Assembly (NCBI GenBank): GCA_023663235.1
Contig: JAMPHW010000001.1
Span: 138,837 to 188,094, forward strand
DNA length: 49,258 bases
Source of the DNA: Ruminococcus sp.
Lineage (GTDB): Bacteria; Bacillota_I; Bacilli_A; RF39; UBA660
Reading direction: 5' to 3'
Position 1 is the stretch's first letter; the number at the start of each line of letters is the position of its first letter. The position numbers and the translations under genes were made by a program. The notes under the pieces were generated by a model. The model worked only from the letters and a program-made list of their open reading frames with translations. It had not been told where the DNA came from and searched no databases. This document shows positions 1 through 49,258 of this stretch, piece after piece.

Positions 1-198
1 TACTGGACTGCGTCTCCATCTGACTATAACAGCGGTTATGCACGCGTGTTCTATGTGACTTCGAGTGGCTATCTCGGTTACATCAACTATATGACTAATA
101 TGTTTGATGTGCGTCCAGTAATCAATTTGAAGGCTACAGTGTCTCTTACAGGACAAGGAACATCATCTAATCCATATAAGGTTTTTGGTAGTGTATAA
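1..198 (+). CDS. C-terminal end of a DUF6273-like surface protein (5' truncated)
   Basis: Frame 1 is open from the first base to TAA at 196-198 and encodes about 65 residues. It contains YWTASPSDY, YARVFYV, GYLGYINY and VRPVINLKA, and ends in SNPYKVFGSV. This is the same C-terminal signature (YWT-SP, R/F-FYV, RPVINL, GDGT-SNPYK) as the broken minus-strand gene at 17757-19180, so the two belong to one family. The domain resembles DUF6273, which sits at the C-terminus of many large exported proteins of gut Firmicutes and has no known activity. Codon use here is richer in G/C (gtg, ctc, cgc, gcg) than in the neighbouring genes, which may reflect transfer. The N-terminus lies outside the window. 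Confidence 0.75.
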   Translation, partial: YWTASPSDYNSGYARVFYVTSSGYLGYINYMTNMFDVRPVINLKATVSLTGQGTSSNPYKVFGSV

Positions 199-213
199 AT
201 ATTTAATTCTTTT

Positions 214-247
214 TTACTTTCTTATTGCAGGAAAGTAATTTTTTAAT
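214..247 (+). terminator. Intrinsic terminator
   Basis: TTACTTTC (214-221) and GAAAGTAA (231-238) form an 8-bp stem around a 9-nt loop, followed by a T run. It ends the surface-protein transcript. Confidence 0.7.
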
Positions 248-257
248 TTGTTGTATC

Positions 258-285
258 TTGACTGCCTTTAAATATTTAGTATAAT
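258..285 (+). promoter_or_regulatory. SigA-type promoter for the HdeD-like gene
   Basis: TTGACT (258-263), a 16-nt spacer and TATAAT (280-285). An AGGAGG ribosome site at 292-297 and the ATG at 303 follow. Confidence 0.6.
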
Positions 286-302
286 ATAATTAGGAGGATA
301 AT

Positions 303-911
303 ATGAAAAAAGAGGTAAAAGAAAAAACTTTTTTAGAAAGGATAAGTTTAGATTTTAGTAAGATTATTTTAAGTAATATTGTTTTATATATATTATTTTT
401 AATAGTTGGTTTATCTATTTATTTAAAACCATTAATAGCTCTTAATACAGTTGGTATTATAATCGGTATAGCTTTTATAATACTAGGTTTATTTGACATT
501 TATGAATACTTAATGAGAGTAGTTACACCAATATTTACTTATAGAATATTTTTAGGCGTTTTAACAATAATTTTAGGATTATTTATTATACTAAATCCTT
601 TTAAACTTATTAAAGTATTAACTATAGGCTTAGGAATATATTTAATTATTAATGCGTTAGTTAAAGGATTAGAGGCATTTAAGTTAAAGAGTTATGAATA
701 TGATGGATGGTTACTTATGTTTATTATAGCAATTCTTTTATTAATATTTGGAATATTTATTACAATTAATCCGATGGCTTCAATGGATATTGCTGAGGCA
801 ACAGGTATATTCATTATTTTAGGTAGTATTTTAGAGATATGTAATTTATTTATGCTTTATAGTAAAGCTAAAGATATAACTAAATTACTTAAGAACTCTG
901 CAAAAAAATAA
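303..911 (+). CDS. HdeD/DUF308-family membrane protein
   Basis: This 202-residue protein is almost entirely hydrophobic. About six transmembrane segments lie near residues 20-42, 46-66, 78-98, 102-120, 134-156 and 163-185, with a short basic N-terminus and a Lys-rich C-terminal tail. The repeated pattern of glycine-rich helices (GLSIYLKP, LGLFIILNP, FGIFITINP) is typical of HdeD/DUF308 proteins, in which a helix pair ending in -NP is repeated. The E. coli relative is an acid-stress membrane protein; the molecular function in Firmicutes is unknown. A clear ribosome site (AGGAGG, five bases before ATG) supports the start. The gene has its own promoter, and the next gene downstream is a heat-shock gene with a separate promoter. 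Confidence 0.75.
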   Translation: MKKEVKEKTFLERISLDFSKIILSNIVLYILFLIVGLSIYLKPLIALNTVGIIIGIAFIILGLFDIYEYLMRVVTPIFTYRIFLGVLTIILGLFIILNPFKLIKVLTIGLGIYLIINALVKGLEAFKLKSYEYDGWLLMFIIAILLLIFGIFITINPMASMDIAEATGIFIILGSILEICNLFMLYSKAKDITKLLKNSAKK

Positions 912-915
912 TTTA

Positions 916-957
916 TTAGCACTTATAATTGACAAGTGCTAATTTTTATGATATATT
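916..957 (+). promoter_or_regulatory. CIRCE operator overlapping a SigA promoter (HrcA control of hsp20)
   Basis: TTAGCACTT (916-924), nine bases, AAGTGCTAA (934-942). This is the CIRCE inverted repeat bound by HrcA with the canonical 9-nt spacer; only the innermost pair differs from the consensus. It overlaps TTGACA (929-934), which stands 17 nt before TATATT (952-957), so a bound repressor would cover the -35 box and spacer. Confidence 0.9.
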
Positions 958-987
958 AATATCATGAAAGGAAAAGGTGATAATATA

Positions 988-1374
988 ATGTTACCAAAGA
1001 AAATGTTTTTAGATGATATGTTTGATAGTTTTTTAGAAAGTGAGACTTCTAAAATGAAATGTGATATTTATGAATTAGATGGAGTATATAATTTAGAATT
1101 AGACATGCCAGGATTTACTAAAGGTGATATCAGTATAGAGTATAATAAAGGAACTCTTACAATAAATGCTGAGAAAAAAGAGCAAAAAAATGAAGAAAAT
1201 GATAACAAGAAATATATTAGGCGTGAAAGGTTTTATGGTAAGTTATCTCGTTCTTTCTATTTAGGTGATATCGAAGAAGAAGCGATTAAAGCAGAATTTG
1301 TAGATGGTACGTTAAAGGTAAAAGCTCCTAAAAAAGAAGAAAACTTATCTAAAAAAGTTATTAATATAGATTAA
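988..1374 (+). CDS. hsp20: Small heat-shock protein, Hsp20 (alpha-crystallin) family
   Basis: A 128-residue ATP-independent holdase chaperone. The alpha-crystallin domain runs from about residue 25 to 118, with VYNLELDMPGF, GDISIEYNKGTLTI, an ERFYGKLSRSFYL strand, the A-x-x-x-DGTLKV motif and a short C-terminal tail. The frame could start at ATG 964, but the predicted transcription start lies at about 964, and AAAGGTGA (974-981) sits at the right distance before ATG 988, so 988 is chosen. The CIRCE element over its promoter predicts HrcA repression and induction by heat or protein-folding stress, as for groESL and dnaK operons in Firmicutes. An intrinsic terminator follows, so it is monocistronic. 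Confidence 0.93.
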   Translation: MLPKKMFLDDMFDSFLESETSKMKCDIYELDGVYNLELDMPGFTKGDISIEYNKGTLTINAEKKEQKNEENDNKKYIRRERFYGKLSRSFYLGDIEEEAIKAEFVDGTLKVKAPKKEENLSKKVINID

Positions 1375-1378
1375 AGGT

Positions 1379-1408
1379 AAACTTAAGGTTAAAACTTTAA
1401 GTTTTTTT
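1379..1408 (+). terminator. Terminator of hsp20
   Basis: AAACTTAA (1379-1386) pairs with TTAAGTTT (1397-1404), with two further inner pairs and a TTAAAA loop, then a T run. Confidence 0.75.
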
Positions 1409-1423
1409 CATATGATTTTTATG

Positions 1424-1452
1424 TAGACAAATAGGCTTTTTAGCGATATAAT
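1424..1452 (+). promoter_or_regulatory. SigA promoter of the rpsF operon
   Basis: TAGACA (1424-1429), a 17-nt spacer and TATAAT (1447-1452). Transcription would begin near 1459 at the foot of the leader hairpins. Confidence 0.75.
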
Positions 1453-1458
1453 ACATAC

Positions 1459-1513
1459 GAGTAATGAATTACTCCTTGCTTATGATTATAAGCCGAGAGA
1501 CCATAAGGAGGTG
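1459..1513 (+). promoter_or_regulatory. rpsF leader, probable S6:S18-binding autoregulatory RNA
   Basis: Two hairpins can be drawn. The first is GAGTAA (1459-1464) with TTACTC (1469-1474). The second is GCTTAT (1478-1483) with ATAAGC (1488-1493), closed by CCTT (1474-1477) with AAGG (1505-1508) across an asymmetric loop holding CGAGAGACC. The outer stem takes in the AGGAGG of rpsF. This position, with a CCG-containing internal loop, matches the known Firmicute rpsF motif bound by the S6:S18 complex. Assignment is by eye, not by covariance search. Confidence 0.65.
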
Positions 1514-1518
1514 GAAAA

Positions 1519-1809
1519 ATGACTAATTATGAAATAATGTTCATTGTTAAAACTACTATTGAAGGCGATAAAATAAAAAAGACTATCGATAATATGAAGA
1601 AAATCATAACTGATGGTAAAGGAAAAATCGTTGAGACTAAAGAAATGGGCGAAAAGAAGTTAGCCTATGCTATTAAAAAAGAGTTAAATGGCTACTATTA
1701 TGTTTTAAAAGTGGAAGCTACTTCAGAAGTAGTAAGTGAATTTGATCGTAAAGCATTAATCGATGAAAATATTTTAAGACATTTAATTATTAAATTAGAT
1801 GAGGAGTAG
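1519..1809 (+). CDS. rpsF: Ribosomal protein bS6
   Basis: A 96-residue protein of usual S6 length. It begins MTNYEIMFIVK and has the EMGEKKLAYAIKKELNGYYYV region and the C-terminal DENILRHLIIKLDE strand typical of bS6. S6 binds S18 and 16S rRNA in the platform of the 30S subunit. It is the first gene of rpsF-ssb-rpsR, the usual bacterial order, with only three bases between its stop and ssb. The ribosome site AGGAGGTG lies inside the leader fold, so its own S6:S18 product may repress translation. Confidence 0.97.
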   Translation: MTNYEIMFIVKTTIEGDKIKKTIDNMKKIITDGKGKIVETKEMGEKKLAYAIKKELNGYYYVLKVEATSEVVSEFDRKALIDENILRHLIIKLDEE

Positions 1810-1812
1810 AAT

Positions 1813-2298
1813 ATGAACAAAGTAATTTTAATAGGAAGGTTAACAAGAGATCCTGAGCTTAGAACTACACCTACTAATTTAAGTGTAGCAACATTTTCAA
1901 TTGCAGTTTCAAGACCTTTTAGTCCACAAAACGGAGGTACTCCAGAAGCGGATTTTATAAATTGTGTGGTATGGAGAAGACAAGCTGAAAATTTGGCTAA
2001 ATACTGTCACAAAGGAAGTCAAATTGCAATAGAGGGTAGAATACAATCTAGAAGTTATAATGCTAATGATGGATCAAAGAGATATGTAACAGAAGTTATG
2101 TGTGATAATATTACTTTCCTAGGGTCTAAAATGGATAATCAAGGTAATCCAACTGGTTTCGATAATAACAATAGTTATGGAAATCCAATGTCTGAACAAC
2201 CTGATATGAATTCAATTCCAACAACTGATATAACAGAAGACCCATTTAAAGATTTTGGTGAAGAAATTACTTTAAGTGATGATGATTTACCATTTTAA
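1813..2298 (+). CDS. ssb: Single-stranded DNA-binding protein
   Basis: A 161-residue SSB. The N-terminal OB fold (about 1-105) opens MNKVILIGRLTRDPELR and includes FINCVVWRRQAENLAKY and the IAIEGRIQSR strand. A flexible Asn/Pro-rich linker follows. The acidic tail ends in DDDLPF, the conserved tip that docks replication and repair partners. It coats single-stranded DNA during replication, recombination and repair. It lies between rpsF and rpsR, three bases after the former. Confidence 0.97.
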   Translation: MNKVILIGRLTRDPELRTTPTNLSVATFSIAVSRPFSPQNGGTPEADFINCVVWRRQAENLAKYCHKGSQIAIEGRIQSRSYNANDGSKRYVTEVMCDNITFLGSKMDNQGNPTGFDNNNSYGNPMSEQPDMNSIPTTDITEDPFKDFGEEITLSDDDLPF

Positions 2299-2313
2299 TA
2301 AAGGAGGATAAGT

Positions 2314-2529
2314 ATGGCAGAGTTTTTTAGAAAGAAAAAGAAAATATGTCAAATGTGCGCTGGTAAAAGCGTTGATTATAAAGATGTTATGATTATTAAT
2401 AAATATATTAATGATAAAGGTAAAATCATGCCAAGACGTATGACTGGAGCATGTGCTAAACATCAAAGACATATTGCAAAACAAGTTAAATATGCAAGAT
2501 TAATGGCTTTAATACCATTTGTTAAATAA
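2314..2529 (+). CDS. rpsR: Ribosomal protein bS18 (zinc-binding form)
   Basis: A 71-residue S18 that partners S6 in the 30S subunit. It carries KKICQMC near residues 9-14 and GACAKHQRH near 46-54, giving a C-x2-C and C-x3-H set typical of the zinc-containing paralogue of S18. The conserved VKYARLMALIPF C-terminus is present. AAAGGAGG stands before the ATG. It closes the rpsF operon and is followed by an intrinsic terminator. Having only the zinc form at the standard locus suggests normal zinc supply; a zinc-free paralogue could exist elsewhere. Confidence 0.95.
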   Translation: MAEFFRKKKKICQMCAGKSVDYKDVMIINKYINDKGKIMPRRMTGACAKHQRHIAKQVKYARLMALIPFVK

Positions 2530-2545
2530 TTTTTAAAATTTTAAG

Positions 2546-2577
2546 AGTAATGAAAGAAAATTCATTACTTTTTCTTT
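2546..2577 (+). terminator. Terminator of rpsF-ssb-rpsR
   Basis: AGTAATGAA (2546-2554) and TTCATTACT (2561-2569) form a perfect 9-bp stem, followed by TTTTCTTTT. Confidence 0.85.
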
Positions 2578-2603
2578 TGCCTAATATGATAAGTTTTGCT
2601 ATC

Positions 2604-2613
2604 TTTTGTCGAA
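2604..2613 (+). promoter_or_regulatory. Spo0A box upstream of spoIIAA
   Basis: TTTTGTCGAA contains TTGTCGAA, a full match to the Spo0A-P binding site (TGTCGAA core). It stands 55 nt before the spoIIAA start. In Bacillus, Spo0A-P with SigH activates the spoIIA operon. I could not place a convincing SigH promoter next to it. Confidence 0.6.
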
Positions 2614-2667
2614 CGTGTTTAAAATGTTTTTAAAATGTTCTATATTTAATTAGTAAAGGTGATGGAA

Positions 2668-3000
2668 ATGTTAAAAGTAGATATGGAATATGATAAAGGT
2701 ATTTTATATGTAAGATTAAAAGGAGTATTAGATCGTAAAGCTTGTTACAAAATTAATAACTATATTGTTCCTGTTGTTTTAAAACATAAGATAAAATATT
2801 TAGTGTTTAATTTATTTGAATTAAAAGATATTGATGAGTCAGGATTAGATTCATTATTAAATACTAAGTGTGCAATAAGAACTAATAAAGGTAAAATTTG
2901 TTTATGTGAAGTAAGTGATGATCTTAGAATAAAAATTAAACGTTTAAGAATGCATATTGCATCAAATGAATTAGCAGCGAATAGGTTAATAAATATCTAA
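2668..3000 (+). CDS. spoIIAA: Anti-sigma F factor antagonist SpoIIAA-like (STAS domain)
   Basis: A 110-residue STAS-domain protein. The motif DIDESGLDSLL places the phosphorylatable serine at residue 58, the same number as in B. subtilis SpoIIAA. In the known pathway dephosphorylated SpoIIAA binds the anti-sigma kinase SpoIIAB and frees SigF in the forespore. An upstream GTG (2659) and ATG (2662) are in frame, but AAAGGTG (2655-2661) is best spaced for ATG 2668. The stop overlaps the sigF start by one base (TAATG), so the two are translationally coupled. The expected middle gene spoIIAB is absent here. A general RsbV-like role is possible, but the Spo0A box and sigF partner favour sporulation. 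Confidence 0.78.
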   Translation: MLKVDMEYDKGILYVRLKGVLDRKACYKINNYIVPVVLKHKIKYLVFNLFELKDIDESGLDSLLNTKCAIRTNKGKICLCEVSDDLRIKIKRLRMHIASNELAANRLINI

Positions 3001-3641
3001 TGACAACTAATGATTTAATAGATAGTTATATGGGATTAATTAAAACGATAGCAAACAAATTTTACAATTATGAAAAAGAAGATTTAATTCAGGTTGGTGT
3101 AATTGGACTTCTTAATGCATATAAAAATTTTAAAAATACAGGAGAAACACAGTTTAGCACTTATGCTTACACTTATATTTTTGGTGAAATGTATAATCTT
3201 GTTAATAGTGCAAAATCAATAAAAGTTAGCAGAGATTTACTAAAAATATATCGAATGGTAGAAAAAACACGTTATAGTTTAGCTCAAAAATTAGGATATA
3301 TTCCGAGTAATGAAGAAGTAGCTTTATTTTTAGAATATGATATAGATAAAGTAAATATGGCAATAAATAGTGCAGAGGCAATGATTAGAATAGATGATGA
3401 AGCAAGTGAGCTTAACTTACATGAAGTTATACCTGACAAACACAAGAATAATATTGATTTAAAACTTGATTTAGATGATAGTTTTAAAATGTTAAATGAT
3501 GATGAAAGGGAAATAATAAGAGCTAGATATTATGAAGATTTAACGCAATCTGAAGTAGCTAAAAAACTTAATATGACACAAGTTATGGTATCGCGTTATG
3601 AGAAAAAAAGTTTGGAGAAAATGCGAATGGCTATGATGTAA
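3000..3641 (+). CDS. sigF: Sporulation sigma factor, SigF/SigG type
   Basis: A 213-residue sigma-70 family protein of the SigB/F/G branch. Region 2 has DLIQVGVIGLLNAYKNF and FSTYAYTYIFGEM; region 3 has KVSRDLLKIYRMVEKTRYSLAQ; region 4.2 has LTQSEVAKKLNMTQVMVSRYEKK. By alignment from memory it lacks about 35 N-terminal residues compared with B. subtilis SigF (about 255). Directly after spoIIAA and below a Spo0A box, SigF is the natural reading, though SigG cannot be excluded by sequence alone. It would direct early forespore transcription. Its direct overlap with the antagonist gene, without the anti-sigma gene, is unusual. A terminator follows immediately. Confidence 0.8.
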   Translation: MTTNDLIDSYMGLIKTIANKFYNYEKEDLIQVGVIGLLNAYKNFKNTGETQFSTYAYTYIFGEMYNLVNSAKSIKVSRDLLKIYRMVEKTRYSLAQKLGYIPSNEEVALFLEYDIDKVNMAINSAEAMIRIDDEASELNLHEVIPDKHKNNIDLKLDLDDSFKMLNDDEREIIRARYYEDLTQSEVAKKLNMTQVMVSRYEKKSLEKMRMAMM

Positions 3642-3668
3642 CACTTTAATTATTTAAAGTGTTTTTTA
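3640..3668 (+). terminator. Terminator of spoIIAA-sigF
   Basis: AACACTTTAA (3640-3649) and TTAAAGTGTT (3654-3663) form a 10-bp stem with a TTAT loop and a T run; it begins inside the sigF stop codon. Confidence 0.85.
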
Positions 3669-3681
3669 TTTGGAAATAATA

Positions 3682-3690
3682 TGCTATAAT
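3682..3690 (+). promoter_or_regulatory. Extended -10 promoter for tRNA-Thr
   Basis: TGCTATAAT is an extended -10 element nine bases before the tRNA. No good -35 box is seen. Confidence 0.5.
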
Positions 3691-3698
3691 TAATTTAT

Positions 3699-3774
3699 GC
3701 TGAAATAGCTCAGTTGGTAGAGCAACGCACTCGTAATGCGTAGGTCGGAGGTTCGATTCCTCTTTTCAGCACCA
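3699..3774 (+). tRNA. tRNA-Thr (anticodon CGT)
   Basis: Full cloverleaf. Acceptor GCTGAAA pairs with TTTCAGC, the D arm holds AGCTCAGTTGGTAGAGC, the anticodon arm is ACGCA-CTCGTAA-TGCGT, and the T arm contains GGTTCGATTCC. CCA is encoded. Confidence 0.95.
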
Positions 3775-3811
3775 GATTGATAGGAAACTCGAATCTTTCG
3801 GGTAACAATAG

Positions 3812-3841
3812 AAAACGCACTTGATAAAAGTACGTTTTTAT
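3812..3841 (+). terminator. Terminator after tRNA-Thr
   Basis: AAAACG and ACTT (3812-3822, one mismatch) pair with AAGT and CGTTTT (3828-3838); the stem runs into a T-rich stretch. Confidence 0.55.
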
Positions 3842-3865
3842 GTTATTATAAATATATCAAGGGAA

Positions 3866-3914
3866 CTTGCATAAAATAAAAAAGGAAATACTTAACTTTG
3901 GCAAGTTGAGTACT
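3866..3914 (-). terminator. Minus-strand terminator of the small-peptide mRNA
   Basis: On the minus strand TACTCAACTT pairs with AAGTTAAGTA (plus-strand 3903-3912 and 3889-3898) around GCCA, followed by TTTCCTTTTTTATTTT. The same segment is complementary to the 5' leader of this transcript (4075-4100). Confidence 0.75.
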
Positions 3915-3930
3915 TACCTAAATTTGGTTA

Positions 3931-3959
3931 AGCACTTAATCTATGCTAGATTGAGTGCT
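3931..3959. other. Long hairpin at the 3' end of the small-peptide gene
   Basis: AGCACTTAATCTA (3931-3943) and TAGATTGAGTGCT (3947-3959) form a 13-bp near-perfect stem with a 3-nt loop, next to the stop codon of the peptide gene. On the plus strand it is followed by a T-rich run (ATTTCTTTAT), so it could end an antisense RNA. No firm promoter for such an RNA was found. Confidence 0.45.
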
Positions 3960-4047
3960 ATTTCTTTATAGATAGAATCATTAAAGAGACTATTAATAAA
4001 ATGATGATTAATATTAGAAATGAGATTAGCAAATCCTTTTTCTTCAT
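3958..4047 (-). CDS. 29-residue hydrophobic peptide, probable type I toxin
   Basis: The peptide begins MKKKD, continues as one uninterrupted hydrophobic helix (LLISFLILIIILLIVSLMIL) and ends SIKK. Charged ends with a single membrane span are typical of type I toxin peptides. AAAGGAGG stands nine bases before the ATG. The transcript is well defined: promoter at 4112-4140, terminator at 3866-3914, about 220 nt in all. The leader (ACTTAACTGTTGAGT on the minus strand) is complementary to the 3' end (ACTCAAC and AGTTAAGT), the kind of 5'-3' closing seen in type I toxin mRNAs that hides the ribosome site. No family name can be assigned. The alternative is a small regulatory membrane peptide. Confidence 0.6.
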   Translation of the reverse strand: MKKKDLLISFLILIIILLIVSLMILSIKK

Positions 4048-4111
4048 AATACCAAGCCTCCTTTCATAAGAAAGTTGGCAAGCACTCAACAGTTAAGTTT
4101 TCCCTATATGC

Positions 4112-4140
4112 ATTATAACAAATTAATATCCATAAAACAA
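4112..4140 (-). promoter_or_regulatory. Promoter of the small-peptide mRNA
   Basis: On the minus strand TTGTTT (4140-4135), a 17-nt spacer and TATAAT (4117-4112); start expected near 4105. Confidence 0.7.
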
Positions 4141-4238
4141 TAAATATGGCTAAATTATGGCAATTTGATAAACACGCTTGCAAATTGACAAAGCTAATTT
4201 TGTAGTTTATAAATAATTTTAAAATCGAGGAGATATAG

Positions 4239-4527
4239 AAAATTAAAGATATTAATTTATCTATTGAAAATAATAAAGTTGATTTTGAATATGAAATAGT
4301 TGATGATAAAATAGTTTTTTAAAACAATTGATAAGTTAGAAAAAAAGACTGGTAGATGTTGTGATAATTATAAGCAAGTGGTTCTTTTTTTAAGGTATGT
4401 TTCTGATGTGGTTAAAGATGAACATAAAGAATTAGTAAGACAGAGTAATATTGTTATAGAAAATGCTTATATGTTAAATTATTTTAAGTCTAACTCTGAC
4501 CAGGCGTTAAGTTTATTTTCGGGATAG
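4239..4527 (+). pseudogene. Decayed small gene of unknown function
   Basis: A good ribosome site (GAGGAG, 4227-4232) is followed not by ATG but by ATAG at 4235-4238, as if one base had been inserted into ATGAAAATT. The frame then reads KIKDINLSIENNKVDF and stops after DDKIVF at a TTTTTTAAAA run. A frame shift restores a coherent sequence (TIDKLEKKTGRCC, then VKDEHKELVRQSNI) to a stop at 4527. The 3' end overlaps the tail of the opposite gene. No family recognised. The start lesion plus an internal frameshift argue for a pseudogene rather than one sequencing error. Confidence 0.5.
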
Positions 4528-5393
4528 AATTTCTTTCTGTATATTTTTTCTAGTTTGATGAAGTTTTCATGATAAAAGCCGAACTCTTCTATCATACGTT
4601 TTTTTATGTATGGAATGCGATATTCTTCGATATATATTTGTAAGGCTTTCAATTCAGGATCAATAACTAAAATAAAGAATATTGCTCTATAAAGAGGGTG
4701 CCATAGTTCTAGAATGCTATTAGGATTATTCATGTTAAAGCAAAGAGTGTTAGGATTATCAGGGTTTTTACAATTTACTATATAGTATTCAGCTTTTTTT
4801 AGAAAAAAACTTAATGGAATATTATTTATTTCATTAAATGATTTAATATCATTAAATCCTTCAAAAAATTTAGTACTATAATCTCTATTAACATAAGAAA
4901 TTATATCACTTACTTTTAAAAACTTTCTAAAATATAATTCTTCATATCGAAGGAAATTACTATCAAAAACGCCTATAGTTTTTTTTATGAAATTAATTAA
5001 ATCTTGGGCTCTTTTACTTTTTAATGGTTCTTCATCACTTGGAGAGTAACCATTATGTAGAAGATAATAATATACTGATAATTCATGGTCTATTGCTTCT
5101 ATTAAAAAGACTATTTTTTCATCATATGTAGGGAATTCTTTATCTCCTTTAGTACTTATTAAATATTTCATGACTGCATAGTAACGTTTACTGCTATTTT
5201 TAGGAAATTCTGTTTCAGGGAAAAGAATTTTAATAGTAGTTTGGATTTTATTTGTCGTTTTATTATTTAAGTTTTCAAAAGATTTAAAATCTTTATGGTC
5301 AGAATAGAATTTTCTTTTATAATAGAATGTTTTTTGCTCTTCTTCTATTTCATGATGGTAAGGTCCATTTATTTGTTTTTTAGTATTCTTCAT
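4479..5393 (-). CDS. Hypothetical protein, 304 aa
   Basis: I do not recognise a family. The protein is soluble, charged at the N-terminus (HHEIEEEQKTFYYKRKF) and rich in Lys, Tyr and Phe, with no signal peptide or transmembrane segment. A His-Glu-Leu within AIDHELSVYYYLLHNG near residue 95 and ILELWHPLYRAIFFI near 225 are the most distinctive stretches. A ribosome site (GAAGGG on the minus strand) precedes the ATG. It stands alone, between a decayed gene and a divergent pair of paralogues, and shares the 5394-5513 intergenic region with them. Confidence 0.65.
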   Translation of the reverse strand: MKNTKKQINGPYHHEIEEEQKTFYYKRKFYSDHKDFKSFENLNNKTTNKIQTTIKILFPETEFPKNSSKRYYAVMKYLISTKGDKEFPTYDEKIVFLIEAIDHELSVYYYLLHNGYSPSDEEPLKSKRAQDLINFIKKTIGVFDSNFLRYEELYFRKFLKVSDIISYVNRDYSTKFFEGFNDIKSFNEINNIPLSFFLKKAEYYIVNCKNPDNPNTLCFNMNNPNSILELWHPLYRAIFFILVIDPELKALQIYIEEYRIPYIKKRMIEEFGFYHENFIKLEKIYRKKFYPENKLNAWSELDLK

Positions 5394-5454
5394 AGTTTTC
5401 CCTTCTTTTTAATGGTTAGTATTGTAGCACATTTTGTTTTAAAAGTAAAATAAT

Positions 5455-5483
5455 TTGACATACGAGGCATTTAGTGATAAGAT
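5455..5483 (+). promoter_or_regulatory. Promoter of the tandem-paralogue operon
   Basis: TTGACA (5455-5460), a 17-nt spacer and TAAGAT (5478-5483). Confidence 0.65.
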
Positions 5484-5513
5484 ATATTGCGCTTATTAAA
5501 AGGAGTTGGTTTT

Positions 5514-7064
5514 GTGATAGTACCTAAGATGTATATTAATGCAATACGCCATACAATAAAAGAAATAACAAATGCTAATACTAGTTATTTAAATACGTTA
5601 GAGAAATATTATAATGCAATTACTAGAAGTTATGTTGGAATAGATGGGTTAGCTCAAAAATCATTAGTGATAGAAAGTTTTAATAAAAGATATAATACTA
5701 AATTTACAAGATTAACATCTAAAAGAGAAATAGAAAAGTGGTATTTGGAAAAATGCAAGATTGCAAAGGATGATAATGCTAAATTAGAGACAATTCTTGA
5801 TGCTTTAACAAGAGAAGGTTTTGTTAAACCAACTTATAATTTTCCAAGAGTTTTAATGTCATTAATGATTAGCGATTCTCTTTATCAATCTTTTATATTA
5901 ACAGGTATTAAAATTAACGCATCAAGTGTTAAAAAACCTACATATTTAATGGATAAGGTTGAAAGCGATTTATGGGAACTTGAAAAAGCTATGGCAGCAT
6001 TAATTGATGATAATTATGTAATAAAAAAAGAAAGCTGTAAAAGATTTTTAGAACTTTATAATGCTTATTTATATGTTTTTACTAAATTTATTACAGAAAC
6101 TTTTGGCAATAGTTATGCTGTTTCTTTGGATAAAAGAATAGATATGAATTTAGAAAATATGAGGGATTATATAAATAAGGGTAGAGAGATAGTTAGCGGT
6201 AAAGATAAACCCTCAGAATCAGCTGTTAAACAAGAAGCTATTTCTATGCCTAAAGAGGATTTACTTCAAAAATATGTTTCGAACGGTAAAGTAGTAAAAG
6301 TGTGTGATATTGAAGAATTTACGAAAATACTTGATAGTGCTGATATTCCTGATATTCGAAAAAAAGAATATTTAGCGCAAATGATTAATTTAACTAATAG
6401 ACTTGCAAATGCTGAAAGACAAAAGAAAATTGAAACATTAAAACAAGAAGTATTTACTAAAGAAGAAATAATTACTTATAATGAGGCTAGAGTAAGTAAT
6501 AATGGTGAGGCAACACAAGTTATTAAAGATGTTAATGCAATTCTTGAGCTATTATTAGAAGCTGAATTAGAAGATAGAGAAGAATTAATTATGGAAGCTA
6601 GTTCACTTCTAGAGTATTTACAAAGTATTTTGCATCCTCAAGAAAGCGATGTTTCTAAACCAGTAGTATATTTTAAGAATAATAATGAAATTCCTTATAT
6701 AGAAGAAAATCTAGTTAATGTTTATGGTAATGATGCTAATATTATTGCTCAGGATTTAATTAAGATTATAGATGGTAAAACAGTTAAATGTAGGGAACTT
6801 CAAGGAGATTTACCAATTAGAGTATTTTTTAAGGGTTATAAATTTAAAATTTTTTATAGTATGATAAATGGTATTCCTCTAATTATTTATGGTGGTAGTG
6901 GTAAAAACGTTTGCCAGAAAGTGATAAATTTAGTTAATAGTAGAGAGTTTTTAGAATATTTAAAAAATATGCAAAAAGTATTTAAATCTGGTACAGCTAT
7001 AAATGATAGTACTTATACTGATATAATTATGAAAAGATTAAAGTATGATAGAGGACTTATATAG
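5514..7064 (+). CDS. Unknown protein, first of two tandem paralogues
   Basis: 516 residues from GTG 5514, which AGGAG (5501-5505) selects; the open frame upstream of it starts at the expected transcript end. The protein is mainly helical and soluble. Shared with the next gene are DALTREGFVKPTYNFPRV near residue 100, a 45-residue unit starting KYVSNGKVVKVCDIEEF (about 245), NNGEATQVIKDVNAILELLLE (about 330), and a C-terminal domain with PIRVFFKGYKFKIFYSMING followed by a glycine-rich turn. That last stretch looks like a small beta-sheet and faintly recalls RelE-fold proteins, but I would not claim it. No known family. The two genes form an operon with 14 bases between them. Confidence 0.7.
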   Translation: MIVPKMYINAIRHTIKEITNANTSYLNTLEKYYNAITRSYVGIDGLAQKSLVIESFNKRYNTKFTRLTSKREIEKWYLEKCKIAKDDNAKLETILDALTREGFVKPTYNFPRVLMSLMISDSLYQSFILTGIKINASSVKKPTYLMDKVESDLWELEKAMAALIDDNYVIKKESCKRFLELYNAYLYVFTKFITETFGNSYAVSLDKRIDMNLENMRDYINKGREIVSGKDKPSESAVKQEAISMPKEDLLQKYVSNGKVVKVCDIEEFTKILDSADIPDIRKKEYLAQMINLTNRLANAERQKKIETLKQEVFTKEEIITYNEARVSNNGEATQVIKDVNAILELLLEAELEDREELIMEASSLLEYLQSILHPQESDVSKPVVYFKNNNEIPYIEENLVNVYGNDANIIAQDLIKIIDGKTVKCRELQGDLPIRVFFKGYKFKIFYSMINGIPLIIYGGSGKNVCQKVINLVNSREFLEYLKNMQKVFKSGTAINDSTYTDIIMKRLKYDRGLI

Positions 7065-7078
7065 AAAAGGGTGGTTTT

Positions 7079-8755
7079 ATGAGTAATAGAAAGTTAGTAG
7101 AAGATATTAAAAATTGTTTAAAATATACAATTAGAAGTGGTAAGAAAAGTATTAGAAAAAATAAAAAAGTTTCAGATTTACCAATGGATGAATATGTGAA
7201 TCAAATGGTGAATGATAAGCAAAAACTTATGGTTGGTATTTTGTCTATGTTAGGTAAAATAGATATGTATGAGTTAAGAGAAAATACAGAAAATGTAGTT
7301 AATGGTTTAATGGATAAAGTGCAAATAGATGTTGATAAAGTTCAAACAGTATATGATGCATTAACTGTTGATGGTTTTAATAAGGTAACTTATGGACTTC
7401 CAAGAGTCATAATTACTTGTATAAATAATTCATCATTTTTCTCATCTTTAGTTCTATCAGGTATTAAAATAAATGGGGAAACTTTAGAATTTGATGAACG
7501 ATTAATGGATGATAATGAACGAGAATTAAAGCATTTAGAGAGACAAATGGCAACATTCATTGCAAGCGATTTAACAATTCATATAGAATATTTAGATATA
7601 TTTATGGCTCTTTATAAGAAATATATTATGACATATATTGATAATGCTAAAAAAGATAAACTTTATGATTATAAAGGTGCTGATGAACTTTTATTTATAG
7701 TATTTTTAGGTATGCGTAATTATATTAGATTTGGTTATCAAAACGATGTTAAAGAGACTAACAGTGTAAAGAATAGTTTAGATGATTATGTTAAAGAAGG
7801 AGAAATAATAAATATTTGTCCTTTAGAAAATTTTGAAGAATTATTAAAAGAAACTAATTTAGCAGAAGAAACTAAAAATAGATTAATAACTAAAATGACT
7901 TTAATAATAAGCTCAGAAGAAGAATTAACTCATTATATTAAAGATGGTAGAGTTGAGAGAATATGTGATTTAGAACATTTTAAGTTTTTACTTGATAATA
8001 GTTTAATAGTCGAGTATATGAAAAAAGAGTATTTAAAACAAATGATAAATTTAACTCATAGAAAAGAACAAGAAGAGAAAGATTTAAAACTAGAAGAATT
8101 AAAAAATGAATTGCTTGATAATCAAGAATCTGAACTTTATGCTATGGCTAAAAGAAGTGGCAATATAGAGGCTACACAGTTAATTAAGGAAATTGATGCA
8201 ATACTAGAATTATTATTAGAGGTAACAGAGGAAGAAGAGCAAAATAGTTTAAGAGATGAACTTAGTTTATATTTTAGTTATTTGAATGTAATGTTTAACT
8301 CTCAAGAAGAAGCGTCTACTATTTCTTCAAAAGTACTATATTATAAAAATGAAAGTTTAGTACCTGTTATTTTACCTAAAATAGAGGGAACCTCTAAAGG
8401 TGAATATAAGCAAATATATAACGATTTAAATAAAATATCTAGTGGTAATGTTGGTAATGACCCTTTATTAAAAGGAACAGGTTTATCAATACCAGTTTAT
8501 ATTAAAGGTAAGAAATTTAAAATATTTTATATGATTATAAATGGCTTTATATTAATTATTGATGGAGGCTTAGAAAGTGGAGCTACAAAAGATGTTCTAA
8601 GTGTTGTTAAGACTAATGAGTTTAAAAACTATTTAGGGGAGTTACAGAATAATTTAAATAATGGGATTGTATATAATGAGGCTCCTTATGAAGAAATGAT
8701 TTTAAATGAATTAAAAAAATCGGAAAGAGTACGTCAAATTGTTACTTTAAGTTGA
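7079..8755 (+). CDS. Unknown protein, second of two tandem paralogues
   Basis: 558 residues, starting at ATG 7079 behind AAAGGGTGG. It aligns with the previous protein along its length: YDALTVDGFNKVTYGLPRV, SGIKIN, RSGNIEATQLIKEIDAILEL and the C-terminal SIPVYIKGKKFKIFYMIING. It differs in having two copies of the roughly 45-residue unit, DYVKEGEIINICPLENF (about 240) and HYIKDGRVERICDLEHF (about 285), where the first paralogue has one. Soluble and helical, with no transmembrane segment. The stop codon lies inside the rpsO promoter. No function can be given. Confidence 0.7.
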   Translation: MSNRKLVEDIKNCLKYTIRSGKKSIRKNKKVSDLPMDEYVNQMVNDKQKLMVGILSMLGKIDMYELRENTENVVNGLMDKVQIDVDKVQTVYDALTVDGFNKVTYGLPRVIITCINNSSFFSSLVLSGIKINGETLEFDERLMDDNERELKHLERQMATFIASDLTIHIEYLDIFMALYKKYIMTYIDNAKKDKLYDYKGADELLFIVFLGMRNYIRFGYQNDVKETNSVKNSLDDYVKEGEIINICPLENFEELLKETNLAEETKNRLITKMTLIISSEEELTHYIKDGRVERICDLEHFKFLLDNSLIVEYMKKEYLKQMINLTHRKEQEEKDLKLEELKNELLDNQESELYAMAKRSGNIEATQLIKEIDAILELLLEVTEEEEQNSLRDELSLYFSYLNVMFNSQEEASTISSKVLYYKNESLVPVILPKIEGTSKGEYKQIYNDLNKISSGNVGNDPLLKGTGLSIPVYIKGKKFKIFYMIINGFILIIDGGLESGATKDVLSVVKTNEFKNYLGELQNNLNNGIVYNEAPYEEMILNELKKSERVRQIVTLS

Positions 8756-8780
8756 TTTTTTGAAATAAGTATAATATAAT
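8752..8780 (+). promoter_or_regulatory. Promoter of rpsO(-pnp)
   Basis: TTGATT (8752-8757), a 17-nt spacer and TATAAT (8775-8780). The -35 box covers the stop codon of the gene upstream. Confidence 0.75.
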
Positions 8781-8796
8781 GTAATTGAAGTTTATT

Positions 8797-8856
8797 CTAA
8801 GTTTAAATTTCTCCTAAATTTTTACTTGGATTGAACCGATTATAGAAAAAAGGAGG
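8797..8856 (+). promoter_or_regulatory. rpsO leader hairpin with anti-Shine-Dalgarno loop
   Basis: CTAAGT (8797-8802) pairs with ACTTGG (8824-8829), and AAATTT (8805-8810) with AAATTT (8816-8821), leaving a CTCCT loop (8811-8815). The loop is complementary to AGGAG of the rpsO ribosome site (8851-8856), so a pseudoknot could form. S15 represses its own mRNA through structured leaders in several phyla; that this one binds S15 is inference. Confidence 0.5.
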
Positions 8857-8861
8857 ATAAT

Positions 8862-9131
8862 ATGGATATTATTAATATGACTACTGCCGAAATAATCAAA
8901 GAATTCGGTGAAAATGCTAGTGATTGTGGTTCTACAAGTGTACAAATAGCTTTGTTAACTAAGAGAATTAACACTTTAACAGCACATTTAAAAGTTCATG
9001 CTCATGATTATCATTCAAATCGTGGACTATTAATGATGGTTGGTAAAAGAAGAAAATTACTTGCATATTTAAAAGAAAATGATGTTGTAAAATATCGTGA
9101 AGTAATTAAGAAATTAAATTTAAGAAAATAA
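8862..9131 (+). CDS. rpsO: Ribosomal protein uS15
   Basis: An 89-residue protein of standard length. It has the S15 signature: [40 protein letters not shown] and [19 protein letters not shown]. It binds the central domain of 16S rRNA early in 30S assembly. AGGAGG precedes the start. It is followed at 51 bases by pnp, the classical rpsO-pnp pair, with a hairpin between them that would set the pnp level. The leader suggests autogenous control. Confidence 0.97.
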
Positions 9132-9138
9132 GAAAATG

Positions 9139-9167
9139 GGCACTAAAATTTTTAGTGTCTATTTTTG
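9139..9167 (+). terminator. Terminator or attenuator between rpsO and pnp
   Basis: GGCACTAAA (9139-9147) pairs with TTTAGTGTC (9151-9159), then TATTTTTG. It probably allows partial readthrough into pnp, which has no clear promoter of its own in the 51-base gap. Confidence 0.65.
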
Positions 9168-9182
9168 TTTTAAGGAGTATAT

Positions 9183-11345
9183 ATGAAAAAAGTATTTAAG
9201 TTAGATTTTTTAGGAAGAGATTTAGTAGTAGAAGTTGGAGAACTTGCTAAACAAACTGATGGTGCAGTATTGGTTCGCTATGGTGATACAGTAGTATTGT
9301 CAGTTTGTGTGATGGGAAAAGAAGTTTTAGGACAAGATTTTTTTCCACTTCAAGTTTTGTATCAAGAAAAATTATATTCAGTAGGTAAAATTCCAGGTGG
9401 CTTTATTAAAAGAGAAGGAAGACCTAGTGATGCGGCAACTTTAGCAGCTCGTTTGATTGACCGTCCAATAAGACCAATGTTTGATGAAAATTTAAGACAA
9501 GAAATACAAGTTGTTAATACAGTATTATCAGTTGATCCAGATAATTCTCCAGAAATAGCGGCTTTATTTGGAACTAGTTTATGCCTTGGAATATCTAAAA
9601 TACCGTTTGATGGCCCTGTTTCAGGGGTTATTGTAGGTAAAGTTGGTAAAAAATTAGTTATTAATCCAACTGCAGAAGAAATAGAGGAAAGTTCTTTAAA
9701 TTTAACGGTTGCAGGTACAAAAGATGCAATATGTATGGTAGAAGCTGGAGCTCAAGAATTAAGTGAAAAAGAAATGCTTGAAGCATTAATGTTTGGACAA
9801 GAAAATGTTAAGAAACTTTGTAAATTTCAACAAGATATTATTGACGAGATTGGCGAAGAAAAGATTGAGCTTGCTAAAGCTGAGTTAGACCCAGAAATTA
9901 AAAAAGCTGTAGAAGATTTTGCAACTTCTGATATGCTAAAAGCTATTCAAATAAAAGATAAACTAGAAAAGTATGCAGCAATTGATGAAGTTAAATTAAA
10001 AACGATAGAGAATTTTACAGAAATTTATAATGAAGATGAAGATGCTGAGGCAAAATTAAAACAAGTTGAAAAGATTGTTAATTTAATTGAAGCTAATCAA
10101 GTAAGAGAATTAATTACTGATAAAAAAGTTAGACCTGATGGAAGAGCAATGGATGAGATTAGACCTCTTTCATGTGAAATAGATTTACTTCCAAGAACTC
10201 ATGGGTCAGCAGTGTTTACAAGAGGTGAAACGCAATCGCTTGCAACTACAACTCTAGGAGCTATTGGGGAACATCAAATATTAGATGGCTTAGGATTAGA
10301 AGATTCTAAAAGATTTATGTTACATTATAATTTCCCAGCTTTTTCAGTAGGTGAAACTGGAAGATATGGTGCTCCAGGTAGAAGAGAAATAGGACACGGA
10401 GCATTAGGAGAGAGAGCACTTGCTCAAGTAATTCCTAGCGAAGAAGAATTTCCTTATACAATTAGAGTTGTAAGTGAAATTTTAGAATCTAATGGTAGTA
10501 GTAGTCAAGCAACTATTTGTGCTGGTTGTTTAAGCTTAATGGCGGCTGGTGTACCAATTAAAGCTCCTGTTGCCGGTATTGCGATGGGATTAATTGAAAA
10601 TGGTAAGAAATACACTATTTTAACAGATATTCAAGGGTTAGAAGATCATATGGGAGATATGGACTTTAAAGTTGCAGGTACAAGAAAAGGTATTTGTGCT
10701 CTTCAAATGGATATAAAGATTAAAGGAGTAACAGAAAAGATATTAAAGGAAGCTTTAGCACAGGCTAAAAAAGCTCGTTTAGAAATACTTGATGTGATGG
10801 AAAAATGTATTAAGGAGCCTCGCAAGAGCTTAAGCAAATATGCACCTAAGATTGATACATTTATGATTAAACCTGAAAAAATAAAAGATGTTATTGGCCG
10901 TGGTGGAGAAATGATTACAAAAATTATTTTAGAGGCTAGCAATGTTAAAACAGTAAATGATAAAGATGCGGTAAAAGTTGATTTAGAAGATGATGGTCGT
11001 GTAATTATTTATCATACTGATGCTGAGGTTATTGCAAGAACTCGTAAAATGATTGAAGAAGTAATAAGAGAAGTTGAAGTAGATACAATCTATAATGGCA
11101 AAGTTACTAAAGTTGAAGATTTTGGTTGTTTTGTAGAATTATGGCCTGGTTGTGAAGGTTTAGTACACGTATCAGAGCTTGATAATAAAAGAGTAGAGAA
11201 ACCTAAAGATATTGTTAGTGTGGGAGACAAAATAATCGTTAAAGCACTAGGATATGATAATAGAGGTCGTTTAAATCTTTCGCGTAAGGCTGCACTTCCT
11301 AAAAAAGATGTGAAAGAAGACAAAGATAGTAAAAAACGTAAATAA
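9183..11345 (+). CDS. pnp: Polyribonucleotide nucleotidyltransferase (PNPase)
   Basis: A 720-residue phosphorolytic 3'-5' exoribonuclease of the RNA degradosome, of normal length. Two RNase PH domains (about 1-215 and 305-545) flank an all-helical region; the second holds [16 protein letters not shown] and the active-site stretch [22 protein letters not shown] domain follows near 555-610 with the IGRGGE loop, then an S1 domain near 620-690 ([18 protein letters not shown]), and a Lys/Asp-rich tail. The start ATG stands behind AAGGAG. It is transcribed with rpsO through a weak terminator. An inverted repeat begins just after the stop. Confidence 0.97.
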
Positions 11346-11350
11346 AAAAG

Positions 11351-11448
11351 CACTTCTTTGACGAAACTTAATATATTTGCTTTAAAAGAAGCTAAAAGTT
11401 ATTGACAACTTTATTTATTAATGTTATATTAAATTACGTCAAGAAGTG
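11351..11448. repeat. Inverted repeat enclosing the tRNA-cluster promoter
   Basis: CACTTCTTTGACG (11351-11363) and CGTCAAGAAGTG (11437-11448) are inverse complements apart from one extra T. The arms are 73 bases apart; the promoter of the tRNA cluster lies between them and the second arm ends five bases before tRNA-Val. Confidence 0.6.
11402..11430 (+). promoter_or_regulatory. Promoter of the tRNA cluster
   Basis: A perfect TTGACA (11402-11407), a 17-nt spacer and TATATT (11425-11430). Confidence 0.8.
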
Positions 11449-11453
11449 GAAAT

Positions 11454-11530
11454 GGGCGCTTAGCTCAGTTGGTTAGAGCACCTGCCTTACAAGCAGGGGG
11501 TCATAGGTTCGAGTCCTATAGCGCCCACCA
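11454..11530 (+). tRNA. tRNA-Val (anticodon TAC)
   Basis: Acceptor GGGCGCT with AGCGCCC, anticodon arm CCTGC-CTTACAA-GCAGG, T arm with GGTTCGAGTCC, encoded CCA. First gene of a five-tRNA transcript. Confidence 0.96.
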
Positions 11531-11541
11531 TTTTTATTTTT

Positions 11542-11617
11542 GCCGACATAGCGTAACTGGCAGCGCAACTGACTTGTAATCAGTAGGTTGGGGGTTCGAC
11601 TCCCTCTGTCGGCACCA
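11542..11617 (+). tRNA. tRNA-Thr (anticodon TGT)
   Basis: Acceptor GCCGACA with TGTCGGC, anticodon arm ACTGA-CTTGTAA-TCAGT, T arm with GGTTCGACTCC, encoded CCA. Confidence 0.95.
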
Positions 11618-11625
11618 TTTTTTAT

Positions 11626-11709
11626 GGGGAGATAGCGAAGTGGCCAAACGCGGCAGACTGTAAATCTGTTCCTTCGGGTTCCATGGTTCAAATCCATGTC
11701 TCCCCACCA
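11626..11709 (+). tRNA. tRNA-Tyr (anticodon GTA)
   Basis: An 84-nt class II tRNA with a long variable arm (CCTTCGGG). Acceptor GGGGAGA with TCTCCCC, anticodon loop CTGTAAA, T arm with GGTTCAAATCC, encoded CCA. Confidence 0.95.
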
Positions 11710-11718
11710 CTTTATTAT

Positions 11719-11794
11719 TGCCTCGTAGCCAAGTGGTAAGGCATCAGACTTTGACTCTGACATTCCGTTGGTCCGAATCCAACCGAGGCAGCCA
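11719..11794 (+). tRNA. tRNA-Gln (anticodon TTG)
   Basis: Acceptor TGCCTCG with CGAGGCA, anticodon loop CTTTGAC, T arm with GGTCCGAATCC, discriminator G, encoded CCA. Confidence 0.95.
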
Positions 11795-11800
11795 TCTTAT

Positions 11801-11876
11801 GGTTCGCTAGCTCAGTCGGTAGAGCATTTGACTTTTAATCAAAGGGTCGAGAGTTCGAATCTCTCGCGAGCCACCA
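11801..11876 (+). tRNA. tRNA-Lys (anticodon TTT)
   Basis: Acceptor GGTTCGC with GCGAGCC, anticodon arm TTTGA-CTTTTAA-TCAAA, T arm with AGTTCGAATCT, encoded CCA. Last of the cluster. Confidence 0.95.
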
Positions 11877-11888
11877 TTTTGTAAATAT

Positions 11889-11913
11889 CCGAACCTTATG
11901 GTTCGGTTTTTAT
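11889..11913 (+). terminator. Terminator of the tRNA cluster
   Basis: CCGAACC (11889-11895), loop TTAT, GGTTCGG (11900-11906) and a T run. Confidence 0.85.
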
Positions 11914-11929
11914 ATAAGAGAGGTAAATT

Positions 11930-12487
11930 ATGGCATGTGCAACAATTCATTTAGCTATTGCAAAAAAGTATTTGGAAAATCATAAGGAATTAGATTATGA
12001 TAAATTTATAGCGGGAACTTTATACCCCGATTCTGTAGTGGATAATGATAAATCGCATTATACGGATAAAAATCGAGGTGAGGATAATGTCAGTCATGTT
12101 CGCGGTAAGGTTAATTTATGGGCATTTTTAAATGAACATAAAAACTTAGATGATTTTGAATTTGGATGGTTTTTACATTTAATAACTGATTATCTTTTTT
12201 TTGAAGAATGTTTTACAACTAAATATTTATTAGAGCATAGCTATGAAGAATTCTGTAAAGATTTATATTTTGCTTATAATTGTTTAAATTTGTATTTATC
12301 TGAAAAGTATACAATAACAGACGAAGACTATAAGAGTTATCCTAGCGAAAAATACAATGGTATACCATATCAAGATTGTATATTTACTACTGATATGATA
12401 GATGACTTTATTAATCGAGTTAGTTCTATTGATATTCCAAAGTATATAAATAAAATTAAATTATGCAAGAGAAATATAAAACCATGA
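11930..12487 (+). CDS. Zinc-dependent phospholipase C-like protein
   Basis: A 185-residue protein with the layout of the PF00882 (Zn-dependent phospholipase C) fold: His7 in TIHLAIAKKYL, AGTLYPDSV with Asp34, His43 in SHYTD, and a central helix GWFLHLITDYLFF with His83 and Asp87 as the H-x3-D zinc pair. There is no signal peptide, so it is probably cytoplasmic, as are most of the short members in Firmicutes, whose substrates are not established. It has a short leader behind the tRNA terminator, with AGAGAGG before the start, and it stands alone. Confidence 0.7.
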   Translation: MACATIHLAIAKKYLENHKELDYDKFIAGTLYPDSVVDNDKSHYTDKNRGEDNVSHVRGKVNLWAFLNEHKNLDDFEFGWFLHLITDYLFFEECFTTKYLLEHSYEEFCKDLYFAYNCLNLYLSEKYTITDEDYKSYPSEKYNGIPYQDCIFTTDMIDDFINRVSSIDIPKYINKIKLCKRNIKP

Positions 12488-12587
12488 TTTTTTAAAATAG
12501 CTTTTATTTAAATGATATCTGTAGTAATGATTTCAAATTTATGATACAATGATTTTAAGGATAGAGTTTATAATTTGAGGTCATATT

Positions 12588-13409
12588 ATGTGGAAGAAAA
12601 GAATTTATATTATTATAGGAGTTATGGTAGCAATCTTATTCATTGCGGCTTTTGGTTATTTAGGTATTTATGTTTATAATTATTATAATAAAGAAGTATC
12701 TAATGATGTAATTGATACAAAGTTAAATGATGATAAAGTTTTAGATAATAATGATGATGATACTGTAAAAGATAATAGAAATGATGAAATAAAGAAAGAT
12801 AAAAGTGTTGCAACCGATAAAAATAATTTAAGTAATAAAGATAATTCTAGTAAAACTAATAGTACATCAAATAAAAATCAAAATAGTAATAGTTCTGATA
12901 TAAAAAATAGTGAAAATAAAACAGATAATAATACACAAAATAAGAATGAAGTTAGCAATGATACAAGTAACGAAAAAGAAGAACACAAAAATGTTATTAT
13001 TTATGAAAAAGATAAACCAAAGAAAGAGGTACCTTCAGAAGTTGATAATAAAACTTTGGTATGTATTATAGAGGCTAATGAAGAGGGCGTAACAGCTAAG
13101 CAAACATATTCTTTTGTTTTTAAGTATAATAAATTTTCTAATGCAAGATTAGAGCAAGTTATGCAGCTTGATAGTTCTTTAAAGGAATATTTAGATATTT
13201 ATAAAGAGACATTTGAAGAGTATATTAAAAATGATGAAGATACAAAAGGTTTGTCATTTGAAATTACGGATAATGGTGTTGATACAATAAATGTTAGTAT
13301 GTATTTAAATGAGGAAGATTTAAGTAGAATAACAGGTGATGATGCGAGTACAGCGACTTATGAAGATTTGAAAGAATCTTTAGAAGAGGAAGGTTATATT
13401 TGCAGATAA
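12588..13409 (+). CDS. Membrane-anchored protein with disordered linker and C-terminal two-cysteine domain
   Basis: 273 residues in three parts. Residues 1-35 are a signal anchor (MWKKRIYIIIGVMVAILFI). Residues 36-140 are a low-complexity Asn/Ser/Lys/Asp linker. A folded C-terminal domain of about 125 residues follows, beginning LVCIIEANEEGV and ending LEEEGYICR. The two cysteines sit at the start and the very end of the domain, and the same frame (LVC ... QGFTCN) ends the protein at 20282-21244. The pattern recalls DUF1307/YehR-type exported proteins, by inference only. The protein would face the outside of the cell on a flexible tether. Role unknown. Confidence 0.65.
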   Translation: MWKKRIYIIIGVMVAILFIAAFGYLGIYVYNYYNKEVSNDVIDTKLNDDKVLDNNDDDTVKDNRNDEIKKDKSVATDKNNLSNKDNSSKTNSTSNKNQNSNSSDIKNSENKTDNNTQNKNEVSNDTSNEKEEHKNVIIYEKDKPKKEVPSEVDNKTLVCIIEANEEGVTAKQTYSFVFKYNKFSNARLEQVMQLDSSLKEYLDIYKETFEEYIKNDEDTKGLSFEITDNGVDTINVSMYLNEEDLSRITGDDASTATYEDLKESLEEEGYICR

Positions 13410-13416
13410 CAAATTC

Positions 13417-13444
13417 TTTACAAATATTATAAACATGGTATAAT
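13417..13444 (+). promoter_or_regulatory. Promoter of the frameshifted gene
   Basis: TTTACA (13417-13422), a 16-nt spacer, and TGG-TATAAT with an extended -10 (TATAAT 13439-13444). Confidence 0.6.
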
Positions 13445-13466
13445 ATTTTATAACTTTGGGGGTTAT

Positions 13467-14044
13467 ATGAAAAAAATTGATTTAAGGAGCTATCTATATC
13501 ATGGTATTGTTGATTGGTTAAATTATGATAATGGTAATACAAAAGAAAGCTTTTGTTTAAATAAGTTAGAGAGTATATTACAGAGTAGATTTATAGACCT
13601 TGTGATTTTAAAAGACATGGTATTGTTCATAATGATTGGGCTAATCCGTATACTTATTATTTTACGTTTTTAGCTTGTCATCCTGATAGTATTTGGGCAT
13701 CAAAATTTATTAAGGATATAAAAGATGATAATGGTTTTAAAGTGGCTACTTCATATGCTAGTTTTGGATTATTATTTAATTCTATTTTGTTAGATGAGTT
13801 AAAGATAAGCGAAGAGTCTTTTTGTGATAAAGAAATAGTGTTGGAAGATAATGTTTCTTTAGATGAGTATGGAGTAGGAATATATATTAATCCATTAGGC
13901 GAAAATGAAAATTCTTATCAAGTTATAAGAGCTTTGATAGAAAGATATAATTATGATTTTGATATTTATAGTACATTTGATGGAATGGCTATACAATCAT
14001 TAGAGGAAGAAAAAGCTAGAGTAAGAAGTTTACATATTAAATAA
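13467..14044 (+). pseudogene. Frameshifted gene of unknown function
   Basis: The start ATG 13467 has a GGGGG ribosome site. The first frame is coherent to LESILQSRF and then turns into an improbable hydrophobic tail. From about 13597 the next frame reads RPCDFKRHGIVHNDWANPYT, then FLACHPDSIWASKFIKDIK, and runs on without a break to the stop at 14044. Two bases lie between the codons, so loss of one base near 13592-13597 explains the break. The repaired protein would be about 192 residues, soluble, with an acidic C-terminal half. I recognise no family. It could be a real pseudogene or a single base-calling error. Confidence 0.65.
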
Positions 14045-14068
14045 AAGGTTAGATAACTAACCTTTTTT
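14043..14068. terminator. Bidirectional terminator
   Basis: AAAAGGTTAG (14043-14052), loop ATAA, CTAACCTTTT (14057-14066), with T runs on both strands. It separates two convergent genes. Confidence 0.85.
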
Positions 14069-14575
14069 CTATTTACATGTTAAATAGTTTAGATAATCCT
14101 TAAATATTTTTAAGTGAATCTCTTCATCAGAAATTATTTTAGTTAATAAAGTATAAATGTATCTATCATTTATAATGGAACGATGTTTTTTGTAACTCTT
14201 AATAGCGGTTTCTTCTCTTTTTATATCAAGTATTAGAATGTCTTTTATGTTAATATTGTAATTTACATAGGAACTATTCCAGTAACTAATGTTATCTTTA
14301 TTTATAATAGAACCATAAATAGGTTTTAAGCCTAACTCTTTGATAGTTTTACCTAATAATCTTAAGTGATGCATTTCAACTTCAGCGATAGACATTAGAA
14401 TTTTTTTATATTCTTGATGTTCTTCGCTTAAGACTAAAGATTCATATAAATATAAATGAATAGCAGTGTCTTCACTATTTTCTCCTGCATAATCTTCTAA
14501 TAATAATTTGGCATAATAGGGATTTTTCTTTTCTACTTGAACTTTGGGATATGGTAAATTACTTTTAAAATACAT
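14069..14575 (-). CDS. Ferritin-like di-iron protein (rubrerythrin-related)
   Basis: A 168-residue four-helix protein with the ligand pattern of the ferritin-like superfamily. A Glu lies in the first helix (LYLYESLVLSEEH), E-x2-H in AEVEMHHLRLLG, a Glu in the third helix (DIKREETAIKSYKKH), and E-x2-H in SDEEIHLKIF. There is no rubredoxin domain, so it is not a full rubrerythrin. Relatives in sporulating Firmicutes handle peroxide or iron, and some are coat-associated manganese catalase-like proteins. A ribosome site (AGGAGG on the minus strand at about 14580-14585) supports the start. The activity itself is inference. Confidence 0.75.
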   Translation of the reverse strand: MYFKSNLPYPKVQVEKKNPYYAKLLLEDYAGENSEDTAIHLYLYESLVLSEEHQEYKKILMSIAEVEMHHLRLLGKTIKELGLKPIYGSIINKDNISYWNSSYVNYNINIKDILILDIKREETAIKSYKKHRSIINDRYIYTLLTKIISDEEIHLKIFKDYLNYLTCK

Positions 14576-14634
14576 AAAAGCCTCCTAGTAGAGAATATGT
14601 TAATTTTTATAATTTATGAAAGATAAAACCATTA

Positions 14635-14663
14635 TTGCTAAAAATTGAATGTTATATTATAAT
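14635..14663 (+). promoter_or_regulatory. Promoter of the ATP-grasp gene
   Basis: TTGCTA (14635-14640), a 17-nt spacer and TATAAT (14658-14663). Confidence 0.65.
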
Positions 14664-14691
14664 ACTAGATAAGTTTTTAGGAGGTTTACTA

Positions 14692-15813
14692 ATGAGTGAA
14701 GATGTTATTAAAGTTTATGTGCCTAACGAATGGTTAAGTGGTGAGACTTGTACTTTTAATATAGACAATTATATAGATAGAATGAGAGCGAATGCTTATT
14801 TAAATAAAATAAGAGGAGCTTTTCTTGATAAACTTAGAAGTGAAGGATTTAAAATTATTTTTAATTCAGCAAGGATAGATGAAAATACAATTTGTTTAGT
14901 AATGGATCCTAATCCTTTTGGGAAAGATGTTAGTTTAGATGACTGGAGAAGACTATTGTATGAAAAGATAGCTAAAAGTGGAGGTGAATATTTTAAATTT
15001 CCATATTCAGTTCCCTTAAAGGATTATTTTCTTAATCCTTTTTTTCCAGCAGTATTTAAAAATGAGGCGACTAACGGTGGCGAAGATAAATTTTTAATTG
15101 AAAATAGCGAGCAGTTAGCTAAAATAAAAGAATTTTATGATAAATATTATGCTACTTATAAAACAGAATTTGATTCAGTTATATGTCAACAATTAATTGA
15201 AACACCAACAGTACATGCGACTTATATGCGAGTTTTAGTTGGAGGAACTGGAGAGGTAATGGGAGCTAGTTTAAAATATTCAAAGGCTTCTGCTAATAAA
15301 AACATAACTGGAATTTTTGAAAAAGAATTTTTAGTTCCAAGTTCTCCATACTTTATTGGAGCTAAAAAGATGTTTAATTATTATTCTGGTGGAGGAAATA
15401 TTTCACTTTTTAAACCTTATTATTCTAAAAAAGAACTTACTATATTAAAAGAACATGGATTTGATATAAATAATATAGAAGTTTCAGATACAGTGAGAGA
15501 AGTATGTCAAAATATTATGATGAATTGTAATAGGGAAATAGGGGTATTATGTGGAATAGATTTTATTCTTAACAAACAAGATAACATGTGGTACTATTTA
15601 GAAAATCAAGCATTTCCAGCGATTGATGAATGGGCTCTAAGAAAAGGAATAAAACTACCTAGTGGTCATGATGTGAATGGTTATTTAGAGGTTTGTAATA
15701 TAGAATTACAAGCAAGATATGAAGCATTTATGTCTTTAGTGAATGCAAGAAAGGAAGCTCAAGGTCTTAAAAGAGTAAGAGAATTAAAGAATGATACTGT
15801 TAATAAAGATTAA
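14692..15813 (+). CDS. ATP-grasp-like protein
   Basis: 373 residues from ATG 14692, chosen over an upstream TTG because AGGAGG (14679-14684) precedes it and the TTG lies in the -35 box. The middle and C-terminal parts look like an ATP-grasp ligase: FPAVFKNEATNGGEDKFLI as the nucleotide loop, SVICQQLIETP, RVLVGGTGEVMGASLKYSK, and the metal-binding end GVLCGIDFILNKQDN then YYLENQAFPAID. Such enzymes join a carboxylate to an amine or thiol through an acyl phosphate. It lies directly upstream of spoVAC, and ATP-grasp proteins of the YheC/D type occur in spore coats, so a sporulation link is possible but unproven. Confidence 0.65.
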   Translation: MSEDVIKVYVPNEWLSGETCTFNIDNYIDRMRANAYLNKIRGAFLDKLRSEGFKIIFNSARIDENTICLVMDPNPFGKDVSLDDWRRLLYEKIAKSGGEYFKFPYSVPLKDYFLNPFFPAVFKNEATNGGEDKFLIENSEQLAKIKEFYDKYYATYKTEFDSVICQQLIETPTVHATYMRVLVGGTGEVMGASLKYSKASANKNITGIFEKEFLVPSSPYFIGAKKMFNYYSGGGNISLFKPYYSKKELTILKEHGFDINNIEVSDTVREVCQNIMMNCNREIGVLCGIDFILNKQDNMWYYLENQAFPAIDEWALRKGIKLPSGHDVNGYLEVCNIELQARYEAFMSLVNARKEAQGLKRVRELKNDTVNKD

Positions 15814-15831
15814 CTTATTAACAGTTTAATA
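15796..15831 (+). terminator. Terminator-like hairpin at the end of the ATP-grasp gene
   Basis: ACTGTTAATAA (15796-15806) and TTATTAACAGT (15815-15825) form an 11-bp stem that includes the last codons; the T run after it is weak. Confidence 0.55.
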
Positions 15832-15856
15832 TGGTGAGAAGTTTTACTAAATAATG

Positions 15857-15885
15857 GTATAACTTTTTTTTAATGTTTCATAATA
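15857..15885 (+). promoter_or_regulatory. SigG/SigF-type promoter of the spoVA operon
   Basis: GTATA (15857-15861), 17 bases, CATAATA (15879-15885). This fits the forespore consensus (GYATA, 17-18, CATnnTA), just ahead of spoVAC. Confidence 0.6.
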
Positions 15886-15902
15886 AAAATGGAGGAAATA
15901 TT

Positions 15903-16340
15903 ATGAATAAAGATGAATATCAAAAGTTAGTTAAAAAATATGAGCCAAGAGAAGATAAACTTCATAATACAATATATGCTTTTTTAATAGGGGGATTTGT
16001 GGGATTTTTAGCAGAAGGAATAACGGTTATGTTAATGAATCTATATGCTTTAGAGAGAGTAGAAGCAAGTACTTGGACTTGTCTAATTATTATTTTTGTC
16101 GCTTCTTTATTTACAGCTTTAGGATTTTTTGATAATTGGATGACGAAAGCAAAAGCAGGATTATTACTTCCTACAACAGGTTTTGCTCATTCTGTATCTA
16201 GTAGTGCTTTAGATTATAAAAAAGAGGGGTTAGTAACTGGATTGGGGTCTAATTTCTTTAAATTAGCAGGTAGTGTTATTCTTTATGGTATTATAAGTGC
16301 TTTTATTTTAGTGGTTATTAAGGTGATAATTCATGGTTAA
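15903..16340 (+). CDS. spoVAC: Stage V sporulation protein AC
   Basis: A 145-residue inner-membrane protein of the SpoVA channel that moves Ca2+-dipicolinic acid into the forespore and out on germination. It opens MNKDEYQKLVKKYEPREDKL and has four predicted membrane segments, near residues 24-46, 58-78, 85-105 and 118-142. Typical SpoVAC stretches are FLIGGFVGFLAEG, AKAGLLLPTTGFAHSVSSSA and GLGSNFFKLAGSVILYG. AGGAGG-like GGAGGAA sets the start at 15903 rather than the upstream ATG. First gene of the C-D-E operon, 29 bases before spoVAD. Confidence 0.95.
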   Translation: MNKDEYQKLVKKYEPREDKLHNTIYAFLIGGFVGFLAEGITVMLMNLYALERVEASTWTCLIIIFVASLFTALGFFDNWMTKAKAGLLLPTTGFAHSVSSSALDYKKEGLVTGLGSNFFKLAGSVILYGIISAFILVVIKVIIHG

Positions 16341-16369
16341 TTTAGAAAATAAGGAAATAAGGTGAAATA

Positions 16370-17344
16370 ATGGCTAGTAAAAAATTTAATAATGTTTATA
16401 TAAAAGATAATTTTTCAATTGTTGGCCCTTTAGAACAAGATGGTTTACTTAAGAATTATGATTTTGTAATTGATGATTATTATTATGGAGAGAAGACTTT
16501 TGAACAAGCAGAAATAAAGATGCAGAAAGTAGTTGTAGATAATTTACTTCAACATAACAATATAACAGAAAGTAAAATTGATGTTTTAATTGGTGGGGAT
16601 TTAATAAATCAAACAAGTATATCTAGTTATAATGCAAGTAAGTTTCGTATTCCTTATTTGGGAGTTTATAGTGCATGTGCAACATATGCAGAAGAGCTTA
16701 TAATTGGGGCTTCTTTGATTAGCGGAAAACTTGCTAAAAATATTGTGGCAGTTACAAGTAGTCATAATTTAAATGCCGAAAGACAATTTAGATATCCTAT
16801 TGAATATGGAGCGATAAAAAAACATACAACAACATTTACAACTACTGGGGCGGTAGCAACTCTTTTAACAAATGAACCTACTAATATTAAAGTAGAGAGT
16901 GCAACGATTGGAAAAGTTGTTGATATGGGGGTTAAAGATGTAAATAATATGGGAGCAGTTATGGCACCAGCTGTAGTAGATGTTTTAAATACACATTTAC
17001 TGGAAATGAAAAGAGATATTGATTATTATGATTTAATTATAACTGGAGATTTAGGTTTAGTTGGTCGTGATATATTTACAGAAATGTTAGATAAAGTTCA
17101 TAATTTAAGAATTAAAAAACATATTGATGCAGGTTGTGAAATTTATACAAGTATGCAAGAAACTTATGCAGGAGCTAGTGGTCCAGTTGCTCTTCCTCTT
17201 GTTTTATTTGACCATATACTTAATTGTAAAAAATTCAAGAAAATATTAATTATAGCAACAGGTTCCTTACAATCAGTACAACTCGCTAATCAGAAGCTTG
17301 GAATACCAGGAATTGCACATGCGGTAAGTTTGGAGGTTATGTAA
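16370..17344 (+). CDS. spoVAD: Stage V sporulation protein AD
   Basis: A 324-residue thiolase-fold protein of the SpoVA complex that binds dipicolinic acid on the inner membrane surface. It has the family's VLIGGDLINQTSISSYNASK, the cysteine motif GVYSACATYAEELI, AVTSSHNLNAERQFRYPIE, TGAVATLL, and the C-terminal ATGSLQSVQLANQKLGIPGI. Length is normal. It lies between spoVAC and spoVAE with one base before the latter. Expected in the forespore under SigG. Confidence 0.96.
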   Translation: MASKKFNNVYIKDNFSIVGPLEQDGLLKNYDFVIDDYYYGEKTFEQAEIKMQKVVVDNLLQHNNITESKIDVLIGGDLINQTSISSYNASKFRIPYLGVYSACATYAEELIIGASLISGKLAKNIVAVTSSHNLNAERQFRYPIEYGAIKKHTTTFTTTGAVATLLTNEPTNIKVESATIGKVVDMGVKDVNNMGAVMAPAVVDVLNTHLLEMKRDIDYYDLIITGDLGLVGRDIFTEMLDKVHNLRIKKHIDAGCEIYTSMQETYAGASGPVALPLVLFDHILNCKKFKKILIIATGSLQSVQLANQKLGIPGIAHAVSLEVM

Positions 17345-17345
17345 T

Positions 17346-17696
17346 ATGACATTTATTTGGGCTTTTATAGTTGCAGGTTTATTTTGTGTAGTTGCACAAA
17401 TAATTATAGATAATACAAAACTTACACCAGGACATGTTACATCTTTATTTACAGTATTAGGTGCTATTTTAGCTTTTTTTGGTATATATCCTAAATTAAT
17501 AGAACTTGCTGGAGGGGGTGCAGCGACAATTATTTCTAATTTTGGGTATCTATTATATCAAGGAGCTTATGAAGGTTATCAAGCAATGGGGATTTTAGGA
17601 ATATTTACAGGTATGTTTACTAAAGGTGGGGCAGCTGTAGTAGGATCAGTTATATTTGCAACACTTGTTACTTTATTATTTAACCCTAAAGATTAA
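17346..17696 (+). CDS. spoVAE: Stage V sporulation protein AE (AEb type)
   Basis: A 116-residue membrane protein, the last of the minimal spoVAC-AD-AE set. Three or four membrane segments are visible: residues 2-22, 30-50, about 60-80 and 85-112. Family stretches are AQIIIDNTKLTPGHVTSLF, LIELAGGGAATIISNFG and GIFTGMFTKGGAAVVGSV. With SpoVAC it forms the membrane part of the dipicolinate channel. spoVAA, spoVAB, spoVAEa and spoVAF, found in Bacillus, are missing here, as is common outside the Bacillaceae. A strong bidirectional terminator follows. Confidence 0.95.
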   Translation: MTFIWAFIVAGLFCVVAQIIIDNTKLTPGHVTSLFTVLGAILAFFGIYPKLIELAGGGAATIISNFGYLLYQGAYEGYQAMGILGIFTGMFTKGGAAVVGSVIFATLVTLLFNPKD

Positions 17697-17707
17697 TATA
17701 CATATAA

Positions 17708-17749
17708 AAATAGAGACTAGTTCAATTTTGAAGTCTCTATTTTTTTAAA
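17708..17749. terminator. Bidirectional terminator after spoVAE
   Basis: AAATAGAGACT (17708-17718) and AGTCTCTATTT (17732-17742), then a T run. It also serves the convergent surface-protein gene. Confidence 0.85.
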
Positions 17750-17756
17750 TAAATTT

Positions 17757-19180
17757 TTAATCGATTATTTTGTATGGGTTGGATTGGGTTCCGTCGCCAG
17801 TTAGAGTAATATCGGAACGTAGGTTAATTACAGGTCTTATGCCATGTGTAATATTTAAACCGTCACTATCTAAGTGACCATCAAAGAAAACACGAAATAT
17901 AGATGATTTATTAGTTCCTTTATTGTAGTAATCAGGTGTCATTGTCCAGTACGTTTTTTCTGTATATAAATAATTTATTTTAGTTACTTTCCTGCCACTA
18001 ACTACCATACCTGCATAACTTACTTCATCAGCTGTTATTAGACCTATCGGATTAGTAAGTGATTTATTACCGGTGTTTGATTCTTTTACAGTATAGTAAT
18101 CATTAGCATTTTGGCATTTAAATGAAGGATTTACATTTTCTGCTACACTACCGTTCGGAAACACTCTTGTACGGCTTCCATAAATTGTGGTAATGTCATT
18201 ATATCCTCCAATATTATTAATTATGGATAAGTTGCTACTAGGTTGTCTATCGCCACAAAAACCTGTATTTTTGTCAATATAATTTTCATAAATTTTCAAG
18301 GCGTTATTTTCATTGTTGTACCAATTATCTAAAGTTGTTTTTATAGTAGTGCTGTTAATATTTTTATGAGTTTCTTCATAGGGTTGGATTTAGGTACTCC
18401 ATACATAAAACCTACATAGGCATTATCATCTTTTTGGTTATTAAATGTACTTTCTCCAATTTGTGTTTCTGTACCTGTTGCTTGTGCTTCTAATTTACTG
18501 CCATTTTCATCTTGAGTTCTTCCATGATATATTAATCTTATACTTCCATTCCCATTAATTCTGATTATACGCCAGTAGTATTCGCCAAATTCAACCCAGT
18601 TATCTGTTGGATTTCCTGCAAAGTAATAACTCGTTCCATCATCATCGTAGGCTTTATATACTGTCTTCTCTGTTGGGGCGTTTTCACTTGTTACAACTTC
18701 ATTAAATGGTAAATAATCTTTTCTTCTAATATTAATGTTATTAATATTAGATAAGATATACTTACAAGCAATTCCGCAGTTATCATTTGTTTTGTCTAAA
18801 TAAAGTATACATTTAGAAGATTTACTTATACCGCTAAATACATGATTTCCCATTTCATCAGTATAAAGTTTAGCATTAGTATCTTTATTACTTCTACTTT
18901 CTTTATAGCAATAGCTTTCTTCTTCATTAATTTTATATCCGTCAGGAATGGTAGTTGATTTATCAAGCTCTTTATAACTATTATCTTCATTTATATACAT
19001 AGCCATTACTTTAATATCATAAGGACTAGATGTTACTTTGCCTTCAGTTAATGGAATAGATGCAGTCATTCTATAATTAGCTTTACTTGTTATAAATGTT
19101 ACCGTAATAGTAAGTACTACTACACTTATTAAGCCATACAAAAAATATCTCTTGCTATTTCTATTTCTTTCAAATTTCAT
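17757..19180 (-). pseudogene. DUF6273-like surface protein, broken by a frameshift
   Basis: The N-terminal part (19180-18341) begins MKFERNRNSKRYFLYGL with a signal anchor near residues 12-30, then a Cys-rich ectodomain (ESYCYKESR, SSKCILYLDKTNDNCGIACKY) and YYWRIIRINGNGSIRLIYHG. After PKSNP the frame goes off into MKKLIKIL and stops. Shifted by one base near 18384 it continues YEETHKNIN, then LDNWYNNENNA, and joins the C-terminal part (to 17757) with AGFCGDR-like, GLITADEVSYAG, YWTMTPDYY and RPVINLRSD. Loss of one C in a CCCC run would explain it. Together the parts would make about 475 residues. The C-terminus matches the fragment at 1-198. A ribosome site precedes the ATG. Confidence 0.8.
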
Positions 19181-19352
19181 TTTTTATTTGCTCCTTAAAA
19201 TAAGCAAACCCGGATTATTTTAGAAATTTCTAGCTTATACACTAATTATAATATTCCATATAATAAAAGTCAAGAAAAATGTTCTATTTTGCGTCATTAA
19301 ATAAATATACTTTTAATTTTTTGTAGAATATATTTAGAAATGGGAATTTTAT

Positions 19353-19796
19353 ATGAGATTAAAAGAAATAAGAGAAGAAAAAGAATTGACTCAATTAGAA
19401 ATGGCTAATATTTTAAATGTTTCTCGAAGTACGTATGGGATGTGGGAGCAAGAAAGGGATTTAATTCCTATAAATAGATTGAATGATTTTTGTAATTATT
19501 TTGAAGTATCTATTGACTATGTTTTAGGTCTTATCGATTTTAATAATTATAGTAATACTAAAGAAATAAATAAAGATAAATTAAAGGATAGACTTAAAAA
19601 TCTTAGGGTTGATAATAATTTAACTCAAAATAAATTATCTTCAAATATTCATATAACGCGTTCTTTAATAAGTAAGTATGAAAATGGAACTAATATGATA
19701 TTAACAAGTTTTTTGATTTCTTATTCTAAATATTTTAATGTTTCTGCTGATTATCTTTTAGGAAAAACAGATGTTCCTAAATATATAAAAAAATAA
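19353..19796 (+). CDS. Transcriptional regulator with two XRE-type HTH domains
   Basis: 147 residues made of two consecutive Cro/C1-type helix-turn-helix domains, each ending in the Y-x-LG signature. Domain 1 (about 1-60) is MRLKEIREEKELTQLEMA, NVSRSTYGMWEQE, VSIDYVLGL. Domain 2 (about 76-143) is LKDRLKNLRVDNNLTQNKL, HITRSLISKYENG, VSADYLLGK. A tandem HTH in one chain could bind a long or two-part operator as a monomer. It is divergent from the broken surface-protein gene and might control it; the intergenic region (19181-19352) has no obvious operator apart from the AGAAATTTCT palindrome. The ribosome site is weak (GGGAATTTT). Confidence 0.85.
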   Translation: MRLKEIREEKELTQLEMANILNVSRSTYGMWEQERDLIPINRLNDFCNYFEVSIDYVLGLIDFNNYSNTKEINKDKLKDRLKNLRVDNNLTQNKLSSNIHITRSLISKYENGTNMILTSFLISYSKYFNVSADYLLGKTDVPKYIKK

Positions 19797-19803
19797 AATC
19801 TGT

Positions 19804-19832
19804 TTGTTAAATTTTGTTTTTTGTAGTATAAT
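19804..19832 (+). promoter_or_regulatory. Promoter of the Cys-rich small protein
   Basis: TTGTTA (19804-19809), a 17-nt spacer and TATAAT (19827-19832). Confidence 0.6.
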
Positions 19833-19892
19833 TTAAGCGTATTTGGTTTATGGTAGCTTTCCATTAATATAGTTCCAAGAAGGGAGGCTAAC

Positions 19893-20153
19893 ATGAATAT
19901 AGAAGTATGTCCTTGTTGTTCAAATCATTGTTTGAAAGATAATTTAAGTTGTGGACGAGGAAGAGAGTATTTTAGTGGTCAAATTGCTAATAATGAAGTA
20001 AAAAATATAAATGAGCAAGTTATTATGGATTTAAGGCAATGTGGTCATTTATTACATCATAGTAAAGATTTAAATGCTAATCAACTTCTAGCTGATTTTT
20101 CAGAAGAGGAATTAATTAAACTTCATGAATTATTATCTAAAATTCAAAAGTAA
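19893..20153 (+). CDS. Small protein with an N-terminal cysteine cluster
   Basis: 86 residues. The N-terminus is a probable zinc or metal site: CPCCSNHC at residues 6-13 followed by NLSCGRGREYF with Cys20. The C-terminal half is helical and acidic (LADFSEEELIKLHELLSKI). Proteins with a C-C-S-x-H-C and C-G-R-G motif are common in gut Firmicutes, often near MarR-type regulators, but their function is not known to me. It has its own promoter and a strong ribosome site (AGGGAGG). No partner gene is evident. Confidence 0.65.
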   Translation: MNIEVCPCCSNHCLKDNLSCGRGREYFSGQIANNEVKNINEQVIMDLRQCGHLLHHSKDLNANQLLADFSEEELIKLHELLSKIQK

Positions 20154-20281
20154 ATTTAAGTTTAAGATATCATAAAGTTGATATTCTTTTTATTTTATTA
20201 AAATTGTTAGTTTTATCTATTAATAAATCCTTTTTATTTTATTTTATTTTTGATATAATAAGGACAGTAAGAAGGGATAAT

Positions 20282-21244
20282 ATGGCTAAGAAACAAAAGT
20301 TTAAAAATGTTAAATTAGAACAGCAAGAATTACAACCAACGACGATTGGAGCTTTTGAAAACAGAAAAAAGAGTTCTTTAGGAACATTTCTTATTTTGGC
20401 TATTTTTATATTAGTTATTGTTTTCCTACCAGAAATATCAGAGTATGTTGATGCATATTTTAATCCAGTTATAAATGTACCAGGAACGAATGGTAATAAT
20501 CCAGTAAATTCAAATCCAACGCCAGATCCAGGTGAAGATGTTAAAGATTATAATAATGAATTTTATGCTTTGACTTCTGATTTAGTTGTTAAAAGAGATG
20601 ATATATCTTTAAGTAATATTAGTATTGATTTAGAAAGTAATACAATGAATTTCCAGGTAGCTAATGTTACACAAGGCAGTTTAGTTTTAGGGGATTTAAA
20701 TTATTATTTAGAATTATACAATGCAGATAAAACACTACTTGAAAGAGTAAAGATTACGGGTACAGAAAGTGTTGCACCTAATTATCCAAGAGAGTATAAA
20801 AAGAAAATTTTAACAACAACCGCAGTTAATTTTGATACATTTTTATTAGTAACAAAAGATGCACAAGATTATCCTAATTTCTCAATTAATTCTGATGAAG
20901 ATGGAAAGGGTTCTTTGGTTTGCAGGACAGATAATGAAACGATTACTTATAAGTTTACGAGTGGGGCTTTAAAAGAACTTACAAGTGAATATAGACATTC
21001 TATTAATGATGTTAACTATGCTACAGAATATACAGAAAACAAAAATAAAGCTACTAATTATAATAGTAAAAGTGGGGTTGTATCAAGTTTTATTGAATAT
21101 AACGAAGGTTATACGATAACTTCTAATATTAATTTAAGTGAAGCTAGTAGACAATATATATTTAATGCTGATACTTTTAAGTTAGATACAGAACCTAAAA
21201 TTGTTAAATTTGAAATGGAAGCTCAAGGATTTACTTGTAATTAG
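20282..21244 (+). CDS. Membrane-anchored exported protein with C-terminal two-cysteine domain
   Basis: 320 residues from ATG 20282, behind AGAAGGG; the frame open upstream (from 20204) is leader. A cytoplasmic basic tail of about 30 residues is followed by one membrane span (GTFLILAIFILVIVFL, near 38-53), a Pro/Asn linker with PVNSNPTPDPGE, then two ectodomains. The first (about 95-205) is all-beta, LDLESNTMNFQVANVTQG-like. The second begins GSLVCRTDNETITY and ends MEAQGFTCN, matching the C-terminal domain of the protein at 12588-13409. It stands 18 bases before scpA and may be co-transcribed, though a link to chromosome segregation is only positional. Confidence 0.65.
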   Translation: MAKKQKFKNVKLEQQELQPTTIGAFENRKKSSLGTFLILAIFILVIVFLPEISEYVDAYFNPVINVPGTNGNNPVNSNPTPDPGEDVKDYNNEFYALTSDLVVKRDDISLSNISIDLESNTMNFQVANVTQGSLVLGDLNYYLELYNADKTLLERVKITGTESVAPNYPREYKKKILTTTAVNFDTFLLVTKDAQDYPNFSINSDEDGKGSLVCRTDNETITYKFTSGALKELTSEYRHSINDVNYATEYTENKNKATNYNSKSGVVSSFIEYNEGYTITSNINLSEASRQYIFNADTFKLDTEPKIVKFEMEAQGFTCN

Positions 21245-21262
21245 TTAAGGGGAAGTGATTAA

Positions 21263-21994
21263 ATGGATTATAAATTTTGTATAAATGACTTTGAAGGTCC
21301 TTTAGACCTTCTTTTACATTTAGTTAAAACTTCCAAGATGGATATTTATGAAATTGATATAAGAATTGTAATTGAGGAATACTTAAATTTTATTGAAAAT
21401 GAAAAGAATAGAAATATAGATATTGCTAGTTCTTATTTAGTTATGGCAGCAGAGTTAATACATTTAAAAAGTAAAATGTTAGTTAATGATAAGAGCAGTG
21501 AAGAGGCAAGTGATGATGAATTTTCGATTACATCAGAAGAAGACTTAAAAAGAAAAATAATTGAGTATGAAAAATATAAAAAATTATCTATTTCTTTAGA
21601 AGATAAAATGCTTAAAAGAAACAATTTTTATACAAAAAGTCCAACAATACTTGATAATATTATAAAAGAAGATAGTATTAATTTTGGAGAGCTTAAAATA
21701 GAAGATTTGGTTAAAGCATTAGAAAATTTTAAAGAAAGAGAAATATATTCTAAGCCACTTAGTACAAGAATTACTAAAAAAGAATATAGCATTGAAAAAA
21801 GAGTTAATGATATTAGAAAAATATTAAAGGTTAGGCCACAAATTGAATTTTTTGAATTATTTGAGGAGCCAAACAGAGATTTTATAATTGTAACTTTTTT
21901 ATCAATTTTAACGATGAGTAAGAATAAAGAAGTAACATTAAAACAAGAGAGTAATTTTAAGCCGATTATGATTGTGAGGTGTCAAGATGAATAA
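21263..21994 (+). CDS. scpA: Segregation and condensation protein A
   Basis: The 243-residue kleisin subunit of the Smc-ScpA-ScpB condensin complex. The N-terminus has the family hallmark FEGPLDLLLHLVKTSKMDIYEIDI; AAELIHLKSKMLV follows near residue 67; the C-terminal winged helix (about 175-243) contacts the Smc ATPase head. It organises and segregates the chromosome near the replication origin. The last eight bases overlap scpB, so they are translationally coupled. Start ATG 21263 behind AAGGGGAAGTG. Confidence 0.95.
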   Translation: MDYKFCINDFEGPLDLLLHLVKTSKMDIYEIDIRIVIEEYLNFIENEKNRNIDIASSYLVMAAELIHLKSKMLVNDKSSEEASDDEFSITSEEDLKRKIIEYEKYKKLSISLEDKMLKRNNFYTKSPTILDNIIKEDSINFGELKIEDLVKALENFKEREIYSKPLSTRITKKEYSIEKRVNDIRKILKVRPQIEFFELFEEPNRDFIIVTFLSILTMSKNKEVTLKQESNFKPIMIVRCQDE

Positions 21995-22565
21995 GTTAGG
22001 GTTATTAGAAGGTATTTTATTTGTAGTTGGAGATGAAGGTATAACCTTAAACAATTTATGTGAAGTAATGAGTGTTGAGATAGAAGAAGCTAAAGAATTA
22101 TTACTTAAATTAAAGACAAGTTATGAAAAAGAGGATAGAGGTATTAGAATTAGTTATTTAGGTGATGCATTTAAACTTACAACTAAAGAAGAACATAAAG
22201 AATATTATCAAAAGTTGGTGGAAAGTCCTAATAATAATACGATATCACCATCAACAATGGAAGTGTTAGCTATAATAGCGTATAATCAGCCAATTACAAG
22301 AATTGAAATAGATGAGATGCGAGGAGTTAGTAGTGCTTATATAGTAAGAAGATTAGTAGCAAAAGGATTAATAAAAGAGGCTGGTAAGTCAAATCTTCCA
22401 GGCAGGCCTAATCTATATAAAACAACTCATGAATTTTTAGATGCTTTTGGTCTTGCTAATTTGGATGAACTTCCTCAAATAGAAGTTACAGAACAAAACT
22501 TAGAAGAAGAAAAAGATTTATTTACATCAATATATAAAGAGGAAGAAAATGAAGTGGGAGTTTAG
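21987..22565 (+). CDS. scpB: Segregation and condensation protein B
   Basis: A 192-residue protein with two winged-helix domains that dimerises and binds ScpA. Family stretches are LGLLEGILFVVGDEGITL near the N-terminus, and SPSTMEVLAIIAYNQPITRI, EIDEMRGV and GRPNLYKTTHEFLDAFGL in the second domain. It overlaps scpA by eight bases and the pentapeptide gene by 17, making a tight three-gene unit. Confidence 0.95.
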   Translation: MNKLGLLEGILFVVGDEGITLNNLCEVMSVEIEEAKELLLKLKTSYEKEDRGIRISYLGDAFKLTTKEEHKEYYQKLVESPNNNTISPSTMEVLAIIAYNQPITRIEIDEMRGVSSAYIVRRLVAKGLIKEAGKSNLPGRPNLYKTTHEFLDAFGLANLDELPQIEVTEQNLEEEKDLFTSIYKEEENEVGV

Positions 22566-23166
22566 AAGTAATTTAGAAGAAGCAAATTTAAATGATTGGG
22601 AAAATATTTCTTTAACAAGTAATTTATTTTTAAAAAATGAAGTAAACAATTTAAGTATTAAGTTTGCTTCTTTTAAAGAAGTTTGTTTTAAGAATTGTAA
22701 GCTTAATAATGTGGTATTTGATAACAATTATTTAATAAGGGTTAAGTTTATAAATTGTGAACTTGCAAACGTTACTTTTACAGAGTGTAATTTTAATAAA
22801 ATAGTTTTTTCTAATTGTAAACTTACTAGCTTTAGTATTACGGCCTCAGAAATAGAAGATTTGGAGATATTGGAAAGTTTAATGCAGTATTCAAAGATTA
22901 CAAATACTAATATTAATAAGGCTAAATTTGATGATGGGACTTTTATAGAAAATATACACCATCATAATAAATATAAAGATATTTTGTTTTATAAATGTGA
23001 ATTTAGAGAAGAAAATTTTATAGCTACAAACTTTAAAGACTGTGATTTAAGGACGAGTAATTTTAATAATACTAATATAGATTTTGATGAATTAGTTGGG
23101 TCTAAAATATCAATTTTGAATGTTTTGGAAATACTTGGAACTAAAGGAGTAATTGTTGAGGATTAA
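22549..23166 (+). CDS. Pentapeptide-repeat-like protein
   Basis: 205 residues with A(D/N)LxX-type five-residue repeats in two blocks. The first runs from about 44 to 100 (FASFKEVCFKNCKLNNVVF, VKFINCELANVTFTECNFNK) and the second from 133 to 180 (ILFYKCEFREENF, TNFKDCDLRTSNFNNTN). Such repeats build a right-handed beta-helix. Cys replaces Ala or Ser at many central positions. It starts inside scpB (17-base overlap), so it is co-translated with the condensin genes. Some pentapeptide proteins mimic DNA and bind gyrase; nothing here proves that. Confidence 0.8.
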   Translation: MKWEFRSNLEEANLNDWENISLTSNLFLKNEVNNLSIKFASFKEVCFKNCKLNNVVFDNNYLIRVKFINCELANVTFTECNFNKIVFSNCKLTSFSITASEIEDLEILESLMQYSKITNTNINKAKFDDGTFIENIHHHNKYKDILFYKCEFREENFIATNFKDCDLRTSNFNNTNIDFDELVGSKISILNVLEILGTKGVIVED

Positions 23167-23315
23167 TCGATAAAAAGTATTTGTAAAAATGTGTCAATAA
23201 TCTTGCTTATAATAGGTTCTTTTGTTAAAATATAGATAACAATGTTAGAAAATGATAAAGCTAGCATTATACTGAATAAAAGTGGTTGCTTATATTTTGA
23301 AGGAGGTTTTGTGAT

Positions 23316-24230
23316 ATGCAAGAATATAGACCTTATGAAGAACGTACACCAAGTGAACAATACAAAAATTTAATTCGTGAAATATTAGAAAATGGTGAGT
23401 GGACACCGTCAAGAATGGTTGACAATAATGGAAATGAAGTTAGAACTTGTACTTATATGGGAGCTACACCTATTCGTTTTAATATTTTAGAAAATGGAGC
23501 TCCAATAATTACAGAGAGGGATATTAGTAGTTTTTATAAATCGGCGATTGGAGAACTTTTTGCTTTTGTGAATGGTGCTAGAACACAAAAAGAATTAGAA
23601 GAGTTTGGTTGTAGATGGTGGAAAGCATGGGTTACTGAAAAGAAATGTGCTAAAAGAGGTTTAGAAACAGGAGATTTAGGACCTGGTTCTTATGGTGCAG
23701 CTTTTGCTGATTTTCCAATGCCTGATGGAGAAAGTTTTAATCAATTTAAAGAGATTGAGAAACAAATGCAAGAAAATCCAGAATTAAAAACACATTTTAT
23801 TAGTCCTTGGATACCTGAGTATACTATTAGAAATACTGACCATCAACAAAAAGTGGTTGTTTGTCCTTGTCATGGATGGATACATTTTAGAATTCTTGGA
23901 GATAAACTTAGTATGGTTATGTTTCAAAGATCTTGTGATGTATTAGTTGGTTGTGTTAGTAATTGGGCTCAATACTCAGCTTTACTTTTAGCTCAAGCAG
24001 AAGTTCTAGGATTACAACCTTATGAATTTATTCATATTATTTCTGATGCACATATTTATGAGAATCAATTACCTTGGGCTGAGGAAATTTTATCTAGAGA
24101 AAGTCAAGCATTTCCGACGTTAAAGTTAGTTAGAAAACATAAGAGTATAACAGATTATCGTAAGGATGACTTTGAGCTTAGTGACTATCATGCTGGGGAT
24201 CCTATAAAAGATATTCCTGTAGGAGTATAG
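23316..24230 (+). CDS. thyA: Thymidylate synthase
   Basis: 304 residues. The catalytic cysteine is Cys185 in CPCHG, followed by the phosphate-binding QRSCD at about 204-208 and DAHIYENQ near 250. Asn216 lies at the spacing of E. coli Asn177, which selects a uracil rather than a cytosine base, so dTMP synthesis fits better than dCMP hydroxymethylation. The sequence is divergent from classical ThyA (CPCH for PPCH, GCVSNWAQY for GLPFNIASY). AGGAGG sets the start at 23316. It is followed after two bases by a fused nucleotidyltransferase-deaminase-HIT gene, so they form an operon for pyrimidine nucleotides. Confidence 0.88.
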   Translation: MQEYRPYEERTPSEQYKNLIREILENGEWTPSRMVDNNGNEVRTCTYMGATPIRFNILENGAPIITERDISSFYKSAIGELFAFVNGARTQKELEEFGCRWWKAWVTEKKCAKRGLETGDLGPGSYGAAFADFPMPDGESFNQFKEIEKQMQENPELKTHFISPWIPEYTIRNTDHQQKVVVCPCHGWIHFRILGDKLSMVMFQRSCDVLVGCVSNWAQYSALLLAQAEVLGLQPYEFIHIISDAHIYENQLPWAEEILSRESQAFPTLKLVRKHKSITDYRKDDFELSDYHAGDPIKDIPVGV

Positions 24231-24232
24231 CT

Positions 24233-25681
24233 ATGTTAAATAATGAAACTTTAAATAAAATAAACCAAGCGAGAGCGGAAGGTAAAACTATTGGCTTAGT
24301 TCAAGGTTCATGGGATTTATTTCATTTAGGACATCTTAAATATATTAAAGAAGCTAGAAAGCAATGTGAATTTTTAATTGTTTCAATGGATAGTGATGAA
24401 AAAATAAAGAAACGTAAAGGGAGTAGTAGACCTATTATTCCAGAAGATGAGAGAAAAGCCTTTATTGAATTATTAGAGATTGCTGATGCAGTTGTGGTAA
24501 AGCAAATTGATGAACCTAAATGGAATTTAATAAAAACAGTTAAACCTGATGTTTTAATTGCCATAAAAGAAAATTATACAGATGAACAAGTGGGAAAGCT
24601 AGAAGAAATATGTGGAAGAGTTACCATACTTCCTAGACAATCTGAGAGTTCGACTTCTGACAAAATAAGAAAGATAATTATTGCTGAGCGCATGAGAAAT
24701 GTTGTTTCACATGTGGAAGATTTGAAAAGAGCTATTGAAGATTTTAAAGCAAGAATTAATTACAATGATAGTATGCCAGAAGAAGTAAAAATGCTTATTG
24801 AACATTTGAATGAAGCAACAGATTGGGTTGTACCTGTTTGTGTCGGATATTGTCATAATGGAAAATGGTACTTTGGAACTAATAAAGTTGATTTTAGTTT
24901 ATCTACTTTTGATATAGAAAATAGAACAGAACTATATTATTCAACTACGGAACATGCCGAAATAAATTTACTTAAGCAACTTGATGGTGTAGAAAAATTA
25001 AATGGTCCACTTTGGTTAACGCTTTTTCCTTGTGATAAGTGTTTAAAAACATTAATTGACAAGGGACTTAAAGAATTTTATTATTTGGAGGACCATCCTA
25101 ATCGTAATTGGAGTAAACGAGCTCATAATATGGTTAAAAAATATGGAATTAAAGCAATTAAATTAATACCTGATATGGAAAGAGATGATTTGCTTGCTAA
25201 TGATGAAGTTGTTAATATGAATTCATTTAACTTTATTTATCCACCTAATGCGCGACATCAAGAACAGTTAGATATCATGATGGATTTAGAAGGAAAAAAT
25301 GAAGATCCATTAGATCAAGCTTTTATAAATCAAGAAATAATAATAAATAGTGAATATTGGTATGTAACTCGGAATAAATTTCCTTATGAAGGAGCAGAGC
25401 AACATTTCTTAATTGTAGCTCAAAAACCAGTTTTAAGTATTGATGATATGCCAAAAGAAATGTGGGCAGATTTTATGGTCATATTTAATGAATTAAAGGA
25501 ATCTTATGGTATGTCTGGTGGTGGAATATGTATGAGGTTTGGTGATTGTGCTCTTTCAGGTGCTTCACTTAAACGTATTCATGCTCATGTAATTATGCCT
25601 AGAGATGAAGAAAAAGTGCGTTTTCCAGTTGGAGGCCATAAGGAACTTAAAAAAGGGTTGTATCTTCATAAGCCTGAATAA
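24233..25681 (+). CDS. Three-domain fusion: nucleotidyltransferase, CMP/dCMP deaminase-like, HIT
   Basis: 482 residues. Domain 1 (about 1-150) is a cytidylyltransferase-like fold with the HxGH motif at His31-His34 (DLFHLGHLKY) and a C-terminal SSTSDKIRK. Domain 2 (about 185-320) looks like a zinc deaminase: TEHAEINLLKQL gives H-A-E and LFPCDKCLKTL gives P-C-x2-C. Domain 3 (about 360-482) is HIT-like: HFLIVAQKP, then RIHAHVIMPRDE as the histidine triad, with Arg where the first His is usual. Cytidylyl transfer, deamination and nucleotide-phosphate hydrolysis in one chain, beside thyA, suggest a role in making or cleaning a pyrimidine nucleotide pool. The exact substrate cannot be told from sequence. 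Confidence 0.75.
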   Translation: MLNNETLNKINQARAEGKTIGLVQGSWDLFHLGHLKYIKEARKQCEFLIVSMDSDEKIKKRKGSSRPIIPEDERKAFIELLEIADAVVVKQIDEPKWNLIKTVKPDVLIAIKENYTDEQVGKLEEICGRVTILPRQSESSTSDKIRKIIIAERMRNVVSHVEDLKRAIEDFKARINYNDSMPEEVKMLIEHLNEATDWVVPVCVGYCHNGKWYFGTNKVDFSLSTFDIENRTELYYSTTEHAEINLLKQLDGVEKLNGPLWLTLFPCDKCLKTLIDKGLKEFYYLEDHPNRNWSKRAHNMVKKYGIKAIKLIPDMERDDLLANDEVVNMNSFNFIYPPNARHQEQLDIMMDLEGKNEDPLDQAFINQEIIINSEYWYVTRNKFPYEGAEQHFLIVAQKPVLSIDDMPKEMWADFMVIFNELKESYGMSGGGICMRFGDCALSGASLKRIHAHVIMPRDEEKVRFPVGGHKELKKGLYLHKPE

Positions 25682-25702
25682 AAAGAGCTATAATGCTCTT
25701 TT

Positions 25703-26428
25703 TTATTTTGATATATTTTTTATTTCACTTCTAGGAATTATTCTAACTTTAATTTTATCCATACCTAGCAATTTATATTTTACAAGTCTGTGTAGTCCAT
25801 CAAGTATAACTAGTCTTCCTTTATTTTCCATGACATCGATTGGGTAAGAAATGTCAGATGCCATAATTCTATCATATTGTTCTTTATATTTTTCAGGATT
25901 ATTTATAACATCAATAGGTTTTAAAGTATACCATTCATTGTTCCAGTTCCAAAAAGGGATATTAAAATGCCACTCTAATTCTTTAATGTTTATTTCTTTA
26001 GTTGGATAATCTAATTTCCACACATCTTCTTCATCCCAATCAAATTCAAATCCATATTTTAAAACACTTTCAGGGATATATTGTTTGTCATTCATTTCCC
26101 AACTTTTGAAATATATACATTCAAGATTATCATTAAATTTAATTTCATAAATGCCATCATAATTAGTATCATTTTGAGAAAGCTGCCATTCGGCTATAAC
26201 TGTATTACCATCAATTGCTAGCACTTTTATATTGATGCTTTTAATATTTTCTTCTTTAACATGTTGCCATTCTTTTTTTATTTCTTCTAAAGTAGTGTAT
26301 GGTTTCATAAAAGGTGTTTCTTGATAAAAAGTTGTATGTTTAAATAATGATATAGCCTTTTCAATATCTTTATTAAACCAATATTCTTTTAATTTGTTTA
26401 ACCATGCATATATAAATTGTTTATTCAT
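25703..26428 (-). CDS. SnoaL-like domain fused to a ParB/sulfiredoxin-like domain
   Basis: 241 residues. The N-terminal half (about 5-125) has the length and pattern of a SnoaL/NTF2-like domain (WLNKLKEYWFNKDIEKAISLF, AIDGNTVIAEWQLSQ). The C-terminal part (about 165-235) resembles the ParB-like nuclease/sulfiredoxin fold: DVINNPEKYKEQYDRIMA, then LVILDGLHRLVKYKLLGMDK, where the G-x-H-R motif is the phosphate-binding signature. It follows the Qng1-like gene at 13 bases on the same strand, so they are an operon. The ParB-like half could bind a nucleotide. Assignments are from motifs only. Confidence 0.6.
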   Translation of the reverse strand: MNKQFIYAWLNKLKEYWFNKDIEKAISLFKHTTFYQETPFMKPYTTLEEIKKEWQHVKEENIKSINIKVLAIDGNTVIAEWQLSQNDTNYDGIYEIKFNDNLECIYFKSWEMNDKQYIPESVLKYGFEFDWDEEDVWKLDYPTKEINIKELEWHFNIPFWNWNNEWYTLKPIDVINNPEKYKEQYDRIMASDISYPIDVMENKGRLVILDGLHRLVKYKLLGMDKIKVRIIPRSEIKNISK

Positions 26429-26441
26429 AATTAGCTCCTTT

Positions 26442-27374
26442 TTAATAATTAGTATTTCTAGTTAAATGGTAGGGTTTAAGGACTAGAGATTTATCACTTT
26501 TTTTCATAAATAGAAAATCGTTAATATCAATGCGATTAAATCTATTTTTTAACAATCTATTTATTATATTTATGACTGTTATCATATTGGCACGAATTTC
26601 AATTTCATATTCAGAGTTAACTGGTAATTCAATTTGACTATCTACTAATTGTGCTAATTCTTCATCATAGTTTAAGATGCCTAAACTTCTTAAAACTTGA
26701 GGGATTTTATAATCAGCACAACCTATTAAATGACTATAATCGACTCTTATTTGTTCTTTTATTTCTCTGATATGAAGAATATCAGAGGTCAAAAGTTGAG
26801 CTAATTTATAGAAATATATTGGTTCTCCATTATATAGTCGTTCATCTTTAAAGTTAGGGAAATATCTTATTATTAAATTGAATAATTCTATATCAGTTGT
26901 GATTTCTTTTATATATTTATAGAAATTACTATTCATTTTTTCATTAACAGTTCTGCTTACTTCTTTTATTATATTTAATCTTTCTTGGAAGAGAGGAATC
27001 TTTATATTTCCTTTTAAAATACTTGCAAATTCATCTTCACTAATAGTTTGGAAATCAAAGGTTTTGTTAATTTTAACATAATTTAGTAAAGCAAACAATA
27101 GAGCGATAGAACCATCTAATTGTTTATTATTAGCACCTATAGTCCATTTAGGATTTCCCCAAAAAGAAAAGTCAATGGCTTCATATACTAATAAAAAATT
27201 TATGATTGTTTCAACTGGCAAATCTAATAAACCAAAGGGAGAGGAAGATAGCCAATGTTCCATTTTTATGTCATCAATATTTTTTACTAGTTCTTTTATT
27301 TTTTCAACATTTATTGATACATGTTTTGAGTTTGCGCTGACATATTCGCAACTTGTTGTAATTTTTTCTAACAT
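26442..27374 (-). CDS. Queuosine 5'-phosphate N-glycosylase/hydrolase-like (Qng1, DUF2419)
   Basis: 310 residues, matching the queuosine salvage family from end to end. FSFWGNPKW lies near residue 67, LDGSIALLFALLNY near 85, IPLFQERLNIIKEV near 128, YFPNFKDERLYNGEPIYFYK near 175, KLAQLLTSDI, GCADYKIPQVLRSLGILNYD near 220, and EIEIRANMITVINIINRL near 265. These enzymes release queuine base from queuosine (5'-phosphate) so it can be reused for tRNA modification. The family is best known in eukaryotes and also occurs in scattered bacteria. It is the first gene of the operon with the SnoaL/ParB-like gene. No other queuosine gene lies nearby. Confidence 0.85.
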   Translation of the reverse strand: MLEKITTSCEYVSANSKHVSINVEKIKELVKNIDDIKMEHWLSSSPFGLLDLPVETIINFLLVYEAIDFSFWGNPKWTIGANNKQLDGSIALLFALLNYVKINKTFDFQTISEDEFASILKGNIKIPLFQERLNIIKEVSRTVNEKMNSNFYKYIKEITTDIELFNLIIRYFPNFKDERLYNGEPIYFYKLAQLLTSDILHIREIKEQIRVDYSHLIGCADYKIPQVLRSLGILNYDEELAQLVDSQIELPVNSEYEIEIRANMITVINIINRLLKNRFNRIDINDFLFMKKSDKSLVLKPYHLTRNTNY

Positions 27375-27419
27375 AATAATACTCCTATGTATTTATTTTA
27401 CCATAATTTCTTATGCTTT

Positions 27420-28313
27420 TTAAGAATTTTTATTTAAAATTAAATCGATAAAAGAACGAGTAGCAAAGGAAGGAATACTTTTCTTTAAAGTTACAATACC
27501 AATTTCACGTGATGGGATTTCAGGTTTTACTTTAAGAGGAAAGAGTTCGTTGTTTTTTATTTCTGTTTTTATAAATTCTTTAGTTAAATATCCTAAACCA
27601 AGTCCTATTTTGGTTAAGTTTTTAACTAAGCTGAAACTTACAACATCGTATTTAGGTGTAATATTTATATTGTTTGCTGATAAGTATTCGTTTAAAAATT
27701 TACGAGTATTAGATGGCAGTTTTTGAAAAATAAAATCTTTTGTTAATAAATCTTGGATATTGTGGTCTTTTTTGATTAAACTTTTATATTTAGGTCCGAC
27801 TGCTATGATATCATGAACTTCCTTAAATGGGATTATTTTTAAGTCGGGATGATTGGTTGTTGGTAAATTTAATATTAATAAATCTACAGTTCCATTTCTT
27901 AGAAGTTTAATTAAATCTTCTGTTAAATGATTGGTTATAGAAATATTTATATTTGGATAAGTAGTAGTATACTCTTTAAGATATGGAAGTAGGATATGTT
28001 CAGTCACAGTTGTACTTGCACCGATTTTTAAAGTGCCATCTTGAAGAAACATTAAATCTTTAAATTTATTTTCACCATTCTTAATATAGGTTATTCCTTC
28101 TTCTATATAAGTATATAGCACTTTAGCTTCTTCGGTTAGGGTTACACCTTTTTTAGTACGGATAAATAGGGTTGCTCCAATATTCGATTCTAGAGTTTTA
28201 ATGCTTTGAGTTACTGCAGGTTGAGATATATATAGTTCTTCGGCAGCTTTTGTGATATTTTGATATTTAGCTACAATATAAAATGTGTAGTATAAGTTTA
28301 AATCTATATTCAT
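27420..28313 (-). CDS. LysR-family transcriptional regulator
   Basis: 297 residues with an N-terminal winged helix (LYYTFYIVAKYQNITKAAEE and YISQPAVTQSIKTLESNIG, residues 5-45) and a periplasmic-binding-like effector domain (about 90-295). It is transcribed away from the nitrilase-CoaB pair across an 87-base gap (28314-28400), the usual layout for a LysR protein and its target. By that rule it would control CoA-related salvage. The ribosome site AAGGAGG supports the start. Confidence 0.93.
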   Translation of the reverse strand: MNIDLNLYYTFYIVAKYQNITKAAEELYISQPAVTQSIKTLESNIGATLFIRTKKGVTLTEEAKVLYTYIEEGITYIKNGENKFKDLMFLQDGTLKIGASTTVTEHILLPYLKEYTTTYPNINISITNHLTEDLIKLLRNGTVDLLILNLPTTNHPDLKIIPFKEVHDIIAVGPKYKSLIKKDHNIQDLLTKDFIFQKLPSNTRKFLNEYLSANNINITPKYDVVSFSLVKNLTKIGLGLGYLTKEFIKTEIKNNELFPLKVKPEIPSREIGIVTLKKSIPSFATRSFIDLILNKNS

Positions 28314-28400
28314 AAGTCCTCCTTATAATAAGCATAAGAAATATATATTTTAATTATAATAAATTTTGGTATAAAATACAATTGAAAGGAGGTAAAATAT

Positions 28401-29249
28401 ATGGATTATTTAAAAGTGTTAGGGTTACAGTTAAAAGTGGAGTTAGATTGTGATAGTAAAGATGAATTTTTAATAAGGACTCCCGAACTTAATGAGCAAA
28501 TGGAAAGTGTAAAAGAGATTATTTCACTTAAAAATCCTGATGTAATTATTTTGCCAGAAATGTGTTATTTGGACAGTATGAGTTCATATTATGGAGATCT
28601 TTCTAAAGACAAATTAGTTATTGCAGGAAGTATATATGATAGTGGTGTTAACAAAACTATAGTATATAACGGAAATAAAAGATATGAAATACCTAAGTGT
28701 AATGCTAGCGGAGCAGAACCAATGGTTAGATTTATAGATAAGTGTAGTCCTCAAGATTTTTTGAAATATAAGCTTGATGAACATACTTTTATGCTTGGTG
28801 ATAAAAAATTAATTGTACTTAATTGTATGGAATATTATCAAAATGCTTATTATATTGCAAGAGAAGCTCCAGGTTTATTTGGTATTGTCTGTATTTGTTC
28901 TAATAATAATCCGAAAGTATTTTTAGAAGAAAGTAGAGTTATACATAATCATGTGGAAGATATTTATACATTTATGATAAATTCAGTATCTAATTATCAA
29001 GGGAAACCTTATGGAAAAGGAGAAAGCTATATTTATGGTCCTATTCAGGGGCATGAAAAAGAATGGCTTTTAAAAGAAGGCGTAATGATGGATGATCATG
29101 CTTGTTCTATTTTGAAACTAGGGGAAAGTTCTGAATATTTTTACGGTGAATTTAGGCAAGGATTTTCGAGATTCGGCAGAAGTGATGAGTATTTAAACAA
29201 TCCACGAGGTGTGGAAGTTGGAACGGTAAGAAAGAGGGAATTGAAATGA
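28401..29249 (+). CDS. Nitrilase-superfamily (carbon-nitrogen) hydrolase
   Basis: 282 residues. The Glu-Lys-Cys triad is visible as Glu53 (DVIILPEMC), Lys99 (YEIPKCNAS) and Cys142 (LIVLNCMEYY). Family members hydrolyse C-N bonds in nitriles, amides and carbamoyl groups. The ATG of coaB lies within its last codons (ATGA, 4-base overlap), so the two are made together. Because one branch of the superfamily (vanin) cleaves pantetheine to pantothenate, and CoaB acts on phosphopantothenate, a pantetheine or pantothenamide substrate is a reasonable guess, not a demonstrated one. AGGAGG precedes the start. Confidence 0.75.
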   Translation: MDYLKVLGLQLKVELDCDSKDEFLIRTPELNEQMESVKEIISLKNPDVIILPEMCYLDSMSSYYGDLSKDKLVIAGSIYDSGVNKTIVYNGNKRYEIPKCNASGAEPMVRFIDKCSPQDFLKYKLDEHTFMLGDKKLIVLNCMEYYQNAYYIAREAPGLFGIVCICSNNNPKVFLEESRVIHNHVEDIYTFMINSVSNYQGKPYGKGESYIYGPIQGHEKEWLLKEGVMMDDHACSILKLGESSEYFYGEFRQGFSRFGRSDEYLNNPRGVEVGTVRKRELK

Positions 29250-30013
29250 AGAAAAATATAATTATAACATCAGGTCCTACTAATGAGAGGCTTGATGCAG
29301 TTATGAAAATAACCAATATGTCAACAGGAGCACTTGGGGCTACTATTGCTAAAGATTTTATTGTTAATAAAGAAGGAGATATTAACAAAATATATTATTT
29401 ATCAACTAAGTTATCTAGAAAACCAATAGTAGAATCAAGCAAGCTCGAATATGTTACAGTAGAATCGACTGATAATCTATTAAATGCACTCAGAGAAATT
29501 TTAACTAGTGAAAAGATAGATGCTGTTATTCATAGTGCAGCAGTTGGTGATTATAAAGGTGAGTATAGTATTACAGCTTCAATGCTTGCCTCACAAATTG
29601 CGGAGTATGCTCATAAAAACAGGGTTCCATTAGATGAACTTAAAAAAGGTATTTTAGAAATTATTAGAAAGCCAGAAGTGGTTGTTAGTGATGAGCACAA
29701 GATTTCATCATATGAACCTGATTTAATGTTCAAATTGGCACTTACACCTAAAGTTATTGGAGAGATTAAAAGATTATCACCTGATACAGATTTATTTGGC
29801 TTTAAACTTTTAGATGGAGTATCTAGAGAAGAACTTATAGAAGTGGCATCTAGACTTAGAGCTAAAAATCAAGCTAAATATATAATAGCTAATGATTTAT
29901 CACAGATAGGAAATGGTAAGCATCCAGCATATTTTGTTGGTGAAAATGGAGTAGATTATACATGTGAAACCAAAGATGATATAGCTAGAACTTTAAGAAA
30001 AATAATATTTTAA
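29246..30013 (+). CDS. coaB: Phosphopantothenate-cysteine ligase (monofunctional CoaB)
   Basis: 255 residues, the stand-alone CoaB type of streptococci and enterococci, not the usual CoaBC fusion. Signature parts are IIITSGPTNERLD at the N-terminus, NMSTGALGATIAKDF as the nucleotide loop, VIHSAAVGDYKGEY near residue 95, FGFKLLDGVSREEL near 190, and IIANDLSQIGNGKHPAY near 215. It couples CTP- or ATP-activated 4'-phosphopantothenate to cysteine in CoA synthesis. A separate coaC must exist elsewhere. It overlaps the nitrilase gene by four bases. Confidence 0.9.
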   Translation: MKKNIIITSGPTNERLDAVMKITNMSTGALGATIAKDFIVNKEGDINKIYYLSTKLSRKPIVESSKLEYVTVESTDNLLNALREILTSEKIDAVIHSAAVGDYKGEYSITASMLASQIAEYAHKNRVPLDELKKGILEIIRKPEVVVSDEHKISSYEPDLMFKLALTPKVIGEIKRLSPDTDLFGFKLLDGVSREELIEVASRLRAKNQAKYIIANDLSQIGNGKHPAYFVGENGVDYTCETKDDIARTLRKIIF

Positions 30014-30178
30014 AAAATATTGTTTTTTTGTTGTTTTATAGGTTTTAATATTCTTAAAGAAATAAAATATGATTTTTGATTAATGATTATTATTGATATT
30101 TATGATTAAATTTAATTTGATTACTATATAATTTTTAGTAAATATAGTATAATATATCTAATAATGATGGAGGTTTTT

Positions 30179-31114
30179 ATGAAAGTTTTATTATTTACTC
30201 ATAAAAGCGATATAGATGGTATGGGAAATGTTGTTTTAGCTAAACTAGCATTTGATGAAGTAGAATATGTATTATGCGAAACATTTAATCTTCAAGATGA
30301 GGTATCAAAATTTTATGATAATGGAAGTATTTATAATTATGATAGAATTTTTGTTACAGATTTATGGTTAGAAGAACCAACTCTTAGTAGAGTAGCTAAT
30401 GATGAAAAACTAAATCAGAAGTTCTTGATTTTTGATCATCATAAATCAGCTTTAGAAGGAAATTTTAATAAATATTCCTTTGCAACGATAAAAGTATCTG
30501 ATGAAAAAGGACTTTGTAGTGGAACTAGTCTATTTTATGAGTATCTTGTATCTAATGGCTTATTAAGTTCTAATAATGAAGTTATCGAGATATTTTCTGA
30601 ATTAACTAGAAAATATGATACGTGGGAATGGAAGACAAGATATAATGATGAAATGCCACATGAATTAACTTTATTGTTTGATTCTGTTGGTTGTGAAGGA
30701 TATATAGAATTAATGTATCAAAAGCTAAAGGAAGAAAAAATTGATAATTTCAGTGAGTTAGAAAGAATGTTAATTAAAAATAAAATTAATCAGGTTCAAG
30801 AAAAACTTTCTAATTATGCTAAAAAAATTTATTATAAAGAAGTTTTAGGCTTGAAAGCAGGAATAGTATTTATTGATTATGAGTATAGGAATGATTTAGC
30901 AGAATATTTTAGACAAAATGATTTTGATATGGATTTTGTTATGCTTGTTGCTTTAGATTATGGAACTATTTCGTATCGTAATATTAAGGATAATGTTAAT
31001 GTTAGAGTTATAGCAGAAGCGATGGGTGGAAAAGGGCATGATAAAGCAGCTAGTAGTCCGATTAGTGAAGATCAAAAGAAAGAATTAATTGATATTTTAT
31101 TAAAAGAGAAGTAA
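30179..31114 (+). CDS. DHH-family phosphoesterase
   Basis: 311 residues from ATG 30179, chosen because GGAGG (30169-30173) precedes it; an in-frame ATG at 30164 has none. The DHH domain has HKSDIDGMGN (motif I), FVTDLWLE (II) and FLIFDHHKSALEG (DHH motif, about residue 86-93). The C-terminal DHHA1-like part has DYEYRNDLAEYF and GGKGHDKAASSP. Such proteins degrade nanoRNA, cyclic dinucleotides or pAp. The short length without GGDEF, PAS or CBS domains is nearest to NrnA/NrnB-like exonucleases; NrnB-like is my guess. A T-rich AT-stem precedes it and a terminator follows. Confidence 0.8.
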   Translation: MKVLLFTHKSDIDGMGNVVLAKLAFDEVEYVLCETFNLQDEVSKFYDNGSIYNYDRIFVTDLWLEEPTLSRVANDEKLNQKFLIFDHHKSALEGNFNKYSFATIKVSDEKGLCSGTSLFYEYLVSNGLLSSNNEVIEIFSELTRKYDTWEWKTRYNDEMPHELTLLFDSVGCEGYIELMYQKLKEEKIDNFSELERMLIKNKINQVQEKLSNYAKKIYYKEVLGLKAGIVFIDYEYRNDLAEYFRQNDFDMDFVMLVALDYGTISYRNIKDNVNVRVIAEAMGGKGHDKAASSPISEDQKKELIDILLKEK

Positions 31115-31119
31115 ATAAA

Positions 31120-31148
31120 AAACTTGCAATAATATTGTAAGTTTTTTT
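31120..31148. terminator. Bidirectional terminator
   Basis: AAACTTGCAAT (31120-31130) pairs with ATTGTAAGTTT (31134-31144) through one G-U pair, with T and A runs on either side; it lies between convergent genes. Confidence 0.75.
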
Positions 31149-31157
31149 GTTATAACT

Positions 31158-31937
31158 TTAAATATCAAAGTCTAGTATAATTGGCAAATGATCTGAAACA
31201 TTAGAATTAATTACTTTAAAATCATTCACTTTAACTTTGTTATTTATGAATATATAATCACAAACTAAATCACCTTTATCAAGACCATCATCAAATGTAG
31301 GTCTAGTTGTTTTTATATCGAACTTGTTAATTAAGTTAATCATTTTTTCATTAATTATTTGAATGCTCTCTGTATTAGGTAACAAATTAAAGTCACCAGC
31401 GACTATACATGGAATATCATTTCTAACTTTTGACAAAAGAAATTTGGATTGATTTATAGTTCTATCATCACCAGTTTTATTTTCGTTCCAAATACCATGT
31501 ACACAAATTATTTGGAGTTCTTTACCATTTATATTTATAATTGAGTCAATGATAGCGCGAGGATGATCATCTTTTTTTAAATTCGTTACATCGCTAAATT
31601 CCTCATAATTTTTATAGTAAAAACAATTGCTAGATTTTACAAAAGGATGACAGGATAATATTTCATTTCCTTGTTCTGTAAAACCTCCAAAGTCTTTAGT
31701 GATAATTCCATTTTTTTCATGATGATTAGCTATCCATAAAGGGCCAAAAAAGTTATATTTATAGTTTGTTTTAAGTTTAATAGTATTACTATTGTTATAT
31801 TTATCAAATACCGTTTTATCTATTCCTCTCATAACTTCTTGAATAGTTACAATATCATATTTTTCTTTTGAAATTAAATCTATAACTTGTTTGTTATTAT
31901 CGATTTTTATGCCAATGTTTAAATTTAAAAGTTTCAT
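31158..31937 (-). CDS. Endonuclease/exonuclease/phosphatase-family protein
   Basis: 259 residues with the ordered motifs of the metal-dependent EEP fold: LLNLNIG (N-terminal Asn), IVTIQEVMRGID (catalytic Glu), IICVHGIWN (His), IVAGDFNLLPN (Asp/Asn), DYIFIN, and NVSDHLPIILD (final Asp-His). Members include DNA repair nucleases, sphingomyelinases and inositol phosphatases. There is no signal peptide, so an intracellular nuclease or phosphatase is most likely. It follows the unknown 211-residue gene at 14 bases on the same strand. Confidence 0.85.
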   Translation of the reverse strand: MKLLNLNIGIKIDNNKQVIDLISKEKYDIVTIQEVMRGIDKTVFDKYNNSNTIKLKTNYKYNFFGPLWIANHHEKNGIITKDFGGFTEQGNEILSCHPFVKSSNCFYYKNYEEFSDVTNLKKDDHPRAIIDSIININGKELQIICVHGIWNENKTGDDRTINQSKFLLSKVRNDIPCIVAGDFNLLPNTESIQIINEKMINLINKFDIKTTRPTFDDGLDKGDLVCDYIFINNKVKVNDFKVINSNVSDHLPIILDFDI

Positions 31938-31951
31938 AATATTTCTTTCCT

Positions 31952-32587
31952 TTATTTATTATCGCAGTTAATTAAATTATTATTTAATTTTTCTATGTTA
32001 GATCTGATTGATAAAAGATGAGGGATATTACTTGTAATTTCTACTTCATCAATTTTATTTATAGTAGAATCTAATGGTAATATTTTTTGATCATATAAGT
32101 TTTGATTTAATAAATTATGTATATTGCTGATTTTATTAGCTACATAATTTTCAAAATAATATAAGGTCCATACGTTTTTTGATTTGGAATATTTTAATTC
32201 GTAAATTGATTCTAGTTCATCTTTGATACTAACTTCTTCTAGATTAAATGTTTTTTTAAATTCATTTATTAAAAGGTCAATTCTTTTTTCTTTAGTGTAT
32301 CCTTTTTCTTGTTCATATACTTTTTGATATGTGGATTGGTATTCATTTATTAATTCTTTGTATGTTGGGTTTTCATTATTAAAATTATAATTATCGATTG
32401 TAAATTTATGATTTAATTCATAAAACGGATAAAGACAGTTCCATGTATCAGGATTAGTATTATAGACAATAATACCATTTTTATTTTTGTAATTAATATT
32501 AGTATATAGATTTAAAGCACTATCAAGTCTAGTTGGTATCATATTTTTAGGAACTTTTTCATTTAATATTTCTTTGGTTATTATCAT
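31952..32587 (-). CDS. Hypothetical protein, 211 aa, in operon with the EEP gene
   Basis: No family recognised. The protein is soluble and rich in Asn, Lys, Glu and Tyr (GYTKEKRIDLLINEFKKTF, NVWTLYYFENYVANKISNI), with no transmembrane segment or cysteine cluster. It starts MIITKEILNEKVPKNMIPTR behind AGAGAGAA. Being 14 bases upstream of an EEP nuclease/phosphatase gene, it is probably a functional partner; nothing in its sequence says which. Confidence 0.6.
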   Translation of the reverse strand: MIITKEILNEKVPKNMIPTRLDSALNLYTNINYKNKNGIIVYNTNPDTWNCLYPFYELNHKFTIDNYNFNNENPTYKELINEYQSTYQKVYEQEKGYTKEKRIDLLINEFKKTFNLEEVSIKDELESIYELKYSKSKNVWTLYYFENYVANKISNIHNLLNQNLYDQKILPLDSTINKIDEVEITSNIPHLLSIRSNIEKLNNNLINCDNK

Positions 32588-32656
32588 GTGTATTCTCTCT
32601 TTCTTAATATAATTATACTATTTTATATGATTATTTTATAGGTATTTATAGAAAAA

Positions 32657-33523
32657 TTAATTATATTTTGAATTACCTTTTTTTGAATTAAGATTTTTAC
32701 ATATCTTTAATTTATAAATCTTGTCTTCAAATTTTATAAATAAATCATTCATTTGATCATTATAAAATAAAATAATTTCTTCATTTTTTTTGATTTTATT
32801 ATTTGATTTTATAATATATCTAACATTTTTAAATTGAATAATATTTTCTTTAATTGTTTTTCTCTTTTTTGAATTATAGAAATCTTCCTTATCTATATAA
32901 GTTGCTTTATAACTAATAATTTTATTATTTGTATGTAAGTTATTAAAAACATTTCTATATATGGATTTAAAGGGGATAATGCTCACATTATATTTATTTA
33001 ATAAAGTAAGTATTTCTTTAGGAATGTTTATAAAAAAGTTAACAAAAGAAATATTATTTGGTGTTCCAAAATTATTAAGAATAAAAAAGAATATTCTTTT
33101 GAAACTATTTTTATCGTTTTTTAAACTGTCAAAATAAAATAATATACTTTCGGTTTTATAATCTATTATCTCAAAATAGTATTTACCTTTATTTTTAATT
33201 TTTCTAATAATTACTATCTCTTCATTTCTTTTGGCTTTATTTAACATTTTACAAAGTGTAGAATAACTAATATTATATTCAAGTTCATTATCATAAAAAT
33301 CTTTGTATGATTTATATCTACTTTTTAAATAATTAGTTATAATTTCATTTTGAATATATGATTTATCATTATTTTTTAAAGTATAGTTGTTTTTTTTAAA
33401 ATTAGAATTAATACGTATCAAAGATTTAGGATGATATCCAGTTAAAGAGGCAAGTTCTTTATAAGTATAATTGCCTTTATTTTTTAATAATTCAATTAAT
33501 CTTTTTTGAGATACTTTTTTCAT
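32657..33523 (-). CDS. DNA-binding protein resembling an ISNCY-type transposase
   Basis: 288 residues. The N-terminus is a helix-turn-helix (KRLIELLKNKGNYTYKELA, LTGYHPKSLIRINSNFKK). Next comes KSRYKSYKDFYDNELEYNIS, YSTLCKMLNKA, laid out like the second HTH of ISNCY transposases. The later part (FEIIDYKTESILFYFDSL, ILNNFGTPNNISF, LTLLNKYNVSIIPFKSIYRN) follows the order of their catalytic core, yet the expected second and third acidic residues are not clear. It may be a decayed or repurposed transposase. No terminal inverted repeats were found around it. Moderate to low certainty. Confidence 0.4.
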   Translation of the reverse strand: MKKVSQKRLIELLKNKGNYTYKELASLTGYHPKSLIRINSNFKKNNYTLKNNDKSYIQNEIITNYLKSRYKSYKDFYDNELEYNISYSTLCKMLNKAKRNEEIVIIRKIKNKGKYYFEIIDYKTESILFYFDSLKNDKNSFKRIFFFILNNFGTPNNISFVNFFINIPKEILTLLNKYNVSIIPFKSIYRNVFNNLHTNNKIISYKATYIDKEDFYNSKKRKTIKENIIQFKNVRYIIKSNNKIKKNEEIILFYNDQMNDLFIKFEDKIYKLKICKNLNSKKGNSKYN

Positions 33524-33628
33524 ATGGGCTTATTATAGCATAGTCAAGGTAACATTAAAATACTATTTTTACTTTTTTGATATAAATACTATATGTTTGT
33601 TAAAATGATAAAGGAAGGAAAGATTCTT

Positions 33629-34180
33629 GTGAATAAAGAAGTGAGAACTGTTGCGTTTGATTTAGGTGGAGTTTTGGCTTATCAAGATTTATTTATATTA
33701 ACAGAAGAAGAACTATTTTTATTAAAAATATTTATGAATAGGAATAAGTGTGTTAATAGGGAACTATTAGAATATGCAAAAAGTAAGATAGAGGAAATAT
33801 ATCTAAAAATACATAAATTAAATAATACTGCTATTTCTACTTTAGAAATGCTACATCAAGATGGAATTAGACCTTCTATTTGGACAAATAACATAAAAGA
33901 GATTAATGCTTGGTTTGAAGAAGTTGGTATATATAAATATATAAGAAGAGAGGATATTATTAATTCAATCTATTTAGGGGTTGATAAACCTAATATAAAT
34001 TTTTATTATAAGGCCTTAACGCTTTTAAAAAATAATCCAAGAGAGGTGTTATTTTTAGATGATAATTACCAGAATGTTTTAAATGCTATAAAATGTGGAA
34101 TAATTGGAAAAGAATATAATATGAAAGACAGTCTAGAAGAAACGGTAAAAAGAGAAATAAAAAGGAGTAGATTACAATGA
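33629..34180 (+). CDS. HAD-superfamily hydrolase
   Basis: 184 residues from GTG 33629, which follows GGAAGGAAAG at a normal distance; the open frame upstream includes an ATG at 33593 without a ribosome site. HAD motifs are present: FDLGGVLA (motif I, but with Gly-Gly in place of the second Asp of D-x-D), WTNN (motif II), DKPN (III) and VLFLDDNYQNV (IV). Loss of the second Asp makes true phosphatase activity uncertain, though this F-D-L-G-G-V form is common in the sub-family. The last bases overlap the phosphotransferase gene (ATGA), so the two act together. Confidence 0.75.
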   Translation: MNKEVRTVAFDLGGVLAYQDLFILTEEELFLLKIFMNRNKCVNRELLEYAKSKIEEIYLKIHKLNNTAISTLEMLHQDGIRPSIWTNNIKEINAWFEEVGIYKYIRREDIINSIYLGVDKPNINFYYKALTLLKNNPREVLFLDDNYQNVLNAIKCGIIGKEYNMKDSLEETVKREIKRSRLQ

Positions 34181-36069
34181 AAATAATTGAATTAGGGAAA
34201 GGTACAAATTATCATAATGGTAAAGCCGGTAATCTTAATAATTTATATAATGCTTTTAACATAGCTAGAGGCTTTATACTTCCAAATAGTTTTTTCTTAG
34301 AATTTTTAGAAATTAATAATATATCGTTAAGTGATAATTTAAATACTATTAAAACAGAAATTATGAATGGTATTTTTCCTGAAGAAAATAAATTATTAGA
34401 TTATTACAAGAAAAATAAATATAAAAAGGTAATTGTGAGATCAAGTGCATATTTAGAAGATAGTAATAATTTTTCTTTTGCAGGCCAATTTGAATCTTTT
34501 ACAAATACAGATATTAGTTCTTTGATTGTAAATATTAAAAAATGTTTGGCATCACAATTTGAAGATAATGTGAAAGAATATTTAAAAGAAAAAAAGATAA
34601 GTTACAATTACGTTTTTGATGTTTTAATTCAAGAAATGGTTATATCAGATATTTCAGGGGTGGCTTTTTCTATTAATCCTACAAATGGAAGTGATGAAAT
34701 TTTAATAGAGGTTTCTAAAGGGCAATGTGAAGAGTTAGTTAGAGGAAATGTTTTAACCAATATTTATCATATAGATAATGAAATAAGAGGAGATGACTTG
34801 GTTTCTAAAAAACAACTCTTATTAGTTGCTGAGAATATCAATAAATTAAAAGAAATATTTAAAAAAGAGATTGAAATTGAGTTTTGTTTTAAAAATGATG
34901 TATTTTATTTATTTCAAGTAAGAGCAATTACTAAAATTTATTTTTCTTTAAATAGTTACATAAGAAAAGAATTCTGGTGTTGTTTTAAAAATAATAATTG
35001 GACTTTATTTAATAGAAGTTTGTGGATTTTAGGAGCGACTAAATATAAAAATAAGAGAATTACTAATGATGTAACAGAGGATATTACTATATATTATCCT
35101 TATAATCAAAAACAAATAAGGGGTTTTAATGGTAATCAGCTTCCTCTTGATGAAGTTACGATAAAAAATCATACTAGTTGTGATGTTGATAATTATATTA
35201 TTAAGTCTTATAGTATTTCAGATTATATAATAAAATTATCTCATACCATTGATATAAATATTGAAGATGATAATTTTCATGATTTTAACATAAATTTAAA
35301 GCATTTAATTAAGCAAAATGCTATTCTTAATTCATATGAATATTTAATTAGTTCATTAGGCAATGCTTTATATGAAAAACTAGATCAAAAAACCATTAAA
35401 AATATTGAAAAATGGCGTAATGATACCAGCAATAGTTATTTTCCTATCTATAACAAAATATTTAAATATATCCATGATAATTTTCATCTAGATATTAGTA
35501 TAGAATTATTTAAAATGTATATTCATGTTAATGAGTTAATAAGCCTTTGTAATAAAACTATAAAACCTACAACTTTAATAAATAGAATTAATAAAAGGGA
35601 AAAAGAAGGATTTATTCTTTTAAATCTTCGTAATAAAAAGTATGGTAATAAAGTTATTAATTCTAAAGAAACGATTAATATAGTTAAAGAGCGATTTAGT
35701 ATATTGCAAGGAAAAGTTGGAGAAGATATTAATTTAGATGGAATAAAAGGAAAGTCTACGTTTAAGAATGGGAAGATTATAACAGGAGAATGTATAGTGA
35801 TAAAAGATAATTGTACAAATATATCTAACTTTAATTTAAATGGGAAAATACTTGTTTGTGAAGTTACTACTGCTAAAGATATTCAATACCTAAAAAATCT
35901 TAAGGCTTTGATTGTTAATAGTGGAGGAATTTTATGTCACTCAGCGATATTTTCTAGGGAATTTAGTATTCCATGTTTGATGGGATGTAAAAATGCTACA
36001 GAGTACTTTAATTCAGGTGATTTGGTTTCTTATGATATAGATGATGAGTTTGTTAAAAAGATAAATTAG
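34177..36069 (+). CDS. PEP synthase-like phosphotransferase (ATP-binding and His-swivel domains)
   Basis: 630 residues with the three-part layout of pyruvate phosphate dikinase and rifampin phosphotransferase. The N-terminal ATP-binding domain (about 1-250) has GKAGNLNNLYN, VIVRSSAYLEDSNNFSFAGQ, VLIQEMVISDISGVAFSINP and YLFQVRAI. A middle helical domain (about 255-520) has no clear match, as in drug-specific relatives. The C-terminal swivel domain has His588 in GGILCHSAIFSREFSIPC, the phospho-carrier residue. It lacks the TIM-barrel PEP/pyruvate domain, so it is not a PPDK. It probably transfers the beta-phosphate of ATP to a small molecule. Coupled with the HAD gene by a four-base overlap. 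Confidence 0.75.
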   Translation: MKIIELGKGTNYHNGKAGNLNNLYNAFNIARGFILPNSFFLEFLEINNISLSDNLNTIKTEIMNGIFPEENKLLDYYKKNKYKKVIVRSSAYLEDSNNFSFAGQFESFTNTDISSLIVNIKKCLASQFEDNVKEYLKEKKISYNYVFDVLIQEMVISDISGVAFSINPTNGSDEILIEVSKGQCEELVRGNVLTNIYHIDNEIRGDDLVSKKQLLLVAENINKLKEIFKKEIEIEFCFKNDVFYLFQVRAITKIYFSLNSYIRKEFWCCFKNNNWTLFNRSLWILGATKYKNKRITNDVTEDITIYYPYNQKQIRGFNGNQLPLDEVTIKNHTSCDVDNYIIKSYSISDYIIKLSHTIDINIEDDNFHDFNINLKHLIKQNAILNSYEYLISSLGNALYEKLDQKTIKNIEKWRNDTSNSYFPIYNKIFKYIHDNFHLDISIELFKMYIHVNELISLCNKTIKPTTLINRINKREKEGFILLNLRNKKYGNKVINSKETINIVKERFSILQGKVGEDINLDGIKGKSTFKNGKIITGECIVIKDNCTNISNFNLNGKILVCEVTTAKDIQYLKNLKALIVNSGGILCHSAIFSREFSIPCLMGCKNATEYFNSGDLVSYDIDDEFVKKIN

Positions 36070-36194
36070 GAATTTTATTTTTTCTTTAGCTAATTATTTA
36101 TTTGGATATTCTGATAAAAATTGAAATGTGTATAGAAAGTATGATTTGATTTTCTTATGGTGTTGTGTGATTTCTATGATAATGCTTTTTTACA

Positions 36195-36220
36195 ATAAAA
36201 AACGAACTAGTAATAGTTCG
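36195..36220 (-). terminator. Chromosomal terminator, probably of the displaced tRNA-Gly gene
   Basis: On the minus strand CGAACTA, loop TTAC, TAGTTCG (36220-36203), then TTTTTTATT. It stands 6-10 bases beyond the att core, where the natural terminator of a tRNA-Gly gene would be before insertion. Confidence 0.75.
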
Positions 36221-36225
36221 ATTAA

Positions 36226-36241
36226 TCTCAATGGAGCGATT
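36226..36241. repeat. att site copy 1 (element 1 / chromosome junction)
   Basis: The plus strand reads TCTCAATGGAGC at 36226-36237, identical to 43404-43415. Read on the minus strand it is GCTCCATTGAGA; GCTCCA is the 3' end of tRNA-Gly (49195-49200). On the minus strand GTTC lies 22 bases ahead of the core, as at the second copy. Confidence 0.7.
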
Positions 36242-36298
36242 GTTTGTTAGGTTCTGAACACTTAACAAATATAAAATTCATAATTACTTGATAAATAG

Positions 36299-36327
36299 AT
36301 TATAATACTTTTTTGTGTTTAATACAA
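36299..36327 (-). promoter_or_regulatory. Outward promoter at the distal end of element 1
   Basis: On the minus strand TTGTAT (36327-36322), a 17-nt spacer and TATAAT (36304-36299). It reads out across the att core, whose near edge is 61 bases further, into the chromosomal terminator. In a circular element it would read into the 96-residue gene and the recombinase. Confidence 0.65.
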
Positions 36328-36354
36328 GAAAAATCCAAAATTTACCAAGTTTAA

Positions 36355-36383
36355 TCGACAATTTTTGCTTTTTATGGTAATAT
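36355..36383 (+). promoter_or_regulatory. Promoter of the two-gene system
   Basis: TCGACA (36355-36360), a 17-nt spacer and TGG-TAATAT with extended -10 (TAATAT 36378-36383). Confidence 0.5.
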
Positions 36384-36420
36384 AGTTGACAATTATAAAT
36401 TTTTGGGATAGTGAGAGGTT

Positions 36421-37314
36421 ATGAATAATAATTTATTTTATGGATTTAGAGGAAATATTTTATTTCCAGATCAAGCAAGTATATTTAATTTAGATTTAAA
36501 AAACGATTCTACTTCAAAGAATAAAATTTTTAGAGATTTTTTTGATATGATTGAAACTGAAAAAAAGTTTGTATCTCAATATCAAAATAGAATTTATTAT
36601 CTTATTTTTAAAAACAAATATGAAGATTTATTACACTGTAGATTAGCAAGAAAAAAACAATTTAATAAAAGAGAATTGGTAGAAAATGATATTATAGAAA
36701 CAGAGGATAATGATTATCCTTATGTAAATATTTTTATTGATTTAAACTCACAAAAATTTTTAATAGAATCTAATACTCAAGTTTTTGAAAATTACAATAC
36801 TTGTAGTACGGTTATGGAAAATATAATAAATAGCAATTTGAAAGAAAAAGATATAAGAATTGAATTGAATCCAATAATTGAAGAAGAAAATTTTTGGAAT
36901 TATTTTGATGGAAACTCTAAAATATTTAATATAGAATTTAAATTAGTTGCACCAAATATGTTTGATGCTGAAGACGATGCAAATAATTTCTTAAAAGAAG
37001 CACAAAAAAATGTAGGTTCAGATATTGTAACTTTAAATTTTTGTAATCAAGAAGGAAATTTAAATCCAAATAAGGTAGGAATTGACTCTTTTATAAAATA
37101 CATAAGTGCTGGTGGTGGAACATGGAAACTTAGGATGCTTAATTCCAATGGACAAAAACAAAGTATAAGTAGTCAACAAAAAAGTACTAAGGTAAATATT
37201 CCAATTACTTATGAAGATTTAAAAAATAGTTTATTGTCTGCAGAACAAATTAAAATAATTATTGATTCTTTTGATAAAATTGAAACTATAGAAAAATTTA
37301 GGGAGCAAGGTTAA
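36421..37314 (+). CDS. Unknown soluble protein, first gene of a two-gene system
   Basis: 297 residues, no transmembrane segment. The start ATG follows GTGAGAGG. Distinctive stretches are NNLFYGFRGNILFPDQ at the N-terminus, LLHCRLARKKQFNKRELVEND near 70-90, PYVNIFIDLNSQKFLIESN near 103-120 and FNIEFKLVAPNMFDAEDDAN near 168-187, giving an alpha/beta fold with several ferredoxin-like strand-helix units. I recognise no family with confidence. It ends one base before the start of a four-helix membrane protein, a soluble-plus-membrane pairing seen in several anti-phage systems, and lies at the end of an integrative element. The defence role is inference from layout. Confidence 0.65.
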   Translation: MNNNLFYGFRGNILFPDQASIFNLDLKNDSTSKNKIFRDFFDMIETEKKFVSQYQNRIYYLIFKNKYEDLLHCRLARKKQFNKRELVENDIIETEDNDYPYVNIFIDLNSQKFLIESNTQVFENYNTCSTVMENIINSNLKEKDIRIELNPIIEEENFWNYFDGNSKIFNIEFKLVAPNMFDAEDDANNFLKEAQKNVGSDIVTLNFCNQEGNLNPNKVGIDSFIKYISAGGGTWKLRMLNSNGQKQSISSQQKSTKVNIPITYEDLKNSLLSAEQIKIIIDSFDKIETIEKFREQG

Positions 37315-37315
37315 A

Positions 37316-37798
37316 ATGAAAAAATATTTAATTATTAGTTTATGTGTAATAATTTCGATATTAGCCTCTTTATCATATAGTAGTGATATATTTTTGACAG
37401 ACTCAAAATCTTTAATTGAAACATTGTTAACTTTATTAGGATTATGTTTTACAAGTTTCAGTTTTATATCAGCTTCAATTAACGATATTTTAAAAAAATC
37501 TAATAAAAATACTGATGAAGCTCTTAGGATAAGGTTAGATAAATTATTAGATAGTATTCAAAAAGATATACTTTTAATTTTTTATGCTACTATTGTATTA
37601 ATTATAATAAATATCTTTTGTTATTTTGATTTTCCGTTACTAAATAATCCTAGAAATCTAGATTTTGGATTATTTGTAATCCCATCGCTAAAACAATTTT
37701 CCTTAAACTTTTTAGTGTCATTTATATTTTGCTTATCTCTTTATTCTTTATATGATTTAATAAAAGCCTCTTTTATATTATTAAGAAAGTGTTACTAA
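37316..37798 (+). CDS. Small membrane protein with about four transmembrane helices
   Basis: 160 residues. Hydrophobic segments lie near 3-19, 34-54, 88-108 and 123-153, with a Lys-rich cytoplasmic loop between the second and third (DILKKSNKNTDEALRIRLDK). It is coupled to the gene before it by a one-base gap, with the ribosome site GGGAGCAAGG inside that gene. A two-plus-two helix protein after a soluble partner is a typical effector layout in abortive-infection pairs. Known families with four-helix effectors (for example Kiwa KwaA) have a different order and I could not match them. Bidirectional terminator after it. Confidence 0.65.
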   Translation: MKKYLIISLCVIISILASLSYSSDIFLTDSKSLIETLLTLLGLCFTSFSFISASINDILKKSNKNTDEALRIRLDKLLDSIQKDILLIFYATIVLIIINIFCYFDFPLLNNPRNLDFGLFVIPSLKQFSLNFLVSFIFCLSLYSLYDLIKASFILLRKCY

Positions 37799-37813
37799 TG
37801 TATTATATGTAGC

Positions 37814-37848
37814 AAAGACTATGGTAATTTTTCATAGTCTTTTATATT
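37814..37848 (+). terminator. Terminator of the two-gene system
   Basis: AAAGACTATG (37814-37823) pairs with CATAGTCTTT (37833-37842), then TTATATT. It reaches into the stop codon of the convergent gene. Confidence 0.7.
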
Positions 37849-38399
37849 ACTATTTTATTATGTTTAATCTTTTTTGCTCTTTGAAGTGCTAGTTTATACT
37901 TTTCAAGTTCTTCTAAATAAGTTTTTCTAAAATATTTTTCATTAAGCCATTTAACACCTTCAGCTTTTACATAAACTTTTCCATCCTTACAGTATTTTAG
38001 AGGATAAGAAAAACATTGTTGCATTCTATTAGTTGCTACACCAATGGTGTTTTTACTTTTTCCAAAGTATTCTCTTAGATCATATAGTGAAATATCTTCA
38101 TAATGTATTTCACTATGTTCGAGTTTAAATTCTTGTTCAAGTCTTAATATTTGTTTTTCAAAAAATGCTATTTCTAAATCCAAATAATAACCATTCTTAT
38201 TGAAATAAACTTCTTCTAAATATTCCACAAATTCCATATTTAAGTAAAGACAAATCTGATTGTTTATTGGATGTCTTAGGTAAGTCCAATCTTCAAGCGG
38301 ATGTCGTTTATAAATTTTCTTAATTATTTTCTTTAAATCATCATAAGTTAAGTTATATTTTTTAAGTGTATAGTAATTATCTTGCCATTTGAATTCCAT
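37842..38399 (-). CDS. Hypothetical protein of element 1, 185 aa
   Basis: Soluble, charged and largely helical, with no cysteines of note. It begins MEFKWQDNYYTLKKYNLTYD and includes LRHPINNQICLYLNMEFVEYLE, a probable coiled coil AFFEKQILRLEQEFKLEHSE, and YFGKSKNTIGVATNRMQQCF, which looks like a short helix-turn-helix with the recognition helix at the serine-lysine run. A strong ribosome site (AAAGGAG) precedes the start. It lies just beyond the oriT-like hairpins, so a DNA-binding accessory role is plausible; no family is recognised. Confidence 0.6.
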   Translation of the reverse strand: MEFKWQDNYYTLKKYNLTYDDLKKIIKKIYKRHPLEDWTYLRHPINNQICLYLNMEFVEYLEEVYFNKNGYYLDLEIAFFEKQILRLEQEFKLEHSEIHYEDISLYDLREYFGKSKNTIGVATNRMQQCFSYPLKYCKDGKVYVKAEGVKWLNEKYFRKTYLEELEKYKLALQRAKKIKHNKIVI

Positions 38400-38469
38400 T
38401 TATTTTCTCCTTTCTTTTGACTTTAAAACTTTGAGGTTACTTAATATATAAAAACAAACTATCAAGCAT

Positions 38470-38510
38470 GGTGTCTGCACACCCATTTTCTTGTTAGGGG
38501 ACACCCCTAA
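38470..38510. other. GC-rich double hairpin, possible oriT
   Basis: GGTGT-CTGC-ACACC (38470-38483) and TTAGGGG-ACA-CCCCTAA (38494-38510) lie 10 bases apart in an otherwise AT-rich gene-free stretch (38400-38572), followed by AAGACCCC. Paired GC-rich repeats of this kind lie near transfer origins of Gram-positive mobilisable elements. No relaxase is present in the window. Confidence 0.35.
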
Positions 38511-38572
38511 GACCCCTTAAAATTAGTCTCCGACGGATCAATTTTTTTCATAAAATTGATAAATATTATTAA

Positions 38573-38800
38573 TTATTTTTTAGTATTTCTGTTACTTATT
38601 TCTTCTGATATTTCAAATATTTTTTGAACATCTTTTTCATAATTTTTATTCTTTAATAATACTTCTAATAGAAGAAAACTTGGTATGTCTTTTGCGTTTC
38701 CTTTAAAATACTCTAATACTTGTGGTATGACTATTTCAAAGAAATAATTGATAAAATTCACCTCCTTTCGAGCAACAAAAAAGAGCAATTGCTTGCCCAA
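38573..38800 (-). CDS. Small hypothetical protein of element 1, start unresolved
   Basis: The frame ends at 38573 and encodes YFFEIVIPQVLEYFKGNAKD, SFLLLEVLLKNKNYEKDVQKI and a Lys/Asn tail. A perfect AAAGGAGG (38768-38761) stands in the frame, but the only start-like codon near it is a GTG overlapping it (38761-38759), or a rarer ATC/ATT a few codons on. The TTG at 38800 lies in the terminator stem of the previous gene and is not believable. The true product is probably about 60 residues. Function unknown. Confidence 0.4.
   Translation of the reverse strand: MGKQLLFFVARKEVNFINYFFEIVIPQVLEYFKGNAKDIPSFLLLEVLLKNKNYEKDVQKIFEISEEISNRNTKK
38776..38798 (-). terminator. Terminator of the methyltransferase operon
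   Basis: On the minus strand GGGCAA, loop GCAA, TTGCTC (38798-38783) with one G-U pair, then TTTTTT. Confidence 0.65.
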
Positions 38801-38807
38801 AATATAC

Positions 38808-39650
38808 TTATTTATTTTTAACTTTCATAACTACTACTATAGCATCTTGTAATGTTTGTTCTATTTTATCATCTATAATTTTTAATGTATTAATAGAGTA
38901 TAATTCGTCCTTTATTTCATTAAATTTATGAACTTCTAATACCTCAAAACCGATATCTCCAAAAAATTCTTTTACATGATTTATATCTTCAAACCTATCG
39001 TTTAAGTTATTTCTTGAAGTAATATTAGATACATTCTTATTAAAATCTTGAAGAGCATTGTCTTGTGATTTTATGAATTTCTTAGGTGTAACATCTGAAG
39101 TAATCCATATTCCATTATATTTGGATAGTAGATCATAAATATTTTCTGCTACCATTCTTTTTTCATCAAAACTTAAATATCTCAGTAACCCTTCATTTAT
39201 AACAGCTAAAGGTTCATTATTTTTTAAATACCTTTCACATTTATCAAAATCACTTTTTCTTAACGCATTTCCATTAAGAATATTTAAATTATGAGGAATA
39301 TTTTGCTCAATAGATTTTAATAATTCTATTTTATTTTTAGTAACATTTTCTAAATCTAATTCAATATAATCATATCCTTTTTTTGAATAGATTAATCCTC
39401 TTGAAGAATAGCCAGATGCTAACTCTAAAACTTGCTTGATATTAGTTTTATCTAAAAGCTTATTGATTAATTTATATCTTGCTTCTATTTCGGGTGCTAA
39501 GTTTTTACGTAAATCAACCTCAATATCACAATGGCTTTCTAACCAATTATATATTTCTTTTTCATAAGGAATATCTGTAAATATTCTCGGATAAGAAGTT
39601 ACGATAGCAGTGGGACTTACTTCTTTATAATCATTATCATTGATTTCCAT
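38808..39650 (-). CDS. SAM-dependent methyltransferase, leucine carboxyl methyltransferase-like
   Basis: 280 residues. The nucleotide-binding loop is QVLELASGYSSRG (near 73-85), followed by DYIELDLENV as the acidic strand end, and AVINEGLLRYLSFDEKRMVA near 150, the pattern of the PF04072/Tcmp class that methylates carboxyl or hydroxyl groups. The C-terminal part has FFGDIGFEVLEVHKFNE. The substrate is not predictable. Its start overlaps the end of the PnuC gene by 14 bases, and with the SDR gene these make a three-gene cargo operon behind the recombinase. Confidence 0.75.
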   Translation of the reverse strand: MEINDNDYKEVSPTAIVTSYPRIFTDIPYEKEIYNWLESHCDIEVDLRKNLAPEIEARYKLINKLLDKTNIKQVLELASGYSSRGLIYSKKGYDYIELDLENVTKNKIELLKSIEQNIPHNLNILNGNALRKSDFDKCERYLKNNEPLAVINEGLLRYLSFDEKRMVAENIYDLLSKYNGIWITSDVTPKKFIKSQDNALQDFNKNVSNITSRNNLNDRFEDINHVKEFFGDIGFEVLEVHKFNEIKDELYSINTLKIIDDKIEQTLQDAIVVVMKVKNK

Positions 39651-40317
39651 TGTTTGCTCCTTTCTTTGCTTCTATATTCCATTTAATTATTCCATAAACA
39701 TTAATAAGTAAGTATCCAGTAGATACTAATAACATCATAGTTGATCCTTCACCTTTATTGATAAAAGTTATAATCCAAATACTTAAATCTATAACATTAT
39801 TGATTAGCCATAACCACCATGATTCTTTAAATCTAAGTATCATAAGTATTACTCCACATAAGTTAATACAATTTGAACTTGCATCCATAAATGCTAGTCT
39901 TTGACTTGGAATTAAAGTAAGTAAATATCCCAGTAATAAACTTCCAACTATACAAGATAGTGTAATAATTATAGAATTTTTTAAAGTAAATTCTCGCACT
40001 TTTACATTATTTTCATCATTTAAATTTTTATTCCAAGTTACAAAACCTTTCACCTGAAGAGGTGAGAATATAAATATATAGAAGAAAAATATTCCATACA
40101 AATTATTTTTAAACGAAACATATCCCATTAAAAGATAATTAATTAAACCTAAAATATAATTGATTCTTTTTCCTTCACTAGCAAAATAAGCACACAATAA
40201 TCCTGTTAATAAAATAGTTCCACCAACTATAATATCATTAGAAATTATCCCTGAAACCAATGAAATTATGACACAAATACAAGAGATTATTAAATATTTT
40301 TTCCTCATAAATTTCAC
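39637..40317 (-). CDS. PnuC-family vitamin/nucleoside transporter
   Basis: 226 residues with seven membrane segments (about 8-25, 28-45, 50-65, 70-90, 112-132, 140-160, 170-215). It has the family's substrate-site pattern ESWWLWLINNVIDLSIWI and the C-terminal LINVYGIIKWN; an N-terminal RKKYL motif follows the likely start. Family members carry nicotinamide riboside (PnuC), riboflavin (PnuX) or thiamine (PnuT) by facilitated diffusion, trapped by phosphorylation. No kinase gene is beside it. It lies between SDR and methyltransferase genes in the same operon, five bases after the SDR stop. The substrate is open. Confidence 0.8.
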   Translation of the reverse strand: MKFMRKKYLIISCICVIISLVSGIISNDIIVGGTILLTGLLCAYFASEGKRINYILGLINYLLMGYVSFKNNLYGIFFFYIFIFSPLQVKGFVTWNKNLNDENNVKVREFTLKNSIIITLSCIVGSLLLGYLLTLIPSQRLAFMDASSNCINLCGVILMILRFKESWWLWLINNVIDLSIWIITFINKGEGSTMMLLVSTGYLLINVYGIIKWNIEAKKGANNGNQ

Positions 40318-40322
40318 CTTTT

Positions 40323-41057
40323 TTATTCTTGACTAAGAGTATATCCACCATCAACTATAATTTCTTGACCTGTTATAAAACAAGAAGAATTATCAGCTAA
40401 GAATAATGCAACATTTGCTATATCCTGAGGATTTCCTAATCTTTTTAATGGTGTTTTGTTTTCTATTTCTTCAATATAATCATCAAAATTTGGAGTTTCT
40501 ATATAGGACATAGGGGTTTTTATAACACCAGGAGAAATAACATTACATCTTATTCCATATTCACCATATCGTGATGCAATAGATTTTGAAAAAGAAATAA
40601 TTCCTCCTTTTGATGAGGCATAAATGGGAAAATATTTTGAACCATTCCTTGCAGCAATAGAACCAATATTTATTATATTTCCCTTTATATTATTTTCTTT
40701 CCAATTATCAATAACTTTTAAACACAAAGAAATAGTGTTTTTTAAATTTGTATTTAAAATATCATTTAATTCCGAACTGTTAAAATGTTCTGATTCTTCA
40801 TTACTACTTATAATTCCAGCACAATTTATTAGAATATCTATGTCATTTAAGGTTGATAATATATTATCTAAATTATTGCTATTATTTATATCACATACAA
40901 AATATTTAATTCTATTGTTTGAATTATTAGTAACGCTTTTTAGTTTATCTTCATTTCTACCTAAAATGTAAACATCATAATTATTATCACAAAATGTTTT
41001 TGCAATACTTTCTCCAATTCCAGAGCCACCTCCAGTTATCAAAACTTTTCCTAACAT
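40323..41057 (-). CDS. Short-chain dehydrogenase/reductase
   Basis: 244 residues of classical SDR type: NAD(P)-binding ITGGGSGIGESIAK (about 7-20), INCAGIISS (NNAG-like), catalytic Ser in NIGSIAARNG and Tyr-x3-Lys in PIYASSKGGI, SPGVIKTPM, and C-terminal GQEIIVDGGYTLSQ. It reduces or oxidises a carbonyl/hydroxyl on an unknown substrate. It is the first gene of SDR-PnuC-methyltransferase, 40 bases after the recombinase stop; its own promoter is not clear. The C-terminal tail is most like 3-oxoacyl-ACP reductase FabG. Confidence 0.88.
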   Translation of the reverse strand: MLGKVLITGGGSGIGESIAKTFCDNNYDVYILGRNEDKLKSVTNNSNNRIKYFVCDINNSNNLDNILSTLNDIDILINCAGIISSNEESEHFNSSELNDILNTNLKNTISLCLKVIDNWKENNIKGNIINIGSIAARNGSKYFPIYASSKGGIISFSKSIASRYGEYGIRCNVISPGVIKTPMSYIETPNFDDYIEEIENKTPLKRLGNPQDIANVALFLADNSSCFITGQEIIVDGGYTLSQE

Positions 41058-41097
41058 ATTGTAACACTCCTTTCATATTAATATAATTATACTATAT

Positions 41098-42840
<1,743 letters not shown>

Positions 42841-42854
42841 TCATATTTTTAACA

Positions 42855-42884
42855 CGAAAAAACACAAGAGAATTTCCCTTGTGT
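42855..42884 (-). terminator. Terminator hairpin in the leader of recombinase 1
   Basis: Minus strand ACACAAG (42884-42878) and CTTGTGT (42868-42862), then TTTTTTCG, between the promoter and the gene. Recombinase 2 has a closely similar hairpin (48608-48634). Confidence 0.7.
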
Positions 42885-42916
42885 ATAAAGATAAAACCTA
42901 TTTTTACTACAATACC

Positions 42917-42945
42917 ATAATAGCACATTTTAAGCGGAAGGTAAA
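42917..42945 (-). promoter_or_regulatory. Promoter of recombinase 1
   Basis: Minus strand TTTACC (42945-42940), a 17-nt spacer, and TGC-TATTAT with extended -10 (42922-42917). Confidence 0.55.
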
Positions 42946-43015
42946 CGGAAATTGAAAAAAATTTGATACCCATTTTGCCCAGTGTTTATAAGGGTTTGTA
43001 GAAATTTCAAAAAAA

Positions 43016-43306
43016 TTATTTTTCCAACATTTTAAAAATTAAAAATTTAATGTTTTCCATAGTTACATTTTGCATAGTGGATTTATCATAAAGAGTAGGA
43101 TTATTTTCATAAGCAATCAATACAAAATAACTACTTTTATTGCTTATTACTATCTGATGTGGTTCATTGATTGAAAGGTTAGTTTTATCAAAATGAATAT
43201 TCTTCCCATTTACAAATTCAATATGTAGTTTTGATATTTTAGGTATCTTCATAAGTTTTTCTTTAACACATAAAGTAAATTCTAAAGGTTCTATGGTTAT
43301 TTTCAT
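43016..43306 (-). CDS. Small protein upstream of recombinase 1 (DKTNL/EPH family)
   Basis: 96 residues with predicted alpha/beta fold and no transmembrane segment. It shares FDKTNLSINEPHQIVISN and LIAYENN with the 91-residue protein upstream of recombinase 2. GGGAGG precedes the ATG. Its position, between att core and recombinase in both elements, suggests a recombination partner such as a directionality factor or a regulator; no family name is known to me. A terminator hairpin lies in its leader (43331-43360). Confidence 0.7.
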   Translation of the reverse strand: MKITIEPLEFTLCVKEKLMKIPKISKLHIEFVNGKNIHFDKTNLSINEPHQIVISNKSSYFVLIAYENNPTLYDKSTMQNVTMENIKFLIFKMLEK

Positions 43307-43330
43307 TTAAGAAACCTCCCTTCAAGCATG

Positions 43331-43360
43331 AAAAAACCCCATATCAACGAGTGATATAGG
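43331..43360 (-). terminator. Terminator in the leader of the small gene of element 1
   Basis: Minus strand CCTATATCA (43360-43352) and TGATATGGG (43346-43338), one wobble pair, then GTTTTTT. With the hairpin at 43371-43397 it makes two terminators in tandem before the gene. Confidence 0.6.
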
Positions 43361-43370
43361 ATATTTTTGT

Positions 43371-43397
43371 AATATAAAACTCACACGAGGGTGTGAG
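43371..43397 (-). terminator. Terminator next to the internal att core
   Basis: Minus strand CTCACAC, loop CCTC, GTGTGAG (43397-43380), then TTTTATATT. It lies seven bases inside element 1, where the tRNA-Gly transcript would enter if element 1 were directly attached to the tRNA. Confidence 0.7.
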
Positions 43398-43403
43398 TAA
43401 TTC

Positions 43404-43415
43404 TCTCAATGGAGC
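43404..43415. repeat. att site copy 2 (junction of elements 1 and 2)
   Basis: TCTCAATGGAGC, identical to 36226-36237. On the minus strand GTTC lies 22 bases ahead of GCTCC, the same distance as at copy 1. Confidence 0.7.
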
Positions 43416-43477
43416 AAGAGTAAAACTTATTTCGAACTCTAACTCTAATGAAATTGATAAATTTCAAATCCATTTAA

Positions 43478-43505
43478 ATTATATCATATTCTTTTATTAT
43501 TTCAA
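43478..43505 (-). promoter_or_regulatory. Outward promoter at the distal end of element 2
   Basis: Minus strand TTGAAA (43505-43500), a 16-nt spacer and TATAAT (43483-43478). The -10 box is 62 bases from the near edge of the core, matching the 61 at the end of element 1. In the present arrangement it reads into the small gene and recombinase of element 1. Confidence 0.65.
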
Positions 43506-43510
43506 TAATT

Positions 43511-45277
43511 TTATGTTAATTTAGCTTGTATTTTTAGAAAAAGATTATACAATGGTTGATCTGCAATATACTCCTTAACTTCTTTTGTTAGATTTTCATA
43601 GACGCTTATAGCTTCCTGATTATTTTTAAGAATTATATTAATTGCAAATCTTATAAGTAAATCATTTTGGTTTAATAGAATACTTTTCATTTCACTAATA
43701 TCTTTTTTGGTTAAGTTATTTAATCTATATTGAATTTGCCATAAATTTATTTTATATGTTATGTTATTATTATCTATATCTATAAGCTTTAAAAAGCAAT
43801 ATTTTGCAACTATTAGTAACTCTTCATTTTTGCTATTGTCATATGCTTTAATAATTTCTAATAAAGATTTATTTGCTAAAAGTATAGTATCGTTGTTTAA
43901 TTCCATTAAATCAAATGCTTTTTTATAATCTTCAATTTTAATATTATCTGCGAGTAATTGCTCAGCTTTTAAAATTAAAAAACCATTTTTAAAATTATAT
44001 TTTAAATTATTTTTATATTTTAGCAGGAAATGAAATTGATTTTTTGAATTAAATTCAATAATGTTAAATTCGTTTTTATTCGTTTTTAAGAGTAAATAAA
44101 TAAAATGTAAATTAGAAATATGGACATCCCAAAACATAGAAGTAGGAGCACTTGATTTTATTTTCTTTTTATATATAAAATAATCAATCAAATAATTAAT
44201 ATTTTTTTTATCTGTATCAGACATATTAGACATATCAATTTCTTTATTAATATCTAAGATTTCTAGTGTTTTTTGAATATCTAAATAAAAATGTAAAAGG
44301 GATTTGTATTTTTCTATTTCATTCTTGTTCATTTTTTGCTCTAAAAAAATGAAAGCAGTATTTTTGTCTTTTAAATCATTTAATGATAGTATAAACTTTA
44401 AATCATTTATTCTTTCTTCTAAACTTCCGTTAATTTCAAATTTTAATTCATGTGTTGTGTCATTTAATATTATAGATTTACCAATTTTTATTATAGTATT
44501 TTCTTGTTTACTAATTATAGTAATTTCCCTATAATAAATTATATTATCGATAATAATATCTTGTTTAATAATTTTACTACTATAAATAGAATTTAGGGTT
44601 GCTTTTTCATAAGGTAAGTAGATTTTTGCTCCATTAATATTAGCTATTTTATATAAGTAAAATTCTTCACCAATTAAAGAATTGTATGAACAATCAGAAA
44701 CAATAGTAGGAGTGTATAATAGATTATTTTCATCACATATAATTGAATTGTTAAAATCGAAATCACAGTTTTTAAATGATATTTGTAATTCTTGGTTACG
44801 TAAAAAGTTTAAGCATATATTTTCTAATCTCCAAAATTCATTATTAGGTAATATTTTAAATTTTAATCTGTTTATTTCAGTATAATTATTATTAATAATT
44901 TTTTTTAAATCAAAAGGTAATAAAACTTTATAATATACAACTTTTTCTCCATTTTCTAGAATCAATATATGAAAATATAAAACACCATTCATTTTAAAGT
45001 AGTTGTCTATATCAGCTTTATCAATTTTAAAAAACATATGTTTTCTAATAGATTTTATATTTTTAGATGTTGTTTTAATTTGAGTTTGAACTTCGCCGAC
45101 TTTATTAGTTTTTAAGTCTGGATTGTCACAATAAACTTTAATTGGTCCATCATAGCTTTCAGTCTTATCATTGTAATTTAAATCTTCTCGCAAATTAGCT
45201 ATTTCACTTATTTGATACTTTAAAAATGTAATTCCTCTATCTTCAGTTTTTGTAGCACTTTTACGCATCTTTGCCAT
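43511..45277 (-). CDS. DUF4365-like protein, probable nuclease-domain defence factor
   Basis: 588 residues. The N-terminal 150 residues look like DUF4365, a PD-(D/E)XK-like domain found in defence islands: DRGITFLKYQISEIANL, YDGPIKVY with the acidic residue, VGEVQTQIKTTSK for the (D/E)-x-K-like strand, and YFHILILENGEKVVYYKV. Then comes a beta-rich stretch (about 160-300) and a long helical C-terminus (about 310-588) without clear repeats. A nuclease domain tied to a large sensor-like part is typical for one-gene anti-phage systems. Function by inference. A ribosome site (AGAGGTG) precedes the start; it is the cargo at the end of element 2. Confidence 0.65.
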   Translation of the reverse strand: MAKMRKSATKTEDRGITFLKYQISEIANLREDLNYNDKTESYDGPIKVYCDNPDLKTNKVGEVQTQIKTTSKNIKSIRKHMFFKIDKADIDNYFKMNGVLYFHILILENGEKVVYYKVLLPFDLKKIINNNYTEINRLKFKILPNNEFWRLENICLNFLRNQELQISFKNCDFDFNNSIICDENNLLYTPTIVSDCSYNSLIGEEFYLYKIANINGAKIYLPYEKATLNSIYSSKIIKQDIIIDNIIYYREITIISKQENTIIKIGKSIILNDTTHELKFEINGSLEERINDLKFILSLNDLKDKNTAFIFLEQKMNKNEIEKYKSLLHFYLDIQKTLEILDINKEIDMSNMSDTDKKNINYLIDYFIYKKKIKSSAPTSMFWDVHISNLHFIYLLLKTNKNEFNIIEFNSKNQFHFLLKYKNNLKYNFKNGFLILKAEQLLADNIKIEDYKKAFDLMELNNDTILLANKSLLEIIKAYDNSKNEELLIVAKYCFLKLIDIDNNNITYKINLWQIQYRLNNLTKKDISEMKSILLNQNDLLIRFAINIILKNNQEAISVYENLTKEVKEYIADQPLYNLFLKIQAKLT

Positions 45278-45370
45278 TAAAAAACACCTCTTATTAATTA
45301 TAATTTTTAAATATTGAAAATTTGTTAGTATTTTAATATTTAATTGTATAAAACTAAAAACAGTTTAATT

Positions 45371-45604
45371 TTATATATTATTTTTGTATTTCAAAATACT
45401 ATCAATATCACATTCTAAATAATCACATAGTCTAGCTAAAACGGTTATATCAATTCTAGTTAATTCACCAGTTAGTATTCTTTTAATAACTTTAAAATCT
45501 GTATTTGTATCTTTCATTAATTTGTTGATGCTTAAATTTTTAGATTTTAATAAATCATCTAACTTAAATTCATAATATCCTTTTTCCATTTGTACTTTTA
45601 TCAT
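45371..45604 (-). CDS. XRE-family transcriptional regulator
   Basis: 77 residues from ATG 45604, which GGAAGGAAAG precedes; an upstream in-frame start is weaker. A single Cro/C1-type HTH: LDDLLKSKNLSINKLMKD, NTDFKVIKRILTGEL, ITVLARLCDYLECDID. Relatives of this YozG-like size act as repressors of neighbouring genes. It is divergent from the gene at 45704 and shares a promoter region with a TATATA-centred palindrome that could be its operator. Confidence 0.8.
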   Translation of the reverse strand: MIKVQMEKGYYEFKLDDLLKSKNLSINKLMKDTNTDFKVIKRILTGELTRIDITVLARLCDYLECDIDSILKYKNNI

Positions 45605-45652
45605 AATTTTACTTTCCTTCCATAGTAAAATCATAACAATTTATTATGTCAC

Positions 45653-45681
45653 TTGACTATTGGCTATATAACCAGTATAAT
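45653..45681 (+). promoter_or_regulatory. Promoter with possible operator for the 121-residue gene
   Basis: TTGACT (45653-45658), a 17-nt spacer and TATAAT (45676-45681). The spacer contains TGGCTATATAACCA (45661-45674), an imperfect dyad where the XRE protein could bind. Confidence 0.7.
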
Positions 45682-45703
45682 GTATATATAATAGGAGGAT
45701 AAA

Positions 45704-46069
45704 ATGGATAAGAATATTTTAAAACTAAAAAAAGGTGAAGAATTACAAATCATTAATGGTAAGGGTGGAGTAACTATAAAAAATACTGGTAATAAACTTC
45801 TTGTTCAAGAAGACTCCAACAGTTTTGGCATTGAAAATATAGCTATAACTGACTTGGATTTTAACGATTTAAAAAGATATTTCTTATTTGAAATATATTA
45901 TTTGGAAATGATATCAGAGGATGTTCCAGAAGGAATAAAAAAGAAAGTAAATGAGTTAATGAATTATCACTATAGGATTTTATATGGTAAAGAATATAAC
46001 AAAAAACATAGTGGAATAGAAAAAGAAAAATTTCAATGTATAACACATTTAAAACATAATTCTTTTTAA
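45704..46069 (+). CDS. Hypothetical protein of element 2, 121 aa
   Basis: Soluble. The N-terminal half (MDKNILKLKKGEELQIINGK, VTIKNTGNKLLVQEDSN) looks like a small beta-barrel, and the C-terminal half is helical and basic (KKKVNELMNYHYRILYGKEY). No family recognised. AGGAGG precedes the ATG. It is divergent from an XRE regulator and has the best promoter of element 2, so it is probably expressed and controlled by that regulator. Confidence 0.6.
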   Translation: MDKNILKLKKGEELQIINGKGGVTIKNTGNKLLVQEDSNSFGIENIAITDLDFNDLKRYFLFEIYYLEMISEDVPEGIKKKVNELMNYHYRILYGKEYNKKHSGIEKEKFQCITHLKHNSF

Positions 46070-46084
46070 GTGTTAAAAAAATTG

Positions 46085-46335
46085 TGGCTCAAAAATTCTT
46101 TAAATTTTAAGGGTGAAAAAACAAACGAGCATAAGATGGTGGACGTCAAAAAGAACTAGATTTCTTACAGAACCTAGCTTTTTTATGACGCCATTATCTG
46201 TTTTTGCACTTGCAAAAATGGCTCATTTCATTATATTTGTGGCACAATTAACTTGTTTTTTTCCGTATTTATCTAAAAAAATATGGCACTTTCTGTTGAG
46301 CCAAATATAAATTTTATAATAAATTTGGTGGCTCA
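46085..46335. repeat. Cluster of TGGC(T/A)C repeats in a non-coding stretch
   Basis: Direct copies lie at 46085 (TGGCTCA), 46219 (TGGCTCA), 46240 (TGGCACA), 46284 (TGGCACT) and 46329 (TGGCTCA), with an inverted copy TGAGCCA at 46297-46303. The stretch between the genes (46070-46344) has no convincing gene. TTTTTGCA-CT-TGCAAAAA (46201-46218) is a further palindrome within it. Confidence 0.4.
46156..46185 (+). terminator. Probable terminator of the 121-residue gene
   Basis: CTAG and TTCT (46156-46165) pair with AGAA and CTAG (46169-46178) across bulges, followed by CTTTTTTATG. Confidence 0.45.
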
Positions 46336-46344
46336 TTAGTTTTA

Positions 46345-46590
46345 TTATTTTTTATCAAAAAATTGAATTGCTTCTTTTAATGTTTCAAAAAAATTTTGTC
46401 CCATCATCGAACCATCTCTACCTATATAATCACAAACGATAAAATTATTAAAACAATTTTCTACATAAACTAGATATTTTTTTTCTACTGCTTTTATTAT
46501 AATGCAATCACCATAAAGAATATTTCTAAATCTAATTCTTGTTAAATCTTTTATATATAAATTTTTAACCTCTAATAATTTTTCTTTCAT
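46345..46590 (-). CDS. Small hypothetical protein downstream of recombinase 2, 81 aa
   Basis: Starts MKEKLLEVKNLYIKDLTRIR behind AGGAG. It is mostly beta in prediction (GDCIIIKAVEKKYLVYVENC, NNFIVCDYIG) with a C-terminal helix (FFETLKEAIQFFDKK). No membrane segment. No family is recognised. It lies 83 bases after the recombinase on the same strand and may be co-transcribed. Confidence 0.55.
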   Translation of the reverse strand: MKEKLLEVKNLYIKDLTRIRFRNILYGDCIIIKAVEKKYLVYVENCFNNFIVCDYIGRDGSMMGQNFFETLKEAIQFFDKK

Positions 46591-46673
46591 TATAAAAATC
46601 TCCTAATATTATTCATTTTCTTTTTGATTGATAAGCAAAACAAAAAAGGATTTTTTTGTTTTAACTTATACCA

Positions 46674-48602
<1,929 letters not shown>

Positions 48603-48607
48603 CTATA

Positions 48608-48634
48608 ATAAAAAACAAGAGATTTTTTCCCTTG
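48608..48634 (-). terminator. Terminator hairpin in the leader of recombinase 2
   Basis: Minus strand CAAGGGA and TCTCTTG (48634-48616) with one wobble pair, then TTTTTTA. Same position and similar sequence as the hairpin before recombinase 1. Confidence 0.65.
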
Positions 48635-48683
48635 CGTAATAAAATTTAAGTACATTTCCTAGATTTCTTGTCTAGTTTAGCGT

Positions 48684-48692
48684 ATTATAACA
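48684..48692 (-). promoter_or_regulatory. Extended -10 promoter of recombinase 2
   Basis: On the minus strand TGT-TATAAT (48692-48684) about 100 bases before the gene; no good -35 box. Confidence 0.4.
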
Positions 48693-48818
48693 TAACTTTT
48701 TGGTAAATAATGTCTTTTTTCTAACTTTTTATGGAAATGTTATGGATAATTTCTGGTACTTAATATTACTAATAGGGAATAAATATAATGTAACAGTAAA
48801 GGAATTGGCTATATATTT

Positions 48819-49094
48819 TTAATACATTGTTTTGATATATTGTTCAAAATCTTTAAGTAAAATACTTTTATTTAAATTTTCAATATAAATATTATTTTCA
48901 TAATTAAAAGCAAGAAATGTTGTATTATTGATAATTATTCGGTGAGGTTCAATATAAGTTAAATTAGTTTTATCAATTTTTCTAACGCTTCCATTTTTAA
49001 TTATAGGCTTAACATTACAGAAACTACAAATAAATTCTATTTTATTTTTAAGTGCTTGTTCTAATTCAATATCTTGTTTAATTATATTTAGCAT
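48819..49094 (-). CDS. Small protein upstream of recombinase 2 (DKTNL/EPH family)
   Basis: 91 residues, homologous to the 96-residue protein of element 1 through KIDKTNLTYIEPHRIIINN and FNYENN. The N-terminus differs (MLNIIKQDIELEQALKNKIE) and includes CSFCN. GGGAGGAG precedes the ATG. It starts 101 bases from the tRNA-Gly end, against 98 from the core in element 1. It lies downstream of the tRNA gene in the same direction, so readthrough from the tRNA promoter could feed it, limited by the terminator between them. Confidence 0.7.
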   Translation of the reverse strand: MLNIIKQDIELEQALKNKIEFICSFCNVKPIIKNGSVRKIDKTNLTYIEPHRIIINNTTFLAFNYENNIYIENLNKSILLKDFEQYIKTMY

Positions 49095-49120
49095 AAAAAT
49101 TCTCCTCCCTTTTTTTCAAC

Positions 49121-49147
49121 AAAAAAATCAATTCCTTTATAGAATTG
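49121..49147 (-). terminator. Terminator between tRNA-Gly and the small gene of element 2
   Basis: Minus strand CAATTC, loop TATAAAG, GAATTG (49147-49129), then ATTTTTTT. Carried by the element, it replaces the tRNA's own terminator, now at 36195-36220. Confidence 0.7.
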
Positions 49148-49194
49148 ACATTTATCAATAAGCTCTTACTAAAAAGTTCGAGCAGAATTTCCAC

Positions 49195-49258
49195 TGGAGC
49201 GGATGATGGGAATCGAACCCACGTTATCAGCTTGGAAGGCTGAAGCTCTACCATTAAA
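49195..49258 (-). tRNA. tRNA-Gly (anticodon TCC), 5' end outside the window
   Basis: On the minus strand the sequence holds TGGTAGAGC (D arm), TTCAG-CTTCCAA-GCTGA-like anticodon arm with anticodon TCC, GTGGGTTCGATTCCCAT (T arm), CATCCGC acceptor, discriminator T and encoded CCA. About ten 5' bases are missing. Its 3' end is the proposed attachment site of both elements. Confidence 0.9.

What the first reader, a model, noticed from the sequence alone, without database searches (positions are those of the whole stretch)
3866..4140. Undescribed-looking type I toxin locus next to sigF and tRNA-Thr
A 29-residue single-span peptide has a perfect ribosome site, a strong promoter, and a strong terminator, giving a 220-nt mRNA. 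Its 5' leader is complementary to its 3' end in two blocks (ACTTAACT/AGTTAAGT and GTTGAGT/ACTCAAC), as in Hok-type mRNAs that fold shut. A second long hairpin (3931-3959) could end an antisense RNA.
Basis: partly seen in the sequence, partly recalled or inferred. Interest (0 to 1): 0.68.

Follow-up and report, generated by a model that had tools for sequence, protein, structure and literature searches.

The report
New bacterial toxin–antisense RNA gene family
A tiny membrane-peptide gene and an antisense RNA that overlaps the end of its message form what is very probably a self-poisoning module of an undescribed family, found in dozens of genera of uncultured gut bacteria and often sitting just after a tRNA gene.

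Summary
On the minus strand a ~230-nt mRNA encodes a 29-residue single-span peptide, and its first ~27 nt pair with its last ~35 nt. Its 5' motif occurs in 119 of 291 genomes of the window's GTDB family (reversed-pattern control: 0) and in 1 of 341 genomes of other families of the class. About 124 intact copies carry at least five groups of single-span peptides under purifying selection; the end-to-end mRNA pairing and the antisense hairpin show compensatory changes. Copies often lie ~80 nt after a tRNA, form tandem arrays, and come and go at the sigF/tRNA-Thr site. No Pfam, NCBIfam, PHROG, PADLOC or Rfam family matches; no phage, plasmid or IMG/VR hit. Best reading: a new family of 3'-overlapping type I toxin-antitoxin modules, like BsrG/SR4 and TxpA/RatA in layout and AapA/Hok in mRNA closure. 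Transcription and toxicity are untested.

The parts
4112..4140 (-). toxin mRNA promoter, TTGTTT-17-TATAAT with extended -10; predicted start near 4105
   Evidence: sequence; relatives show a TATAAT-like box followed by (A)GGRA at the same place
4077..4103 (-). 5' leader arm of the end-to-end mRNA pairing
   Evidence: fold z -5.9; cognate vs non-cognate duplex test; covariation
4057..4074 (-). local hairpin CTTTC/GAAAG overlapping the ribosome site AAAGGAGG (4064-4057)
   Evidence: sequence; mean unpaired probability of the site 0.25 against 0.46 with shuffled upstream sequence over 115 loci
3958..4047 (-). 29-aa single-span peptide, predicted toxin (subgroup A1)
   Evidence: ORF; dN/dS 0.11 in A1
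3931..3959 (+). terminator hairpin of the antisense RNA; on the mRNA strand the first 3'-UTR hairpin
   Evidence: 6 of 9 pairs with two-sided changes in subgroup A2
3884..3918 (-). 3'-UTR arm of the end-to-end mRNA pairing, including the terminator hairpin 3911-3890
3871..3883 (-). U-tract of the mRNA terminator; on the plus strand the conserved A-rich tract of the antisense RNA
   Evidence: conserved in all listed copies
3856..3968 (+). predicted antisense RNA antitoxin, about 110 nt
   Evidence: promoter and terminator; conserved 5' motif
3858..3869 (+). antisense 5' hairpin CAAG-GGAA-CTTG with a GNRA loop
   Evidence: closing pair C-G or G-C with 1 mismatch in 176 copies; loops GAAA, GGAA, GCAA, GAGA
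3821..3849 (+). antisense promoter TTGATA-17-TATTAT with extended -10
   Evidence: conserved in relatives
3812..3838 (.). hairpin with T-runs on both strands, overlapping the antisense -35; probable tRNA terminator on + and back-up mRNA terminator on -
   Evidence: similar hairpins with changed stems in other copies
3699..3774 (+). tRNA-Thr(CGU), the neighbouring gene; site of insertion

Best explanation
A type I toxin-antitoxin module of a family not described in the libraries and papers searched. The minus strand makes a short, closed mRNA for a 29-residue membrane peptide. Its 5' end pairs with its 3' end, and a local hairpin hides the ribosome site, so the full-length mRNA should be poorly translated. 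The plus strand makes a ~110-nt antisense RNA from its own promoter; it ends at the toxin stop codon and covers the whole 3' UTR. By analogy with TxpA/RatA and BsrG/SR4 it would pair with the mRNA's 3' end and lead to RNase III cleavage and/or keep the ribosome site shut. If antisense synthesis stops, the peptide is made and disturbs the membrane. Shown by sequence and comparison: both transcription units' signals, the coding frame, the end-to-end pairing, the antisense hairpin, the linkage of toxin and antisense, spread and turnover of copies. Inferred: transcription, pairing in the cell, RNase III, any 3' trimming step, toxicity.
For: Promoter, terminator and hairpin on the plus strand. Conserved antisense 5' motif in 119/291 genomes and 83/150 genera of the family, 0 for the reversed pattern. 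124 intact copies with a 17-45-aa hydrophobic frame and ribosome site at the same distance from the motif. Purifying selection, dN/dS 0.11-0.49 in five subgroups. Leader pairs with own 3' UTR at mean -30.9 kcal/mol against -16.8 with other subgroups, 121 loci. Compensatory changes: 10 of 19 leader/3'UTR pairs in A2 with 98% of cells paired (slid controls 35% or less), 13 of 24 in D. Ribosome site locally hidden. Motif-blind toxin searches in 26 genomes of the genus recover toxins that nearly all carry the antisense hairpin. Decayed copies with broken toxin frames but the antisense kept (L013, L106).
Against: No transcript or growth data exist here. In the folds, removing the 3' arm hardly frees the ribosome site on average (unpaired 0.21 to 0.23; window locus 0.10 to 0.24, start codon 0.24 to 0.61), so a Hok/AapA-type activation by 3' trimming is not established. 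The peptides match no known toxin family.
Confidence: 0.87

Rival explanations
1. The peptide is a non-toxic small membrane protein (for example a regulator of a membrane complex), and the antisense RNA merely tunes its amount.
For: Toxicity is untested; small single-span regulatory proteins are common in bacteria (general knowledge).
Against: Many near-identical and divergent copies per genome, tandem arrays, patchy presence, turnover at one site, decayed toxin frames, and several unrelated-looking hydrophobic peptides on one antitoxin scaffold fit selfish toxin-antitoxin modules better than a housekeeping regulator.
Confidence: 0.08
2. The repeated unit is a small mobile DNA element whose hairpins serve DNA mobility, with the short frame incidental.
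For: Repeated, palindromic, next to tRNA genes, variably present.
Against: Frame under purifying selection in five subgroups; GNRA loops and stem covariation on one strand only point to an RNA; promoters and ribosome sites at fixed places; no shared ends among copies that are not next to tRNAs.
Confidence: 0.03
3. It is a diverged member of a known family (Fst/Ldr, TxpA/BsrG, Hok).
For: Same 3'-overlap layout as the Gram-positive families; a sub-threshold BsrG covariance hit at the window locus (13.7 bits, cut-off 55, E 2.4).
Against: The BsrG hit does not recur in 15 related loci; no family HMM reaches its cut-off.
Confidence: 0.04

Closest known systems
BsrG/SR4 and TxpA/RatA (Bacillus subtilis)
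   Same: Small membrane-peptide mRNA with an antisense RNA from the opposite strand that overlaps its 3' end (75-120 nt there, about 90 nt here); ribosome site in a local stem (PMC4147584).
   Different: Peptides unrelated in sequence and shorter (22-31 aa against 38-59); no Rfam match above threshold; not on prophage or skin-like elements in the collections searched; a shared antisense 5' hairpin with GNRA loop serves several toxin groups.
AapA/IsoA (Helicobacter pylori) and hok/sok
   Same: Toxin mRNA closed by long-distance pairing of its two ends plus local structures that hide the ribosome site (PMC6733600); multi-copy with sequence-diverse loci.
   Different: There the antisense covers the 5' part or the leader frame, here the 3' UTR; no sequence relation; no evidence yet of a 3'-trimming step.
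Clostridioides difficile CD0977.1-RCd11 and relatives
   Same: Short hydrophobic toxins with AGGAGG ribosome sites and convergent antisense RNAs (PMC7699646).
   Different: Toxins there are 35-50 aa with a charged tail and lie on prophages; these lie on chromosomes, often next to tRNA genes.
Fst/Ldr
   Same: Single-span peptide toxin, convergent RNAs with shared terminator region (PMC7472228, title and abstract only).
   Different: No Fst signature in the peptides and no family hit.

Membership tests
type I toxin-antitoxin (general kind) | short hydrophobic single-span peptide with its own ribosome site | tested here: met
type I toxin-antitoxin (general kind) | antisense RNA gene complementary to the toxin mRNA, with own promoter and terminator | tested here: met
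   signals in sequence and conserved in relatives; transcription itself not seen
type I toxin-antitoxin (general kind) | peptide toxic when expressed alone, relieved by the RNA | not testable with these tools
   needs an experiment
Gram-positive 3'-overlap group (TxpA/RatA, BsrG/SR4) | antisense overlaps only the 3' part of the mRNA | tested here: met
   antisense 3856-3968 against mRNA 4105-3876; CDS ends at 3958
Gram-positive 3'-overlap group (TxpA/RatA, BsrG/SR4) | sequence homology of toxin or RNA to the named families | tested here: not met
   Rfam, Pfam, NCBIfam
Hok/Sok | Hok peptide homology | tested here: not met
   only a 12.4-bit hit of one A2 peptide to HokA, cut-off 89
Hok/Sok or AapA | mRNA inactive through pairing of 5' and 3' ends | tested here: met
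   fold and covariation; inactivity itself not measured
Hok/Sok or AapA | 3' trimming opens the ribosome site | tested here: inconclusive
   little change on average in folds
Hok/Sok | overlapping leader frame (mok) | not tested
   not searched for systematically

The most novel reading that the evidence does not exclude
One antitoxin-RNA scaffold (GNRA-capped 5' hairpin, A-rich tract, promoter with built-in terminator) has been combined with at least five groups of toxin peptides and matching mRNA ends, and spreads as a small cassette into sites just downstream of tRNA and tmRNA genes across a large family of uncultured gut Bacilli, where one module can replace another at the same site.
Probability: 0.45. 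Interest if true: 0.72.

Novelty: new variant of a known kind. Interest (0 to 1): 0.62.

Why it matters
It adds a large, chromosomal type I toxin-antitoxin family in a group of uncultured gut bacteria for which the papers searched report none. The many copies make the folding rules of a closed toxin mRNA readable from covariation, in a 3'-overlap system where end-to-end closure and antisense pairing use the same sequence. The come-and-go at tRNA sites makes the role of such modules in genome turnover directly testable by comparing genomes. None of these peptides matched an annotated family, so such modules are probably invisible in present annotation.

Tried and rejected
Known RNA families: only sub-threshold hits; the BsrG hit does not recur in 15 relatives. 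Known protein families: none. Phage, plasmid and IMG/VR collections: no match. A simple repeat-element explanation was rejected because of coding selection and strand-specific RNA covariation. Two hits outside the group were checked: Fictibacillus (L071) is a chance match without a module; 'Clostridium sp.' MAG (L083) and a genome of another GTDB family (L186) carry real modules, either transferred or from misassigned contigs. The idea that 3' trimming alone frees the ribosome site got only weak support. In subgroups A1 and C the pairs hardly vary, so they say little for or against the fold.

Full report
What is there. On the minus strand the window holds a complete small gene: extended -10 promoter (4140-4112), leader, ribosome site AAAGGAGG (4064-4057), a 29-codon frame (4047-3958) and a T-tract (3883-3878). 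The predicted mRNA is about 230 nt. Its fold is far better than that of shuffled sequences (-67.4 against -41.9 kcal/mol, z -5.9) because 4103-4077 pairs with 3918-3884. On the plus strand there is a promoter at 3821-3849 and a terminator at 3931-3959, which predict an antisense RNA of about 110 nt that starts just beyond the mRNA's 3' end and stops at the toxin's stop codon.

Relatives. A DNA search of the same genome found five further places. L002, L003, L005 and L006 have the same layout with different peptides, L006 cut off by a contig end; L004 is a tRNA with the promoter block but no module. What they share most is the 5' end of the antisense RNA: hairpin, ATAAAATAAAAAAGG. The pattern AAGGRAACTT-ATANAATAAAAAAG occurs in 119 of 291 genomes and 83 of 150 genera of the window's GTDB family, with none for the reversed pattern. 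In a draw across the class 23 of 54 genomes of this family match, against 1 of 341 from other families (counts taken from the listing). Named carriers are uncultured Bacilli, Tenericutes and similar metagenome-assembled genomes from rabbit, goat, sheep, roe deer and chicken samples, among them Candidatus Ventrenecus.

The toxin. Of 197 motif copies fetched, 124 have an intact hydrophobic frame with a ribosome site in the expected place. The peptides fall into groups: A1 (the window: MKKKDLLISFL...), A2 (MxKKDFLI...), B (MKTKTFIIKVL...), C (...LIKIVPTV), D (MTKREx...) and a few odd ones. Within five groups dN/dS is 0.11, 0.21, 0.43, 0.49 and 0.21. In group C the mRNA sequence complementary to the leader, AATAGTACC, lies inside the last codons, so part of the conserved peptide end may be an RNA constraint.

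The closed mRNA. Leaders pair with their own 3' UTRs at -30.9 kcal/mol on average, against -16.8 with those of other groups and -24.2 with other members of the same group (121 loci). On alignments, A2 keeps 98% of leader/3'UTR cells paired, with two-sided changes at 10 of 19 pairs (sliding the partner: 35% paired at most); D has 13 of 24; B 3 of 11; A1 and C are too alike to test. The leader is also complementary to the 5' arm of the next hairpin (own -9.7 against -5.3 kcal/mol), so a competing fold during transcription is possible, as in AapA3 and Hok mRNAs (PMC6733600). The ribosome site is hidden by a local stem in most loci (unpaired 0.25 against 0.46 in controls). Taking away the 3' arm does not open it on average, so local structure looks like the main lock.

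The antisense RNA. The closing pair of its 5' hairpin is C-G or G-C with one mismatch in 176 copies. With the loop left free in the search, roughly 130 of about 150 listed copies have GNRA loops of four kinds (GAAA, GGAA, GCAA, GAGA; my count of the listing). Toxins found without using the motif carry the same hairpin in changed forms such as ATGAAA/TTTCAT and TATGTCAA/TTGACATA. GNRA is a GNRA loop only on the plus strand, so this is direct evidence for a plus-strand RNA. The copies are not independent, so no probability is attached.

Location and turnover. Forty-one of 197 copies lie downstream of a tRNA, always on the tRNA's strand in antisense orientation and mostly 75-93 nt from it; chance would give about 1-2% (estimate from some 40 tRNAs per 1.2 Mb). 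A tmRNA neighbour occurs too (L048). Close relatives of the window's module sit next to tRNA-Arg (L042) and tRNA-Leu (L141, L161). At the window's own site, sigF then tRNA-Thr, a relative (L200) has a group-B module 81 nt after the tRNA, another (L198) has what looks like a decayed A2 module, and most of the others have none. Twenty-seven neighbouring pairs of copies lie under 1 kb apart, 25 of them in the same orientation. No phage, plasmid or IMG/VR record matched.

How it probably works. Full-length mRNA is folded shut. The antisense RNA pairs with the 3' UTR and, as shown for RatA and SR4 (PMC4147584), would lead to RNase III cleavage or deeper hiding of the ribosome site. Loss of the module or of its promoter would leave stable mRNA that is eventually translated. 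The pairing, selection and linkage are shown by comparison; every step in the cell is inferred.

Place among known systems. It works like the Gram-positive 3'-overlap systems, with end-to-end closure as in AapA and Hok. It is a member of none of them by sequence. Papers searched gave no description of it, but only open-licence papers are held.

Noticed in passing
L274 1175 and 1500 (-), L275 503 (+), L280 1500 (-): A sister set with 22-aa peptides (MNKKDFLIFSLIVIIILLIIFN and alike). Leader and 3' UTR are again complementary (GGTGCTTGCC with GGCAAGCACT), but the antisense hairpin and A-rich tract are absent: a second antitoxin type for A2-like toxins. Several genomes (G291, G302, G305) have many such hits.
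   Followed up: partly
L004 1400-1560 (own genome, contig C11 near 276800): tRNA-Leu followed by the same trailer hairpin, terminator-like hairpin and promoter as the window's module, but with no module behind it.
   Followed up: partly
window 3787-3838 and upstream regions of L002, L026, L041, L042: A repeated tRNA-trailer block (GATTGATAGGAAACTCGAA..TTCGAGTAA..ATAGAAAACG) precedes many modules; in some copies only the GCACCA end of a tRNA remains before it, as if a recombination site had been used.
   Followed up: partly
L230 1500-1740 (+): A group-B toxin frame whose 3' UTR is interrupted by a sequence starting TGAACTGAACCCCAAAAGTTGGACAG, which looks like an insertion-sequence end; the antisense would be lost.
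   Followed up: no
window 2659-3641: A STAS-domain protein (SpoIIAA-like) gene is followed directly by the sigma-factor gene (overlap at 3000) with no anti-sigma gene (SpoIIAB) between them.
   Followed up: no
window 5487-7064 and 7079-8755: Two adjacent genes of 525 and 558 codons whose ends look alike and that match no Pfam family.
   Followed up: no
L186 1499 (+), L083 7885 (-): Intact-looking modules in a genome of another GTDB family (G474) and in a MAG labelled Clostridium sp.: transfer or misassigned contigs.
   Followed up: partly
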